Shown: in pieces, positions 1 to 64,000 of the stretch | How the letters are laid out: every line of letters starts with the position of its first letter | How positions within the stretch are numbered: the stretch's first letter is position 1 | From: Candidatus Peregrinibacteria bacterium RIFOXYA2_FULL_41_18 | GTDB lineage: Bacteria > Patescibacteriota > Gracilibacteria > UBA1369 > UBA12470 | Reading direction: 5' to 3' | DNA: 64,000 nt | Assembly: GCA_001788795.1 (NCBI GenBank) | Contig: MFXH01000009.1 | Coordinates: forward strand, 1 to 64,000 | Notes under the pieces: generated by a model | What the model was told of the DNA's origin: nothing | The model's database searches: none | What the model saw: only the letters and a program-made list of their open reading frames with translations | Made by a program: the position numbers and the translations under genes

Positions 1-532
1 CGCTGTCCGAGTCTATCCATTCAGAGTTGTTTGTAGAGAATACATCTTCCGTGTCAGGGTATCCATCATTGTCGTCATCGGGATCTTCTGTGTTCCCAAC
101 TCCGTCTCCGTCAGTGTCATAATCCGCCGTAATGGTTCTTGTGATAGTGTTGTTGCTTGAATCATCCCCTTCAGATATCCATGGGGTGAGTGTAACCGAA
201 ATTTCTTGAGTCCCTCCTTTTGGATACCACGTGACGAATATTGTATCTGTTGATCCGGAAATGACCGAAATCGGTTGATCTGAACCGACTTGTCTGTCAT
301 ATGTGTTGTCCCATATTTGTATCGTTCCCAATAAATCGTTACCTGAATTATTGCTGGCGATTACATATATTGTCGCAGGGGTGTTTTCTACAAATGTACT
401 TGTAGAGAATGATACATTTCCTTCTGTAAGAAACAGGTCTCCGCCGGCCGCTATTGCGGTTGGAATTGAGAGCATCGCAATTATTAGCGGAAACAAGATT
501 GATTTAATCAATATTTTTTTTGTTGTTTCCAT
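1..532 (-). CDS. Secreted protein, partial (runs off window start): signal peptide, CARDB-like region, Asp-rich calcium-binding (thrombospondin type 3-like) repeats
   Basis: Own minus-strand translation from ATG at 532: METTKKILIKSILFPLIIAMLSIPTAIAAGGDLFLTEGNVSFSTSTFVENTPATIYVIASNNSGNDLLGTIQIWDNT...DYDTDGDGVGNTEDPDDDNDGYPDTEDVF; open to window edge, absent from the ORF track. Confidence 0.85.
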   Translation of the reverse strand, partial: METTKKILIKSILFPLIIAMLSIPTAIAAGGDLFLTEGNVSFSTSTFVENTPATIYVIASNNSGNDLLGTIQIWDNTYDRQVGSDQPISVISGSTDTIFVTWYPKGGTQEISVTLTPWISEGDDSSNNTITRTITADYDTDGDGVGNTEDPDDDNDGYPDTEDVFSTNNSEWIDSDS

Positions 533-557
533 GATGTTTATATTTATTTTTAGAAAC

Positions 558-3224
558 TTAAACCGGTAGTTTCTCTTGTTCTTCTTCTGCTCCTTCTTCC
601 ATCATAGCTTCTCCTTCAGGCAAGTCATCGCTTTTTACAGCATCCATGACTGATATTGAAGCGACTTTGTCGCCTTCATTCAATCTCATTACATAAACTC
701 CTTGAGTCGCTCTTCCTCTTGACGGGATTGATGCCAACGGAACTCTTATTATTTGTCCTTGTTTTGAGACAACGATAAGGTCGGATTCGGTTGCTTCGCG
801 AATTACGCTTGCACCGATTACCTTACCTGTTTTTGCTGTTATGTTAGCGGTTTTCACACCGGAGCCTCCTCTTGATTGGAATCTATAGCTTACTAGCGGA
901 GTGCATTTTCCAAGTCCGTTCTCCATAACAACCAATAGGTCTTCATTGTTATTTCTGACGATGTCCATTTGTACGCAATAGTCTCCTTCTTTAACTCTTA
1001 TACCGCGCACCCCTGTTGACGCTCTTCCCATAGATCTTACGTCAGCTTCGTCGAATTGAATGCATTTGCCTTCGTGGGTGACGATTACTATTTTATCTTT
1101 TTCTATTGTTTGTCTTACCCATTCCAGAGTATCTCCTTCTCGTAATTTTATAGCTATAAGACCGGATTTCCTGATGTTTTTGAAGTCTTCCATGTCTGTT
1201 TTCTTAACCGTGCCTTTTTTGGTTGCCATGAATAGATATTTGCCTGTCTTCTCTTCATCGCTTGTTAAAATTGATGTTATCCTTTCGTCTTCTCCCAATT
1301 GGAGCAGGTTAACGATTGGAATGCCTTTTGCTTGGCGTGAAGCTTGCGGGATTTCGTAAACCGGCAATCTGAATACGCGACCTTTGTTCGTGAAGAACAT
1401 GATGTTGTCGTGGTTCATCGCGCCTTTTATTATATCTATTTCGTCTTCCTCTTTTGTGGACATTCCGATTACGCCTTTGCCTCCGCGTTTCTGTGTGCGG
1501 AAAGAAGATGGCGTAACTCGTTTGATGTAATTCTCTTCTGTTAAGGTGATGATCATCGGAGCATTTGGGATTGTGTCTTTTTGTGAAATTTCTCCGACCG
1601 CATGTTCGACGATTTCAGTTTTTCTTGCATCTGCATATTTCTCTTTGATTTCGGCAAGTTCATCCTTCATTATTTTCAATACTTTTTTCGTGTCTTTAAG
1701 AATGCCCTCGAGTTTATCGATAAGTGCTAGTTTTTCGTTGTATTCATCTTCGATTTTCTTCTGTTCAAGTCCTGCAAGGGTTTGCAATCTCATTTCAAGA
1801 ATTGCCTGTGCTTGAAGGTCTGATAATTTGAATTTCTTCATCAAAGAAGCATGTGCATCTTCTTTTGTTGGGGATTTCTTGATTGTCTCAATAATTGCAT
1901 CGATATGATCAAGAGCTATTTTCAACCCTTCCAAAATGTGAGCGCGAGCTTTTGCTATTTTTAATTCGAATTTAGTTCTGTTTGTAATGACTTCTTTTCT
2001 GTGTTCGACGAAGTATCCTATAACCTGTTTAATGTTGAGCAAGCGAGGTTGAATTCCGTCAACCAATGCGATCATGTTCATGTTGAACGATGTTTGCATC
2101 GGGGTCATCTTATAGAGCTGATTTAGGATCTTTTTCGGATAAGAATCTTTTTTCAGTTCTATTACGATTCTTATACCTTCGCGATTGGACTCGTCGCGGA
2201 TATCTGTTATCCCTTTGATTTTTTTGTCTCTAACGAGGTCGGCTATCTTGGTAACAAGAGTCGATTTATTAATTTGATATGGAATTTCCGTAACTATAAT
2301 TTGGAATTTTCCGCCTTTTTTCTCTTCGATATCGGCCTTTGCGCGCATGACTATTCCGCCTCTACCGTTCGTGTACATATCCTTTATGGCATTCACATCA
2401 TAAATAATTCCGGCTGTTGGGAAGTCGGGTCCTTTAATGTGTTGCATGATATCTTCAATCGTGCAGTCCGGATTATCTATTACAAGCATAGTTCCGTCTA
2501 TAACTTCTCCTAAGTTGTGAGGAGGGATGTTAGTCGCCATACCTACGGCGATACCTACCGTTCCGTTAAGAAGAAGTTGAGGTAATCTTGTTGGCAAAAC
2601 AGTCGGTTCTTTGAGACGTCCATCATAGTTGTCTGTCCATTTGATTGTTTCTTTTTCAATATCTGCAAGCATATCTTCAGCCATTTTTTCCATTTTTGCT
2701 TCCGTATAACGCATGGCAGCTGCAGAGTCTCCATCTATTGAACCAAAGTTACCTTGTCCTTTTACAAGCGTATATCTCATTGCGAAATCTTGAGCTAATC
2801 TCACCATAGAGTCGTAAACTGCCGAGTCGCCATGAGGATGGTATTTACCCAAAACCTCACCGACTACGGTTGCAGATTTCCTGTATGAAGAGTTTGATCT
2901 CAGGCCAAGTTCATGCATTGCGTATAATATACGTCTATGAACAGGCTTCAATCCGTCTCTCACATCCGGTAAAGCGCGCGCGACGATAACGCTCATCGCG
3001 TAATCCAGATAACATGTTTCCATCTCGTCCGATATTTCTCTCGGTGTGCTGTTTGCGTCTATTGCAAATAACGGTTGTGGCTCGCCGGCTTCAGCCGTTT
3101 TTTCCGGTTGAGGGGTGGTGTTTTCTACTGGTTTAGTCGCTTCCGGTTTCGTTTCTTCTTTTTTTGTTTCCTCTTCAGGAGTTTTCTTCTGTTCCTTCTT
3201 AGGATCTTTTTTATTTTTCGCCAT
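558..3224 (-). CDS. gyrA: DNA gyrase subunit A, with charged ~55-aa N-terminal extension
   Basis: [49 protein letters not shown], GyrA-box QKRGGKG, six-bladed C-terminal repeats. Confidence 0.97.
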
Positions 3225-3361
3225 ATGGAAATATGCTTTAAAGTTTTGCTGACTTGGGTCAATTTAACACAAACTAGTTTTAAAGGGGAGTGAAAATGGA
3301 GGAGGGGTTGACTTTTTCGGCAAGTAGGTTATAATTCAACCTTAGTAAATTAAATAATTTT

Positions 3362-4786
3362 ATGGTTTCAGTTCCAAATTTACCTCTTCTTCGAGAGCCC
3401 GATGACCATCTTCAGAATCTCACCAGTGGATTGAGAGTTGTCAGTTCATCCGATAAAGATGTTTTTTGTACGAGAGTTACGGTTAAACTGGCAGATTTGG
3501 TTAACAGGTTCCAACTTTTGTTACCTGCCGATCCGGATTTTGAAAAATATTTAAGGCATATAATTACTTATATCAACAGTTTCTTTTCGGTTTTTGATGA
3601 TTTTTTAAAAGGAGAAGATCATGCGGATTATCTTGCGAGATTTATGGATACTGTATATCGCCCTTTTTTCGATGTGTTGAGTAAGTTTATTGATATGCGT
3701 AAGGCTGGAGATAAGGCTGTTAATTTATTTGAGACAGTATCTGATCAGAAATTTTTTAGTGAAGGTGTATCTGATTTCAAAACTGCGGCCGATAATGCTG
3801 GTGGTAAATACGTGCATGTTTTGGCTGATCAAATCAATGTACGTTGTCTTGATTTGCTAAGGTCAATGCATGAGTCTAGGGCAAATATAGATTCGCTTAC
3901 GGGTGTTTACAGCAGAAGGCGTGCTTTTGAGCTTCTTCGTAAATTATTTGATTCATATGTTTCCGATCATGATGTGCAAAGTAGTGAAAACTTTGAGTTG
4001 CCTGAAAATTGCGAGGGAGAAGATTCTCTTTCTGATTCGCATGATGAGCGAGCCTCTGAATCATTGAATGATAATGATGATCATGAAAATTTAGAGTCAA
4101 TTCTTGATCAGGATTCTTTATTTTGTTCGAGTGCCGTTTCCAATGATGAGATGTTAAATAAGAAATCGCTGGCGGTTGTTTTCATAGATTTGGATCATTT
4201 TAAACAGATTAATGACGATTTCAGTCATTCGCTTGGCGATAAAGTTTTGCGTATTGTCGGCAGAGTCTTGAAAGAGTCTGTTCGTATTTTCGATGTGGTT
4301 GGAAGATTCGGAGGGGAAGAGTTTTTCTTGGCATTGGATAATATCACTCTTAATGAGGCGGTTTTGGTTTGCAGTCGTTTAAGAGAAAATTTAGATAGAG
4401 CTGTTCGAGCAGAATGTTCCGAATTGCAGGACAGGGGGTTGACCGCTTCTGTTGGAATATCTTTTTTCGGTGATAATGGTGCTATTAGGACCGCTGAGGA
4501 TCTTATCAATGCCGGTGATGTTGCGGCTTATGGTGCCAAGAAGAATGGAAGAGATTGTATTGTTCGCATGAGAGATGGGAAATTATATAAAGTAAATTAT
4601 ACTGGCGATTCTTTTAATGAAGAAGAACTGTCCATAGTCGAAGATTCCGGTACTTCCGGAAGTGGTATAGTAAGGATTCTTGATAAAGATTTTGAAATCA
4701 CAGTAAATGTTGTTGATGGCAGAATAAAGTCTTTTTCTTCAAGAGAGATCCCTAGAGTGCGTATCGAGCCCGATTATTCTATTTAG
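3362..4786 (+). CDS. GGDEF-domain protein (putative diguanylate cyclase)
   Basis: VVFIDLDHFKQINDDFSHSLGDKVLRIVG...DVVGRFGGEEFFLAL...ASVGIS...DVAAYGAKKNGRD. Confidence 0.9.
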   Translation: MVSVPNLPLLREPDDHLQNLTSGLRVVSSSDKDVFCTRVTVKLADLVNRFQLLLPADPDFEKYLRHIITYINSFFSVFDDFLKGEDHADYLARFMDTVYRPFFDVLSKFIDMRKAGDKAVNLFETVSDQKFFSEGVSDFKTAADNAGGKYVHVLADQINVRCLDLLRSMHESRANIDSLTGVYSRRRAFELLRKLFDSYVSDHDVQSSENFELPENCEGEDSLSDSHDERASESLNDNDDHENLESILDQDSLFCSSAVSNDEMLNKKSLAVVFIDLDHFKQINDDFSHSLGDKVLRIVGRVLKESVRIFDVVGRFGGEEFFLALDNITLNEAVLVCSRLRENLDRAVRAECSELQDRGLTASVGISFFGDNGAIRTAEDLINAGDVAAYGAKKNGRDCIVRMRDGKLYKVNYTGDSFNEEELSIVEDSGTSGSGIVRILDKDFEITVNVVDGRIKSFSSREIPRVRIEPDYSI

Positions 4787-4853
4787 CCGTCTGTGGGCTA
4801 TTGATTATCATATAGATTTCTGCTATAATTATCAGATATAAATCTCAATAATT

Positions 4854-7163
4854 ATGGCGGAGAAAGAGGTCAGTCCGGCGAAAAACGATCAGGCTGTTTC
4901 TCAGGGTTCGGCTCTGGTAGCCGAAAAACCTGCTATTGATAAGCCTGTTTCCGGTGGCGAAAAGGTTGTTGCTATTCCGGCTAAGGAAGATGCGAAAAAA
5001 CCTGTCGATGCCGCTAAATCTATCAAAACAGAGTCTGCAAAGAAGGCTTCAATTGTTGATAATTTGAGAGAAAAGTTATTTGGTGCAAAGAAAACATCTG
5101 CTTTGGCTACATCTGAATCTGGCAAGGCGCAACAAGGAGAAGTTTTGACACCGCAAGAGAGGAAGGAAGTTTTGGATGCCGAGAAGCTTTATAATGACGG
5201 GTTGGCTTCGATTAGGGATTTGATTTCACCGGCGTCTTTTGAGGTTGCGTATGATCATATGAGGGTGGAAGGTTTTTATGCTCAGAGCTATTTCGTATAT
5301 GCATATCCGAGATATTTGGATACGAATTGGTTGTCTCCGATTGTGAATTTTGATGTTACGATGGATATTTCTCAATTTATTTATCCTATTAATTCGGCTG
5401 AGATAATGAAGGTTCTCAGGCGAAAAGTTGCCCAGTTTCAAGCTTCGATTCGTATGAATCGCGAGAAGGGCAATGTGAGCGATCCTGCGCTTGAAACTGC
5501 GCTTGAAGATGCGGAGCAATTGAGAATCGAATTGCAAAGGGGACAGGAGAAATTCTTTCAGTTCGGTATGTATTTTACGGTTTATGCGGATAGTATTAAG
5601 AAGCTCAAAAAAATCACAAAACAACTTGAGAGTTTGTTGGGAGGAAAATTGATTTTGACCAAGCCGGCTTATTTGCAAATGGAGTATGCTTTTAACTCAA
5701 CAATTCCTATCTGTTTGGACGAGTTGAATGTTGTTAGAAATATGAACACTTCGCCGTTATCTACGACGTTCCCGTTCATTTCTTCAGAGCTGACTTCCAA
5801 TGATGGTATTTTGTACGGATTGAATAGGCATAATGATGGGCTTGTGATTTTCGATAGGTTTACTCTTGAAAATGCGAATTCCGTTGTGTTTGCCAAGTCA
5901 GGTGCCGGTAAATCTTATGCGGTTAAACTTGAGATTTTGAGGTATTTGATGATGGGCGTTGATGTTATCGTTATTGACCCTGAAAACGAGTATAAGGCGC
6001 TTTCCGACTCTGTTGGAGGCAGTTATATGAGGGTTTCACTTAATTCGGATAGAAGAATCAACCCTTTCGATTTGCCAAAAGCGCTTGAGGGTGAAGAGGC
6101 TAAACCCGGTGATTTGCTAAGATCGGTTATTATGGATCTAACCGGTTTGATGAAGTTAATGCTTGGAAGTTTGACGCCTCTCGAGGCCAGTTTGCTCGAT
6201 AAGGCGCTCATAGATGTTTATGCGACAAAAGGTATTACGATGGATACACCTGATCCTTCTGTTTTCACTCCGCCGACTATGGAGGATTTGTATGCAGTGT
6301 TGTCTTCTATGGAAGGTGCTGAGCAGATGGCTCAAAGGGTTCAGAAATACACTACCGGTACTTTTGCTGGGTTGTTTAACAAGCCGACAAATATTGCGCT
6401 TGATAACGGACTTGTGGTGTTTTCCGTCAGGGATCTTGAGGATGAATTACGTCCTGTCGCCATGTATGTAATTCTTGGATACATTTGGAATAAAGTAAGA
6501 AGCCAGATGAAAAAAAGGCTTCTTGTAATTGATGAGGCGTGGTCGATGATGCAGCATGAAGATTCTGCAAGATTCTTGTTCGGTTTGGTTAAAAGGGCGA
6601 GAAAATATTATCTTGGAGTTACGACGATTACACAGGATGTCGAGGACTTCTTGAAGAGTTCTTACGGCAAGCCGATTATTACAAACTCGTCTATGCAGTT
6701 ATTGTTGAAACAGTCTCCGACTGCGATAGAGATTTTGAAAAAAATATTCAATCTTACGGAAGGGGAGAAGTATATGCTTCTTAACAGTGGTGTTGGACAG
6801 GGATTGTTTTTTGCCGGTCTTAAACACGTGGCTTTGCAGATAATCGCTTCTTATACTGAAGATAGAATTATTACTACAAACCCAGAAGAAATTCTTAAAG
6901 GCAGGACTGCGGATCAGAGAAATTTTGCTCCTGTGGCAGATTCTTCTTCTGCTGCCACTCCGGTGGCTGCGGCTCCAGAGGCTCCTGTTGTTGAGGAAAA
7001 GAAAGATGAAACGGTTGCACCCGCTGTTGCATCTACGTCTACTACGCCTGTTTCAGCTGAACAGAAACCTGCCGCTACTACAGCTGCAGCGCCTGCGGTT
7101 GCGCCTGTTCAAAATAATTCCGATGGGTTTGATAATACTGCGCAGTTGTTGCAGGGGAAGTAG
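4854..7163 (+). CDS. VirB4/TraC-family type IV secretion-like ATPase with Ala/Pro-rich C-terminal tail
   Basis: Walker A FAKSGAGKSYAVK; IDPENEY; Walker B LLVIDEAWSMM; TTITQDVEDFL. Confidence 0.88.
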   Translation: MAEKEVSPAKNDQAVSQGSALVAEKPAIDKPVSGGEKVVAIPAKEDAKKPVDAAKSIKTESAKKASIVDNLREKLFGAKKTSALATSESGKAQQGEVLTPQERKEVLDAEKLYNDGLASIRDLISPASFEVAYDHMRVEGFYAQSYFVYAYPRYLDTNWLSPIVNFDVTMDISQFIYPINSAEIMKVLRRKVAQFQASIRMNREKGNVSDPALETALEDAEQLRIELQRGQEKFFQFGMYFTVYADSIKKLKKITKQLESLLGGKLILTKPAYLQMEYAFNSTIPICLDELNVVRNMNTSPLSTTFPFISSELTSNDGILYGLNRHNDGLVIFDRFTLENANSVVFAKSGAGKSYAVKLEILRYLMMGVDVIVIDPENEYKALSDSVGGSYMRVSLNSDRRINPFDLPKALEGEEAKPGDLLRSVIMDLTGLMKLMLGSLTPLEASLLDKALIDVYATKGITMDTPDPSVFTPPTMEDLYAVLSSMEGAEQMAQRVQKYTTGTFAGLFNKPTNIALDNGLVVFSVRDLEDELRPVAMYVILGYIWNKVRSQMKKRLLVIDEAWSMMQHEDSARFLFGLVKRARKYYLGVTTITQDVEDFLKSSYGKPIITNSSMQLLLKQSPTAIEILKKIFNLTEGEKYMLLNSGVGQGLFFAGLKHVALQIIASYTEDRIITTNPEEILKGRTADQRNFAPVADSSSAATPVAAAPEAPVVEEKKDETVAPAVASTSTTPVSAEQKPAATTAAAPAVAPVQNNSDGFDNTAQLLQGK

Positions 7164-7279
7164 GGGGAAGTAGAAGAAGTAGGGGAAGTGACATAGTTAT
7201 GTGGTGATGGAGTTTTGCTAATGCAAAATGATTTGATAGTATTGCGCCGATATGAGTTTTTTATACAAAAAACAGCTCG

Positions 7280-7687
7280 ATGCGAGATCAAAAATGGTTG
7301 CAAAATTTGTTTGACGAAATGTGGAAAAATCATTTTTCCGATGTCCCCGTTTTGAATAATATTCTGATTAAATTTTCCAGAGTTTCAAGAACTCGGCTCG
7401 GGTCTATACGGATGACGCGTGATAAAAAGAGTTCGATTATTTTGATGAACGGCATTTTCAAAGATCCTTTAATTCCAGTTCAAGTTGTTGAGGCGGTTTT
7501 GGCGCACGAGATTGTTCATTATGTTCATGGTTTTTGTTCGCCCTTGAAGCGTGTTCATCGCCATCCTCATCAAGGTGGTGTTGTCCGAGATGAAATGATT
7601 AAAAGAGGGCTTAGGCATCAATATGAGGTCGAGAGGAGGTGGACTAAGAATAGTTGGAGGGGATTGGTGGGGAGGGGGATGAGGTAG
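7280..7687 (+). CDS. SprT-like/zinc metallopeptidase domain protein
   Basis: VLAHEIVHYVHG (HExxH) plus downstream His/Glu residues. Confidence 0.6.
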   Translation: MRDQKWLQNLFDEMWKNHFSDVPVLNNILIKFSRVSRTRLGSIRMTRDKKSSIILMNGIFKDPLIPVQVVEAVLAHEIVHYVHGFCSPLKRVHRHPHQGGVVRDEMIKRGLRHQYEVERRWTKNSWRGLVGRGMR

Positions 7688-7774
7688 ACAGCAGACAGCA
7701 AGGAGCAGATGTGGTTTTGCTTGTGTTTTTTTGTTGATAGGTTGTATATTTAGCTCCTTTTTTTAAAAAAACTT

Positions 7775-8182
7775 ATGTCTAAAGGAAACGGTGAATCCGA
7801 AGAAACTGTTGAAATACTTGAGGCTGATGATGACGAGGTTACTCCTGTCGATTTTGATGGGGCTGATGATGTTGAGCTTGAAGATCCTGTGGATGTTGTT
7901 GTTAAACGAATGTTCGATTGCGCTAACTCGTTTTTGCAAGAAAATTATAATTGCTATTATTGCAAAGATGATCTTTCTGCGATTTTCCGTCGAGTTCTTG
8001 GTTCGCAAGAAATAGATGAGGTTACCGAACAACAGATTGATGCTTTTATAATTGCAGTTGTAAATAATGCAGCTGATAGCATATTCCCTGCGAATGAAGG
8101 TTCAACCTCTCTTCAGAGAATTAGGTTTGTTCAGCACTTCTTACCTTATCTACGGCAATCTTTTGGACTCGGCAGAAATTAA
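7775..8182 (+). CDS. Hypothetical acidic protein
   Basis: Complete ORF in the coding orientation; end abuts the convergent S41 peptidase. Confidence 0.6.
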   Translation: MSKGNGESEETVEILEADDDEVTPVDFDGADDVELEDPVDVVVKRMFDCANSFLQENYNCYYCKDDLSAIFRRVLGSQEIDEVTEQQIDAFIIAVVNNAADSIFPANEGSTSLQRIRFVQHFLPYLRQSFGLGRN

Positions 8183-9894
8183 TCCAGCATTTCTTCAAGC
8201 GTATCAATAGCCTCTTCCAATTGTTCGTCGTCTTCGGTTTCCGTATCGTCTTCCACGAAAACATCCGGAGTTACTCCGATCCCGTTAACGTCCACTCTGT
8301 TTGGAGTAAGCCAATGTGCGACTGTGTACTTGATGCTTGATCCGTCATAATAGTAGAAAATTTCTTGCACTGTTCCTTTCCCGTAAGATTGAGTGCCGAC
8401 GATTTCAGCAAGTCCGTACTCTTGCATTGTTGCAGCCAGTATTTCGGATGCCGAAGCGCTGTGTTCGTTTGTGAGTATGACTGTCGGATACTGTGCCAAA
8501 TCCGCAGGACCTTCCGATAAATAAATAGTATTCGAATTGTTATAGTGGATGATAACTTCGTAATCGTTTTCTTTTATGAAATTGGACATGATGGAGTTTG
8601 CCGTTGTGACGTATCCTCCCGGATTGTTCCTTACGTCGAGTATTAGGCCTTTTATATTGTGTTCTGACAATTCCGTGTCGATTGCCGTGCGGAAATCTTC
8701 ACCGACGGTTTCGCCGAAATAATCGATTTTGCAATAAAGGAATTGATTATCAAGGATTTCGGTATGTATATATTCTATTGTTATTTCTCTTCTTGTGAGT
8801 GTTATCTCGAGGGTTTGCGTTTCTCCTCGCACTAATCTTTCTATCGTTAGAATCACATCTGTTCCTGCTTCTCCTTTTATCATTGCCGAGACTTCTTCAA
8901 GGCTCTTGCCGGCAGTAGGTTCTCCGTCTACCGCTCTGATTATGTCGTCCGCTTGAAGTTCTTGTTCTTGAGCCGGCGAATTCTCGATAGTTCCCGTGAT
9001 TATAATGTCGCCATCTTCTTCTTGATCAAGATATGTTCCTATCCCGACATAATTTCCGCTAAGTGTGTCCGATAATACTTCGGCCTCAACCGGTTCGCTG
9101 AAAATAGTGTGTACGTCGTCTATTGTTTCAACCATTCCTTCTATCGCGCCGTACATGAGTTCTTCTTCGTTAAGTCCGCCACCGTAATAGTTGTTTGTGA
9201 GTTTTGTATAAACATCGGATAGAATGTCTACATATGGGATGTTTGCAATGTCTATATTATTGTATGCGAGGTAGTCTACATATTCGTCTGTTGCCATATA
9301 TCCGTCGAAGCTGTAGAGCATTTGGGCGGTTTCACCTCTTGTGATTTTTGATTGTGTGCCGAAATAATTCTCGTCTCTACCATCAATAACTCCTATAGAA
9401 AGAGCAAGCTCTATATATGGTGCATAAATGTTTCTGTATGTTAAATCCCTATATGATGTTGTCATATCTTCTTCGCTCAAATACATCGGGATTGCGAATC
9501 CTCCCCAAGTCATTATCAGTTTTGCAGCTTCGCCTTTTGTGATCTCTTTTTCAGGATTGAATGTTTTGTTTGTGCTGGTTATTTTTATAAGACCTATTTC
9601 CGCAGCTTTGTTAGCGTAAGGTGCATACCATTCATCGCCTGTAATATCTGTGAAATGGTTTTCACCCGAAGCATCTTCAGGGGTGAATCCGGCGTTTCCC
9701 AGAAGCATTTTGAAGAATTCACATCTCTTTACCGTGGAGTCCGGATTGAAATTGTCTTGTGTCGAAATTGCTCCGGCGGTTTCCAAATAAGTTATTGCTT
9801 CGTAATATTGATTGTCTTCCGTTACGTCTGAGAAAGCTGCTGTTGCTTGTAGCGGTAGCGCCAATATTATGGCTAGTGCGAAAAGTTTTTTCAT
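8179..9894 (-). CDS. S41-family C-terminal processing peptidase with N-terminal SLH domains
   Basis: Signal peptide MKKLFALAIILALPLQATAA; SLH-like repeats; PDZ (GNYVGIGTYLDQEEDGDIIITGTIENSPAQ); GLILDVRNNPGGYV; EHSASASEILAATMQE; GTQSYGKGTVQ. Confidence 0.92.
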   Translation of the reverse strand: MKKLFALAIILALPLQATAAFSDVTEDNQYYEAITYLETAGAISTQDNFNPDSTVKRCEFFKMLLGNAGFTPEDASGENHFTDITGDEWYAPYANKAAEIGLIKITSTNKTFNPEKEITKGEAAKLIMTWGGFAIPMYLSEEDMTTSYRDLTYRNIYAPYIELALSIGVIDGRDENYFGTQSKITRGETAQMLYSFDGYMATDEYVDYLAYNNIDIANIPYVDILSDVYTKLTNNYYGGGLNEEELMYGAIEGMVETIDDVHTIFSEPVEAEVLSDTLSGNYVGIGTYLDQEEDGDIIITGTIENSPAQEQELQADDIIRAVDGEPTAGKSLEEVSAMIKGEAGTDVILTIERLVRGETQTLEITLTRREITIEYIHTEILDNQFLYCKIDYFGETVGEDFRTAIDTELSEHNIKGLILDVRNNPGGYVTTANSIMSNFIKENDYEVIIHYNNSNTIYLSEGPADLAQYPTVILTNEHSASASEILAATMQEYGLAEIVGTQSYGKGTVQEIFYYYDGSSIKYTVAHWLTPNRVDVNGIGVTPDVFVEDDTETEDDEQLEEAIDTLEEMLD

Positions 9895-9961
9895 ATTTTT
9901 GTGATTAGGTTTACGGATATGATTTATACAGGAAAGATTGATGACAGGCTAGTAATTACAT

Positions 9962-12289
9962 TTGCAAAAGTCTGATGGACAGTATAATTTTACGGATGGA
10001 TCAATCAAAATAAAAATTATGACGGAAAATTTTGAAGTAGGGGAGGTTTCGAATGAAGTGAATTGGCCGCTTTTTACGCGGTTCTTGGTGTTTTTTGTTG
10101 TTTCGGGATCTCTTTTTTTGATCTTTTTGTGGGTTGTTTTTTTGAAATCGGTTTCTGTTGATGCGATGTTGAAGCCTTCAGTTATAGCTACGGATGGAGA
10201 TTTCGAGGTTGGAGATTACGCGGTTGATAATGATTACGAAGTCTATTTTGATGGAATAGATTTGATGAGATTTACTGCCGGAAGCGAGTTTTCTATTGAA
10301 GATGTTTCAGAGGATCAAGGTTTTTATACCGTTTCGATAATTCTTGAGAATGGAGGCGTGTGGGTTGCGAATATGGGAGGAGTTTTGGACGTAAAAATTA
10401 AATCCGATGATTTCATGTTCCAAAATGTTGATGGATATTATTATGTTGAGAAGGATGATTCGAAAGTTTTTGCTTATGCGTATAAACATCCATGCGAAGT
10501 TCATTTCCTTGGCGACTCGGATAATTCTCTGAACAGTTATCTATTGCCTGAGGGATATTATGTTGATTTTTCGATTGGGGCGGTTGCTGATGTTATTGCC
10601 GATTTGAGATATGCCAAACTTGTGAAGGATTATCCTTTTTATGCAATCAGCAACAATGAAGAACGTGATTTCATAGAGGAGTTTGCAGAGTCCGATGATG
10701 ATAGGTATCGCAAGATATTGTCCGATTTTGAAAATTTGGTAATTGAAAACTATGGTTCTTATGATAGCGAAGGATTGTCTGCAAAAATTGAATCAGGGAT
10801 AGATTTTCTACGCGATAAGCTGACTTTTTCTAAGACAAAAAAGGTTGAAAACGTAGAGCAAGACACTCTTAAGTCTTTGAATTTGGCGCTCTACCTAAGT
10901 GTTCAAGGGCAGGGTGAACAGGCTATTGTCGTTTTGACAGAGATAGAGCAGGGGAGTGTTGATAGTGATCAGTATGTTTCTTATTTGAATTACCTGAATG
11001 TTGTTCTTAATAATTCGGTTTATGGAGATGATTTATATCCTGTCAAAAATTATTTAAGAGAGTTGCTTTATTCAGTTGGCGTTGAAGATGGAATAATTGT
11101 TTTAAGGGAAAGGTTGAATGAAATCTACGATCTTGTTAATTCTGGAGAGGTTGCCTTGGCAAAATCGGCTTTTTCCGATTATGAGCGCGGATGGTGGGAT
11201 TTTCTTGGTATGTCTTCGGACGAGTTGTCTGTTTACAGGAAGGATATAAGTGAAGAGAGGGAGCTTTTGTCAGTTTTGCTTTTGGGAACTGAAGGTTTTT
11301 ATAGCGCTGATTATTTTGGACTTCTTGAGAGTTTTGAAGATGCAATTTTCAAGGTTGCTGTTTCCGGTACCGATTTGGATGAGGAAAGGCAATCTTTTGT
11401 TTCATCAAAAGTAAAAGCTCTTAATAAGATAGAATCTCTTGTTGCAGGTGGTGATCTTTCGATTGATGCCGCAACGGATCTTATGATCATGCTTTTGGAG
11501 AGTGCGGATGTTCTTATGGGTGAGATAGAGTCCGAGGCTGCGGTGCTTACATATTATCAATCCGAGATAGATCATTCTTGGATTGTTGTACAGTTTATAA
11601 ATTCCGTTGAATATTCGAGCTTGTCCGGAAGTTTTGATGAGAAACTTGAGGCTTATATGCAGAAAGAGCAGGATATTGAGGAGTTGAAGAGTTATCTGCA
11701 GGGTTTGCATTTGGGTGCCGATAGCGCAAGTGAACTCACCCTTGATGAGGCGAAGTCTATTGTTGAGGATGATCTGGATGGAGTCTCGATTTCTTATGAT
11801 TCCGTTTCTTCGGTTGGAGATAGCGCTTATAGATTATTTACGATTGATGGTGCTAGTCTTGGAGGTGTTGATTTTGAAGCAAAATATGATAGAGAAAGTC
11901 GTTTGATTTACGATTTGGTTGTTGGAGAGGTTAGGTTTACGACCGGTGTTCGGTTGGAAGATTTGGAGGATGTTGTTGCAGGGCTTGAATCTGGTGGTGG
12001 TGAGGAGGAAGTAGGGGAAGTTGAAGAAGTTGGGGAAGTTGATGAGAGAAGTTTCACTTATTCCGAACAAGTTGCGATAGGATTGCTTCAGGATTATTTA
12101 GCTGAGTATGGCATTGCGATTTCGGAGTCTAATATAGTAGATGTTGATGTCGAGAATGATGTTTTTACTCTTGAGAATGTCGAAATAGGCGATGGTCTTG
12201 TTGATTTCGTTATTTATTTGGAAAGTGGGTTGGTGAGTGGGGTTGAAGGAGTTGAGACGGTTGAAGAGTTGGTGAATATTAGACAGTAG
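9962..12289 (+). CDS. Membrane-anchored hypothetical protein with FecR-like region near the N-terminus (start may be 10019)
   Basis: Single N-terminal TM (FTRFLVFFVVSGSLFLIFLWVVFL) and long acidic extracytoplasmic part. Confidence 0.65.
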   Translation: MQKSDGQYNFTDGSIKIKIMTENFEVGEVSNEVNWPLFTRFLVFFVVSGSLFLIFLWVVFLKSVSVDAMLKPSVIATDGDFEVGDYAVDNDYEVYFDGIDLMRFTAGSEFSIEDVSEDQGFYTVSIILENGGVWVANMGGVLDVKIKSDDFMFQNVDGYYYVEKDDSKVFAYAYKHPCEVHFLGDSDNSLNSYLLPEGYYVDFSIGAVADVIADLRYAKLVKDYPFYAISNNEERDFIEEFAESDDDRYRKILSDFENLVIENYGSYDSEGLSAKIESGIDFLRDKLTFSKTKKVENVEQDTLKSLNLALYLSVQGQGEQAIVVLTEIEQGSVDSDQYVSYLNYLNVVLNNSVYGDDLYPVKNYLRELLYSVGVEDGIIVLRERLNEIYDLVNSGEVALAKSAFSDYERGWWDFLGMSSDELSVYRKDISEERELLSVLLLGTEGFYSADYFGLLESFEDAIFKVAVSGTDLDEERQSFVSSKVKALNKIESLVAGGDLSIDAATDLMIMLLESADVLMGEIESEAAVLTYYQSEIDHSWIVVQFINSVEYSSLSGSFDEKLEAYMQKEQDIEELKSYLQGLHLGADSASELTLDEAKSIVEDDLDGVSISYDSVSSVGDSAYRLFTIDGASLGGVDFEAKYDRESRLIYDLVVGEVRFTTGVRLEDLEDVVAGLESGGGEEEVGEVEEVGEVDERSFTYSEQVAIGLLQDYLAEYGIAISESNIVDVDVENDVFTLENVEIGDGLVDFVIYLESGLVSGVEGVETVEELVNIRQ

Positions 12290-12368
12290 ACAGCAGAGCC
12301 GAAAGCTAATTCTGCTTTTGTTTTCTGTGGTCTGATGCTAAAATTTCGCAGTCTGTAATTTAAAATAA

Positions 12369-14297
<1,929 letters not shown>

Positions 14298-14413
14298 AGT
14301 AGGGGAAGTTGAAGAAGTGACATAGTGACATAGTGACATAGTGGAGAGGGGGAGGGGAAATGCAACTTACGACCTACGACTTATGACCTTCTAATCATTA
14401 AAAAATAAAAAAT

Positions 14414-14830
14414 ATGAAAACTGCGTTAAAGGTATTTTTTGTGGCGTTGGTCGTGATTATTATCGGTGGTGTATTTATGGTTAAAGGATGTTTGTCTGCT
14501 ATCAATTCTACCGAAGCTGATACAAAAGCTTTTTTCCAATCTGTTATAGATGAGGGGTCGCAAGTCGCTTATGATAAGACATCAGATTATTTCAAGGAAG
14601 CTACGACTTTTGAGGATTTTGATGCTTTTGTTCAGAGTTCAGGCGTTTTGGATTATGTTGATTTTCAAAGTACCGGATATGAGGTTTCAACTTATGATGG
14701 TGTGGCTACCAAGACTATTAATGGCACTATGATGTTTAATGATGGTACGTCGATTGATATGTATTGCGATTGGGTTCAAGTTGGGGAGGAGTGGAAGGTG
14801 CTTGGATTCGGGGGAACGGTGGTGGAGTAG
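14414..14830 (+). CDS. Small membrane-anchored/secreted hypothetical protein
   Basis: N-terminal hydrophobic segment ALKVFFVALVVIIIGGVFMV; coding orientation after gyrB. Confidence 0.6.
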   Translation: MKTALKVFFVALVVIIIGGVFMVKGCLSAINSTEADTKAFFQSVIDEGSQVAYDKTSDYFKEATTFEDFDAFVQSSGVLDYVDFQSTGYEVSTYDGVATKTINGTMMFNDGTSIDMYCDWVQVGEEWKVLGFGGTVVE

Positions 14831-14943
14831 GGTTAATAGGTTAAGGTCTATTGATTTTAATATTTAACCAGTCGTGCGTGTATTGACGTATGGTGTTTTT
14901 TTTGGTATAATTATTGGATTTCAATTAATAATAAAAACACATT

Positions 14944-17514
14944 ATGTCCAAACTATTTTTTGCACAAAATCGTTTGCTGTTTAAGGATCCTGAACAAAAT
15001 CCTGCTCGTAATGATAGTGTTGATAGCATGTCCTCAGGTGTATCAGATCACGCTGTTTCTGTTGTTGACTCTCCGGAACTTGCTGAATTACGTGCTAAGA
15101 TTGAAGATCAGCAATCACGTATAGATGAGCTTCAAAGCAGGTCTGCCATGGATATGGTTGGTAGTGATGTTGAGAGAGTTCATGCATACATTGATGATGC
15201 GGCTGATAGAGCTGTCGATTCTTTGAAAAGCGCTTTTGGAAAAGGTTATGAGTCTGCCAAGTCTTATGTTGTTGGCAGCGCAGAAGAAGCTATGTCTGCC
15301 GCTGAAAAAGCACTTCAGCAGGCCAGAGATGCTGCAGATGCACAGTTGGCCGAATTGTATTCTGAATATACTGCAACTGTTGAACGTGTTCAGGTTGCTG
15401 TGAAAGATGGTTGGGGTGATTTAATAGAGGCTGGGGTTGTTACTCTTGAAGAGATTAACAATGTTGAGAGCTGGACAACAAAACAAGTTCTTGCCGTTGC
15501 TCAACAAGCTGTCACTGTTGGTGCTCAAATTAAGACATTGCCTGATGTATTTTGGACTGCAGTTGATAATGTTCAGAGTTTGACTTCGCAGGAGGCTAAA
15601 GTGCTATTGCAGTGCGTGAAAACACTTGGTGGCAATGTCGATACTTTTGTCGATACTTTGGTGAAGCAAGGAGGAGATATGATTGCAGTTGCTCTTAATG
15701 AAGTTAAAGATGATACTCAAAGAGTTGTTGATGTTGTTGGCATCGCTTTACAAGATGGCTCTGCTACTTTTTACAAAGCACTTGATACGGTTGTTGGGTT
15801 GCGTATGGAGGTTGGTGACGTTGTTGGTTCATTATTGGAACAGGGTAAGATGAAGGTTTCGGATGTGGCCAGACTGGTTGTTGAAAAAAAGAATTATGCT
15901 GTTGATGCAGTCAATGCTTTGATGAACTCCGGTGTGCAAAAGATTGATGCGTTTGCTCGTATTGTTGCTCAAGATGCTAGACAACTTGAAGCTACTGTTG
16001 CTGTTCTTGTAGAGTCCGGTGAGCAGGCTGTTAATAAATTTGTTGAATCTGCGTTGGTTGTCGGCAAGACGGCAGGATTAGCTGTTCTTGCAGCTCTCGC
16101 TTCTGCTGGCTATGGAGTGAATGAGACCATTCGTAGTGTTGTTTCCAGAGGCAGAGTGACTGTAGAAAATCTTGCGTGGATGGTTTCTTATAATGTTGAT
16201 TATTGCAAGGCTGTAGTCGATGGTACTTACAATGCCGGTGTCGATAAGTTTAATGAGATGTGTGCTGCGGTTATGGCTAATAAAGATTCTGCTTTAGCTT
16301 GGTTGGATGGGGTTGAAGCTGCCGGTGTTGAACAGTTGAACGCTCTTGCGCAATATCTTGGTGAGAATAAAGATGAAGCTGTTGCAATGTGTTCTTATGC
16401 GATTGCCGAAGGGCAGCAGTCATTTAACAGGGTTATGGATACGCTGGTTGGTGCTGGACTTGAGGTGAATGATCTAGTTGGTGGTTTAGTTGATAGGGGA
16501 GAGGTTGAGCTTAATGCTGTGCTTGTTTGGGCTGGTGATAATGTCGAGAAAACTCAGGTAGTGGTTGGTGCGATTATCGATGCCGGTGATCAGAAAGTTG
16601 AACAATTGCTTGCCATTGTTGGCGAACAAAAAGATAAAGTAGAAAGAGTTGCTTCTGCAGCTGTTGCTCTTGGGGATAAGTATGCTGCTGAAATTGCGAT
16701 TGGAGCTTTTGTTTTGATGAATATACGTACGGTTTTGGTCGTTGGAGCGCTTGCTGCTGCTGGGTATGGGATCAATAAAGTCTTTACTGCTGCGTTAGAT
16801 GCCGGACGTGTTCAGGCTGGAAGGTTGGTTGAATTTGTTTCAGTTCAATCAGAATATGCAGCTTCATTGGCGGAAGCGTCTTATGCTGTCGGTGTTCAGA
16901 AGTTTAATGAGGTTACTGATGCTGCTATGCAAGAGGGTGAAGTTGCGTTGGCGTGGTTTAATACTGTTAAGGAATCTGGTCAGGAAAAGGTTGCTGTTCT
17001 TGCAAAAAATTTACAGCAGAAACAGCAGGAATTGGCGGTTTTAGCAGGACAAGCTATGGATCAGGGTGAGGAAGCTTTTTACAATACGGTTGATACACTT
17101 GCAGGTGCTGGCTTGGAGGTTAAAGATGTTATGGTTGCCCTTGTTGATAAAGCTGATACAAAAATTGATCAATTGGTTGCTGTTTGTGCTGCCAAGAAAG
17201 ATTATATGGTTGGGTTGGCTTCTGCTACTGCGGTTGCAACTCGTGAGAGAGCAAGTCAGATTATTGTTGCTGTTAATGCCGAGGTTCAGGCAAAAGAGGC
17301 TTTTGTTAAGGCGACTATCAATGCTGGACAAGATGTTTTGGTTGCTAACTATGAAGCTGCACAAGCGGTTGGTATTAATCTGGGTAGGAGAGCTGAAAGA
17401 AAATATAATGCTGCGAAGAAGGATATTGCTGACGAGCAAAGAAGGTTGGAAGAGAGAGGTCGTAAGGCTAGAGTCAGTGATGCCAATGGTCCTGCTACAG
17501 ATGTTGATCTTTAA
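14944..17514 (+). CDS. Large all-helical repeat protein (856 aa)
   Basis: Consensus-like promoter at 14906; LDTVVGLRMEVGDVV / MDTLVGAGLEVNDLV / VDTLAGAGLEVKDVM begin at nt 15781, 16435, 17089, exactly 654 nt apart. Confidence 0.85.
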   Translation: MSKLFFAQNRLLFKDPEQNPARNDSVDSMSSGVSDHAVSVVDSPELAELRAKIEDQQSRIDELQSRSAMDMVGSDVERVHAYIDDAADRAVDSLKSAFGKGYESAKSYVVGSAEEAMSAAEKALQQARDAADAQLAELYSEYTATVERVQVAVKDGWGDLIEAGVVTLEEINNVESWTTKQVLAVAQQAVTVGAQIKTLPDVFWTAVDNVQSLTSQEAKVLLQCVKTLGGNVDTFVDTLVKQGGDMIAVALNEVKDDTQRVVDVVGIALQDGSATFYKALDTVVGLRMEVGDVVGSLLEQGKMKVSDVARLVVEKKNYAVDAVNALMNSGVQKIDAFARIVAQDARQLEATVAVLVESGEQAVNKFVESALVVGKTAGLAVLAALASAGYGVNETIRSVVSRGRVTVENLAWMVSYNVDYCKAVVDGTYNAGVDKFNEMCAAVMANKDSALAWLDGVEAAGVEQLNALAQYLGENKDEAVAMCSYAIAEGQQSFNRVMDTLVGAGLEVNDLVGGLVDRGEVELNAVLVWAGDNVEKTQVVVGAIIDAGDQKVEQLLAIVGEQKDKVERVASAAVALGDKYAAEIAIGAFVLMNIRTVLVVGALAAAGYGINKVFTAALDAGRVQAGRLVEFVSVQSEYAASLAEASYAVGVQKFNEVTDAAMQEGEVALAWFNTVKESGQEKVAVLAKNLQQKQQELAVLAGQAMDQGEEAFYNTVDTLAGAGLEVKDVMVALVDKADTKIDQLVAVCAAKKDYMVGLASATAVATRERASQIIVAVNAEVQAKEAFVKATINAGQDVLVANYEAAQAVGINLGRRAERKYNAAKKDIADEQRRLEERGRKARVSDANGPATDVDL

Positions 17515-17539
17515 ATTAAATTTTAATTAAAATACAATT

Positions 17540-17746
17540 ATGGCTAAACAAAAATCAAATGTTGGCAGTAAGCTAAATAAAATCGTGCTTGATGCCTTGA
17601 ACGATTATCAGGCAAAAAGAGATGGTTTATTAAAAGATTATCTTGTCAAAGTTAAGAAAATAAAAAAAGATAGTATGAAGAAAATAGAGATTGCTGTCGA
17701 GAAGTCCGAACAAAATGCAGCAGATGCTCTTATAGATGAGGTTTAG
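17540..17746 (+). CDS. Small Lys-rich coiled-coil hypothetical protein
   Basis: 68-aa ORF 25 bp downstream of the repeat protein. Confidence 0.55.
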   Translation: MAKQKSNVGSKLNKIVLDALNDYQAKRDGLLKDYLVKVKKIKKDSMKKIEIAVEKSEQNAADALIDEV

Positions 17747-17754
17747 TACTTATC

Positions 17755-18957
17755 TTATATTTTTCTTTTCCAGATTCCGTTTTCGTATTTGAATGACAAT
17801 TCTTCTTTTGCTTTTGATGATGGATCTTCCATTGTCCATGTGAATGAGAATCCTTCATCCACATCTGATTTTGTAAATTCAAGTGGTTCATTTGAGCGTA
17901 CTGATCTTGGTGTGCTTCCTGAGTTGCTCAATTCGGTTCCATTTATTTCACTTCTGTACCAGTAATTTATTTCTTCTGGTGCTTTTAGTTGAGATACGTT
18001 GTAATAGTACACCATTATTTCCGGATGTGTTCCTTCGTCGTCTAGATTAGGAATTACAAGTAAGTTCCTTCTTTGAGTTGGCTTGAAAATATTACATTTC
18101 GATATGAATTTTTCTACTTCTGTTTTTCTGTCCGGTGATGCGTTTGCGATTATTATGTCTGGTATGTCTTTTAGGTGCGTTGGTCTAGAGCTTCTTAATT
18201 GTAGAAGTCGGTATGAAATTTCAGGGTCTATTTCTTCAAGTTCGTGCCAAAATACTCTCATCGTGTTTATTTGCAAATATTCAGTATCTGATTCCATAAA
18301 TCCTTTGGTGATGTTGCCGTCTTCTCTGAATATCCCTTCTAGGCTCATTAAGTAAGCAGGTTCCACTCTTGGCATGTCTATATTCGGGATTGGATCAGCT
18401 ATTTCATAAGCGACTCCTTCTCCTATGAAATCGGTGGAGTCTTTTGATGCTGTTGTTTGATATACGCCGTGTACAAGTTCATGAGCAACGGTTTCATCTG
18501 ATGGATTCCCGTTGATTATAATGTATTGTACTCCGTTTATTCTGTCTTTTGGTGTTAGGGCTGAAGAGTTCTCACTTGTTTGCGTATCTTCTTTGTTAAG
18601 AATGACAACCACAGCTGTTACATCTGTTGCTGGTTGTATTGGCATGCGCTTTGAAGTATCTGTAATAGTTTTTTTGATTTCTTCGATTTGTTGTCTATCT
18701 TCGTTTATTCCTATGAATTCGTAGCTTAATCCGTTTATAGTTATGGTTTCTATAGTTTCTTGATTGCGGTGTTGTTTTGCCCATTCTCTTAACTCAGTTG
18801 GTTCTTGGCTTATTGGATATCCTGTTATTGCTGTATCTATAATATTTTGACATCCTGTTGATGCGGCAAGGCTTACTGCTAGAAGTGCTGGGATTCTAGT
18901 ATTGCATTTAACGGTTTCAGCTCTTGATGGTCTTATTTTAGGGTTTTCCGAAGTCAT
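17755..18957 (-). CDS. Putative lipoprotein with HExxH metallopeptidase-like motif
   Basis: Lipobox-like LAVSLAASTGC; VAHELVHGVY. Confidence 0.6.
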   Translation of the reverse strand: MTSENPKIRPSRAETVKCNTRIPALLAVSLAASTGCQNIIDTAITGYPISQEPTELREWAKQHRNQETIETITINGLSYEFIGINEDRQQIEEIKKTITDTSKRMPIQPATDVTAVVVILNKEDTQTSENSSALTPKDRINGVQYIIINGNPSDETVAHELVHGVYQTTASKDSTDFIGEGVAYEIADPIPNIDMPRVEPAYLMSLEGIFREDGNITKGFMESDTEYLQINTMRVFWHELEEIDPEISYRLLQLRSSRPTHLKDIPDIIIANASPDRKTEVEKFISKCNIFKPTQRRNLLVIPNLDDEGTHPEIMVYYYNVSQLKAPEEINYWYRSEINGTELSNSGSTPRSVRSNEPLEFTKSDVDEGFSFTWTMEDPSSKAKEELSFKYENGIWKRKI

Positions 18958-19064
18958 TTTATTTATGATTACATCTGTTAATTATACGTTAAACTTGTGA
19001 CTTGGTCAAATGTCGGTTTGGCTGCTTAGTCTTTTTATGCTATAATTATCAGATATAAACTCAT

Positions 19065-19379
19065 ATGGATCTCTCCTTCAATCTAAACTCCGACAATGAA
19101 TTAGTTGTAGAGGCGGTTGCCAAGCCGTCCGGTGATCTCTTTTTGGGCACTCTTGAAGAGTTCCAGAAGCTTATTAAGACGCTTAATCGTAAGGCTAAGG
19201 ATGAAGCTGAATATGTCTTCCAAAATATGGAGAAGGATTTCTGGGTTTTACAGGAGGATTATCATGACAGTGATGAGTTCGATTGTGCGATTTTCCGTGT
19301 AGTGAAAGGGGAGGTTTATGCGCTTAGTCATGATGTGTTGAATTTTCTGAATAAAATTAGGAATAAATTTCGTGTTTAA
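19065..19379 (+). CDS. Hypothetical protein (104 aa)
   Basis: Promoter TATAATTATCAGATATAAA immediately upstream; complete ORF. Confidence 0.6.
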   Translation: MDLSFNLNSDNELVVEAVAKPSGDLFLGTLEEFQKLIKTLNRKAKDEAEYVFQNMEKDFWVLQEDYHDSDEFDCAIFRVVKGEVYALSHDVLNFLNKIRNKFRV

Positions 19380-19457
19380 TTTTTGACTTTTGCAGGCGCT
19401 ATCTGTAAAATCTCTTTTTGCAGTTATATATTTAACGATTGAAAGGAGGATTTTAAC

Positions 19458-19670
19458 ATGATAGGCGTAAAAAAATACCCGAAAGTTTCAAACGACAGAT
19501 TAGTGAATTTGTTCAACAAAGTTGTATCGAAGAGCCGTGTTCTTCTAACTGCTAAGTCTCGCAAATTCAGGGATAAACAGAGAGAAAACCCAAATCCAAG
19601 ATTAGAAAAAGCGAAAGCGATTATGGCGGCCAAGTTCCGCGCTGAAAAAGCGAAGAAGAAGTATTATTAA
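19458..19670 (+). CDS. Ribosomal protein bS21-like
   Basis: SD-like GAAAGGAGG upstream; SNDRLVNLFNKVVSKSRVLLTAKSRKFRDKQRENPNPRLEKAKA resembles the bS21 pattern; followed by a terminator. Confidence 0.55.
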   Translation: MIGVKKYPKVSNDRLVNLFNKVVSKSRVLLTAKSRKFRDKQRENPNPRLEKAKAIMAAKFRAEKAKKKYY

Positions 19671-19674
19671 TTGC

Positions 19675-19707
19675 GTAAGGGTCGCCTCTCGGCGGCCCTT
19701 TTGTTTT
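19675..19707 (+). terminator. Rho-independent terminator after bS21-like gene
   Basis: AAGGGTCGCC-TCTC-GGCGGCCCTT-TTGTTTT. Confidence 0.8.
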
Positions 19708-19709
19708 AT

Positions 19710-20555
19710 ATGAAAATTCAAGATTTATTAAACAAGGCGAAAAAAGACAAGAAACTTCTGGAGGCGGAGCTCTTGGTTTCTCATGTCCTTGATATGACTC
19801 GTGAAAGTGTTGTTGCTCATCCCGAATATGAGCTTTCCACAGATCAGATTTCTAAGCTTCATGTTTATTGGGCGCGTCTGATGAATGGCGAGCCGCTTGC
19901 GTATTTGGTGAATCGTAAGGAGTTTTATGGCTTGGATTTTTATGTAGATAAAAACGTACTGATTCCTCGTCCGGAAACGGAATTGCTAGTCGATTTGACG
20001 CTTGATGTGAGCCGCGAAGTGCGATTTGTGAATAAAAAAAGTGTTCAAGTTGTGGATGTCGGAACGGGTGCCGGTCCGGTTGCTTGCGCTCTTGCGAAGA
20101 CAGATCCTCGACTGAAGGTAACTGCTATCGATGTTAGTGAAAACGCCTGCGAGATCGCTCGTAAGAATGCGCGTGAAATAGGTGTTGATGTTGAGGTTTT
20201 GTGTGGAGATTTGCTAGAGCCTTTTAAAGGTAGGAGCGTTGATATTATCGCTGCGAATTTGCCTTATATCGGTACAAAAGAGAATAGTTTTGTTCTCAAG
20301 GAGGTTGCCGATTATGAGCCTTCCCTTGCGCTTTATGGAGGAGATGACGGGCTTAGGCTTTACGATCGAATGTTTAAGCAGATTTTGGATTTTAAATTGA
20401 AACCTGCTTATATTCTTGGAGAGTTCGGATGTTTTCAGGCTGCCGATATGTCCGAGATGATTTCACGGTATTTCCCTGATGTGCAATTTGAGATTAAACA
20501 GGATTTGGCTGGATTAGACCGCGATTTTGCAATAGAGATAATAGATAATAGATAA
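19710..20555 (+). CDS. prmC: Release factor glutamine methyltransferase (start chosen at 19710, not 19671)
   Basis: PLAYLVNRKEFYGLDFYVDKNVLIPRPETELLVD; VDVGTGAGPVACALA; AANLPYIG (NPPY-equivalent); the 19671 start lies in the terminator. Confidence 0.9.
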   Translation: MKIQDLLNKAKKDKKLLEAELLVSHVLDMTRESVVAHPEYELSTDQISKLHVYWARLMNGEPLAYLVNRKEFYGLDFYVDKNVLIPRPETELLVDLTLDVSREVRFVNKKSVQVVDVGTGAGPVACALAKTDPRLKVTAIDVSENACEIARKNAREIGVDVEVLCGDLLEPFKGRSVDIIAANLPYIGTKENSFVLKEVADYEPSLALYGGDDGLRLYDRMFKQILDFKLKPAYILGEFGCFQAADMSEMISRYFPDVQFEIKQDLAGLDRDFAIEIIDNR

Positions 20556-20636
20556 AAGATTAGGGAGACTTAATTGCTAGCGCAAGATGGCTTATAGTAT
20601 TATGATTTCGTTCGATTTCTCCGTTAATTTAATTTT

Positions 20637-21716
20637 ATGCTCGAAAAAAATCATATAGAAAAATTGCAGACGCTTGAGGATGAGCTTGTCGTTATAGAAA
20701 ACAAGCTTTCTGATCCGAATGTAATTTCAAATCAGGTGGAATATAAGAACCTTAATATAAGGCGCAATGATTTGATGAGAGTTGTTGAGTTGTTTAGAGA
20801 ATTCAAGAAGTTTGTTAAAGCCATTAAGGATTCCGAAGCTATGCTTGAAACTGAAAATGACGAGGAGCTTAGGGCGATGGCTAAGGAGGAGCTTAATAGT
20901 TCGCGTGCAAGTGTTGAAAAAATTGAGAATGATATCAAAGTTGAGCTTTTGCCCAAGGATCCTAATGATGCCAAGAATGCAATTATAGAAATTCGTGCCG
21001 GAACGGGAGGTGAAGAGGCGGCGATTTTTGGCGGAGATCTTATGAGAATGTATATGAAATATCTTGAACGAAACGGGTTTAAGGTTGAGTTGATGAGTAA
21101 AAGTGAGAGCGATCATGGACTTAAAGAAGTTATTTTTAAAGCTGTTGGGTCGGGTGCTTATGGACGTATGAAGTACGAAAGCGGAGTTCATCGCGTACAG
21201 AGAATTCCGGAGACCGAGGCGAAAGGCAGAATTCATACTTCAGTAACGAGCGTTGTCGTTTTGCCGGAGGTTGGTGAAATCGAAATTGAGATAAGAGATC
21301 AAGACTTGAGGATTGATGTTTTTCGTTCAGGTGGTTCCGGAGGCCAGAGTGTTAATAGAACGGACTCTGCTGTAAGAATGACACATTTGCCTACAGGTAT
21401 GGTTGTGCAGTGTCAGGATGAGAAATCGCAACTTAAGAATAAGGTAAAAGCGTTGTCTGTTTTGAGATCGAGATTGTATGCCGCTGCCGAAGAAAAACGC
21501 CAAAAAGAACTTGGGGCGACTCGTCTAAGCCAAATCGGGGCAGGGGATAGAAGTGATAAAATCAGAACTTATAATTTCCCTCAAGATAGAGTTACGGATC
21601 ATAGAATTCATGCGAATTTCAGTAACTTGCCCAAGATTATGGATGGGTTTATAGATGATATTATTGATAAATTGACGATGGAGGATCAGGCGATGAAGAT
21701 GGCTGGTGCGAAGTAG
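20637..21716 (+). CDS. prfA: Peptide chain release factor 1
   Basis: GGSGGQSVNRTDSAVRMTHLPTGMVVQCQDEKSQ; HRVQRIPETEAKGRIHTS. Confidence 0.95.
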   Translation: MLEKNHIEKLQTLEDELVVIENKLSDPNVISNQVEYKNLNIRRNDLMRVVELFREFKKFVKAIKDSEAMLETENDEELRAMAKEELNSSRASVEKIENDIKVELLPKDPNDAKNAIIEIRAGTGGEEAAIFGGDLMRMYMKYLERNGFKVELMSKSESDHGLKEVIFKAVGSGAYGRMKYESGVHRVQRIPETEAKGRIHTSVTSVVVLPEVGEIEIEIRDQDLRIDVFRSGGSGGQSVNRTDSAVRMTHLPTGMVVQCQDEKSQLKNKVKALSVLRSRLYAAAEEKRQKELGATRLSQIGAGDRSDKIRTYNFPQDRVTDHRIHANFSNLPKIMDGFIDDIIDKLTMEDQAMKMAGAK

Positions 21717-21762
21717 ATGGTAGACAGCAAGGAGCAGACAGCAGAGAAGAGAAGAATCGAGC

Positions 21763-22920
21763 TTATCTCAACTCTTTCGGTATATCCATTGTAAATACCA
21801 ATCCCTCAAGTAATGAATTCGAGGCCAGTCTATTCGCGCCATGAACTCCCGTTCTTGCCGTTTCGCCGTATGCGTACAGTCCGGGTATCGAGGTCCTACC
21901 GGAGAGATCGACTGCGATGCCGCCGCAGAGGTAGTGTTGTGCCGGAGCGATTGGGATTGAGTCTTTTGTAAGGTCGAATCCGTATTTTTTTAGATTTTTG
22001 TAAATGTATGGGAAGTCTTTTTTCGTTTTCTTTGAGTCCTTGTGTGTGAAATCTAGGAAAAAATGATGTCCTTTTTTCTCTTCCTTCCACATTGCATTGC
22101 AGATTATGTCGCGTGGCGCGAGTTCGGCTAGAGGATGGTATTTTTTAAGGAATTGTTCATGGTTTTCATTGATGATTTTTGCTCCTTCGCCTCGGAGTGT
22201 TTCAGTCAGGAGAAATCTTGGTTTTTTTGGTGCGAAAAGTACGGTTGGGTGGAATTGAATGTATTGCATGTCTTTGAGACTTGCTCCTGCAGACGATGCC
22301 ATGTCTATACCATCTCCTTCCGATATTTTTGGGTTGGTTGTGTTTTTGAATTTTTGGCCGATTCCGCCTGTTGCGAGAATGACTGCTTTCGCCCGTATTT
22401 CGTATGTGCAATTTTTTTGTTCATCATGGGCGATTATGCCTATTGCTTGGCCGTTTTTCTTAATTATTTTTATTGCCTTTGTGTGTTCTCGAATTTCAAT
22501 ATCCGGATTTTTGCTAACAGCTTTTATCAGAGTTTTTTCCACAATCGCGCCGGTGTTGTCTCCTGCATGTGCGACTCGGAAAAACGAATGTCCGCCTTCG
22601 CGACGTGCTTTTTTATCAAATTTCATTCCTAGAGATTCCAACCGTGCGATTGCGCGCGGTGCGTTTTTTACCAGATATTCAACGGCAGATTTTTTATTCT
22701 TAAAATGTCCTGCTACAAGTGTATCTTTTATGTGGCTTGCGAATGAGTCGTTTGGATCTAATACCGCGGCGATTCCTCCTTGTGCTTTTGCGGTTGCAGA
22801 GTCTATGAGCCGTTTTTTTGTTATCAAAAGTACATTTCCGTATTTGGAAGCTGACAATGCGAAATTGAGTCCGGCTATTCCGGAACCGATTACTAAAAAT
22901 TTAACGGATGATGATTCCAA
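21763..22920 (-). CDS. nadB: L-aspartate oxidase-like flavoprotein, lacking the usual C-terminal domain
   Basis: GSGIAGLNFALSASKYG; FRVAHAGDNTGAIVEKTLI; QFHPTVLF; GIAVDLSGRTSIPGLYAYGETARTGVHGANRLASNSLLEGLVF then stop after MDIPKELR. Confidence 0.85.
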   Translation of the reverse strand: MESSSVKFLVIGSGIAGLNFALSASKYGNVLLITKKRLIDSATAKAQGGIAAVLDPNDSFASHIKDTLVAGHFKNKKSAVEYLVKNAPRAIARLESLGMKFDKKARREGGHSFFRVAHAGDNTGAIVEKTLIKAVSKNPDIEIREHTKAIKIIKKNGQAIGIIAHDEQKNCTYEIRAKAVILATGGIGQKFKNTTNPKISEGDGIDMASSAGASLKDMQYIQFHPTVLFAPKKPRFLLTETLRGEGAKIINENHEQFLKKYHPLAELAPRDIICNAMWKEEKKGHHFFLDFTHKDSKKTKKDFPYIYKNLKKYGFDLTKDSIPIAPAQHYLCGGIAVDLSGRTSIPGLYAYGETARTGVHGANRLASNSLLEGLVFTMDIPKELR

Positions 22921-23197
22921 TGTCGTTGTAGTAAGGGAAATATTTTCTTAGCTCTTCAAGGAATTTGTCAGCCAACTTGGCAGAATATGCCGAATTTTTG
23001 CCTTTTTCCATCTGTTTGCATAGGCGTTCGAGCCATTCTTCAACGATAACTTGAATTTCTTTACCTTCTCTATCGAACTCTTCTTTCAGTCCTTTTTTGT
23101 TTTGGCCATAATCTTGATTGAGAAGCATGAATTTCATCATTTTCTCTCTGTTGCGGTCAAACATTTCGGAAACGTATTTTTTGTATTTTGGCTCCAT
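22901..23197 (-). CDS. Hypothetical protein (98 aa), overlaps the nadB start
   Basis: Complete ORF, 20-nt overlap with nadB on the same strand. Confidence 0.6.
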   Translation of the reverse strand: MEPKYKKYVSEMFDRNREKMMKFMLLNQDYGQNKKGLKEEFDREGKEIQVIVEEWLERLCKQMEKGKNSAYSAKLADKFLEELRKYFPYYNDIGIIIR

Positions 23198-23309
23198 GGG
23201 TAGGTTATAGATAATAGCTTATAGATAATAATGTGAAATCTTGCGTTTCTATTCTACAAGTTTCGTGTTAAATTTTCCAAGTCTTACTTACAATAAGAAA
23301 CAATACAAT

Positions 23310-24587
23310 ATGAAGATTCCAGAAATTGTCGCTCCTGCGGGCGATTATCAGAAGCTTGAATATGCTTATAAATATGGTGCGGATGCTTGTTATGCAGGGA
23401 TGAGTGCTTTTTCGCTAAGATCGAAAACCACCAAGTTCGAAATGGAGGATGTCTTGAAGGGGCGCGCTCTTGCCAAGAAGTTGGGCAAGAAGTTTTTTAT
23501 GACTGTTAATATTTATCCCAGAAGCAATAAGATTCCTGCCTTCTTGAAGCATCTGAAATGGCTTAGAGACGAAGTTAAGCCCGATGCGCTTATTGCGGCT
23601 GATGCAGGAGTTATTTCGATGATAAAAGAAGTCTGGCCGGAAGCCAGAATCCATCTATCGGTTCAGGCAAATAATGTTAATTGGAAGAGCGTTGAGTTTT
23701 GGCACAAACAAGGAGTTAAACGGGTGATACTTTCAAGAGAATTATCTCTTGAAGAAATTAAAGAGATTCGCGAAAAAGTTCCGACTGTTGAGCTTGAGGT
23801 TTTTGTTCATGGTGCGATATGTATGGCTTATAGCGGAAGATGTCTTCTTAGCAATTATATGGCGCATCGCGATCCTAATCAGGGGTCGTGCGTTCAGTCT
23901 TGTAGGTTTAAATATAAACTTCTTGAAGAGGCTCCGGATGGCCCAAAAGTCGATTTGTTGAATAAAAATATTGTTCTTGAGGAAGAGATGAGGCCGGGGC
24001 AATACATGCCGATTTCGGAAGATTCTCATGGAACGTATTTGATGAACCCAAGAGATTTATGTTTGTTACCTTATTTGAAGGATCTTGCAGAGGCCGGAGT
24101 TCATTCAATTAAGATTGAGGGGAGAAGCAAGACTGTTTATTATGTGGCTTGTGTTTGCCGAATGTATAGAAAAGCGCTTGATGATTTGCTCGCTGGGCGT
24201 GATTTTGATGAATCGCTCATGGAAGAAGCTTATAAGATTGCTTCACGCGGATATACTCCCGGATTTTTATTCGGTGATTTGGGCAAGTATTCGATGAGGT
24301 ATGAAAAAAGCAGTCCTATAGATAGCGCTAAATTCATCGGAATACTTGGATGTGAAGTTAAATCGGGTGAATACATGGTTGATGTTAGAAACAGAGTTGG
24401 AGTTGGAAGTGAGATAGAGGTTGTTATGCCGGATGAGGTTTGTAAGGCAAAAATAAAAGCTCTCAAAGATTTGAAGGGAGCCGAGCTTGATTCTGTGCAT
24501 GGTGGTGCCGGTGATAGGGTTTTTGTGATCGGCAAAAAAGGGTTGAGTGGGGGATTGGTGAGGGAGGTCGTAGGACATAGGTCATAG
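23310..24587 (+). CDS. U32-family peptidase/hydroxylation protein-like (start likely 23310)
   Basis: MKIPEIVAPAGDYQKLEYAYKYGADACYAG; LSVQANNVN; ELEVFVHGAICMAYSGRCLLSNYMAHRDPNQGSCVQSCRF. Confidence 0.92.
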   Translation: MKIPEIVAPAGDYQKLEYAYKYGADACYAGMSAFSLRSKTTKFEMEDVLKGRALAKKLGKKFFMTVNIYPRSNKIPAFLKHLKWLRDEVKPDALIAADAGVISMIKEVWPEARIHLSVQANNVNWKSVEFWHKQGVKRVILSRELSLEEIKEIREKVPTVELEVFVHGAICMAYSGRCLLSNYMAHRDPNQGSCVQSCRFKYKLLEEAPDGPKVDLLNKNIVLEEEMRPGQYMPISEDSHGTYLMNPRDLCLLPYLKDLAEAGVHSIKIEGRSKTVYYVACVCRMYRKALDDLLAGRDFDESLMEEAYKIASRGYTPGFLFGDLGKYSMRYEKSSPIDSAKFIGILGCEVKSGEYMVDVRNRVGVGSEIEVVMPDEVCKAKIKALKDLKGAELDSVHGGAGDRVFVIGKKGLSGGLVREVVGHRS

Positions 24588-24590
24588 GAC

Positions 24591-25133
24591 CTATACCGGT
24601 AAGATTTCGATAATCTCCTCTGCTTTTTCTTCCGGATCTCTGTCGTCAGAGTTGTCGTAAACGAAATCGGCGTATTTCATGTAAGTCGATTTCCTTTCTT
24701 CCCATATTTGTTCGAGCTCTTTCTTGAGCGATTTATGGCAGGTGAGTGGGGGACGTGTTTTGCTGAATTCGATTCGTTTTTTCAGGGTTTCGATGTCTGC
24801 TGTAAGAAGGATTATAAATCCGTTTTTCTTGAGTAATTTTGCGGATTTTTCATTGGTCAAAGTTCCGCCACCCGTTGAAATTATAAGATTGTTTCTTTTG
24901 GCGATATCGGCAACAGCTTGCTCTTCGAGATTTCTGAAGTGAGTCCATCCATGTGTTTCCACTATTTGAGCAATTTTTTTGTTCACAGATCGCTCGATGT
25001 ATCTGTCGAGATCAACAAATTCGTGGCCTAAATTTGCCGCTATTATTTCACCCAAAGTACTCTTGCCGCAACCGCGCATACCGGTAAGAATAATGTTCTT
25101 AGTTTTTTTGTTTTTTTTCTGAGATGTGCTCAT
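24591..25133 (-). CDS. aroK: Shikimate kinase
   Basis: ILTGMRGCGKSTLGEIIAANLGHEFVDLDRYIE; GGGTLT; RPPL. Confidence 0.9.
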   Translation of the reverse strand: MSTSQKKNKKTKNIILTGMRGCGKSTLGEIIAANLGHEFVDLDRYIERSVNKKIAQIVETHGWTHFRNLEEQAVADIAKRNNLIISTGGGTLTNEKSAKLLKKNGFIILLTADIETLKKRIEFSKTRPPLTCHKSLKKELEQIWEERKSTYMKYADFVYDNSDDRDPEEKAEEIIEILPV

Positions 25134-26277
25134 ATTCTTTGAGTAAAAGAAGTGCGAGCAAAGTTGTAACCGAGCTTATTATAATCGGTATTTCATCTCC
25201 AAAGGAAGAGCCTATTGGGCCGAATACAAAAGAACTTAATGCGATAGCTGAAGTTTGTGTTAATGTAATAAGTCCTGAGTTTCCGCCAATCCGTTCTTTT
25301 TTGAAAAGTTCAGAAACTCCAGTATAAAGAAATACAAACATCATTGCGTCGCCCGATTCGTGAATTATTCTGCCTAATAGAGAGATAGGAATGATTGGAA
25401 TTATCATTATCAGATATCCGATTCCGGAGAATAATAATCCTAGTGTTACAATTGTTTTCATTTTTGTGCCTTTTTCCAACGAGCGATTTGATAATCTTAC
25501 TGTTGCGAACATGCATATGATTGCGGTTCCCATGTATGCGCCCATTTGAGGGAAAGTGAGTCCGAGTGTGTTTTTTAGAAACGGTCCATAAGATGTGAAT
25601 TCAGATCCCATATGGATTGCGAACGAGAAGATTATTGCCATGAAAAGCAAAACATGAGGTTTTTTGATGTCTTCTTTATAAGACTTCATATCGAATTTAA
25701 AAGTATCCGTGCTTGGTAGTAAAAATGATAAAACGAGTAATGTTGCAATCAGGCTGCTGGTTATTAATAAATATTTTTGAAAATCCATGTGAGCTAAGAC
25801 GTTTCCACTGAATAAGACTCCCAATCCTGCTCCGAGAAGATAGAAGCTGACGAATGTTTTTATCCTTTTTGAAGGTTTTTCTCCTTCAGATGTCTTGTAG
25901 AATAAGCTATCCATCGATACGTTATAAAGTTGTGAGCCGAATCCTCCTAAGAAAAATAGTATTAGCATTATCGTGAAAGACTGAGTGTTGCTTAGAATTA
26001 AGTATTGAAACAGCATTAATATTAATCCAAGTTGGATAATTCTTTTTGAAGGGATCCTGTCATTTAAAAGTCCTCCTGGGAGAGTTATTAACAGCCCCGT
26101 TATCGTGAAAATTGCGAAAAGTATTCCGGACTCTATTCCGTTTAATCCTATTTGTGCGAAATATATTGCCCAAAAGAATCCAAGGGAGTTGGTTGTAAAT
26201 CTTTGGATGCTATGGATTAAGGTGAGGAGATGTAAGGTTTTTTTGTGCATTTGTTGTAATGAGTTTTGCTGGTGCAA
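25099..26277 (-). CDS. MFS transporter in the aro cluster (start possibly 26250)
   Basis: 12-TM pattern, PGGLLNDRIPSKRIIQLGL; overlaps aroK. Confidence 0.85.
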   Translation of the reverse strand: MHQQNSLQQMHKKTLHLLTLIHSIQRFTTNSLGFFWAIYFAQIGLNGIESGILFAIFTITGLLITLPGGLLNDRIPSKRIIQLGLILMLFQYLILSNTQSFTIMLILFFLGGFGSQLYNVSMDSLFYKTSEGEKPSKRIKTFVSFYLLGAGLGVLFSGNVLAHMDFQKYLLITSSLIATLLVLSFLLPSTDTFKFDMKSYKEDIKKPHVLLFMAIIFSFAIHMGSEFTSYGPFLKNTLGLTFPQMGAYMGTAIICMFATVRLSNRSLEKGTKMKTIVTLGLLFSGIGYLIMIIPIIPISLLGRIIHESGDAMMFVFLYTGVSELFKKERIGGNSGLITLTQTSAIALSSFVFGPIGSSFGDEIPIIISSVTTLLALLLLKEYEHISEKKQKN

Positions 26278-26344
26278 AACAGTTTATATTATGGCGCGAG
26301 GAGCGCTTCCTGCCTACCGGACAGGCAGGCGCTTCCTTGCGCTG
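26261..26344. repeat. Double-hairpin intergenic element, copy E1, overlapping the aroA 3' end
   Basis: GAGTTTTGCTGGTGCAAAACAGTTTATATTATGGCGCGAGGAGCGCTTCCTGCCTACCGGACAGGCAGGCGCTTCCTTGCGCTG. Confidence 0.8.
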
Positions 26345-27474
26345 TTATAATCTTTCCAGAAGTTCGGATATGTTTTTTTTACGCAAGACGGGTTGAGTAT
26401 TTTTATACCATTTATTCTCGATTTTAATATTGCTGCGCACATTGCCATTCGGTGATCATTATATGTTTCGATTGTTGCCGGTTTTGGGTTTGGTGTGCCT
26501 GTTATTTCGAGTCCGTCTTCAAGCTCTATTACGGTTGCACCTATTTTTGAAAGTTCTGTTTTGAGGGCGTGAAGTCGATTTGTTTCTTTGAATCTAAGGT
26601 TATGGAGGCCTGTTAATGTGCTTTTTCCGTTTGCGAAACATGCTATGGTTGCAAGTGTCATTGCGGAGTCGGGGAGATCTCTTAAGTTTACTTTGCCGAG
26701 TGGTTTTAGGTTTTTTGGTGCGATGCAACTAATCCCTTCGTGATCTTCTTTTATTTCGTATCCCATTTTTTGCAAGTATTTGAGCATTTTAATGTCTGCT
26801 TGAAGACTATGCTGGCTTATGTTGAGGACTTTTACCGAACCGAGTGCGAAGAAGTAACTTGCGCTTGATGCATCTGTTTCTATTGTGTATGGCGTACGAA
26901 AATTCTTGATTATGTCTTTTGTCATTTCTATATATGGCTTTGATACTGTTTTGCCGATTATTTTTATTCTGGGGTTCCCAAGCAGCTTTTTTGCCATCAA
27001 AAGTCCAGATATGAATTGGCTGCTTATAAATCCGTTTATTTCTATTGTTTTTAATTTTAGATTTGGGTTGCCATGAATTGTGAGTGGAGGACATCCGTTT
27101 GGTGATTCAATTACGGGTAGTGCTTTTATTATGTCGTGCATTGGGCGCGATTGCATTTGTTTATTTCCGGTGATGCGTGATGTGAAATTTTGGGTTGCGA
27201 GTATTGGAATCAAAAATCTTATCGCGGTTCCCGAATTGCCTATGTTTAGTGTTTTCCGAGGTTTCTGGAAGCGCTTGCCGAGGCCGTGAACTATCATTTG
27301 TGAATCATTTTTTTGTTCAATCTTTACGCCGAGTGCGCGAAGAGCTTTTATTAGATTTCTTGAGTCTTCGCAAAGTAGTGGATTTTTGAGAACTGTTTTT
27401 TCTTTGCGAATGCTCGCAAGGACTAGTGCTCGCGCCATATAGCTTTTCGATCCGGGTACTTTTATTTTGATCAT
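26314..27474 (-). CDS. aroA: 3-phosphoshikimate 1-carboxyvinyltransferase (EPSP synthase)
   Basis: VPGSKSYMARALVLASI; NIGNSGTAIRFL; GNKQMQSRPM; RFKETNRLHAL; TYNDHRMAMCAAI. Confidence 0.93.
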   Translation of the reverse strand: MIKIKVPGSKSYMARALVLASIRKEKTVLKNPLLCEDSRNLIKALRALGVKIEQKNDSQMIVHGLGKRFQKPRKTLNIGNSGTAIRFLIPILATQNFTSRITGNKQMQSRPMHDIIKALPVIESPNGCPPLTIHGNPNLKLKTIEINGFISSQFISGLLMAKKLLGNPRIKIIGKTVSKPYIEMTKDIIKNFRTPYTIETDASSASYFFALGSVKVLNISQHSLQADIKMLKYLQKMGYEIKEDHEGISCIAPKNLKPLGKVNLRDLPDSAMTLATIACFANGKSTLTGLHNLRFKETNRLHALKTELSKIGATVIELEDGLEITGTPNPKPATIETYNDHRMAMCAAILKSRINGIKILNPSCVKKTYPNFWKDYNSARKRLPVR

Positions 27475-28394
27475 AGCGTTGATATTTTTGCAGATCCTAT
27501 TTTTTCTAGCGTAATAAATCTTAACTTGTTTCCGGTTTTTTTCTTATCTGTTTGCATGAGGTTTTCGATTTTTTTCTTGTCTAAATTTGTTTCTGTCGGT
27601 AGTCCATATAGTTTTAATAATTTTTCAACTATTTTTGTTGCCGGTGATTTTGAGAGTAGGTTTACTTGGTGCATACCGATCGAAATCGCTTCTCCGTGGC
27701 TTAATTTGTAATTCGAAGCTTGTTCGATGGCGTGACCGATGGTGTGTCCGTAATTTAGCAACATTCTTGTGTCTTTCTCTAGGTAATCCAGTTCTGTTAT
27801 TTTCTCTTTTATTGACGAGGATTGAATAATTAATTTGTTCAAGATGTCGGGGTCTTTTGCGAGAATCTTTTTGTGATTTTTTTCAAGAAATTCAAATAGC
27901 GATTCGCTTTTTATGCATGCGTGTTTAATACATTCGGCTATGCCGTTTTTCAATTCTTTTACAGGTAGTGTCTTAAGTAGTGCGGGTTCTACAATTCTTT
28001 TTGTCGGATTGTAAAAAGTTCCTATTAGATTTTTACCTGTTTTAAGATTTACTCCAGTCTTGCCACCTATGCTCGAATCTATCATCGCGAGAAGAGTAGT
28101 TGGGACTTGAATATAAGGGATCCCTCGCATATAAATTGACGCGAGGAATCCCGTAAAATCTCCTATTACTCCGCCTCCGAATGCAATCAAGCAGCTTCCT
28201 CTGTCGAGTCCTAATTCCGTGAGTTTTTCTGCGGTTTTTTCGATGTTTGCGAGTGACTTTTGTTTTTCACCGGAAATTTGGATTATCACGTCGAAACCTT
28301 TTAATTCTTTACCGTAGAATTTGTATAAGTTTTTATCCGTTATTATGCAGTAACGGTTGTATGGGAGGTTTTTTGTGAGTTCACTTAAATTCAT
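27471..28394 (-). CDS. aroB: 3-dehydroquinate synthase
   Basis: GGGVIGDFTGFLASIYMRGIPYIQVPTTLLAMIDSSIGGKTGVN; NYGHTIGHAIE; HGEAISIGM. Confidence 0.95.
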   Translation of the reverse strand: MNLSELTKNLPYNRYCIITDKNLYKFYGKELKGFDVIIQISGEKQKSLANIEKTAEKLTELGLDRGSCLIAFGGGVIGDFTGFLASIYMRGIPYIQVPTTLLAMIDSSIGGKTGVNLKTGKNLIGTFYNPTKRIVEPALLKTLPVKELKNGIAECIKHACIKSESLFEFLEKNHKKILAKDPDILNKLIIQSSSIKEKITELDYLEKDTRMLLNYGHTIGHAIEQASNYKLSHGEAISIGMHQVNLLSKSPATKIVEKLLKLYGLPTETNLDKKKIENLMQTDKKKTGNKLRFITLEKIGSAKISTL

Positions 28395-29419
28395 TTTCTT
28401 TGTTTAGGTAGTTCCTTGTCAACAGCAACTGCTACAAGATTAAGTTTTGCCATCATATTGTCGAAGGCTTCAGGCGTAATTGATTGATCTCCATCTGTTA
28501 ATGCTTCTGCAGGGTTTGGATGGACTTCAATCATGAGTCCGTCAGCTCCGGCTGCTACTGCTGCCAATGCGACAGGGCAAACTAAGCTTGCGATACCTGT
28601 TGCGTGGCTTGGATCTACAATCAATGGAAGGTGGCTTAATTCTTTTATTCGAGCGACTGCCCCAATCGATAGAGTGTTTCTCATGTCATCTTCGTAAGTT
28701 CTAATACCTCGTTCGCATAGGATTACTTTTTGATTCCCTCCGGCCAAGATGTATTCAGCCGCAAGTAGGAATTCTTTTAGGGTTGCGCAGAGTCCTCTTT
28801 TTAACAGCACGGGTTTTTTGATTTTTCCAAGTTCTTTTAGCATTGTGAAGTTCTGCATATTTCTAGCTCCTACTTGGAAGATGTCAGTGTATTTGCCGAT
28901 GACGTCTATTTGGCTTGAGTCCATGACTTCCGTGATTACAAGCATATCGTTTTCATCGGCGGCTTTTCTGATCATCTTCAGCCCTTTTTCTTCATGTCCT
29001 TGGAATGAGTATGGGGTTGTTCGCGGTTTGAACGCGCCTCCTCTTAAGATTTTTGCTCCCGATCTTGAAACTGCTCTTGCCGTTAGGCTCATCTGTTCTT
29101 GGCTCTCGATACTGCAAGGGCCTGCCATGATTGAGAGCTCTTTTCCGCCGATTTTTATTCCGTTGATGTCTATTACTGTATCTTCGTTTTTTGTTTCTCG
29201 TGCGGCAAGTTTGTAAGGTTTGAGTACAGGCATTACATTGCTGACGCTCGGGAGGGCGCGAAGGTGATTGATGTCTAGTAAGCGTTCATCTCCGATTACT
29301 GCGATTACCGTGCGTTCGGTTCCGTATAATGGAACAGGTTTTAGTTTCTGCGATTCAAGTTCATTTATGATGTGTTCGATGTGCTCTTTTGGAGCGAATC
29401 GTTTCATTACTATAATCAT
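28391..29419 (-). CDS. 3-deoxy-7-phosphoheptulonate (DAHP) synthase with N-terminal ferredoxin-like domain
   Basis: MAGPCSIESQEQM; LRGGAFKPRTTPYSFQG; LKRGLCATLKEFLLAAEYI; LPLIVDPSHATG. Confidence 0.94.
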   Translation of the reverse strand: MIIVMKRFAPKEHIEHIINELESQKLKPVPLYGTERTVIAVIGDERLLDINHLRALPSVSNVMPVLKPYKLAARETKNEDTVIDINGIKIGGKELSIMAGPCSIESQEQMSLTARAVSRSGAKILRGGAFKPRTTPYSFQGHEEKGLKMIRKAADENDMLVITEVMDSSQIDVIGKYTDIFQVGARNMQNFTMLKELGKIKKPVLLKRGLCATLKEFLLAAEYILAGGNQKVILCERGIRTYEDDMRNTLSIGAVARIKELSHLPLIVDPSHATGIASLVCPVALAAVAAGADGLMIEVHPNPAEALTDGDQSITPEAFDNMMAKLNLVAVAVDKELPKQRK

Positions 29420-29540
29420 ATTGTTGGGAGTTAGTAGATTGTAGGTTGCAGATTGCAGATTAGAATGCCTGATAAAGATAAGGTTTCCTTGTTATTTGTG
29501 CAAATTTTTGTGTTGTGTGTGTACCCATGGTTTTTTTGGT

Positions 29541-29611
29541 TAAAAAATAAAAAGGCCCCATGTTTTGCATGAGGTTTGGGTTTATTGTGCTGAAAAATCA
29601 CATCCTCATGC
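29541..29611 (-). promoter_or_regulatory. Transcription attenuator: mutually exclusive antiterminator/terminator for the aro operon
   Basis: Minus strand: A=GCATGAGG (29604-29611, contains leader stop TGA), B=CCTCATGC (29567-29574), C=CATGGGG (29555-29561), then CCTTTTTATTTTTT. A:B is a perfect 8-bp stem; B:C forms the terminator. Confidence 0.8.
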
Positions 29612-29662
29612 TAGGGGGTTAAAGTAGAAGTAAAATGCGAATTGTGAACGGAGTGTTTGCAT
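29606..29662 (-). CDS. Phe/Tyr-rich leader peptide MQTLRSQFAFYFYFNPLA*
   Basis: ATG CAA ACA CTC CGT TCA CAA TTC GCA TTT TAC TTC TAC TTT AAC CCC CTA GCA TGA on the minus strand, between promoter and terminator upstream of the DAHP synthase gene. Confidence 0.8.
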   Translation of the reverse strand: MQTLRSQFAFYFYFNPLA

Positions 29663-29681
29663 GTGATGTGTTTGTGATTAG

Positions 29682-29710
29682 CTTTTACTGCTAAATTTTT
29701 AAAAAGTCAA
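29682..29710 (-). promoter_or_regulatory. Sigma70-type promoter of the aro leader
   Basis: TTGACT-17-TAAAAG, about 20 nt upstream of the leader ATG. Confidence 0.6.
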
Positions 29711-29777
29711 TTTTTATTGTTGGTTGAGATTTTTAAGAACTTATGGCTTACTTCCTATGTCTTATGACCTACGACTT

Positions 29778-30488
29778 ATGACTTACGTCTTGCAAGACAC
29801 TCATGCTCATCTCGATTTTTCGGCTTTTGATAAGGATAGGGAAGCTGTGATTGAAAGGGCGAGAAAAGCAGGTTTGCAGAAAATTATTTGTGTCGGGTGT
29901 GACCTTTTGTCTTCCGATAGGTCTATTGAGTTGGCGAAAAAATATGATTTTATTTATGCCTCAATAGGTGTTCATCCGTCTGATGCTGACAAGTGGAATA
30001 CGGATTTGGCGAGCAAATTTATTGTTCAAGCGAAAGAAGAGCAGAAAGTGGTTTCTATAGGCGAGATCGGTTTGGATTATTTCCATTTGGATCATCCTAA
30101 AGAGTTGCAAAAGCGTGTGTTTCGAGAGCAGCTCGATTTGGCGAAGCAGCTTGGGTTGCCTGTGTGTGTGCATATGAGGGAGTCGGCTTCGGATGTTTAT
30201 GATGTGCTTATTGATTCTGGAATTGAGCAAGTGACACTGCATTGTTTTAATGAAGGATTGGAGTTTGCGCAAAAGGCGTGGGCTAGGGGATGGGTGCTTG
30301 GGTTTGGGGGAACAATTACTTATCCGAAAAATGAGGAGTTGCGCAAAGTTGTTGCTGCGTGTCCTTCTGAATTGTTTGTGCTTGAGACCGATTGTCCGTT
30401 TTTGCCTCCGCAAAGCCATAGGGGAGAACGAAATGAGCCGGTGTATGTGATTGAGGTAGCGAAGATGGTTAGTGCCTTAAGGAGTTAG
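29778..30488 (+). CDS. TatD-family metal-dependent hydrolase (start likely 29778)
   Basis: DTHAHLDFSAFDKD; ASIGVHPSDAD; SIGEIGLDYF; FVLETDCPFLPPQSHRGERNEP. Confidence 0.93.
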   Translation: MTYVLQDTHAHLDFSAFDKDREAVIERARKAGLQKIICVGCDLLSSDRSIELAKKYDFIYASIGVHPSDADKWNTDLASKFIVQAKEEQKVVSIGEIGLDYFHLDHPKELQKRVFREQLDLAKQLGLPVCVHMRESASDVYDVLIDSGIEQVTLHCFNEGLEFAQKAWARGWVLGFGGTITYPKNEELRKVVAACPSELFVLETDCPFLPPQSHRGERNEPVYVIEVAKMVSALRS

Positions 30489-32412
30489 CGTGTTCCGGAT
30501 CTATCCATGTTGAATATGTTATCCATCTCGGATTATTGCTGTCTGTTATTTGTGAATCGGGATCTGTTAGAAGTTCTTCTATGGCGGATCTTACTGCGTC
30601 GCCTGTTGTTGCTATTGCATTTGCCACTTCTGCATCATTTCTTTCGTTTTCTATTATTTTACGCATTAGCATTTTTGCATGTTCTCGGATTGTTGTAGGA
30701 GTTCTTTTCCCTCTTCTAAGTACTGTTTCCGTTTCTGTTTCGTCAATTATGATTCTTGCAAGATCGCCTATGTATTTACTTAGACTTGTTACGTAAGCGC
30801 CTGACCCTCGAAATCTTTCAACAAGACCCAATTCATCTGCTATTGTAGCGTTTTTCTTTGCTTCATATCTTGAATGGTCTTGTCCTATTTCTTGCTCCGG
30901 TACGTGTTCCACTATTTGTATTTCAAGAGGGACGCCTCTGAGCGTTTTTATTCTTGATGTATTGCCGTGAGACGTTATTTCTTCAGAAGAGATTTCAATA
31001 TCATAATCTTCCGGGATTATAGATCCCGCTTGTTTTATCAGGTTTGATATTCTAACAAGTTCGTTTCTCTCTTTTTTGGCTTTTGTCAGTTTATTTCTTG
31101 CATTTTCTTTTTTAGTCCCTTTCGATAGACATTCAATTTTGTGTTCTAGTTCAGCTATCTCTAGATTTTTTGCTGATATATTTATTGCCAGTGCTCTTTT
31201 CAGTTTGCTTCTTCTCGGCTGCGGTATTGTTATGGTTGTACTTAATATTCTTTGTGCGCAAGTTGAAGCCATGCATGCTTGTTGCAGTTCTCTTGCTATT
31301 CCAAGGACAGTTTCGTATTTGATATTCGGTCTATATGTAAGTCCGAATTTTATTCTTTTTTGCTTACCTGTCGTGGCAGGATTTTGTTCCTGTGCTACTG
31401 ATGGATCTGCGTATTCATCTCGGCCTTCTCCTCTTATTATATTAGTTCCTAATATGTTCTGCAGTATATGAGCTATAATCGTTATCGTTTCGGCTCTTTC
31501 TTCTTCGGACATACTTTCTAGAGATCCTTTTGGGAATTCTATCCTCATTCTCTCAATATCCAAGATTTCGCCTTCTATGTGATCTATGTTCTTGTTTAGA
31601 CATTTGAGTAATACGGATAATTCGGATTTTCCTGTTGCATCAACATATAGTACAGGTTGGTCTTCGTATAGATTTCCGTTTTCGTCTTGAAATATATTTA
31701 GTTTGACTCCTTGTTTCCATCTCTTTCGTTCGTGTTTACTCATTGTTTCAGGAATTTCTTTCGCGAATTCTATGTTTTCTCCCTGAGGATTAAAAAAAGT
31801 CTCTTCTATTACCGGCTTTGTTTCATCGTTTTTGCGTGCTCTTGCGCATGCTTGTCTTACATCTTCTATGAGGTTCTTTGCGATTGCTTCAACTTTTGGT
31901 TGTTCATATCCTCTTCGAATGCTGTTGATAATGTGCATTATTGCAACTTTTATTATTGCTTGATGCACCCTAGACATTGATACTTCGTCTGTTGGTATTG
32001 TTTTTTGTATTATTTCAATAAGTTCTACCGGATTGTGAATTTCTTTTATAGGTTTTCCATTTGGATCGGTCTTGGTATTTATTCTTAAGAAATTTTGTCC
32101 GAATATCTTTTGCATTGCTTGATTTGCGCTTGTTCCCATATTCATCATCTCCATCTCCAAGTCTCGATCTATTTCTTCTTCGCCGAACCATATTCTCAAA
32201 ACTGATTCCGGAGTTTCAAATCCTATAGTTTCGAAAACGGAAAATATTAATTTTTCGAGGGAGTTTTCTCTTCTGTTGGGTGCTCTTTGTGATTTTTCTT
32301 TTGCAGGCTGCTTGAATTCGTCAAATATTATTATATCTCCAAAAGAGCTTCTGCTTATGTCTTTTCTCAGACTTGGTCCTTGTTTTTGTTGTTCTGGTTG
32401 GCTTGGATTCAT
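30469..32412 (-). CDS. Large hypothetical protein (647 aa)
   Basis: Complete ORF with biased charged composition; no family recognised. Confidence 0.7.
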   Translation of the reverse strand: MNPSQPEQQKQGPSLRKDISRSSFGDIIIFDEFKQPAKEKSQRAPNRRENSLEKLIFSVFETIGFETPESVLRIWFGEEEIDRDLEMEMMNMGTSANQAMQKIFGQNFLRINTKTDPNGKPIKEIHNPVELIEIIQKTIPTDEVSMSRVHQAIIKVAIMHIINSIRRGYEQPKVEAIAKNLIEDVRQACARARKNDETKPVIEETFFNPQGENIEFAKEIPETMSKHERKRWKQGVKLNIFQDENGNLYEDQPVLYVDATGKSELSVLLKCLNKNIDHIEGEILDIERMRIEFPKGSLESMSEEERAETITIIAHILQNILGTNIIRGEGRDEYADPSVAQEQNPATTGKQKRIKFGLTYRPNIKYETVLGIARELQQACMASTCAQRILSTTITIPQPRRSKLKRALAINISAKNLEIAELEHKIECLSKGTKKENARNKLTKAKKERNELVRISNLIKQAGSIIPEDYDIEISSEEITSHGNTSRIKTLRGVPLEIQIVEHVPEQEIGQDHSRYEAKKNATIADELGLVERFRGSGAYVTSLSKYIGDLARIIIDETETETVLRRGKRTPTTIREHAKMLMRKIIENERNDAEVANAIATTGDAVRSAIEELLTDPDSQITDSNNPRWITYSTWIDPEHANSLRH

Positions 32413-32502
32413 GGGCGGTTTGCAAATTATCGCTAAAGTTTTCTTTAGAGTGGTTTCTGTTGGCAGTTTCTAGCGTCAGTATATCTTGAAACTTGACTTT
32501 TG

Positions 32503-33768
32503 TCAAATTTGTTTCGCGACAAGTCCCATCTTCTCAACCTGTTTTCTTGCCTCTTCCAGTTTTAGATTGCTTATTGTGTCTCCTGTCAGGCTCATTTCTC
32601 CGATGGCTATTCTGTTTTTAGGTATCGGCATACGTCTATATGACGATATAAGTGCTTCTATGACGGCTTGATCGGTTAGTGGGTCGCGGATGCGAATTCC
32701 TCCTGTTACATTGATGTAAACATCATAATTGCTCAAGTCGACTTTGAAGTGTTTTTGAAGGACTGCGATAAGGAGATTCAGGCGGTTTAGGTCGTAGCCG
32801 GAAGTGGTTCTTTTCGGGTATCCGAAATGGGTTTGGTTTACGAGTGCTTGTATTTCTACAACTATAGGGCGTGATCCTTCTATTATTAGGCTTAGGATTG
32901 AGCCGACTTTATCTTCTGTTCTGTGGGTTAGAATTTCTTCCGATGGATTCGGGCATTCTTCCAGTCCTCGCTCAGACATCTTGAAAATTCCTATTTCGTT
33001 AGTTGATCCGAATCTGTTTTTCGGTGTTCTTAAGATTCTGAGCTGTTGGTACCGGTCGCCTTCGAATTGAAGGACTGTATCTACCAAGTGTTCGAGTGTT
33101 TTCGGACCTGCGAGCATACCGTCTTTTGTAACATGGCCGATTATGATCGCCGTTATCCCGTTTTTCTTGCAATATCCGAGCAATTCTTCCGTGCAGAATC
33201 TTACTTGTGTGATTGATCCGGGGGTGCTTGGGATCATATCCGTTCCGACGACTTGAATTGAGTCTACTATTAGCAATTCCGGTTTCTCAATTTCAGTCGT
33301 TGCGACTATTGTTTCGAGTCGAGATTCATTCGCTATTTTTATGTTTGGGTTAGCCGTATTTAGCCTATACGCGCGTTCTTGCAGTTGATATTCGGATTCT
33401 TCTCCTGATATGAGAAGAACTTTCTTGTTTTGGCTTGCGATTGCGTTTGCGATTTGGAGTGTGAGTGTTGATTTTCCGATTCCCGGTTCTCCTGTTAGAA
33501 GTGTGAATGATGCTTGTAAAAATCCTCCTCCGATTGTTCGGTCGAGTTCTTCAATCCCAGTTTTCATTCTGCGGTTTTCGCTTTTTTCGAATGTTGCGAT
33601 TGATGATGTTTTTGTTGGGGCGGATTTGAGGCCTGTTGTCCTTTTCGCTTGAGCTTCTTCTATCTGTTCTTGGAGCGTATTCCATTCTCCACATTGCGGA
33701 CATTGGCCGGCCCATGCGGGGTTCTTATATTGGCAAGATGTGCAAATGTAGGAGATTTTTGGTTTCAT
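32503..33768 (-). CDS. radA: DNA repair protein RadA
   Basis: YICTSCQYKNPAWAGQCPQCGEWNT; LLTGEPGIGKSTLTLQIA; KNRFGSTNEIGIF; C-terminal Lon-like domain. Confidence 0.96.
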   Translation of the reverse strand: MKPKISYICTSCQYKNPAWAGQCPQCGEWNTLQEQIEEAQAKRTTGLKSAPTKTSSIATFEKSENRRMKTGIEELDRTIGGGFLQASFTLLTGEPGIGKSTLTLQIANAIASQNKKVLLISGEESEYQLQERAYRLNTANPNIKIANESRLETIVATTEIEKPELLIVDSIQVVGTDMIPSTPGSITQVRFCTEELLGYCKKNGITAIIIGHVTKDGMLAGPKTLEHLVDTVLQFEGDRYQQLRILRTPKNRFGSTNEIGIFKMSERGLEECPNPSEEILTHRTEDKVGSILSLIIEGSRPIVVEIQALVNQTHFGYPKRTTSGYDLNRLNLLIAVLQKHFKVDLSNYDVYINVTGGIRIRDPLTDQAVIEALISSYRRMPIPKNRIAIGEMSLTGDTISNLKLEEARKQVEKMGLVAKQI

Positions 33769-33910
33769 GAAGTAGAAATGTAGAGTTGAAAATTTATTTA
33801 ATTGTATGGCCTGTATAGTTTAAGCTGCAAACTTATAACTTTTTTTTAACTTGAAAAAACGGGAGTTTGTACATAGAATAGCGTCGCTTTTTGTGTAAGT
33901 AGAGCGGTTT

Positions 33911-33986
33911 GGGTCAGTAGCTCAGTTGGTAGAGCAGTTGCCTCTTAAGCAATTGGTCGTGGGTTCGAGTCCCACCTGACCCACCA
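33911..33986 (+). tRNA. tRNA-Lys(CTT)
   Basis: Cloverleaf GGGTCAG...CTGACCC A CCA; anticodon loop CTCTTAA; CCA encoded. Confidence 0.96.
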
Positions 33987-34099
33987 GAGTAGAACACAGA
34001 GAGCAGAAAACAGAACACAGATGGTAAAAATAATTTGCTAGAATTTCTTGCGCTACAGTCTTTTCAATGTTACCTTTTTACGGGTTTCTTTGAAAAATC

Positions 34100-34177
34100 G
34101 GCGACGTCGCCAAGTGGTCTAAGGCAGCGGTTTGCAAAACCGCCATCTCGTGGGTTCAAATCCCACCGTCGCCTCCA
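34100..34177 (+). tRNA. tRNA-Cys(GCA)
   Basis: GGCGACG...CGTCGCC T CCA; anticodon loop TTGCAAA; discriminator U. Confidence 0.95.
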
Positions 34178-34242
34178 CAGCGCAAAGACGCGAAGCATTC
34201 TTTGCGCCATATTATGAGTTGTTTTGCAGAAGGCAAAACTCC
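34178..34242. repeat. Double-hairpin intergenic element, copy E2
   Basis: Reverse complement GGAGTTTTGCCTTCTGCAAAACAACTCATAATATGGCGCAAAGAATGCTTCGCGTCTTTGCGCTG. Confidence 0.85.
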
Positions 34243-34246
34243 TTCT

Positions 34247-34321
34247 AGGGGCATAGTGTCAATGGTAGCACGTTGGTCTCCAAAACCAAAAGTTCGGGTT
34301 CGAACCCTGATGCCCCTGCCA
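34247..34321 (+). tRNA. tRNA-Trp(CCA)
   Basis: AGGGGCA...TGCCCCT G CCA; anticodon loop CTCCAAA. Confidence 0.95.
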
Positions 34322-34324
34322 CGC

Positions 34325-34443
34325 AGGTTTTTGAATTATTTTCGTATGGATTCACTTCCTGTTTTCTCGGCCGTCTAGCTACCGCTTAGACGACTTTCGA
34401 AAACATGAGCGTTGCAGATATATCCAAAACAATTCAAAAACCT
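34325..34443. repeat. Foldback element, copy A (74-bp core + outer inverted repeat)
   Basis: AGGTTTTTGAATT...AATTCAAAAACCT flanking GGATTCACTTCCTGTTTTCTCGGCCGTCTAGCTACCGCTTAGACGACTTTCGAAAACATGAGCGTTGCAGATAT. Confidence 0.85.
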
Positions 34444-34507
34444 TTATGTTATATGTTTGACCTAATTTTTTTGAATATGTAAAATCCCTATCGGTTTTTG
34501 AAAATTT

Positions 34508-34593
34508 GCCCGGGTGGTGGAATGGTAGACACGCAGGACTTAAAATCCTGTCTCAGCAATGGGGTGAGGGTTCGAGTCCCTCCTCGGGCACCA
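34508..34593 (+). tRNA. tRNA-Leu(TAA)
   Basis: GCCCGGG...CTCGGGC A CCA; long variable arm; anticodon loop CTTAAAA. Confidence 0.95.
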
Positions 34594-34642
34594 TAGGCCG
34601 GTAGCGAAGCGGACGGCCCATATTATCAAATCGTTTTGTTGT
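34594..34642. repeat. Double-hairpin element, divergent copy E6
   Basis: Reverse complement ACAAAACGATTTGATAATATGGGCCGTCCGCTTCGCTACCGGCC, starts at the CCA of tRNA-Leu. Confidence 0.55.
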
Positions 34643-34649
34643 CTGCTCT

Positions 34650-35213
34650 CTATTTCACTTCCAAGCTTTCAATCATATGTATGGCTGTTTCGACTACGAA
34701 TTGATCTTCATCAGGGAGTAATGTTGCTGTCGCAATATAACCGAATCCTTTGTTTATTCCGTATATTTGCGTGAACTGAAGTAGGTCGCCATCAACCGAG
34801 TTTCTACCTTGGAAAACTGTCATGTAAGTAGGGGAGAGTTGTCCGCCTACGTTTATGTTTATTTCTGTTTTTTCAAGTAGTTTGTAATCTATTAATGATT
34901 CGGAATGCGATTGTAGCATTTCAAGTGCGTAATCGCCGTTGCTCAAGCCTTCTTCTACTGTGTTTGCGACTATGTTTATGTTTGCAATGAACTGGTCGTT
35001 TTTGACGTTATTTCTGAATGCCGCAATGGTGTTTTGAGGGTAGTTGGATGTAAACTCGGTAATTACCTCCCAGTCGTTTGGTACTTGAATTGAATATGAA
35101 TTGTTTCCGTAAGCGTAATAGAGTGGGTTGTTTTCGGTCGTGCTTGTTGTTGTGCTTGAGCATCCGCTTATGACAAGAATTCCAGCGAGAAAAGATATTA
35201 ATGCTTTTTTCAT
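34650..35213 (-). CDS. Putative lipoprotein, PsbP-like fold possible
   Basis: Lipobox [20 protein letters not shown] pattern. Confidence 0.65.
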
Positions 35214-37843
35214 TTTGTTTTCTTTTTAGTGAAAGTTAGCTTCTTATCTTTTACTCCAATTTTCACAATATCGCCACGTTTAAATTCGCGAGTAAGTATC
35301 CCGTTTGCGAGTTCGTTTTCAATTTGACGCTGGATTTCACGTTTGAGCGGGCGAGCGCCGAAAACCGGATCGTAACCGTCTTCCGCCAGTTTGTCTTTTG
35401 CTTCTTTTGAGATCTCAATCGAGATGCCTTGATCGGCAAGTCTTCGCATGGTTTCCGCTATTAGAAGATCGACGATTTGTCTGACTTCATCTTTTTTAAG
35501 CGAATTGAAAATTATGATGTCGTCCAATCGGTTTAGAAACTCCGGTCGGAAATGAAGTCGCAATTCGTGCATTAGTTTTTCTTTCAATTTCTCTTTTTCA
35601 TCTTTGCTGTTTTGTATCAATTCAGATCCGATATTTGAGGTCGCTATAATTACGCAGTTCTTGAAATTTACTGTTCGACCTTTGCTGTCAGTGAGTCTTC
35701 CATCTTCGAGAACTTGTAACAGTATATTGAAGACATCTGGATGTGCTTTTTCAATTTCATCGAGGAGTATTACGGAATACGGCTTCCTTCTGATTTTTTC
35801 CGTTAATTGACCGCCTTCTTCGTGACCTATGTATCCCGGAGGGGATCCGATCAGTTTTGAAACACTATGTTTCTCCATGTATTCGCTCATGTCGAGTCTT
35901 ATCATCGCTTCTTTGTCTGCGAATAGCTCTTCGGTTAGAACTTTTGTAAGCTCTGTTTTTCCTACTCCCGTTGGGCCGAGGAATAGGAAAGATCCTACAG
36001 GTCTGTTCGGGTCTTTTAATCCTGCTCGTCCTCGTCTTACCGCTTCGGAAATCGCTTTTATCGCTTCTTTTTGACCGATTACTTTATTGCCCAGTCGTTC
36101 TTCAAGTTTCATAAGTTTATCCATTTCTTCTTCCGTAAGTTTCGTTAGAGGCACTCCGCTCCATGAGCTTACAAGTTCGCGGATTTCTTCCGATGTTACT
36201 TTCCCAGATTCGGTTCCTGTGCGGATTTTTGATTGTTTTTCGAGTTCTTGTTTCTCTTTTGTGATTTTTACGATTTCTTTTTTTAGTTCATTTGCCCGTG
36301 TGAAGTTTTGTGCAGCTACAGCTGATTCTTTTTCTTTTTCAAGATTGTTTAATTCTTTCTCATGTTTTTTGATGCTGTCAGGGGCGTTAAGCATCGCCAA
36401 GTGGACTTTTGCGGAAGCTTCATCTATCAAGTCGATTGCTTTATCCGGTAGAAATCTGTCTGTTATGAATCTGTTGGATAGTGTTACTGCGGCTATTATT
36501 GCCTCGTCCAAGATTTCGACTTTGTGGTGAGCTTCGTAGCGGTCTTTTAATCCTCTCAGAATCTCTATTGCGTCTTCAACAGAAGGTTCGTTTACTTGAA
36601 TCGGTTGGAATCTGCGTTCGAGGGCGGCATCTTTTTCAATATATTTCTTGTATTCATTAAGCGTTGTGGCGCCTATTACCTGTAATTCGCCACGCGATAG
36701 GGCGGGCTTAAGCATGTTTGAGACGTCCATTTGTCCCTCTTGCGCGCCTGCACCAACAATTGTGTGAAGTTCGTCTATAAACAAGATTATATTACGTTTC
36801 TCTTTTTCGATTTCATCGAGAACTTTTTTCATGCGTTCTTCAAATTCGCCTCGATATTTTGTACCTGCGATTGTAGAGCCCAAGTCGAACGCTACGACTC
36901 GTTTGTTTTTTAGTGTTTCAGGCACGTTTCCTGTAACGATTTTTTGTGCGAGTCCTTCTGCGATTGCCGTTTTGCCGGTTCCCGGTTCGCCGATTAGTAC
37001 AGGGTTGTTTTTTGATCTTCTGGATAAGATTTGAATCATTCTTTCGACCTCTTCGCTTCTGCCGATTACAGGGTCGAGTTTTCCTGCTCGTGCCATTTGA
37101 GTGAGGTCGCGTGAAAATTTGTCGAGTTCAGGAGTGTTTGTTGGTTTTGTATCGGCTGTTTTGCCGTCTTCTGTGGGTTTAATTTTTGATAAAATTATCT
37201 GTTTGAGCTTTTCTTCCGTGAGGCCGTGTTTCGCAAGTATCATATTTGCGAGGCCTTCTTGTTCTTTTAATAGTGCGAGCAACATGTGTTCAGGGCCGAC
37301 ATAATTGTGGTGCAAGCTTTGCGCTTCTTGAAAAGCTGTTTGAAGAACGCTTTTTAGGCGAGGGGAGAGGTCTATTTCTTTTTCGCCTTCCGGTGTTGAT
37401 TGTTTCTTATCCGGAATGTTTTCTTCGGTGTAGTTTTTGAGGTCGATTGTGTTGAGTTTTAGATGTTCAAAAATTTTGTTCACAACTGGATCTTCGGCCT
37501 TCAGTATGCCAAGAAGCAGGTGTTCTGTATCTATGTGTTTCTTGTTTCTTGATACAGCTTCTTCGGCTGCGATTTGAATTGCGCGATTGGCTCGGTCCGA
37601 AAAATGATCCGCTATGTTTATTTCTTGTCGTTTGTGGTGTTTTTTCCCTGATCCGAACTGGCTTTCTCCGAAGAATGAATCGAATAGTGATCCGCCTCCG
37701 AACGGATCGTTGAAGAACGAGCTTTCGATCTTATATGCTTCAGCGCAGTGGTTGCAGAGAAGGTGATCTTTTCTGCGTCCGTTTTGAGTTGCCTGAAGCC
37801 TTATTTGAGCGGGGCGCTCCCCGCAGTTTTCGCAGGTAGACAT
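35210..37843 (-). CDS. clpC: ClpC-type AAA+ chaperone with fused N-terminal McsA-like zinc finger
   Basis: [13 protein letters not shown]...CNHCAEAYK; Clp-N repeats; [29 protein letters not shown]. Confidence 0.93.
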
Positions 37844-37883
37844 GGTGTGGAGTAGATATGTAGATAATGTAGAAGTGCGTGAT

Positions 37884-37923
37884 TGGCACTCGGAAGTATA
37901 GAGTGCCAGTTTCGAGATGTCAA
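37884..37923 (-). promoter_or_regulatory. clpC promoter with overlapping CIRCE-like operator
   Basis: Plus TTGGCACTC-N9-GAGTGCCA (37884-37908); minus strand TTGACA-17-TATACT with -10 in the 9-nt spacer. Confidence 0.75.
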
Positions 37924-37969
37924 TAATTCATTTTTACATCATATAATTATACCATTTTTCAGTTTATAA

Positions 37970-38010
37970 AAAAAGCCCCTGCATGGCTTTTTGCTGCAGG
38001 GGCTTTTTCG
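37970..38010. terminator. Terminator (hairpin with A/T runs on both sides)
   Basis: AAAAAAAGCCCCTGCATGGCTTTTTGCTGCAGGGGCTTTTT. Confidence 0.85.
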
Positions 38011-38029
38011 CTTGTTTCTATTTTTGTTT

Positions 38030-41000
38030 TTACATAGTCGGTGTTGCGAGAAGTCTCATGAATTCTATGATTATCTTGCAAGCTTCTGCTCTTGTTAGAG
38101 AATCTGCAGGTCGGAATGTTCCGGAATCTCCTGAGATTATTCCTGCGCTATGTCCCTCCATAACATATGTGTAGTACCAGTCATAGGTGTCTACATCGGA
38201 GAATGGATTCGTCCATGTAGCTTCGGTTCCTATTTCCGGTCTGCCTTTGTCTTCGACTCCTGAAGCTACAATTATTGCTTTTAATCCTTCAGCTCTGTTT
38301 ACAATGTTGTTTGGGCCAAAGTTGCCATTTGAATAGCCACTTATGATTTCATAGTATGCGGCTGTGTTGATATAGTCTGTGTACCAAGCGTCATCTGCCA
38401 AGTCATAGAAATATTCGTTGTATGCGATGTCTGTGATGACATCATATTCGAATGCATTGATTGCCATTTTTACCAATGCCGCTCTTGTAACATAATCATT
38501 TGGTCCGAAATTACAGTCTCCATATCCGTCAACTATACCATAATATTCGGCTTCGTTTATATATTCTGCGAACCATGAATCTGATGGGACGTCGCAGAAT
38601 CCGGCGTCATAGTCGTCTGTTGCTGCCGAATTGGTATCGTCAGCTACGGCATCAACCGTGTCTGCTGTAATTTCATCTCCGCTTGCTGTTTCTGCAGCAA
38701 TCGAATCTTCTGTTGTTTGTGCAACATCTTCCACTTCGTCGTTTGTAGTATTTTCATTTGTGGCTACGTCTGTTACTGCATCAACCAACTCATCTACAGA
38801 TTCTGATGTTTCAGCATCTGTTCCTTCAGAAACATCGACTTTTGAAATTGAATCGGTTGCTTCTTCGATTCTATCTGCTATGTAATCTTGAGCATCGTCT
38901 GCAACATCTTCGGCATCATCGCTTTCATCGACATCGCCAAATGTATCTGGGAATTCTTTGTAATCATTTAGTATTACGAATTTTATTGCATTATCTGTGC
39001 CATCTCCAAGTTCGTATGTTTGATTCAGTGCTTTTAGCGAATCGATAGTTTTTGTTACTTGTGTTCCGTCAACACTCACCTTGAATGTTGGAGTTGCGCC
39101 ATTTGCATATTCCGGATCGTAATATGCCAAGAAAATGAATCCGTCCCAATGGTCGTATACTGTGTTTTTCCATTCAAATCCAAGATCTGCAGAGTCATAG
39201 CTGTCGTCATCTTCAAGCAGTACTGATCCAACCGGTTTAATTATGAGACTGTCTGATGTTAATGTGCCGGTATAGTCCATTGTTGCATCTTTGTCTTCCG
39301 TACCCTCAAGATCGCCGAACTTCATCATGATAACAGTATATTTCTTTAACCAAGCGTTGCTTGTTGTATTGTCGGTTGTGTTTTCGTCTTGCTGGTCAAC
39401 ATCAGCATCTGTATCTCCTTGTTCATCATCAGTATCCGTATATCCCACCGGCTGATCACTATCATTATAATCATCTGCTTCGTCACCATCTTCGTCGTCA
39501 GATGTATCAGATGATCCTACTTTAGTGCTTGAACAGTCATTTCCAGAATCAGCATCTCCTACTGAAGAGTCCGGATAAACGCAAGCTTTTATCTCATGAC
39601 TTCCATCTAAAGCTTGAGGCTGTATGAGTGAAGATGATCCTGCGGTTCTAAATGTTTGATCTCCAAGTGTTGAAAGGCTATACGTCCATTCAAGTTCGTT
39701 GTCGATATATATGTACAATGAACCTTTTGCAATGTCCTTATTTGGATAATCTGCATCTCCTTTGTTGCCAAGTTCTATAGTAAGAAGCGTATCTTCTATC
39801 GAGATTGTGCCGACATATAAGTCGCTTGTTGCGGAATCGGATGCTTCTTCTTCGCCATATGTAGCATCAGTTGATGCAGTGTTGTTTGATTCATCTGATT
39901 CTTCTAAAACATCGTAGTAGTCTAGTGTTACGGTTATGGTATATGTATCTCCGTTCGTCATATTGAAGTAATCCAAGCCTGATATTTTTGTTTCATTGCA
40001 TTCTCCATCTTCCGGAGCTTGTTGTGAGTAACCATAATCTATGCCCGTTAGGTTGTAATTGATTCTTACATATTCGTCTTCCGACCCTGTTGTTCCAGAT
40101 GCGCACATTTCTGCGTATATTGAGTCGTTTTCTTCGTCCATCCAAACGCCTTTATCGCCGAAATAAAGATCTTTTTCAGATACGTTTTCTCCATTATCGT
40201 TTGCAGAAGTTGTGAATGTGTAAGTGTCTTTGTTATTGTTTTCGTTTGCTTCTGTTACGGTTTCATTTGGATCTATTGTCACATCCAATGTATATGCTGT
40301 GTTATCTGACAAACCGAATTCCGATATTTTTGCTGCTGCCTTTTGACATTGGTTTTCAGCTATATTTATTTTTACAACCTGTTTTGTGCTGTTTGTTTGG
40401 AATCTTACTTCTACTTCTTCTAATGCCGATACTGAACATACATATGTATAGAAGTATTCATCTTCTATACCGATGTTGTTTTCTTCATCGTTGAAGTATA
40501 GATCTACTTTTGATGACTGCTGATCGTCTGATTTTTCCTCGATTGTGATGTCTTTCGCATATCCATTATTTTCGTCGGATTCCGTGATTGATTGACTGTA
40601 GTCGAGTATTACGGACGCTGTATAAGTATTGCCTGCTTCTACGCTGAATTGGTCCAGATCGCTTACGCTCATGTCTTCGCATTCTCCGTCTGCCGGTGCG
40701 GTCATGTCATCTTTGTATTCGATCCCATTTACATTATAAAGTATTTGAGTTGATTCAGTTCCGTCTGTGCCTGTTGCGCATACTTCTGCGTGAACAGAGT
40801 CGTTATCATCACCAAGCCATATCCCTTTTGTTCCAAGATAGAGATCTTTTTCTGTTGTATCTTCTTCTGTTGCGGATTCCGGTACCGTTACGGATGTTGT
40901 TGTTTCATTGTCTGACAATGATGATTCTTGAATGTCTTTGAACAGAATTGTGAATGTTACTGATACCGTGCTTTCATCTGCCAGTTCGAATTCTGATAAT

Positions 41001-41479
41001 TCCTCCGAGTATACGCTTGCACATGCAGTACCATTTGTCGCTTCCGGAGCAGTAGTTAATGTTGTTTTTTCTGTTCCGTTTACATTGAAAACAGCTTTTA
41101 CAGGTTCTGTTCCGTCAGTATATGCTGCGCAAAATTCTCCCGTGAGCTTCGTGCCATCTTTTAGAAGTTTAACTTCTTTTGCGGCCAAGGCTGGAGTTGC
41201 AGCTATTGTATATGTATCTCCATCATGATATCCGCTATCATTTGTTGCTAAATCATCTGATACATCAGTAGCGCTTTGAGTTACGTCAGGATTTTTTTGC
41301 TTGGTGGCGTCTTTATTTGACGATGTGTTTTGCATCATCATGCCGAAGAAATTCGTTGTTGCACCGAGTACAATCGATGCAATCAAAAATGTTCCGACGA
41401 CTGCGCTGATAATTAACTTCTTTTTTGACTTTTTGTAGGGAGAAGTTGGTACTCCTACGGTTTGATTGTTTGTTTCCAT
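38030..41479 (-). CDS. Secreted/anchored SLH protein with repeated CARDB-like domains
   Basis: N-terminal TM; repeats SDxDLYFGDKGVWMDEENDSIYAEMCA.../NYNLTGIDY; three C-terminal SLH-like repeats (ITRAE/VTRAALVKMAINAF, VNRAEGLKAIIV, LTRAEACKIIIEF). Confidence 0.85.
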   Translation of the reverse strand: METNNQTVGVPTSPYKKSKKKLIISAVVGTFLIASIVLGATTNFFGMMMQNTSSNKDATKQKNPDVTQSATDVSDDLATNDSGYHDGDTYTIAATPALAAKEVKLLKDGTKLTGEFCAAYTDGTEPVKAVFNVNGTEKTTLTTAPEATNGTACASVYSEELSEFELADESTVSVTFTILFKDIQESSLSDNETTTSVTVPESATEEDTTEKDLYLGTKGIWLGDDNDSVHAEVCATGTDGTESTQILYNVNGIEYKDDMTAPADGECEDMSVSDLDQFSVEAGNTYTASVILDYSQSITESDENNGYAKDITIEEKSDDQQSSKVDLYFNDEENNIGIEDEYFYTYVCSVSALEEVEVRFQTNSTKQVVKINIAENQCQKAAAKISEFGLSDNTAYTLDVTIDPNETVTEANENNNKDTYTFTTSANDNGENVSEKDLYFGDKGVWMDEENDSIYAEMCASGTTGSEDEYVRINYNLTGIDYGYSQQAPEDGECNETKISGLDYFNMTNGDTYTITVTLDYYDVLEESDESNNTASTDATYGEEEASDSATSDLYVGTISIEDTLLTIELGNKGDADYPNKDIAKGSLYIYIDNELEWTYSLSTLGDQTFRTAGSSSLIQPQALDGSHEIKACVYPDSSVGDADSGNDCSSTKVGSSDTSDDEDGDEADDYNDSDQPVGYTDTDDEQGDTDADVDQQDENTTDNTTSNAWLKKYTVIMMKFGDLEGTEDKDATMDYTGTLTSDSLIIKPVGSVLLEDDDSYDSADLGFEWKNTVYDHWDGFIFLAYYDPEYANGATPTFKVSVDGTQVTKTIDSLKALNQTYELGDGTDNAIKFVILNDYKEFPDTFGDVDESDDAEDVADDAQDYIADRIEEATDSISKVDVSEGTDAETSESVDELVDAVTDVATNENTTNDEVEDVAQTTEDSIAAETASGDEITADTVDAVADDTNSAATDDYDAGFCDVPSDSWFAEYINEAEYYGIVDGYGDCNFGPNDYVTRAALVKMAINAFEYDVITDIAYNEYFYDLADDAWYTDYINTAAYYEIISGYSNGNFGPNNIVNRAEGLKAIIVASGVEDKGRPEIGTEATWTNPFSDVDTYDWYYTYVMEGHSAGIISGDSGTFRPADSLTRAEACKIIIEFMRLLATPTM

Positions 41480-41529
41480 TTTATTTTGTTAAATTTTTGG
41501 AATCTTTAAATTGTACCACTTTTTTGCAA

Positions 41530-42723
41530 CTAGGTCAACTGCGGATTTGAATTGTTTGTTTGTGGTGTGTTTGGCTTGTTCTCAAGTAATTTGTCTGCAT
41601 TTTTTTTGATTATCTCGATTCGTTCCATTTCAGTTTTTTTCTTTCTGAGTTCTTCAAGAATGCTCATGGTTGATTGAGTTTCGTTTTCCGAGAATAAAGA
41701 TTTGACCGAGTTTACGGCTTTGCTTACCTTTGCTTGATCTAATGCTTTTGCCTTAAATAATTGAACGACTTTGTTTGTCGGATCTCTCATGAGAAGGCGC
41801 TCGCATATCTCAATGACATCTTGATATTTGCCGTTTTGGTACCACATACCGACCAGTTCCAATACGACATCTTCGTCTGTTTTGCCCATTAAGGATTTTC
41901 CGCTTTCTCCGGCCAGCGCGAGGTGGCCCGCTTTTCTATTCATTAAGAAGTGAACATATCCATATCCTATTATAATAATTATTATGGCTTCGATAGTTCT
42001 GTTCATTTGGAGTGCGAAGTTGAATGCGGCATGTGCGCCCATCGCAATTCCGAGGCCTGTTAAGAGGCTTTCGTATCTTACGACTGTTTCTTTTGGTATT
42101 CTCGTGATTTTATTTATTATTGTTGCAAAAGTATGTTTCTCACCCGTCCATTTTTGTTGTTCTATGATTGGTTGTGCAAATTTGCCTACCCCATAGAAGT
42201 AGCCGAATATTGATGAAAAAATAAGATGTCCGCATACTGTGAATGCAGATCTGAAAATAACCGTTGTGAATAGCGCTCCAAGATTTCCGGATGACATGAC
42301 CTGCGAGAAATAAACTATGTTTTCGGAAAATGCAAAACCGAGAGCGGCAAGTATGCTGAATTTTACAGCGTCATTGATCGTTTGAATTTTCATTTTTGAC
42401 GTGTCAGCTATTCTGACGACGCCCATTTTTACTATTTCTTCTGTTACGCCAACCAATATGAATGTTGCTAATAATCCAATTGTTACGTTTGTTATGTTAT
42501 GTTCAATCCATCCATAAGGGTTTAACCAGCTTTGGAACCAGAGAATTGGAAGTACTGTTAATGTGCCGAGTAGAAATACCTTTATTAGGCTTTTTGGTGA
42601 GTGCTGTTTTCTTCTGACGAAAATGCTTACCCATATGAATACAGGTATAAAAGCCAATATCGAGGCTATCAATATTTGCCACCAAGGTATTCCTTCGAAC
42701 ATCAGTATCAAATCGTCGAACAT
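41530..42723 (-). CDS. PrsW-type intramembrane metalloprotease-like protein with C-terminal TPR-like tail
   Basis: VTEEIVKMGVVR; GFAFSENIVYF; GHLIFSSIFGYFYG; GAHAAFNFAL. Confidence 0.75.
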   Translation of the reverse strand: MFDDLILMFEGIPWWQILIASILAFIPVFIWVSIFVRRKQHSPKSLIKVFLLGTLTVLPILWFQSWLNPYGWIEHNITNVTIGLLATFILVGVTEEIVKMGVVRIADTSKMKIQTINDAVKFSILAALGFAFSENIVYFSQVMSSGNLGALFTTVIFRSAFTVCGHLIFSSIFGYFYGVGKFAQPIIEQQKWTGEKHTFATIINKITRIPKETVVRYESLLTGLGIAMGAHAAFNFALQMNRTIEAIIIIIIGYGYVHFLMNRKAGHLALAGESGKSLMGKTDEDVVLELVGMWYQNGKYQDVIEICERLLMRDPTNKVVQLFKAKALDQAKVSKAVNSVKSLFSENETQSTMSILEELRKKKTEMERIEIIKKNADKLLENKPNTPQTNNSNPQLT

Positions 42724-42813
42724 TTTTGTTTTTTTGTAATCCGATTATTATAACATAATTTTTTACGGTTGGCAAAGGTTGATTTTTTCAGATACGGGTC
42801 TACAATCTGTGCC

Positions 42814-43719
42814 ATGAAGATCGCAATTTTATGTTTCAGACCGCTTGAAGAAAAACTTTCTTATGAGGAAGTTAGGCTTAAGAAAGCCGCTATGGCGCTT
42901 GGATATGATGCTAAAATTTTTATGGCGGTTGAGTGTGAATTGAGTTTCGATGAAAAAGGGCCTTCTGTTTATTATAGAGGGAAGCCTTTTCCTAAGGTTG
43001 ATGTGATTATTCCAAGAGTTTCTTTGCTTGAAGATGTGAGTTTATATGCTTCGATTCTTAAGCAATTTCAGCTTATGGGGATTCCGGTTTTGAATACTTA
43101 TGATGCTGTTACAAGAGCGAAAAATAAATTGCGTACTTTGCAGATTTTATCTCATTATGGGATTCCAACTCCAAGGACTTTTGTTGTCAGCCAGCGTGAT
43201 GATTTGAAGGGTGCAATAGATAGGGTTGGCGGTTTTCCGGTTATCATGAAATCTCCTTTTGGATCTTGGGGTGCCGGTGTAATGATTGCCGAGAGTTTTA
43301 GAAATGCTTTGTCTTCTTTGGATTTGATTTGGAGTGCGAAAAATTCAAAACAACATATGATCTTGATTCAGGAGTATGTAAAAGAGTCGAAAGGTAAGGA
43401 TACTCGTGTTTTTGTTGTTGGAGGTGAGGTTATTGCGTCGATGGAAAGATCTGCGAAAAAAGGTGAGTTCCGTTCCAATGCGGCGCTTGGAGGTGCCGGT
43501 AGGGAGGTTTCTATCACAAAAGAGTATGAGGATATGGCGCTTAAGGCTACTCAGTTGTTGGATCTTGAAATGGCCGGTGTTGATATCATTTCAACCAAGA
43601 ATGGTCCTGCTGTTCTTGAAGTGAATGCTAATCCCGGATTTTCAGAACTTGAAGCTGCGACAGGTGTTGATGTTGCCAAATCTATTATTGAAAGAGCTGC
43701 CGCATTGCCAGTAATGTAG
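42814..43719 (+). CDS. RimK-family ATP-grasp ligase (start likely 42814)
   Basis: MKIAILCFRP; KLRTLQILSHYGIPTPRTFVV; FPVIMKSPFGSWGAGVM; VLEVNANPGFSELE. Confidence 0.9.
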   Translation: MKIAILCFRPLEEKLSYEEVRLKKAAMALGYDAKIFMAVECELSFDEKGPSVYYRGKPFPKVDVIIPRVSLLEDVSLYASILKQFQLMGIPVLNTYDAVTRAKNKLRTLQILSHYGIPTPRTFVVSQRDDLKGAIDRVGGFPVIMKSPFGSWGAGVMIAESFRNALSSLDLIWSAKNSKQHMILIQEYVKESKGKDTRVFVVGGEVIASMERSAKKGEFRSNAALGGAGREVSITKEYEDMALKATQLLDLEMAGVDIISTKNGPAVLEVNANPGFSELEAATGVDVAKSIIERAAALPVM

Positions 43720-43784
43720 TGTGATTTTTTTACATCTCGGCTCCCGTAATCAGAATTAAGGTCGCCTCGATATAAAAAAATCAC

Positions 43785-44963
43785 TTAGTATTTTTCTCTT
43801 TTTATGAAGCTGAACATTATTAATGCCAATAATGCTAGGCTTGATCCATAAATGAATGTTGCGTTTGGTCCGATTTTATCCCAAAGGAATCCGGCCATGA
43901 ATCCTCCCGGTAGTGCGACTAAACCTGTTAATGTGTGAAATGTTCCGAGTGCTGTTCCTTTTAGGTTTTCAGGTGAAAGATCTGCTACGAAGGCTCTTTG
44001 TACGCCGTCTATTATTGAGTAAAAAATCCCATATATTACGAATAGTGGAATTAATGTTGATAGCGTTGTCGGAAATATGAGACCGAATGAAAGGGCTGCA
44101 AAAAGTGCGTATCCGATTGCTATAAGTTTTTTGCGTCCGAATTTGTCGGAAAGTATTCCTGCCGGTGTTGCGAATAGGGTGTAAGTAACGTAGAAAATTA
44201 CATAAAGAATTATCGCTTTTGAATCTGTTAATCCAATTGCTTTTGCCTTAAGTAACATGAATGCGTATCCGAAATGTCCAAGCGCGAAAATAGTTGCGAT
44301 AATTATGAAAAACTTCAGGTTTTTCGGTAGAGATTTGAAGCCGATTTTTAATGTAAGCGGTTTGTGTTCTTTTTGTTCTTTAGGCTTTTTTTCATGAATC
44401 AAAATCAATACTATTATTGCCAAGATTCCTGGGAAAATTGTTATGAGGAATAGGTTCTTATATCCCAAAATAGGGAAGAGGATAAGTGAAAAAACTGCTC
44501 CCATAACAGATCCCATTCCATCCATTGTTCGGTGAAATCCGAAGGCTTTTCCTCTATGTTCTGCTTGAACAGATTCCGCTACGATTGCATCTCTCGGCGC
44601 ATCGCGCATTCCTTTACCGATTCTTTCGACTGATCTTATTATAAGTACAAGAGGCCAAGTATTTGCGAATGCGAATAACGGTTTTATAAGTGATGAAATA
44701 GTATATCCTGCAACGACAAAAGGTTTTCTTCTTCTGATTTTATCTGACCAGTATCCGGATAAGACTTTTAAAAGTGATGTTGTCGTTTCTGCGGCGCCTT
44801 CTACAAGTCCAACCGTGTAAGCCGCCGCTCCAAGAGATGTAAGATAAAGAGGTATTAAAGGGAAAATCATCTGACTGCTTAGATCGGTTACAAGGCTTAC
44901 GATGCCGAGTATGAAGATGTTGCGAGTTATGCCTGTTGCCAGCTTTTTGATGTTAATTTTCAT
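43785..44963 (-). CDS. MFS transporter
   Basis: 12-TM pattern; GYWSDKIRRRKPFVVAGY; DAPRDAIVAES. Confidence 0.88.
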   Translation of the reverse strand: MKINIKKLATGITRNIFILGIVSLVTDLSSQMIFPLIPLYLTSLGAAAYTVGLVEGAAETTTSLLKVLSGYWSDKIRRRKPFVVAGYTISSLIKPLFAFANTWPLVLIIRSVERIGKGMRDAPRDAIVAESVQAEHRGKAFGFHRTMDGMGSVMGAVFSLILFPILGYKNLFLITIFPGILAIIVLILIHEKKPKEQKEHKPLTLKIGFKSLPKNLKFFIIIATIFALGHFGYAFMLLKAKAIGLTDSKAIILYVIFYVTYTLFATPAGILSDKFGRKKLIAIGYALFAALSFGLIFPTTLSTLIPLFVIYGIFYSIIDGVQRAFVADLSPENLKGTALGTFHTLTGLVALPGGFMAGFLWDKIGPNATFIYGSSLALLALIMFSFIKREKY

Positions 44964-45597
44964 ATTTCAAATATGTTTTAATTTTGAGTAAATTTTTGAT
45001 TTTGTGATCTGCGAGTGAGAAATCTTCCGATTTGTTATGGCTCCCAATTCTTGCGATTACTTGCATTCCTGCTGATTTTGCAGCTTTAAATCCGTTAGTC
45101 GAGTCTTCTATTACAACGATTTCTTGTGGTTTTATTTTTAGTTTTTTTGCGATTAGAAGGAAAATTTCCGGATGTGGTTTTGCGTGTTTTACTTTGTCTC
45201 CTCCTGTTATGACTTTGAAATATTTGGCTATGCCAAGTCTTTTCAGGCACATTTTTGCAAGGCGTGTATGGGCGCTTGTACCAAGTGCCAATGTGTATCT
45301 TTTTGAAAGATCTCTTATTGTCTTTTTCGTATTTGAAACTGCTGGGAAAAGTCCTCCGTAATACTTCTCGAGTGTTTTCACATGTGCTTTTACAATTTTC
45401 TCAATACTGTAATGTGCATTAAATTTTTCCTTCAAAACTTGAAAATAATCTTTTATTCCCATCCCCATATATCCTAGTATTTTTTCTTTTTTCGCTTTTA
45501 TGCCGAAAGTTTTGAGAGTTTCAAGTTCGGCTTTTAAGTGAAGTTTTTCGGAATCTATTAGAGTCCCATCCAGATCGAATATGATGGCTTTTATCAT
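44953..45597 (-). CDS. HAD-superfamily hydrolase (phosphoglucomutase-like; start likely 45597)
   Basis: MIKAIIFDLDGTLIDSE; KPHPEIFLLIAKKL; VVIEDSTNGFKAAKSAGM. Confidence 0.9.
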   Translation of the reverse strand: MIKAIIFDLDGTLIDSEKLHLKAELETLKTFGIKAKKEKILGYMGMGIKDYFQVLKEKFNAHYSIEKIVKAHVKTLEKYYGGLFPAVSNTKKTIRDLSKRYTLALGTSAHTRLAKMCLKRLGIAKYFKVITGGDKVKHAKPHPEIFLLIAKKLKIKPQEIVVIEDSTNGFKAAKSAGMQVIARIGSHNKSEDFSLADHKIKNLLKIKTYLKYEN

Positions 45598-45739
45598 CGT
45601 TTTTGTTTTATAATTTTTTGTGATGCACGAATCCAGTCTATACAAAAAACTCGAAAACAAAAAAGTTAAATGTAGTATCTTCCATCATTTTCGTGTTATC
45701 AATTATGGTGGAAAGCGTGTAATTCTTAATTGATTTTTT

Positions 45740-46531
45740 ATGTCTCTTGTCGGTTCATTTATTTTGCCGCATCCTCCTGTTATGGTTCCTTCTGTTGGTG
45801 GTAAAGAAGGGCTTAAGCCTATCGAAAAAACTGTTTCGGCTATGCTTCAAGTTGCGAAGATCACTTCCAAGCTTCAGGTCGATACTGTCGTGATTATTAC
45901 GCCACATGGTTCTGTTTATCCCGATAGAATAAGCATTCGCATGCCGGCGAACGGCAAATTGAGCGGAGATTTGAGTGCGTTTGGTTCGAGTGACGGACTT
46001 GATTTGGAGGCTGATTTGGATTTGGCGGACGATGTAATTACGGCAGCGATTGATGGTGGGATTAAGGTTATTCCCATTGATGATAGCGAGTTGGATCATG
46101 GGGTTTTGGCGCCTATGTTTTATGTAAACAAAGGACTTCCAGTCGGGTATAAATTGGTGAGCATGAATATCTCTTTTGCAGGATATAAAACACATTTTGA
46201 TTTCGGGCGTGTTCTCCGGAAGGTTTTTGATAAAAGTAATAAAAAAATCTTGTTTATAGGATCTGGTGATTTATCTCATGCTTTAACGGCATATGCGCCT
46301 TGCGGATACTCGAAAGAAGGTGCGAAATTTGATAAAAAATTGGTTTCGATGGTCGAGAAAGGGGATGTGGAAGGTGTGATTGGGTTGGATCCTTTTTGGG
46401 TTGATGAGGTGAAAGAGTGCGGTTTGCGCTCTGTTTGTACGGCGCTTGGGGTTGTGGGGGAGAAGAAGTTTAAGGTTTTGTCTTATGAAGGACCGTATGG
46501 GGTAGGGTATCTGGTGGGGAGTAGCTTATAG
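45740..46531 (+). CDS. Memo-like protein (AmmeMemoRadiSam system protein B family)
   Basis: SFILPHPPVMVPSVG; VVIITPHGSVYPDRI; SELDHGVLAPMFYV; LFIGSGDLSHAL. Confidence 0.8.
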   Translation: MSLVGSFILPHPPVMVPSVGGKEGLKPIEKTVSAMLQVAKITSKLQVDTVVIITPHGSVYPDRISIRMPANGKLSGDLSAFGSSDGLDLEADLDLADDVITAAIDGGIKVIPIDDSELDHGVLAPMFYVNKGLPVGYKLVSMNISFAGYKTHFDFGRVLRKVFDKSNKKILFIGSGDLSHALTAYAPCGYSKEGAKFDKKLVSMVEKGDVEGVIGLDPFWVDEVKECGLRSVCTALGVVGEKKFKVLSYEGPYGVGYLVGSSL

Positions 46532-46569
46532 CTAATAGCTAATAGCTAATAGCTAATAGATAATAGATT

Positions 46570-47085
46570 ATGGGAAATGCGTATTGTGAAATTGCGTTTA
46601 AGACAATAAAAACCTATTTGGAAACGGGTAAGGTGATTGATTTGCCGAAAGATGTTCCTGCTGAACTTAAGACTAAGAAAGCTGGGGTATTTGTTTCATT
46701 GCATCTTAAGAACGGAGATCTTCGCGGTTGTATCGGTACGTTTCTACCTACGCGCAAATGTCTCGGTGAAGAGATTATTCGGAATGCAATTTCTGCTGCG
46801 ACCGAAGATCCTAGATTTATGCCGGTTACCGAGTCTGAGCTCGATGATTTGGATATTTCTGTTGATGTTTTGTCGAAGCCTGAGAAATGTAAAATTGTGG
46901 ATTTGGATCCGAAAAAATATGGAGTGATTGTTACTTGCGGTAGTAGGCGAGGGCTACTACTTCCTGATTTGGAAGGTGTTGATACCGTAAAAGAGCAATT
47001 AAAAATTGCTTGCAGTAAGGCTGGAATTGATTATGCGAACGAGAAATTCGAAGTAAGCAGGTTTACAGTTGCAAGATTTCACTAG
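46570..47085 (+). CDS. AMMECR1-domain protein (AmmeMemoRadiSam system protein A family)
   Basis: [83 protein letters not shown]. Confidence 0.92.
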
Positions 47086-47089
47086 AAAA

Positions 47090-47152
47090 GAGTTTTGCTT
47101 TCGCAAAACAGCTTATAATATGGCGCAAGTAATGCTTCGCGTCCTTGCGCTG
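47090..47152. repeat. Double-hairpin intergenic element, copy E3
   Basis: GAGTTTTGCTTTCGCAAAACAGCTTATAATATGGCGCAAGTAATGCTTCGCGTCCTTGCGCTG, directly abuts clpP stop. Confidence 0.85.
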
Positions 47153-47770
47153 TTACTTCTTCTGGACGATCTTGTCGATCAGGCCGTATTTAAGTGCATC
47201 TTCGGCGCTCATGAAATTGTCGCGATCCGTATCTTTTTCTACATCGGCAACTTTTTTGCCCGAATGTTTCGCGATAATTCCATTTAATTTAGCCTTTGTT
47301 TTCAAAATATGGCGAGCGTGGATTTCGATTTCAGTAGCTTGTCCTTCTACGCCTCCAAGAGGTTGGTGGATCATCACTTCCGCATTTGGCAGTGAGAATC
47401 TTTTGCCTTTAGCCCCTCCGCAAAGAAGTACTGCGCCCATTGATGCCGCCATCCCTACGCAAACCGTCGAAACGTCGCATTTAAGGTGCTGCATTGTATC
47501 GTAAATTGCCAATCCCGCAGTTACATGTCCGCCCGGACTATTTATGTACATTGTGATGTCTTTCTTTGGATTTTCATTTTCCAAGAATAGCAATTGAGCG
47601 ATGATTAAGTTCGCAACGTTTCCATCTATTGCCGTACCCAAGAAAATAATTCTGTCTTTGAGCAGGCGAGAGTAAATGTCGTAAGATCTTTCCCCTTGAG
47701 CGGTCTTTTCCAAAACGGTTGGAACTAAGATGCTTGAGGTTAGAGGTATGTGTTTGTTTTTTGTTGCCAT
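47153..47770 (-). CDS. clpP: ATP-dependent Clp protease proteolytic subunit
   Basis: [63 protein letters not shown]. Confidence 0.97.
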
Positions 47771-47848
47771 TTGAGATTTTATTAAATTTTCTAATAAATT
47801 ATACCATTTTTCAGTATAATGTTTAACTAGGTGAGGTTGACGCTGTCT

Positions 47849-48820
47849 TTAGATGTTTTCTAAGACTTTTCTTCCGTTTGTACTCGCAATATCTGATAGT
47901 TTTTCGATATCGTAATACCTGCAAGCTTCTATAAGGAATAGTAGTTCCGTGAATATATCTCCATCTATAAAAGGGCAGAAATAGTCATATACATTATCAA
48001 CTCCGAGTGCGACGGTTACTCCCGCTTCCAACAATTCCGGTACAGGTGCGATTGAATTGTGGACGGGAGACATTTTATGTCTAGGTTGTTGATTGTCTAT
48101 CATTGCACGTGGGCAGACGATTACGTTCATGTCTGCCTTTTTCACCAATTGAGCAATCTCTTTTATATAATCATCCGGTTGTGCCGCCAATGAACAACAA
48201 TGCACTGCGTTTACGCGACCTTGTAGTCCGTGTTCTATAACTTTTTTCGCAAGCAATTCCGTGTCGCGTTCTTCAGGATCGTTATTTTGATCTATATGAA
48301 CGTCTACGGTCTTTTTATGTTTTTTTGCCATTTCAAAAATATAATCGAGGTGTTCGGATTGTTTCGGTCTGTCACGAGAGGGGAGTCCTCCAAGCACATC
48401 TACATAAGGAGCAGCTTTTTCGATCCATTCTTGAGCCGATTTATTTAGTGCTCCTTCAAGTACCTGAGAGCATATTTGTATCTCGATTTGAGACTTGTAT
48501 TTTTCTTTTATTTCAAGCGCTGCTTCTATACACATCATCCCAACGGTATTATCGACATCTATATTTGTTCTTGTCATTTTGCATCCTTGCTTGATCATGT
48601 TTTCCGCACTCAAGCACATTCTTTCGATAAGATTTTTATGAGTGTATCCTTCTTTAACTTTTTTCCATAAATCCCATTTAACCTCCATGTGTTCGAGAGT
48701 CATCTCAAGGGTTTCCGGAGTTATTACATATGCTTTGTCGAAATGCGCATGGCATGAAACGAGTCCGCCTTTTTCGGCAATTTTTTGGCGTAAAACGGAA
48801 TGTAGATCCCAAGGGTGCAT
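47849..48820 (-). CDS. Amidohydrolase-superfamily protein (cytosine deaminase-like)
   Basis: SCHAHFDKAYV; VDVHIDQNND; VNAVHCCSLAA; VALGVDNVYDYF. Confidence 0.8.
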   Translation of the reverse strand: MHPWDLHSVLRQKIAEKGGLVSCHAHFDKAYVITPETLEMTLEHMEVKWDLWKKVKEGYTHKNLIERMCLSAENMIKQGCKMTRTNIDVDNTVGMMCIEAALEIKEKYKSQIEIQICSQVLEGALNKSAQEWIEKAAPYVDVLGGLPSRDRPKQSEHLDYIFEMAKKHKKTVDVHIDQNNDPEERDTELLAKKVIEHGLQGRVNAVHCCSLAAQPDDYIKEIAQLVKKADMNVIVCPRAMIDNQQPRHKMSPVHNSIAPVPELLEAGVTVALGVDNVYDYFCPFIDGDIFTELLFLIEACRYYDIEKLSDIASTNGRKVLENI

Positions 48821-48864
48821 GTGGGGAGAGATTAAAGATAAAAGATAGAAGATTGAAGAGGGGA

Positions 48865-50193
48865 CTATTTCATCAATGAGTTTATTTCTTTCTCTACTTT
48901 ATCGAGTTGTAAATTTCCTGTTCCTCCTTGGTGCGTAGACATTTTCAACCATCTGTTGATGTCTTTTTCAGTCACTTTTATTTTATCTATATTTGAACCG
49001 ACTTCTCTATATGCATCGCGGAATGTCATACCTTCCTTAACTTTTTCAAAAGCCTTATGTGCGGCAAAAAGTCCGGGGCATCCCAGCATTGATTTTACCA
49101 GTATTTCTTTGTTGGGCTTGATGTTTTGCAGGATTACTCCCATTGCATCCAATGACATCTCTGTATATTTGAGTCCTAGGAAAAGAGGTCTTTTTATCTC
49201 TTGTCCGTCCCTGTGATATCCGGAAATTTTATTCAAAATATTCATAGTTGTTTCGTTTCTGCATGCCAGTACGGTTGCCGTACGGCCTCTTATGAGCTCT
49301 GCAACATCAAGGTTTTTCTTTTGAGGCATGATTGAAGAGCCCGTAGCTATTGAATCATCCATATTGAAGAATTGGAATTCTTGTGTAGTAAAGAACAGCA
49401 AGTCGCAGGCTAGGCGATTCAAGGTGAGCATCACTTGAGAGCATGCTTCGAGTACAAGTCCTTCGATTTTCCCTCTTGAGTTGTGGCAGTAAATAACGTT
49501 GTTTTGTGTTTTTTTAAATCCTATCTCGTGGCTAAGCCAATCTCTGTCGAAATCGAAAGGCGATCCGTATCCGGCTCCTGATCCCAGAGGGTTTTGATCA
49601 ACTATGTTATCGGCTATTGATATAAGTAATTTTGCATCATCCATTAAACTCTCTGCAAAAGCTCCAAATAGAGTGCCTACTGTTGTAGGCATAGCTTTTT
49701 GCATATGAGTATATCCCGGCATCGGTACCATCTCGTATTTGCGTGCGAATTTTATCAGTTCCATTGCCAGTTTCAGCGATTTTTCTCTTATGAATTTTGA
49801 TTTTCTTTTGAGAAACCATCTCATCATTACCAATACTTGGTCGTTTCTCGAACGTCCGGTGTGGATCTTCTTCCCTGTGTCTCCGAATCTTTGTATTAAA
49901 TAGTCTTCTATTTTCGTATGACAATCTTCGTCTTCTAGTTTTAATACGAAGTCTCCTTTCTTATATAGGTCTAAAATTTCATCAAGTCCTTGTTCTAACT
50001 GTTTCAGCTCTTTTTCCGTGAGCAAATTATGTTTTTTCAACATTCGCGCATAGCATCTTGAACACCATACGTCGTCCGGAATCATTTCTTGATCATATAG
50101 TATATCTTCGCCCGCATTAAACTCTTCAACAGTTTTGTTTAGTTGAACTTCTTTGTTCTTGAACCAGATCTTCTTTTTTATTGTTTTGGCCAT
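48865..50193 (-). CDS. argH: Argininosuccinate lyase
   Basis: HTGRSRNDQV; MPGYTHMQKAMPT; GSGAGYGSPFD; GSSIMPQKKNLDVAELIRGR. Confidence 0.92.
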   Translation of the reverse strand: MAKTIKKKIWFKNKEVQLNKTVEEFNAGEDILYDQEMIPDDVWCSRCYARMLKKHNLLTEKELKQLEQGLDEILDLYKKGDFVLKLEDEDCHTKIEDYLIQRFGDTGKKIHTGRSRNDQVLVMMRWFLKRKSKFIREKSLKLAMELIKFARKYEMVPMPGYTHMQKAMPTTVGTLFGAFAESLMDDAKLLISIADNIVDQNPLGSGAGYGSPFDFDRDWLSHEIGFKKTQNNVIYCHNSRGKIEGLVLEACSQVMLTLNRLACDLLFFTTQEFQFFNMDDSIATGSSIMPQKKNLDVAELIRGRTATVLACRNETTMNILNKISGYHRDGQEIKRPLFLGLKYTEMSLDAMGVILQNIKPNKEILVKSMLGCPGLFAAHKAFEKVKEGMTFRDAYREVGSNIDKIKVTEKDINRWLKMSTHQGGTGNLQLDKVEKEINSLMK

Positions 50194-50361
50194 TTTTCTA
50201 TTGGTTATGTTGTGCGCCCTTTGGTCGTGTGATTATTTTTTATATTTTAACGGCTTAATAGGCCTAATACAAACAACTTTTCTTTGCGCAGTGTTTTTGG
50301 CTTGTACAAGGGCTTTATTTGTCGTGTTGTTTTTATTCTGGGACTTTTTTAGCAAATTTGT

Positions 50362-50389
50362 TTGACAATGAATTTATCCCTGCTAAAAT
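50362..50389 (+). promoter_or_regulatory. 16S rRNA promoter
   Basis: TTGACA-16-TAAAAT followed by G-CTTTCGCTTT. Confidence 0.7.
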
Positions 50390-50503
50390 GCTTTCGCTTT
50401 TCGTTTTGAAAGCGCAATTTTGTTCCTTGACAGCTAAGGTGTAGTAGAGAAGCCTTGTCAATTTTTTTCAAAATTTTTTCATGCTTCGGCATGAATTCAT
50501 TTT

Positions 50504-51967
<1,464 letters not shown>

Positions 51968-52264
51968 AGGGAGAATCGTCTCACTTCGGTGAGACCTCCT
52001 AGGTCGAAATCCTGCTTGCAGGATTGGCGGATTGGTAACAATTCGCAACCTATAGATAGGGTTTTCTCTATTACACCATAGCTGTCAGGGGGAGTCGCCA
52101 AAAGGCGGTCTCTCTTTATAGGCTCTTAGGGTTTATGCTCTAGGGGTTTTTTGCATGTAGAGTTACAGAATTGCAGAATCACAGATTGGAGTGCTTTTGC
52201 CTCTGTTTTCTGCTTTCTGTGTTTTGCTTTCTGTGCTATAATTATTAGATTTAAAACCAAAAAA

Positions 52265-53278
52265 ATGGCGAGTAGTGTCGACTTTGCATCATCGGATACT
52301 GAAGTTCTTGATACCGGTAGCGGTGGATTTTCCGATTTAACCGTTGCGATTTTTGAAAAGTTTTTTTCTGTTATGGAGGCGGCGTTAATTTTGGTTTTTG
52401 TTTATTTTGCAATGAAATGGCTTCGAAAGTATTTTGCGAAGATTGAGTCTACGCATGAACAACAGAAGACCGCTCTCAATTTTCTAGAGAGAATTATAAA
52501 TGGATTCATACTGGTTATCGGTGTAACCCTCGCTCTTAAGAATGTCGGACTGGACGTGAGTCTTCTTGTGAGTGTTGGTGTGCTTGGTTTGAGCTATGGG
52601 CTTAAGGATGTGATTAAGAACTATGTTGCCGGAATTATTATTTTCTTCAAAGCGCCTTTCAAGATAGGGGATATCGTGAAAATCAAGAAGTTTACCGGTA
52701 AGGTTGATAGAATGGATTTTCAGTCAACCGGTATTAAGACTTTTGATAATAGGGATATTACAATTTATAATTCCGATATCATTTCCGAATCTATAGAAAA
52801 CTATTCAAGATTGCCTGTACGCAGGATGGAAATAGATGTTCGTTTTGGCTACGGTACAGATTTGGAAAAGGCTGTTATTGCTCTTGAAAATATTTTAAAA
52901 AGCGAACCTGCTATTCAGCAAAAGCCTAAGTTTTCTGTTGTTTTTAAGAAGTTTGCGCAAGATGCGATGATTGTACAGCTGAGATTCTGGGTTTCCGTGC
53001 CTTCAAATATGTTAGCAGTGAGATCTTCTGTGGCGTTTAAGATTCATCAAATGTTTGATGAGATTGTGATTTATTCTCCATATATGAAAAGCATTGAGAC
53101 TGATAAGAGTTTTGCCCAGGGAGCTGAAGAAAAATCCAAACTCAAAGATTTCTTGGCAGGACCTGTTGTTACAGGCAAAGAACAGCCGGCACTTGCCGTT
53201 GCTGTTGCCGGTGCTGAAGTTACTCCTGAGATTGCCGATTCGGATGAACCTTATTCGATTGAAGAGGATTTGAAATAG
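52265..53278 (+). CDS. MscS-family mechanosensitive channel (start likely 52265)
   Basis: VSVGVLGLSYGLKDVIKNYVAGIIIFFKAPFKIGDIVKI; FDNRDITIYNSDI. Confidence 0.9.
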   Translation: MASSVDFASSDTEVLDTGSGGFSDLTVAIFEKFFSVMEAALILVFVYFAMKWLRKYFAKIESTHEQQKTALNFLERIINGFILVIGVTLALKNVGLDVSLLVSVGVLGLSYGLKDVIKNYVAGIIIFFKAPFKIGDIVKIKKFTGKVDRMDFQSTGIKTFDNRDITIYNSDIISESIENYSRLPVRRMEIDVRFGYGTDLEKAVIALENILKSEPAIQQKPKFSVVFKKFAQDAMIVQLRFWVSVPSNMLAVRSSVAFKIHQMFDEIVIYSPYMKSIETDKSFAQGAEEKSKLKDFLAGPVVTGKEQPALAVAVAGAEVTPEIADSDEPYSIEEDLK

Positions 53279-53348
53279 AGTATTTGTGTTTGACTCAATG
53301 AGCGTATTTTATTAAAGTGTCCGTTGTCTTCTTTGACAAAAATGATTT

Positions 53349-53425
53349 GGGCGAGTAGCTCAGCTGGTTAGAGCGCGTCGCTGATAACGACGAGGTCAGT
53401 GGTTCGAGTCCACTCCCGCCCACCA
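53349..53425 (+). tRNA. tRNA-Ile(GAT)
   Basis: Cloverleaf; anticodon loop CTGATAA; CCA encoded. Confidence 0.95.
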
Positions 53426-53461
53426 GATGCTCAATCGCTCTGGATCATAAAAAAATACTGT

Positions 53462-53538
53462 GGGGCATTAGCTTAGTTGGCTAGAGCGCCGCGTTTGCAC
53501 CGCGGAGGTCGAGGGTTCGACTCCCTCATGCTCCACCA
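53462..53538 (+). tRNA. tRNA-Ala(TGC)
   Basis: GGGGCAT...ATGCTCC A CCA; anticodon loop TTTGCAC. Confidence 0.95.
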
Positions 53539-53595
53539 CAGTAGTCGCTTCATAAGCGACCTTTATTATTAAGTTGTTTTGCGGATGCAAAACTC
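53539..53595. repeat. Double-hairpin intergenic element, copy E4
   Basis: Reverse complement GGAGTTTTGCATCCGCAAAACAACTTAATAATAAAGGTCGCTTATGAAGCGACTACTG. Confidence 0.8.
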
Positions 53596-54225
53596 CTATT
53601 TAACCCATTCAATTTCTCTTCCGATTTCTTTTCTTGTATCAATCTCCACCCAGTCCGTTTCTATTCCTATGCAGCATAAGTGCATGGAGTCTGAATATTT
53701 GCCTTTATATAATTCGTCTCCGACTATTGGACATCCTGCTGAAGCCAAATGAACTCTTATTTGATGTCTGGCGCCTTGTTGTATTTTGCATTCGAGAAGT
53801 GTTTCGCTGATTTTTTTTATATAAGTTTTTGCATTAATAGGTTTACCTTTGTAATCGATTTTTTTATCAACAGTTAATACTGCCATTCTTTTTGAAGATT
53901 TGTGTACGATAGGGAAGTTAATTTCATTGGTTTCAGGTGCGGTATCTGAAATTTCTGCAAGATAAATTTTCTTGAGATTTTTATCCTGAATGAATTTATC
54001 GTGAGCTTCTTTATTTTTTGCAAATAAAACTAGTCCGCAGGTTTCGTTATCCAATCTGTAAAGCAGGCCTCCTTCTTCTTCTTTGAATCCCGAGAAAGTG
54101 AATAGTTCCGGATGATATTTTTTAACTTCTTCTACGAAACATCCGGATTTTGCTCCGTAAGTTGTCGGTGTTCCGGCAGGTTTAAAGAATCCAATGTAGT
54201 TTTTGTCTTCAAAAAGTATTTCCAT
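53596..54225 (-). CDS. RluA-family pseudouridine synthase
   Basis: YRLDNETCGLVLFAKN; QGARHQIRVHLASAGCPIVGDELY. Confidence 0.9.
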   Translation of the reverse strand: MEILFEDKNYIGFFKPAGTPTTYGAKSGCFVEEVKKYHPELFTFSGFKEEEGGLLYRLDNETCGLVLFAKNKEAHDKFIQDKNLKKIYLAEISDTAPETNEINFPIVHKSSKRMAVLTVDKKIDYKGKPINAKTYIKKISETLLECKIQQGARHQIRVHLASAGCPIVGDELYKGKYSDSMHLCCIGIETDWVEIDTRKEIGREIEWVK

Positions 54226-54309
54226 GACCTGATTGTATATTGCTCAAGGCTTTATTTCCATCTCGTTTTCTGGTATAATTAAACGATTATACATTTTGTC
54301 AATCCTGTT

Positions 54310-55497
54310 GTGAATGAGATAGTAAAATACAAATCGCCAAAACTCTCTACTGGAGGAAGAATGTTCAGTTACATGATGTTCTTCTACTGTTTGGCTGTGG
54401 CGTTTGTGGCTCCGATGTTTCCGGATTATTTGGAGCGAGTTACTGGTTCGGCGATGTATGTTGGTATTTTTATCGCTATTTCTTCGTTTACAACTTTGCT
54501 TGCCAGTTTGTTTGTTTCTAAGATTCTTCATAAGGTTTCCAAGATTTTGCTTATGTACATAGGATTTTTGAGCATGGCTGTGATTTTTGCTCTTTATTCT
54601 TTTGTTGATTCCTTCTCTGTCGTTTTGGCGTTGCAAATAGTGAAAGGTATTGCGATTGCTGTTTTATTCGTTGTCATCCCGTTGATGGTCCGCGATTATA
54701 CTGCCAAGAAGAGTCTTGTTCATGAAGAAGGCGTATATTATTTCTTGTTAAATTTGGCCTGGGTTATAGGTCCTGTTGCAGGAGGTCTATTTGCTTTATA
54801 TGTGGATGATTTGTTGATGTTTTGGTTTGCTGTTGCGGTTTTTCTGATCGCGGTGATTTTTTTGCGTCATGAAGATATTATGGAAGTTGATACTAGAGAG
54901 AAAAAAAAGGTTAAAAAGTGTCTCCAAAGCTTGAAAGAGTATTTTAGCAGATGGCCACTTGTAAAAGCATATTTAATGGATTTCGGTCTTTTCGTTTGGT
55001 GGTCGATTACTACAATGTCTGTGCCTCTTTATATGGTTAAGAATGGAATGCCTGAAATTGTAGGAGGTGTCGCTATGTCTTTGCAGCTTGTACCTTTAAT
55101 TCTTCTCGAAAACTGGATTGGTAAAACTGCCAAAGATGGAAAGATGGGTTTATATATAGAAAGAGGTTTTCTTGTTATGGTTATGTTTATTTTCATGATG
55201 GCGTTTGTGGATAATGTTTATTTCTCTATAGCTATGCTTTTTTGTTCCAGTATAGGTGCGGCTTATATTGAGCCTATCAAAGAAACTTATCTGTTTAGAC
55301 ATATGAAAAAAGAAGAGGAAGATGATCTCTTCCCGATTTATGCAACTGCGAGACAAGTCGGTTATTTCGTAGGTCCGTTGATGGCAGGTTTTTTCATATC
55401 GTATTTCTCATATCAAGTGTTGTTTTTTGCTGCAGGATTTGTTTTACTTCCTATGGCTTTTATAGGTTATTTAATTCATAAGGAAACTTCCAAATGA
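54310..55497 (+). CDS. MFS transporter (GTG start or internal ATG)
   Basis: 12-TM pattern. Confidence 0.82.
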   Translation: MNEIVKYKSPKLSTGGRMFSYMMFFYCLAVAFVAPMFPDYLERVTGSAMYVGIFIAISSFTTLLASLFVSKILHKVSKILLMYIGFLSMAVIFALYSFVDSFSVVLALQIVKGIAIAVLFVVIPLMVRDYTAKKSLVHEEGVYYFLLNLAWVIGPVAGGLFALYVDDLLMFWFAVAVFLIAVIFLRHEDIMEVDTREKKKVKKCLQSLKEYFSRWPLVKAYLMDFGLFVWWSITTMSVPLYMVKNGMPEIVGGVAMSLQLVPLILLENWIGKTAKDGKMGLYIERGFLVMVMFIFMMAFVDNVYFSIAMLFCSSIGAAYIEPIKETYLFRHMKKEEEDDLFPIYATARQVGYFVGPLMAGFFISYFSYQVLFFAAGFVLLPMAFIGYLIHKETSK

Positions 55498-55730
55498 GTA
55501 GATATATTATAGGTTTTCTGGCCATGATTGGAGGATTTTTAATACTTGTTTATAGGGCGAAAGTAAAAGATTTGGTCGGCGATATTGGTTTTGCCGAGAA
55601 ATACATAGGTGTTGGTGGTACCTGGACTTTTTTGATTCTTTTGGGAATTGGATTTTTTATATTCGGTCTTATGTGGATGACCGGAACTTTGCAGTCCGGA
55701 GTTGGGGGTTTTCTAGGAGGGATTTTCTGA
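55494..55730 (+). CDS. Small membrane protein (78 aa)
   Basis: Two hydrophobic segments; 4-nt overlap with upstream MFS gene. Confidence 0.65.
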   Translation: MSRYIIGFLAMIGGFLILVYRAKVKDLVGDIGFAEKYIGVGGTWTFLILLGIGFFIFGLMWMTGTLQSGVGGFLGGIF

Positions 55731-55823
55731 AAAAGAGGCGAAGAATTGAAGAAGTGAAGAGTGTGAATTAACGAAGAGAATGATGGTTTCGTCAATTTCT
55801 TTTAAGATTTTGCAAAAATAATG

Positions 55824-55852
55824 TTGACATTATCTTGAGTGATAAATATAAT
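55824..55852 (+). promoter_or_regulatory. Perfect-consensus promoter for 23S
   Basis: TTGACA-17-TATAAT, then C-CTTTCGCTTT. Confidence 0.88.
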
Positions 55853-55907
55853 CCTTTCGCTTTGTTAGTTTTACATTCCAAATCCCTTCTAATATTTTTG
55901 TTTTTTT

Positions 55908-55990
55908 CGCACTCTCCAGTCTAGTAACTTAAAAGGTAAAGCCTTGGCGGTTGATAGGTTGAAGAGTGCGTAAAGTCGCACTCTTTTTTC
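55908..55990 (+). promoter_or_regulatory. 23S leader with competing hairpins ending in a terminator
   Basis: CGCACTCT (55908-55915) ... AGAGTGCG (55963-55970) TAAAGT CGCACTCT (55977-55984) TTTTTTC. Confidence 0.75.
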
Positions 55991-56185
55991 TTCACAAGGT
56001 TGTGGGGGGAACGAACTGCCCATTGAAAATCAGGTGACTAGAATTATTCATATATATCAAAATTCAATGTTCAATATTAAGCATAATAAATTTTCAGAAT
56101 TAAATAATTAATTCTGATGTCTTTTTTTCAAATTTTTGTCTAGGTGATTTTTTCAAGTTACCAGACAAAAGGTGGGAAGTAATTT

Positions 56186-59192
<3,007 letters not shown>

Positions 59193-59303
59193 TTACTTTC
59201 CTTTAGGCTTTAATCAGTGATAAGGGCGATTCATCGTCTTTGTCACTGGTTTAAAGCTCCTTTTGTCTGATATTTTGAAAAAATTCTAGGAAATTTGTTC
59301 TTT

Positions 59304-59450
59304 TAAAAAAAGGCACAATCTTGGTGGCTATAGAGGTTGGGGTACACCTGTTCCCATCCCGAACACAGAAGTTAAGCCAACCTTCGCCGATGGTACTGAC
59401 CAATTAAGGGTCGGGAGAGTAGGGCGTCGCCAAGATTGTGCCTTTTTTTT
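59304..59450 (+). terminator. 5S-enclosing stem plus terminator
   Basis: AAAAAAAGGCACAATCTTGG paired perfectly with CCAAGATTGTGCCTTTTTTT around 5S. Confidence 0.8.
59320..59435 (+). rRNA. 5S ribosomal RNA (ends approximate)
   Basis: TTGGTGGC...CCCATCCCGAACACAGAAGTTAAGCC...GTCGCCAA. Confidence 0.93.
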
Positions 59451-59488
59451 ATGGTAGCGAAAAATCTGATAGAAAATCTTGATATTTC

Positions 59489-60253
59489 CTATGTCATTGC
59501 AGCGTTCAGATTCGGTTTCGAATCCGAGTCGAGTTCTACATTGATTTTGTTGATGTTTTCGATCTTTTGGCTGCGTGCGGTTAACGGATTGTATGTTTCG
59601 TAGAAGAGTTCGATTAGTTGTTGGGTGTTCAAGACGTCAACGTGCAGACCGCAGTTTTCGAGACCTGTTTTTATAATGTTAATTCGCTGATTGAGTTGTT
59701 TTTGCAGTTGGTCGAATTCGTTTTTGCGTTGTTTTATTTTAGCGACTGTATCTTTTGAATTGAAGTTCTCCAGCATTGTCTTGAAGAAGTTTGGGTTTTC
59801 GCCGATTCGATATGGATTTTGAGGAATTATGACGAAAAACTCTTTTTCCATAATGTCTGCGTACTCGATAAGTTTCTGAATATATTCGATATATTCGACG
59901 GTTTGTTCTTTCAGAAGTCGGTTTTCTTGTTTCGCTTCGATTTTCCTGAGTTTTGCGATGTAGTTATCCAAGTCGAGTTTTTTTGATCTGATAACTATTT
60001 GAAGAGGGAATTCGAGTGAGTTAAGAAAATGTTGGTATGAGAAAATTACAGCGTTTTGTTCTTCTTCCGACTTAAGGTGAAGATTGACGCTTGATGTTTT
60101 AAGCACAGCTCTCAGGCCGCCGTTTTTAAGTATGACAGTATTGTCGTGAATCTCAGCGATTTTCAGATGGAGCTGAGTGCTCATCATTGGGTTCTGATGT
60201 TTTCCTTTTACTGTATCTTTAACCTGTTGTTTTGGTGGTTGAGGTGTCGCCAT
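59489..60253 (-). CDS. VirB4/TraC N-terminal-domain-like protein without ATPase domain
   Basis: VLKNGGLRAVLKTSSVNLHLKSEEEQNAVIFSYQHFLNSLEFPLQIVIRSKKLDLDNYI; paired with the PrgI gene. Confidence 0.7.
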   Translation of the reverse strand: MATPQPPKQQVKDTVKGKHQNPMMSTQLHLKIAEIHDNTVILKNGGLRAVLKTSSVNLHLKSEEEQNAVIFSYQHFLNSLEFPLQIVIRSKKLDLDNYIAKLRKIEAKQENRLLKEQTVEYIEYIQKLIEYADIMEKEFFVIIPQNPYRIGENPNFFKTMLENFNSKDTVAKIKQRKNEFDQLQKQLNQRINIIKTGLENCGLHVDVLNTQQLIELFYETYNPLTARSQKIENINKINVELDSDSKPNLNAAMT

Positions 60254-60269
60254 ATGTACGAATTACGGA

Positions 60270-60716
60270 TTAGGAATTGATTTTGCCTTGGGAATCGAGA
60301 ATTTTTGTTATTGAATTCAGGTTCTTGATTTTTTCTCGAGCATCATCTTCTTTTTGTTTCATTTTTTTATCTGTTTTTTTGTCTTCATCGCTTTGAGGGG
60401 TTAAAACCGATCTGTAGTTTTCGGCTTCACCCTTTTCAAAATAAACTTTCCCCGGACGTATAAGTCTTTCTATCTGTAATAGAACGAATTTGATGAAAGA
60501 TATGTCGTGTATTCTTACGAAAGCTATTGCGACTGTTATAAGTGCAGGAATTGCTGTTGCTGGGAGCCAAACTGATATGACGTATGCTTTTGAGGTGCTT
60601 ATATAAATGAAATAAGCTATGCCGCCGCCAACAGCGCAAATTATGAGCTGTTTTAGCGTGAGAGGACCTACGATTTTGTCCTCCATCTGTACGTTTTGTG
60701 GTACTTTGAATTGCAT
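60270..60716 (-). CDS. PrgI-family membrane protein
   Basis: FKVPQNVQMEDKIVGPLTLKQLIICAVGGGIAYFIYI. Confidence 0.82.
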   Translation of the reverse strand: MQFKVPQNVQMEDKIVGPLTLKQLIICAVGGGIAYFIYISTSKAYVISVWLPATAIPALITVAIAFVRIHDISFIKFVLLQIERLIRPGKVYFEKGEAENYRSVLTPQSDEDKKTDKKMKQKEDDAREKIKNLNSITKILDSQGKINS

Positions 60717-60854
60717 TTAGGCACTTTTAAATCTAATAATTATACCAGAAAGACAGCAGATAGTAAACAGCAGACAGCAGAGGAATTACATGATTGCAGA
60801 GAAGTTGACTTCCTGATAGAATCTCGCGCGTATAACAGATAAGAAGCGCTTAAA

Positions 60855-62654
60855 ATGCTAGATAATATCCGAAATTTTTGCATAATAGCTCATATAGACC
60901 ACGGTAAGTCGACTCTTGCCGATAGGTTTCTTGAAGTAACAGGTACTATAAGCAAGCGCGAAATGAAGCATGCGCAAATGCTTGATACGATGGAGCTTGA
61001 ACAAGAGAGGGGAATTACGATTAAGCTGCAGCCTGTAAGAATGGATTGGGAATATAAAGGGCAAAAATATATTTTGAATCTTATAGATACGCCCGGACAT
61101 GTGGATTTCTCTTATGAGGTTTCTAGAAGCTTGGCGGCTTGTGAGGGTGCGATTCTTATAGTCGATGCGACTCAAGGAATTGAGGCGCAGACACTTGCGA
61201 ATTGTTATATGGCGATGGAGCACAATCTGACGATTGTTCCTGTCCTTAACAAAATAGATCTTCCTGCGGCGGATGTGCCGAAGAGAGCTAAGGAAATTGA
61301 AGATGCTCTTGGGATTCCGGCTTCTGAGATTATTTCTGTTTCAGCAAAAGAAGGAACTAATGTTGCCGACGTGTTGGCGAGAGTTGTTGAGACTGTTCCG
61401 CCTCCTACATTCGCAACCGAAGAAGAGACCAAGGCTTTGATTTTTGATTCCGTATATGACAGTTACAAAGGAGTTGTTGCGTTTGTGCGTGTTATGGATG
61501 GGAGTCTTAAGAAAGGGGATAGGGCTTTTCTACTTCATACGAGAGCTGATGTCGAAGTGCTTGAAGTGGGTTATTTTAAGCCAAAATATCAGCCCGCCGA
61601 TATCCTTAAACATGGAGAGGTTGGATATGTCGTTACGGGTCTGAAAACCATTTCCGAAGTTAGGGTTGGTGATACGATTTGGAAATCCGAAACGGTTCCG
61701 CTAGAGAAGGCTCAACCTTTGGAAGGTTATAAAAAAGTTAAACCTTTTGTTTTTGCCAGTATCTTCTGTATTGCCGGTGATGATTATCCTTTGTTGCGTG
61801 ATGCGCTTGAGAAATTAAGCTTGAACGATTCTTCGCTGTCTTATGAACCTGAAAGGTCAGTTGCGCTCGGACATGGGTTCCGATGTGGTTTCTTGGGTCT
61901 TCTTCATCTTGATATTGTTCAAGAAAGGCTTGAGAGAGAGTATGGATTGAATTTGGTTATTACAGCTCCGTCTGTTTCTTATAAAGTTGTTAGGTCTTCA
62001 GGTGAGGAAGTTGATGTGCATAGCCCTTATGATATGCCTGATAGGTCTTATGTGTTAGCTGTTAAGGAACCATGGGTTAAGTTGGAACTTCTTACGCCTA
62101 AGGAATATACGGGTGCGATTATGAAGCTTGTGCAGGATAGACGAGGAATTAATAAAAGTATTAATTACTTGAATGAATCACGTGTGTTGCTCGACTTCGA
62201 AGCGCCTTTGTCGTCTATTGTTGTTGATTTCTATGATAAATTAAAAAGTATTTCTTCCGGATATGCATCTATGAATTATGAATTCATTGATTTCCGAGAA
62301 GGTGATCTTGTGAAAGTTGATATTCTTGTTTCCGGCGATCCTGTTCCGCCATTGGCGATGATCGTGCATAAGAGCGAATCTTATGCCGCCGGTTGCAAGG
62401 TTACTAAATTGCTTAAGGATTTGATTCCAAGAGCGAATTTTCTCATAACTCTTCAAGCTGCAATAGGTGGGAAAATTATTGCTCGCGAGGATATTTCGGC
62501 TTATAGAAAAGATGTTACCGGTTATTTGTATGGAGGTGATAGAACTCGAAAAGATAAACTTCTTAAGAAGCAAAAAGAGGGGAAAAAGAGGATGAAAATG
62601 GTAGGGAAGGTGAATGTGCCGCAGGAGGCGTTTATGGCGGTGTTGAAGAGATAA
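60855..62654 (+). CDS. lepA: Elongation factor 4
   Basis: NFCIIAHIDHGKSTLADRFLE; DTPGHVDFSYEVSRSLAACEGAILIVDATQG; GLGxxH-type FRCGFLGLLHLDIVQERLEREYGL. Confidence 0.97.
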   Translation: MLDNIRNFCIIAHIDHGKSTLADRFLEVTGTISKREMKHAQMLDTMELEQERGITIKLQPVRMDWEYKGQKYILNLIDTPGHVDFSYEVSRSLAACEGAILIVDATQGIEAQTLANCYMAMEHNLTIVPVLNKIDLPAADVPKRAKEIEDALGIPASEIISVSAKEGTNVADVLARVVETVPPPTFATEEETKALIFDSVYDSYKGVVAFVRVMDGSLKKGDRAFLLHTRADVEVLEVGYFKPKYQPADILKHGEVGYVVTGLKTISEVRVGDTIWKSETVPLEKAQPLEGYKKVKPFVFASIFCIAGDDYPLLRDALEKLSLNDSSLSYEPERSVALGHGFRCGFLGLLHLDIVQERLEREYGLNLVITAPSVSYKVVRSSGEEVDVHSPYDMPDRSYVLAVKEPWVKLELLTPKEYTGAIMKLVQDRRGINKSINYLNESRVLLDFEAPLSSIVVDFYDKLKSISSGYASMNYEFIDFREGDLVKVDILVSGDPVPPLAMIVHKSESYAAGCKVTKLLKDLIPRANFLITLQAAIGGKIIAREDISAYRKDVTGYLYGGDRTRKDKLLKKQKEGKKRMKMVGKVNVPQEAFMAVLKR

Positions 62655-62764
62655 TAATATCCTTGTTATGGCTTCGCTTCCCGTTTTCTCACCCGTCCAG
62701 CTACCGCTTGGACGACTTTCGAAAACAGGAGCGCTGCAGATATAACAAGAATATTATTATCTCT
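62647..62764. repeat. Foldback element, copy B
   Basis: GAGATAATAATATCCTTGTTAT...ATAACAAGAATATTATTATCTC (21/22) around GGCTTCGCTTCCCGTTTTCTCACCCGTCCAGCTACCGCTTGGACGACTTTCGAAAACAGGAGCGCTGCAGATAT. Confidence 0.85.
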
Positions 62765-62818
62765 GCTTATGTTCTGCTCTTTGTAATTCTGTAACTCTAA
62801 TGTTAAACTTTCAATCGC

Positions 62819-64000
62819 ATGGAAAATACAAATCAAAGTGTAGAAAATTCTAATCACAAATGGCTTATTAAATTCGTTTTTGTGCTTTTCGGCGTGATTG
62901 TTTTGGTTGGGGTTTTGTTTTTATTGAAGAATCCGATTGTGAATTTTTTTGATGGTGTTGATGAGCAGGTTAAAGAGTCCAGCTTGGTTATATCTTATTC
63001 TGAAGGTTTTACCTCGTTGAATCCGTTGAACTATGAAGTTAGAAATAGGAATTTTATTGGCAATATTTATGAAGGATTGACGAGATTTGATAAGAATCTT
63101 GCCGTTGAATCTGCACTTGCGGTCAGTTGGGGAAAAATCGATGATGAGACATGGGAGTTCACTTTGAGAGATTTTGTTTATTTTCATGATGGTACGACTC
63201 TTGATGCGGAGGATGTGGTTGCAAGCATTGAAAAGGCTATGACAGACGAGAATTCGCAATTACAATCTTTGTTGAGTTCGATTGAGAGTGTTTCCGCTGT
63301 GTCTGATAAGACGATTCAAATAGTTACAGATGGTATTGATCCGATTTTGCCAAACAGATTGGTGCATGTTTACATTTTTCCTTCTGAAATTGAAGATGCT
63401 GCAAGCAATATTATTGGTACGGGGCCTTATTACGCTGTTTCTATTGAAGATGGCGGGATGACGCTTAAGAAATTCCCTTATTACTGGGGGTTTGAACCTG
63501 TTTATGATGATGTTAAGCTCGTTTTCGGTAGTTTCGATGATGCGGATGTTTTCGTTAATGTTCCGATTGAATCGGTTGAAACTATGAAGCAGTCCGGCTA
63601 CATTATTCAGACTCAGCCGAATTTGGATATAAATTTCATACTTTTTAATGTTTTGTATGGCGGAATATTTGCTGATCCCGATTTAAGGGAAGCGTTTTTT
63701 ATGGCTATAGATAAGGAAGATTTGATCTCCAGTCTTGGAGGATATGCCAGTGCTATAGATCAGTTTTCCGCCAAAGGGGTGAATGGTTATAATTCGCAGG
63801 TTAATGATATTGCTTATGATCCTGTTGATGCCAAGTCTGTTTTTGATGAGCATCAGGTGGTGGGATTTTCTATTTATATGGTCTCTGATATGGAGGAGTT
63901 GGGTGATTTTTTGATGCAGCAGTTTGCTGAGATTGAGGTTAATGTAAATGTTGAGTATTTGGATGTCGGTAGTTTTCAAGATGGTGTTATGAATAGTGAT
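62819..64000 (+). CDS. ABC transporter family 5 (oligopeptide-type) substrate-binding protein, partial (runs off end)
   Basis: Own translation MENTNQSVENSNHKWLIKFVFVLFGVIVLVG...SLNPLNYEVRNRNFIGNIYEGLTRFDKNLAVESALAVSW...FTLRDFVYFHDGTTLDAEDVVASIEK...GTGPYY; absent from the ORF track. Confidence 0.85.
   Translation, partial: MENTNQSVENSNHKWLIKFVFVLFGVIVLVGVLFLLKNPIVNFFDGVDEQVKESSLVISYSEGFTSLNPLNYEVRNRNFIGNIYEGLTRFDKNLAVESALAVSWGKIDDETWEFTLRDFVYFHDGTTLDAEDVVASIEKAMTDENSQLQSLLSSIESVSAVSDKTIQIVTDGIDPILPNRLVHVYIFPSEIEDAASNIIGTGPYYAVSIEDGGMTLKKFPYYWGFEPVYDDVKLVFGSFDDADVFVNVPIESVETMKQSGYIIQTQPNLDINFILFNVLYGGIFADPDLREAFFMAIDKEDLISSLGGYASAIDQFSAKGVNGYNSQVNDIAYDPVDAKSVFDEHQVVGFSIYMVSDMEELGDFLMQQFAEIEVNVNVEYLDVGSFQDGVMNSD

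Follow-up and report, generated by a model that had tools for sequence, protein, structure and literature searches.

We describe a putative ribosome-mediated transcription attenuator upstream of the shikimate operon of a member of the Peregrinibacteria, an organism known from metagenomes, in which the availability of charged tRNA-Phe and tRNA-Tyr very probably sets the transcription of the operon. A sequence-only reading of the region had proposed attenuation of the Phe/Tyr type, and comparison across the order supports that proposal, with the leader and both of its alternative pairings (A:B and B:C) conserved. In the predicted mechanism, RNA polymerase would start some 13 nt upstream of the ATG of the leader. 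With uncharged tRNA-Phe or tRNA-Tyr, the ribosome would stall on the run of Phe and Tyr codons, leaving segment A, just beyond its footprint, free to pair with segment B once the latter emerges; segment C would then stay single-stranded and transcription would read through into the DAHP synthase gene. If the leader is completed instead, the ribosome resting on the TGA stop codon would cover A, the B:C hairpin would form and transcription would terminate in the U tract. When the leader is left untranslated, a further segment (segment 1) would pair with A, so that B:C would form again and the operon would be off; since this start-codon region would protect A without translation, the arrangement would provide the full four-segment logic (1:2 / 2:3 / 3:4). 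We infer the start site, the stalling, the termination and the derepression in the cell from the arrangement of these elements in the DNA.

Genomic context of the shikimate operon

The window, by which we mean the whole 64 kb stretch of DNA analysed here, belongs as contig C9 to a 99% complete genome of 1.24 Mb. Its origin in a CPR genome, which the sequence-only reading had guessed, was borne out by its assignment to the Peregrinibacteria (Patescibacteria/CPR): named genomes of Candidatus Peregrinibacteria encode DAHP synthases with 90% and 76% identity to that of the window. Matches to Pfam and NCBIfam likewise upheld the proposed order of genes, all of which lie on the minus strand. The operon begins with an aroF-like DAHP synthase with a ferredoxin-like N-terminal domain (28391..29419; NF006421, TIGR01361, PF00793, PF18152), followed at a 4-nt overlap by aroB, encoding 3-dehydroquinate synthase (27471..28394; TIGR01357, over cut-off), and by aroA, encoding EPSP synthase (26314..27474; TIGR01356, over cut-off). 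A predicted MFS transporter (25099..26277; PF07690) and aroK, encoding shikimate kinase (24591..25133; PF01202), complete the series. The neighbour on the other side of the aro leader is a TatD gene in divergent orientation, and the leader terminator can therefore act only on aro-bound transcripts. Low-complexity short repeats (CATAAGTCGTAGGTCATAAG... and AATCTGCAATCTGCAACCTACAATCTAC...) are found at about 29741-29795 and at 29421-29461 of the window, and recur elsewhere in the genome.

Promoter and leader reading frame

The promoter proposed for the leader is present on the minus strand at 29682..29710, where a -35 element TTGACT (29710-29705) is separated by a 17-nt spacer from a -10 element TAAAAG (29687-29682). 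The latter is weak, missing the final T, and for this reason a scan for consensus promoters did not report the window promoter, which has 9 of 12 matches overall. Transcription from it is expected to start about 13 nt before the ATG of an 18-codon open reading frame, MQTLRSQFAFYFYFNPLA (29606..29662, minus strand), which ends with the stop codon TGA at 29608-29606. Six of seven consecutive positions in this leader peptide are aromatic. When the 500 nt preceding DAHP synthase were dinucleotide-shuffled 500 times, no short ORF with at least six aromatic residues in eight codons arose, and no other ORF on the minus strand of the 64 kb window has such an aromatic run, the plus strand having two. 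A Shine-Dalgarno sequence is absent from the leader ORF and also from the second small ORF (uORF2) described below. Shine-Dalgarno-like motifs occur at only 1 to 4 of the 41 genes in the window, where starts are A/U-rich and G-poor, and initiation on unstructured RNA is thus normal here.

Switch segments and folding

The segments postulated for the switch were all recovered on the minus strand at the positions originally assigned to them. Segment A (GCATGAGG, 29611-29604) lies over the TGA stop codon of the leader and, when extended by ATGTG, spans 29599..29611. Segment B (CCTCATGC, 29567..29574) can pair either with A, as an antiterminator, or with segment C (CATGGGG, 29556..29562), the 3′ arm of an intrinsic terminator that a terminator scan predicts between the leader and DAHP synthase (29574-29541). 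Segment C is followed by CCTTTTTATTTTTT, and the U-rich tract of the terminator, CCTTTTTATTTTTTA, occupies 29541..29555. The A:B duplex is a perfect 8 bp, as had been claimed, B:C comprises 7 bp including one G-U, and the two are mutually exclusive through their common arm B.

The minimum free energy (MFE) fold of the whole leader contains, alongside the terminator, a further pairing that was absent from the sequence-only reading. Segment 1 (CACATCACATGC, 29659..29670, minus strand), which lies over the leader start codon, forms 11 bp with GCATGAGGATGTG (29611-29599), a pairing equalled in just 3 of 200 shuffles of the window sequence. Segments 1 and B have CATGC in common, which enables A to pair with either of them. 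The 132-nt leader as a whole folds better than its shuffles (z -2.2). The terminator hairpin taken alone has a short stem and does no better than shuffles (z -0.64), so that the case rests mainly on comparison between genomes.

Folding was examined in both states, as suggested beforehand, and gave the terminator with A blocked. In stepwise folding of the growing window transcript with A free, A:B (-13.1 kcal/mol) forms once B is out and while C is still incomplete. At equilibrium, the terminator state of the full window fragment, from A to the U tract, beats A:B (-14.8 against -13.1), and the addition of 9 extra upstream nt to the fragment lets A:B win. Since the finished fragment slightly favours the terminator, antitermination would rely on the order of folding, a kinetic decision as in the classical cases. 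The geometry of stalling and stopping was judged by the size of the ribosome footprint. In the window, the final Phe codon begins 12 nt before segment A, which overlaps the stop codon, and the proposed layout, in which A would be clear of a ribosome stalled on the control codons, fits these distances. The RNA-binding domain of Rho was not found in the 99% complete source genome (G000), which makes intrinsic termination the plausible off-switch.

Conservation across the order and phylum

The search covered the 90 genomes of the order, 59 of which have DAHP synthase, yielding 55 loci with at least 300 nt of upstream sequence. Defining a leader as a short ORF with at least five aromatic codons in eight, we found one at 36 of the 55 DAHP-synthase loci, the remaining 19 having none by this definition; the corresponding frequencies were 4.2% in shuffles and 7/55 on reverse strands. 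As a control, the same criterion was applied upstream of chorismate-binding enzymes in the same genomes, where it returned 0 of 30. An attenuator at these TrpE/PabB-type enzymes was rejected on this count, Trp leaders there being likewise unconvincing, and no obvious attenuator was seen next to the source genome's own TyrA-PheA fusion or chorismate synthase. Aromatic residues make up 41% of the last 16 codons of the leaders, against 4.6% of the remainder, with FWAYFYF, FWFYFYF, WGFFYFYF and FFYFYFF as typical runs in the order.

Comparison of relatives, which the sequence-only reading had proposed as a check, revealed that the aromatic leader is kept and that the stems are re-created by different letters. 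We also looked for the pattern named there as telling against attenuation, namely hairpins that persist after the aromatic codons or their frame are lost, and found the opposite in the 36 of 55 loci that keep the leader. Over the order loci, the energy of the A:B duplex lies well below that obtained with shuffled A (mean z -3.8). This shuffled-A test is the fair control, whereas mismatched pairs make a biased one, the windows having been selected for their pairing. Among 32 loci there are 24 different B sequences, and every B is matched by both the A and the C of its locus. In all 32 of 32, A begins at most 12 nt from the leader stop and B:C forms when A is blocked, and the MFE structure holds A:B in about 25 of the 32 when A is free. 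Pairing of segment 1 with A is weaker and not universal: with a mean z of -1.3, it reaches p<=0.05 in 12 of the 33 order loci, where 1.7 would be expected.

A terminator with a U tract after the stem is present in most order loci. Promoters with at least 9 of 12 matches lie within 70 nt upstream of the leader in 29 of 36 relatives, against 21% in shuffles, and TTGACN-17-TANNNN recurs just upstream of most relatives' leaders. The loci that fit poorly are L030, which is without A:B, and L061, L066 and L107, whose terminators are doubtful.

In the phylum as sampled, DAHP synthase is rare (33 of 384 genomes). Several loci from other Patescibacteria classes have leaders, such as MQNSSHNFYFYFYFTNPGGARG and MSKSTQNFWYFYFTQTAETGNFELKNV, and clear A/B/C segments are found in some other-class loci, for instance L135 and L136. 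One sub-family (L067, L103, L106, L036, L035 and L037) has longer leaders whose N-terminal part is conserved (KVKIAVLKNPLQWVADLYFYFFDLLGMR), the N-terminal parts of other leaders being free, and in these long leaders the peptide itself perhaps matters. Aromatic-rich short ORFs together with a terminator were also observed upstream of DAHP synthase in Eubacterium callanderi and other Clostridia (L044, L047 and L048), and it is possible that these ORFs are attenuators in Firmicutes.

Leader codons and pathway end products

The window leader contains Phe and Tyr codons and no Trp codon. The same genome encodes chorismate synthase and a TyrA-PheA protein of 566 aa in which prephenate dehydrogenase and prephenate dehydratase are fused (G000:C11, L142:1240-2937, minus strand). 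TrpC was not found in this genome and neither was TrpA, for which the single match is a 56-residue stretch (E 1e-5) in a 493-residue frame; we read the weak TrpA matches, in this frame and in frames of 485-495 residues elsewhere, as another TIM-barrel protein. In the sister genome L009, whose DAHP synthase is 90% identical, trpA is present and the leader reads FWAYFYF. A second near pair reads KKPLQW in L067, which has trpA, versus RNPFQF in L103, which does not.

Across 35 order loci, the presence of a Trp codon in the leader is associated with trpA (with/without Trp codon, 18/1 in the presence of trpA vs 8/8 in its absence; Fisher p = 0.0036), and the association holds when the trpA-minus group is restricted to genomes at least 90% complete (18/1 vs 4/7, p = 0.0011). 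On the DAHP synthase tree, about 3 independent pairs are concordant and 0.1 discordant, which agrees in direction but is too small a number to reach significance. A Trp codon is also kept in 8 genomes that lack trpA. Because most relatives add Trp codons, the class as a whole would sense three aromatic amino acids and this genome only its two products. Our reading is that the leaders may have been trimmed to the end products of the pathway.

A second conserved reading frame and alternative explanations

Between the terminator and DAHP synthase lies the second small ORF, uORF2 (MGTHTTQKFAQITRKPYLYQAF, 29460..29528, minus strand). Of the 27 order loci in which this interval is long enough, 26 have an ORF of at least 15 codons there, where shuffles predict 5.6, and its start lies about 22-41 nt past the terminator in nearly all loci; carriers include L009, L012, L013, L015-L020, L039 and L101-L106. 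Tyr makes up 12.4% of the last 10 residues of uORF2 versus 1.6% elsewhere and is always preceded by CTT (Leu), GCC (Ala) or TCC (Ser), an end motif that, unlike ORF presence, which was tested against shuffles, was defined post hoc from sequences already seen. The fixed codons before Tyr point to selection on the codons or nucleotides of uORF2. The gap between uORF2 and DAHP synthase is nearly G-free. TTAACC before the uORF2 start was considered as a translation start signal and dismissed, not being general in the window. A further candidate promoter within uORF2, which reads TTGCAC-17-TATCTT in the family of the window and TGnTAnAAT in other families, overlaps coding positions of uORF2 in the former and is not relied on, and a role as an anti-Rho device was discarded given that the Rho RNA-binding domain was not found in the genome.

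The conservation of uORF2 invites an extension of the attenuator reading, which is our best guess for the role of uORF2 and which we nevertheless hold to be rather unlikely, whereby two regulatory ORFs act in series: the attenuator would govern transcription, and uORF2, with its CTT-TAT or GCC-TAT end, would act as a second sensor, of Tyr or through the nascent peptide, controlling the translation of DAHP synthase. The excess of uORF2 over expectation (26/27 against 5.6), its Tyr-rich end and the fixed codons before Tyr favour such a two-tier device, but no RNA structure was seen at the uORF2 end or the DAHP synthase start (mean z -0.11), so that no switch is visible, and uORF2 is missing from four close loci of one genus and from other classes, and is cut short by a TGA in L010. 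Control of translation only, with the leader governing how ribosomes reach the start of DAHP synthase and with a hairpin that is no terminator, is improbable. The weakness of the terminator stem when taken alone would suit it, as would locus L023 (family f8), where the aromatic codons FWYFYLAL reach into the DAHP synthase start; a U tract nevertheless follows the stem in most loci, and in the window the DAHP synthase start is more than 110 nt away, in unstructured RNA. At L023 itself, where FWYFYLALN, read in another frame, extends into the start of DAHP synthase, the arrangement suggests a possible translational version of aromatic control.

Terminator/antiterminator pairs are also used by T-box and riboswitch elements, and on this general ground one might suppose that such an element runs the operon and that the aromatic ORF is incidental. 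Yet the interval between promoter and terminator is filled by the ORF, and its codon content tracks end products. In 29300-29900, Rfam, including its amino-acid leader families (Phe, Trp and others), gave no match over cut-off and no T-box match even at E up to 5; we rejected the T-box or riboswitch for this lack of an Rfam match and give it hardly any credence. It would be just as surprising if the hairpin were a plain terminator of the neighbouring gene beside a chance ORF. Short hairpins with U tracts do arise by chance (0.6 expected per 601 bases), but the upstream neighbour, TatD, is divergent, and across the order the leader has been conserved jointly with A/B/C, which, with the orientation of TatD, refutes this explanation.

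Implications of a probable attenuator in Patescibacteria

The sequence-only reading had stated that it knew of no described CPR example of ribosome-mediated attenuation, and we found none for Patescibacteria in the open literature. What appears to be new in this putative class of attenuators is its occurrence in this phylum, the tailoring of its leaders to the pathway, their lack of a Shine-Dalgarno sequence, and a conserved uORF2. The usual description of Patescibacteria is of organisms with few genes and little amino acid biosynthesis (PMC11665869). An attenuator in most DAHP-synthase loci of the order would mean that aromatic synthesis is regulated in these cells through tRNA charging and, since attenuation needs it, that translation and transcription are coupled in Peregrinibacteria. 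Through the association of its Trp codons with the Trp pathway, the leader would be a readable record of the products of each uncultured cell, and the leaders of relatives constitute a natural codon-swap series.

Comparison with known systems

In the pheL and trpL attenuators of E. coli, an aromatic-rich leader is combined with a stop region that forms an arm of the switch and with a four-segment logic (1:2 / 2:3 / 3:4), and the Peregrinibacteria leader resembles pheL-pheA and trpL-trp in each of these respects. It differs from pheL, which controls pheA, in standing before DAHP synthase, in having segment 1 on the start codon, and in having neither a Shine-Dalgarno sequence nor an Rfam match. 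The pheL and trpL attenuators are summarised in PMC11802643, which also describes the E. coli DAHP synthase genes as being under the TyrR and TrpR repressors. According to PMC2659441, which cites a 1980 E. coli study, a Tyr-tRNA attenuator has been predicted computationally for Shewanella aroF; compared by description only, that prediction is similar in proposing attenuation of a DAHP synthase gene by an aromatic tRNA, in another phylum. A survey of 2010 gave Proteobacteria and Actinobacteria as the groups in which leader-peptide systems had been recognised at that time, and added some Firmicutes (PMC2965389).

The closest known system is the aroR-aroF attenuator of C. glutamicum (Neshat et al. 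2014, as presented in PMC11802643; sRNA survey, PMC4046766), in which a Phe-Tyr-Phe leader lies upstream of a DAHP-synthase operon. The account in PMC11802643 has read-through upon ribosome stalling, with a reported response to Phe, Tyr supply reportedly being without effect. Such leaders are so short and variable that they cannot be aligned across phyla, and an independent origin of the C. glutamicum and Peregrinibacteria leaders is as likely as common descent. In both systems, an operon containing DAHP synthase is preceded by a Phe/Tyr leader, but unlike the leader of the Actinobacterium, which has FYF only, those described here carry clusters of about five to seven aromatics, with Trp in most relatives, and are accompanied by a second conserved ORF.

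Follow-up and report, generated by a model that had tools for sequence, protein, structure and literature searches.

In the 64,000-nt window (the whole stretch of DNA that was analysed), the gap between the tRNA-Cys and tRNA-Trp genes is occupied by a full copy of a short double-hairpin element (34178..34243, minus strand; 52.3 bits with the covariance model), the CTG end of which abuts the CCA of tRNA-Cys at 34177. On the same strand, its hairpin 2 folds as GCGCAAAGAATGCTTCGCGTCTTTGCGC (34180..34207), its AT-rich linker corresponds to AACTCATAATATG (34208..34220) and its hairpin 1 to GTTTTGC-CTTCT-GCAAAAC (34221..34239). Another full element, of 65 nt, fills the gap between the convergent AMMECR1 and clpP genes (47088..47152, plus strand; 58.3 bits), with its CTG end abutting the clpP stop codon, and a third one lies between tRNA-Ala, with its CCA at 53538, and a convergent RluA-like gene (53539..53597, minus strand; hairpin 2 folding as GGTCGCTT/AAGCGACT). 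The copy at 26259..26344 (plus strand; fold and covariance model) has an enlarged hairpin 2 and provides, inside the element, the stop codon (26314-26316) of aroA (26314-27474). All the copies listed in the initial annotation are present, these four being strong; hairpin 2 has decayed in the copy at 7208..7253 (plus strand; 44.7 bits), which keeps hairpin 1 and the linker intact, and the copy at 34594..34640 (minus strand) is truncated, its hairpin 1 having no 5' arm and its hairpin 2 abutting the CCA of tRNA-Leu. Concerning the surroundings of the third copy, the rRNA operon is interrupted (50504-59435): an MscS-like channel gene (52265-53278), tRNA-Ile, tRNA-Ala, the opposite-strand RluA-like gene (53596-54225) and another coding sequence (54310-55497) are found between 16S and 23S.

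Read 5' to 3', the consensus is (A/T)GGA-GTTTTGC-N4-GCAAAAC-RRCTTATAATATGG-(hairpin 2)-CTG, i.e. two adjacent hairpins joined via an AT-rich linker, hairpin 2 being variable and GC. The head before hairpin 1 is GGAG in the majority of the copies and GTG in a few, and the length, with ends set by alignment, ranges from about 50 to 90 nt, 65 nt being the commonest. The pattern GTTTTGC-N4-GCAAAAC, with up to two mismatches, occurs six times in the window vs. 0.52 expected (maximum of three in 100 shuffles), and the reversed-pattern control gave no matches. Two of these six matches do not correspond to the element; the 34178 copy, because of its 5-nt loop, is not among the six. The TATAAT of the linker was also considered as a promoter and rejected, with no -35 that matches at the proper spacing and no sigma-70 promoter called over the element.

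The initial annotation gave GTTTTGC/GCAAAAC as the hairpin 1 consensus; besides this version, copies carry GTTTCGC/GCGAAAC, GATTGC/GCAATC, GATCGC/GCGATC or GTTTGC/GCAAAC, nearly all changes being compensated. Among 52 distinct sequences, 98.7% of the hairpin 1 cells are paired and 54 cells are double-changed vs. 19.5 in shuffles, with two-sided change in four of the six pairs and far lower values in slid controls. This covariation supports the proposal that the structure of hairpin 1 is selected. The same pairing pattern would also be expected from a constraint at the DNA level, so that covariation alone does not prove an RNA role. Hairpin 2, which begins directly after the linker, occurs as several unrelated sequences, self-complementary in most copies as had been noticed; the compensatory change that was expected of it takes the form of self-complementarity across different sequences, without formal covariation.

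A covariance-model scan of the genome and its relatives, as suggested initially, yielded at least 71 copies, with contexts checked, in the 1.24-Mb genome that holds the window (G000), and about 20 in one genome of the same family (G002). The first model (R1), which covers hairpin 1 and the linker, gives 62 matches in G000 at E<0.01, the weaker of which include some reverse-strand echoes of the palindromic stem, and the second (R2), built from short-stem copies, adds about a dozen G000 copies. As only the best candidates are scored in each search, the total of 71 is a minimum; scores under about 25 bits make a copy uncertain, and some of these low-scoring copies are degenerate. At E<1e-5, R1 matched only G000 (42) and G002 (6) among 89 genomes of the order, and R2 matched the same two only among 353 genomes of the class, 351 of which gave zero. 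Two or three weak copies were found in another genome of the family (G001). Genomes are small across the order, which would point to Patescibacteria. The closest 65-mer copies are about 91% identical, with a median of 77%, and to judge from this best identity the elements probably moved long ago, or move slowly at present. No Rfam covariance model matched the element, even at a relaxed threshold, and the open-licence literature yielded no relevant report of palindromic repeats from this region of the tree. Four copies have conserved flanks (CTCCCGTAATCAGAATTAAG before and AAGGTCGCTCAA after) and form a larger composite repeat (L019:5210-5310, L015:13270-13370, L091 at C16:33535 and L195 at C3:67227), also without an Rfam match.

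The tRNA-Cys/tRNA-Trp locus is kept in all three family members (G000, G001 and G002). In G001 it is an empty site, where CCA is followed by a 7-nt gap (AAATCTT) and then by tRNA-Trp; in G000 the full element comes after CCA; in G002, CCA is followed by CAGCGCAAGGAAGGTTCTGCGATCCTCCAT (CAGCGCAAGGA..CCTCCAT), with both element ends kept and the middle lost, which, to judge from its sequence, is an internally deleted and decayed remnant. At tRNA-Ile/tRNA-Ala, G002 has a copy after Ile, where G000 has none, and the G000 copy follows Ala. No recognisable copy was found in the AMMECR1/clpP gap of G002. The empty site, the decayed remnant, the different sites in the two genera and the in-frame gene insertions described below together support a mobile element, in line with the REP-like mobile role that was among those first proposed; as far as these alignments tell, it is an insertion element. 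A search for target-site duplications over 33-65 copies gave no significant signal, the copy in a radical-SAM gene having a perfect 4-bp AGGG. Terminal inverted repeats were not found either: the ends, (A/T)GGAG and CTG, are not complementary and the hairpins are subterminal.

The distribution of the copies relative to genes was analysed on 452 kb of G000, with approximate, hexamer-based gene calls. Coding and RNA genes represent 91% of this sample and intergenic DNA 9%; 56 of the 71 copies (79%) are intergenic, nine lie inside genes and six at gene edges. Within 100 nt, the CTG side points toward gene 3' ends (26:9) and the GGAG side toward gene 5' ends (28:9), and in tandem gene pairs the orientation is 27:11 (p=0.014), with the same tendency among the G002 copies. 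The enrichment at gene 3' ends is real, as anticipated, and polar. The claim that the CTG end abuts a tRNA CCA or a stop codon also held: in G000 and G002, all ten tRNA-adjacent copies end precisely at the encoded CCA, and many protein-gene copies abut the stop codon, as at clpP, or provide it, as in aroA. About 10 of 29 sampled G000 tRNA genes have such a hairpin directly after CCA, in a sample biased toward loci retrieved for holding the element. Other hairpin repeat families, unlike the element, were observed after tRNA-Ser (ATCCCCGC...GCGGGGAT) and tRNA-Arg/Leu genes (L021:14324, L047:969; L200:1655, L016:10034).

Intergenic gaps, put forward as the setting of the family, do not account for all copies: about ten lie in frame inside conserved genes and add 21-23 residues. 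Their hosts include genes for a radical-SAM protein, an endonuclease IV-like TIM-barrel protein, a transketolase N-domain, CoaBC, IlvD, DprA, an acetyltransferase-like/DUF218 protein and a HAD/nucleotidyltransferase protein; in S-adenosylhomocysteine hydrolase, the element comes directly after the start codon. One frame gives the recurrent translated segments NGVSHSRNNLYYGARTASLSCA, NGVSHSRNGLNDGAKNASRPCV, NGVSHSRNDLSDGARNASRPSA and GGVSHPRNGLGYGARNASRPSA, and further segments are read in other frames or on the reverse strand. The radical-SAM protein reads QISQ-(23 residues)-GGIGREY vs. QISQ-GGIGREY in its orthologues, a difference of 69 nt in the DNA. Similar clean gaps of about 23 residues in the orthologues face the inserts of the endonuclease IV-like protein and of transketolase-N, which has about 24 extra residues compared to the solved structure PDB 6yak; the boundaries are less clear in DprA and IlvD than in the other hosts. 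A HAD phosphatase and an RfaE2-like nucleotidyltransferase, encoded by separate neighbouring ORFs in G001 and G002, form a single ORF in G000 (L014:11737-12753) with the element at the join, and the repeat may thus have fused two genes naturally.

In G002, a chorismate-binding enzyme and a glycosyltransferase contain in-frame copies proper to this genome, which their orthologues in G000 and G001 lack. Of note, the gene of this chorismate-binding enzyme (L213, C6:59943-61664) contains two in-frame inserts, the second of which, GALSTAKRGQNDSMYRPGTATLSG, resembles the element with a diverged stem and linker. Read in the frame that is commonest among the in-gene copies, the consensus linker contains a stop (TTA TAA); this stop is absent in all six in-gene copies of that frame and present in 40 of the 75 other copies, as expected if those frames were kept open. 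From such open frames, we infer that the segments inside genes are translated, and that the cell tolerates them, although translational bypassing of the inserts may occur. The family offers many natural pairs of housekeeping enzymes with and without the insert.

As a whole, it is highly probable that these sequences form a family of short, non-autonomous, invasive palindromic elements, which, in one bacterial family, entered the genome at many sites and mostly survive where they are least harmful. Most survivors would be those abutting the 3' end of a tRNA or protein gene, or kept as in-frame segments of 21-23 residues in tolerant loops. The copies may have moved in the form of single-stranded hairpins, which a transposase of the HUH type (IS200/IS605-like Y1), since lost from G000, would have recognised in trans. 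Such a mechanism is suggested by the single-stranded hairpins, the GGAG tag, the polarity and the lack of a clear target duplication. Neither of the two element-bearing genomes, G000 and G002, has Y1_Tnp (PF01797), so that the HUH/Y1 mobilisation step is one that we infer.

Several other explanations have to be weighed against such an invasive family. If the family were a genuine REP/REPIN or PATE system, with a RAYT or an IS200/IS605 Y1 transposase still active in the lineage to move it, this would fit the GGAG head directly before hairpin 1, the hairpin architecture and the lack of a clear duplication. In G001, a multi-copy IS200-like Y1 gene even has a double hairpin of the same architecture upstream (L110:1430-1472, L113:121-163), in which GTTCGC-N4-GCGAAC is followed by ATCTTACA and by another hairpin, CCCGTAGC/GCTACGGG. 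This double hairpin resembles the element by its layout only, and a link to Y1 transposase genes was rejected since R1 and R2 gave no convincing copy at any of 20 Y1 loci; with no Y1_Tnp in either element-bearing genome, and no recent burst among copies at most about 91% identical, such an active system is unlikely. As for chance or an assembly artefact bringing together unrelated look-alike hairpins, the sequences are short and some copies below 25 bits are degenerate, but the window counts, the reversed-pattern control, the class-wide scan and the orthologous empty site refute this reading, the probability of which is negligible.

The polarity and the exact position could also be due to selection rather than to insertion preference, the element then being a functional RNA boundary at gene 3' ends, acting in termination, 3'-end protection or tRNA trailer processing. 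The bias of the CTG and GGAG sides, the copies flush with CCA, the proportion of sampled tRNA genes followed by a hairpin and the covariation of hairpin 1 would all agree with it. However, hairpin 2 is not followed by a U-tract and no intrinsic terminator was called at 34178-34242, so that the bidirectional terminator or RNA processing site also envisaged in the initial annotation found no support in the sequence; among the copies, only that at 47088 gave a terminator call, which is weak and falls on its hairpin 1 (47092-47109). Many tRNAs lack the element and orthologous tRNAs differ in this respect among G000, G001 and G002, which indicates that it is not needed there. Moreover, some copies are decayed, and the copies within reading frames argue against obligatory termination or cleavage. 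A boundary function for the family is hence improbable, while individual copies may act as terminators or in RNA processing.

The exact abutment on the tRNA CCA represents a concrete puzzle, which random insertion followed by selection does not explain. It might reflect a site-directed entry recognising tRNA 3' ends, exactly at CCA and with constant polarity, and perhaps stop-codon boundaries, for instance if integration came after the joining of element RNA or single-stranded DNA to the tRNA end. Copies inside genes would then be by-products, giving rise as well to new segments of protein and to fused genes. We regard such an entry as quite unlikely and retain the invasive palindromic family, surviving where it does least harm, as the explanation to be compared with known systems.

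Like the enterobacterial ERIC and the Correia/NEMIS MITEs of Neisseria, the element is small, non-autonomous and found in gaps, with some in-frame ORF fusions (PMC2229807), but those MITEs have terminal inverted repeats and target duplications, while here the hairpins are subterminal and no duplication was demonstrated. The Caulobacter CIR also consists of two independent stem-loops and a linker (PMC2229807); unlike the element, it has a GANTC methylation motif and stops in all frames, and none lies inside genes. With REP/BIME/REPIN sequences, the family shares a short tag before the hairpin, a high copy number, a mainly extragenic location and compensated stem changes (PMC2817692). REPs have a GT(A/G)G head and are associated with a RAYT (PMC2817692), whereas the head is mostly GGAG here, no RAYT/Y1 gene is present in the genome and copies occur inside genes; in addition, a REPIN is an inverted pair of the same REP, and the element has two unlike hairpins.

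The Rickettsia palindromic elements, also found in Wolbachia, are located in gaps and, which is unusual, in frame in conserved housekeeping genes, where they give a recurrent extra peptide (PMC2229807, PMC10969869, PMC3767692). In its behaviour, the element works like them: both are inserted in frame in conserved genes of a small genome with no known transposase. The Rickettsia elements have a long palindrome of about 100-150 bp and come from Rickettsiales, whereas the present element is typically 65 nt long, has two separate hairpins and an AT linker, lies flush with the tRNA CCA and was found only in one family of another class. Most known examples of palindromic repeats invading proteins in frame come from Rickettsiales, and enterics and Neisseria provide scattered cases. 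A separate occurrence in another small-genome lineage, where the element has a sequence, an architecture and a site preference of its own, suggests that this route of adding peptides and fusing genes recurs.
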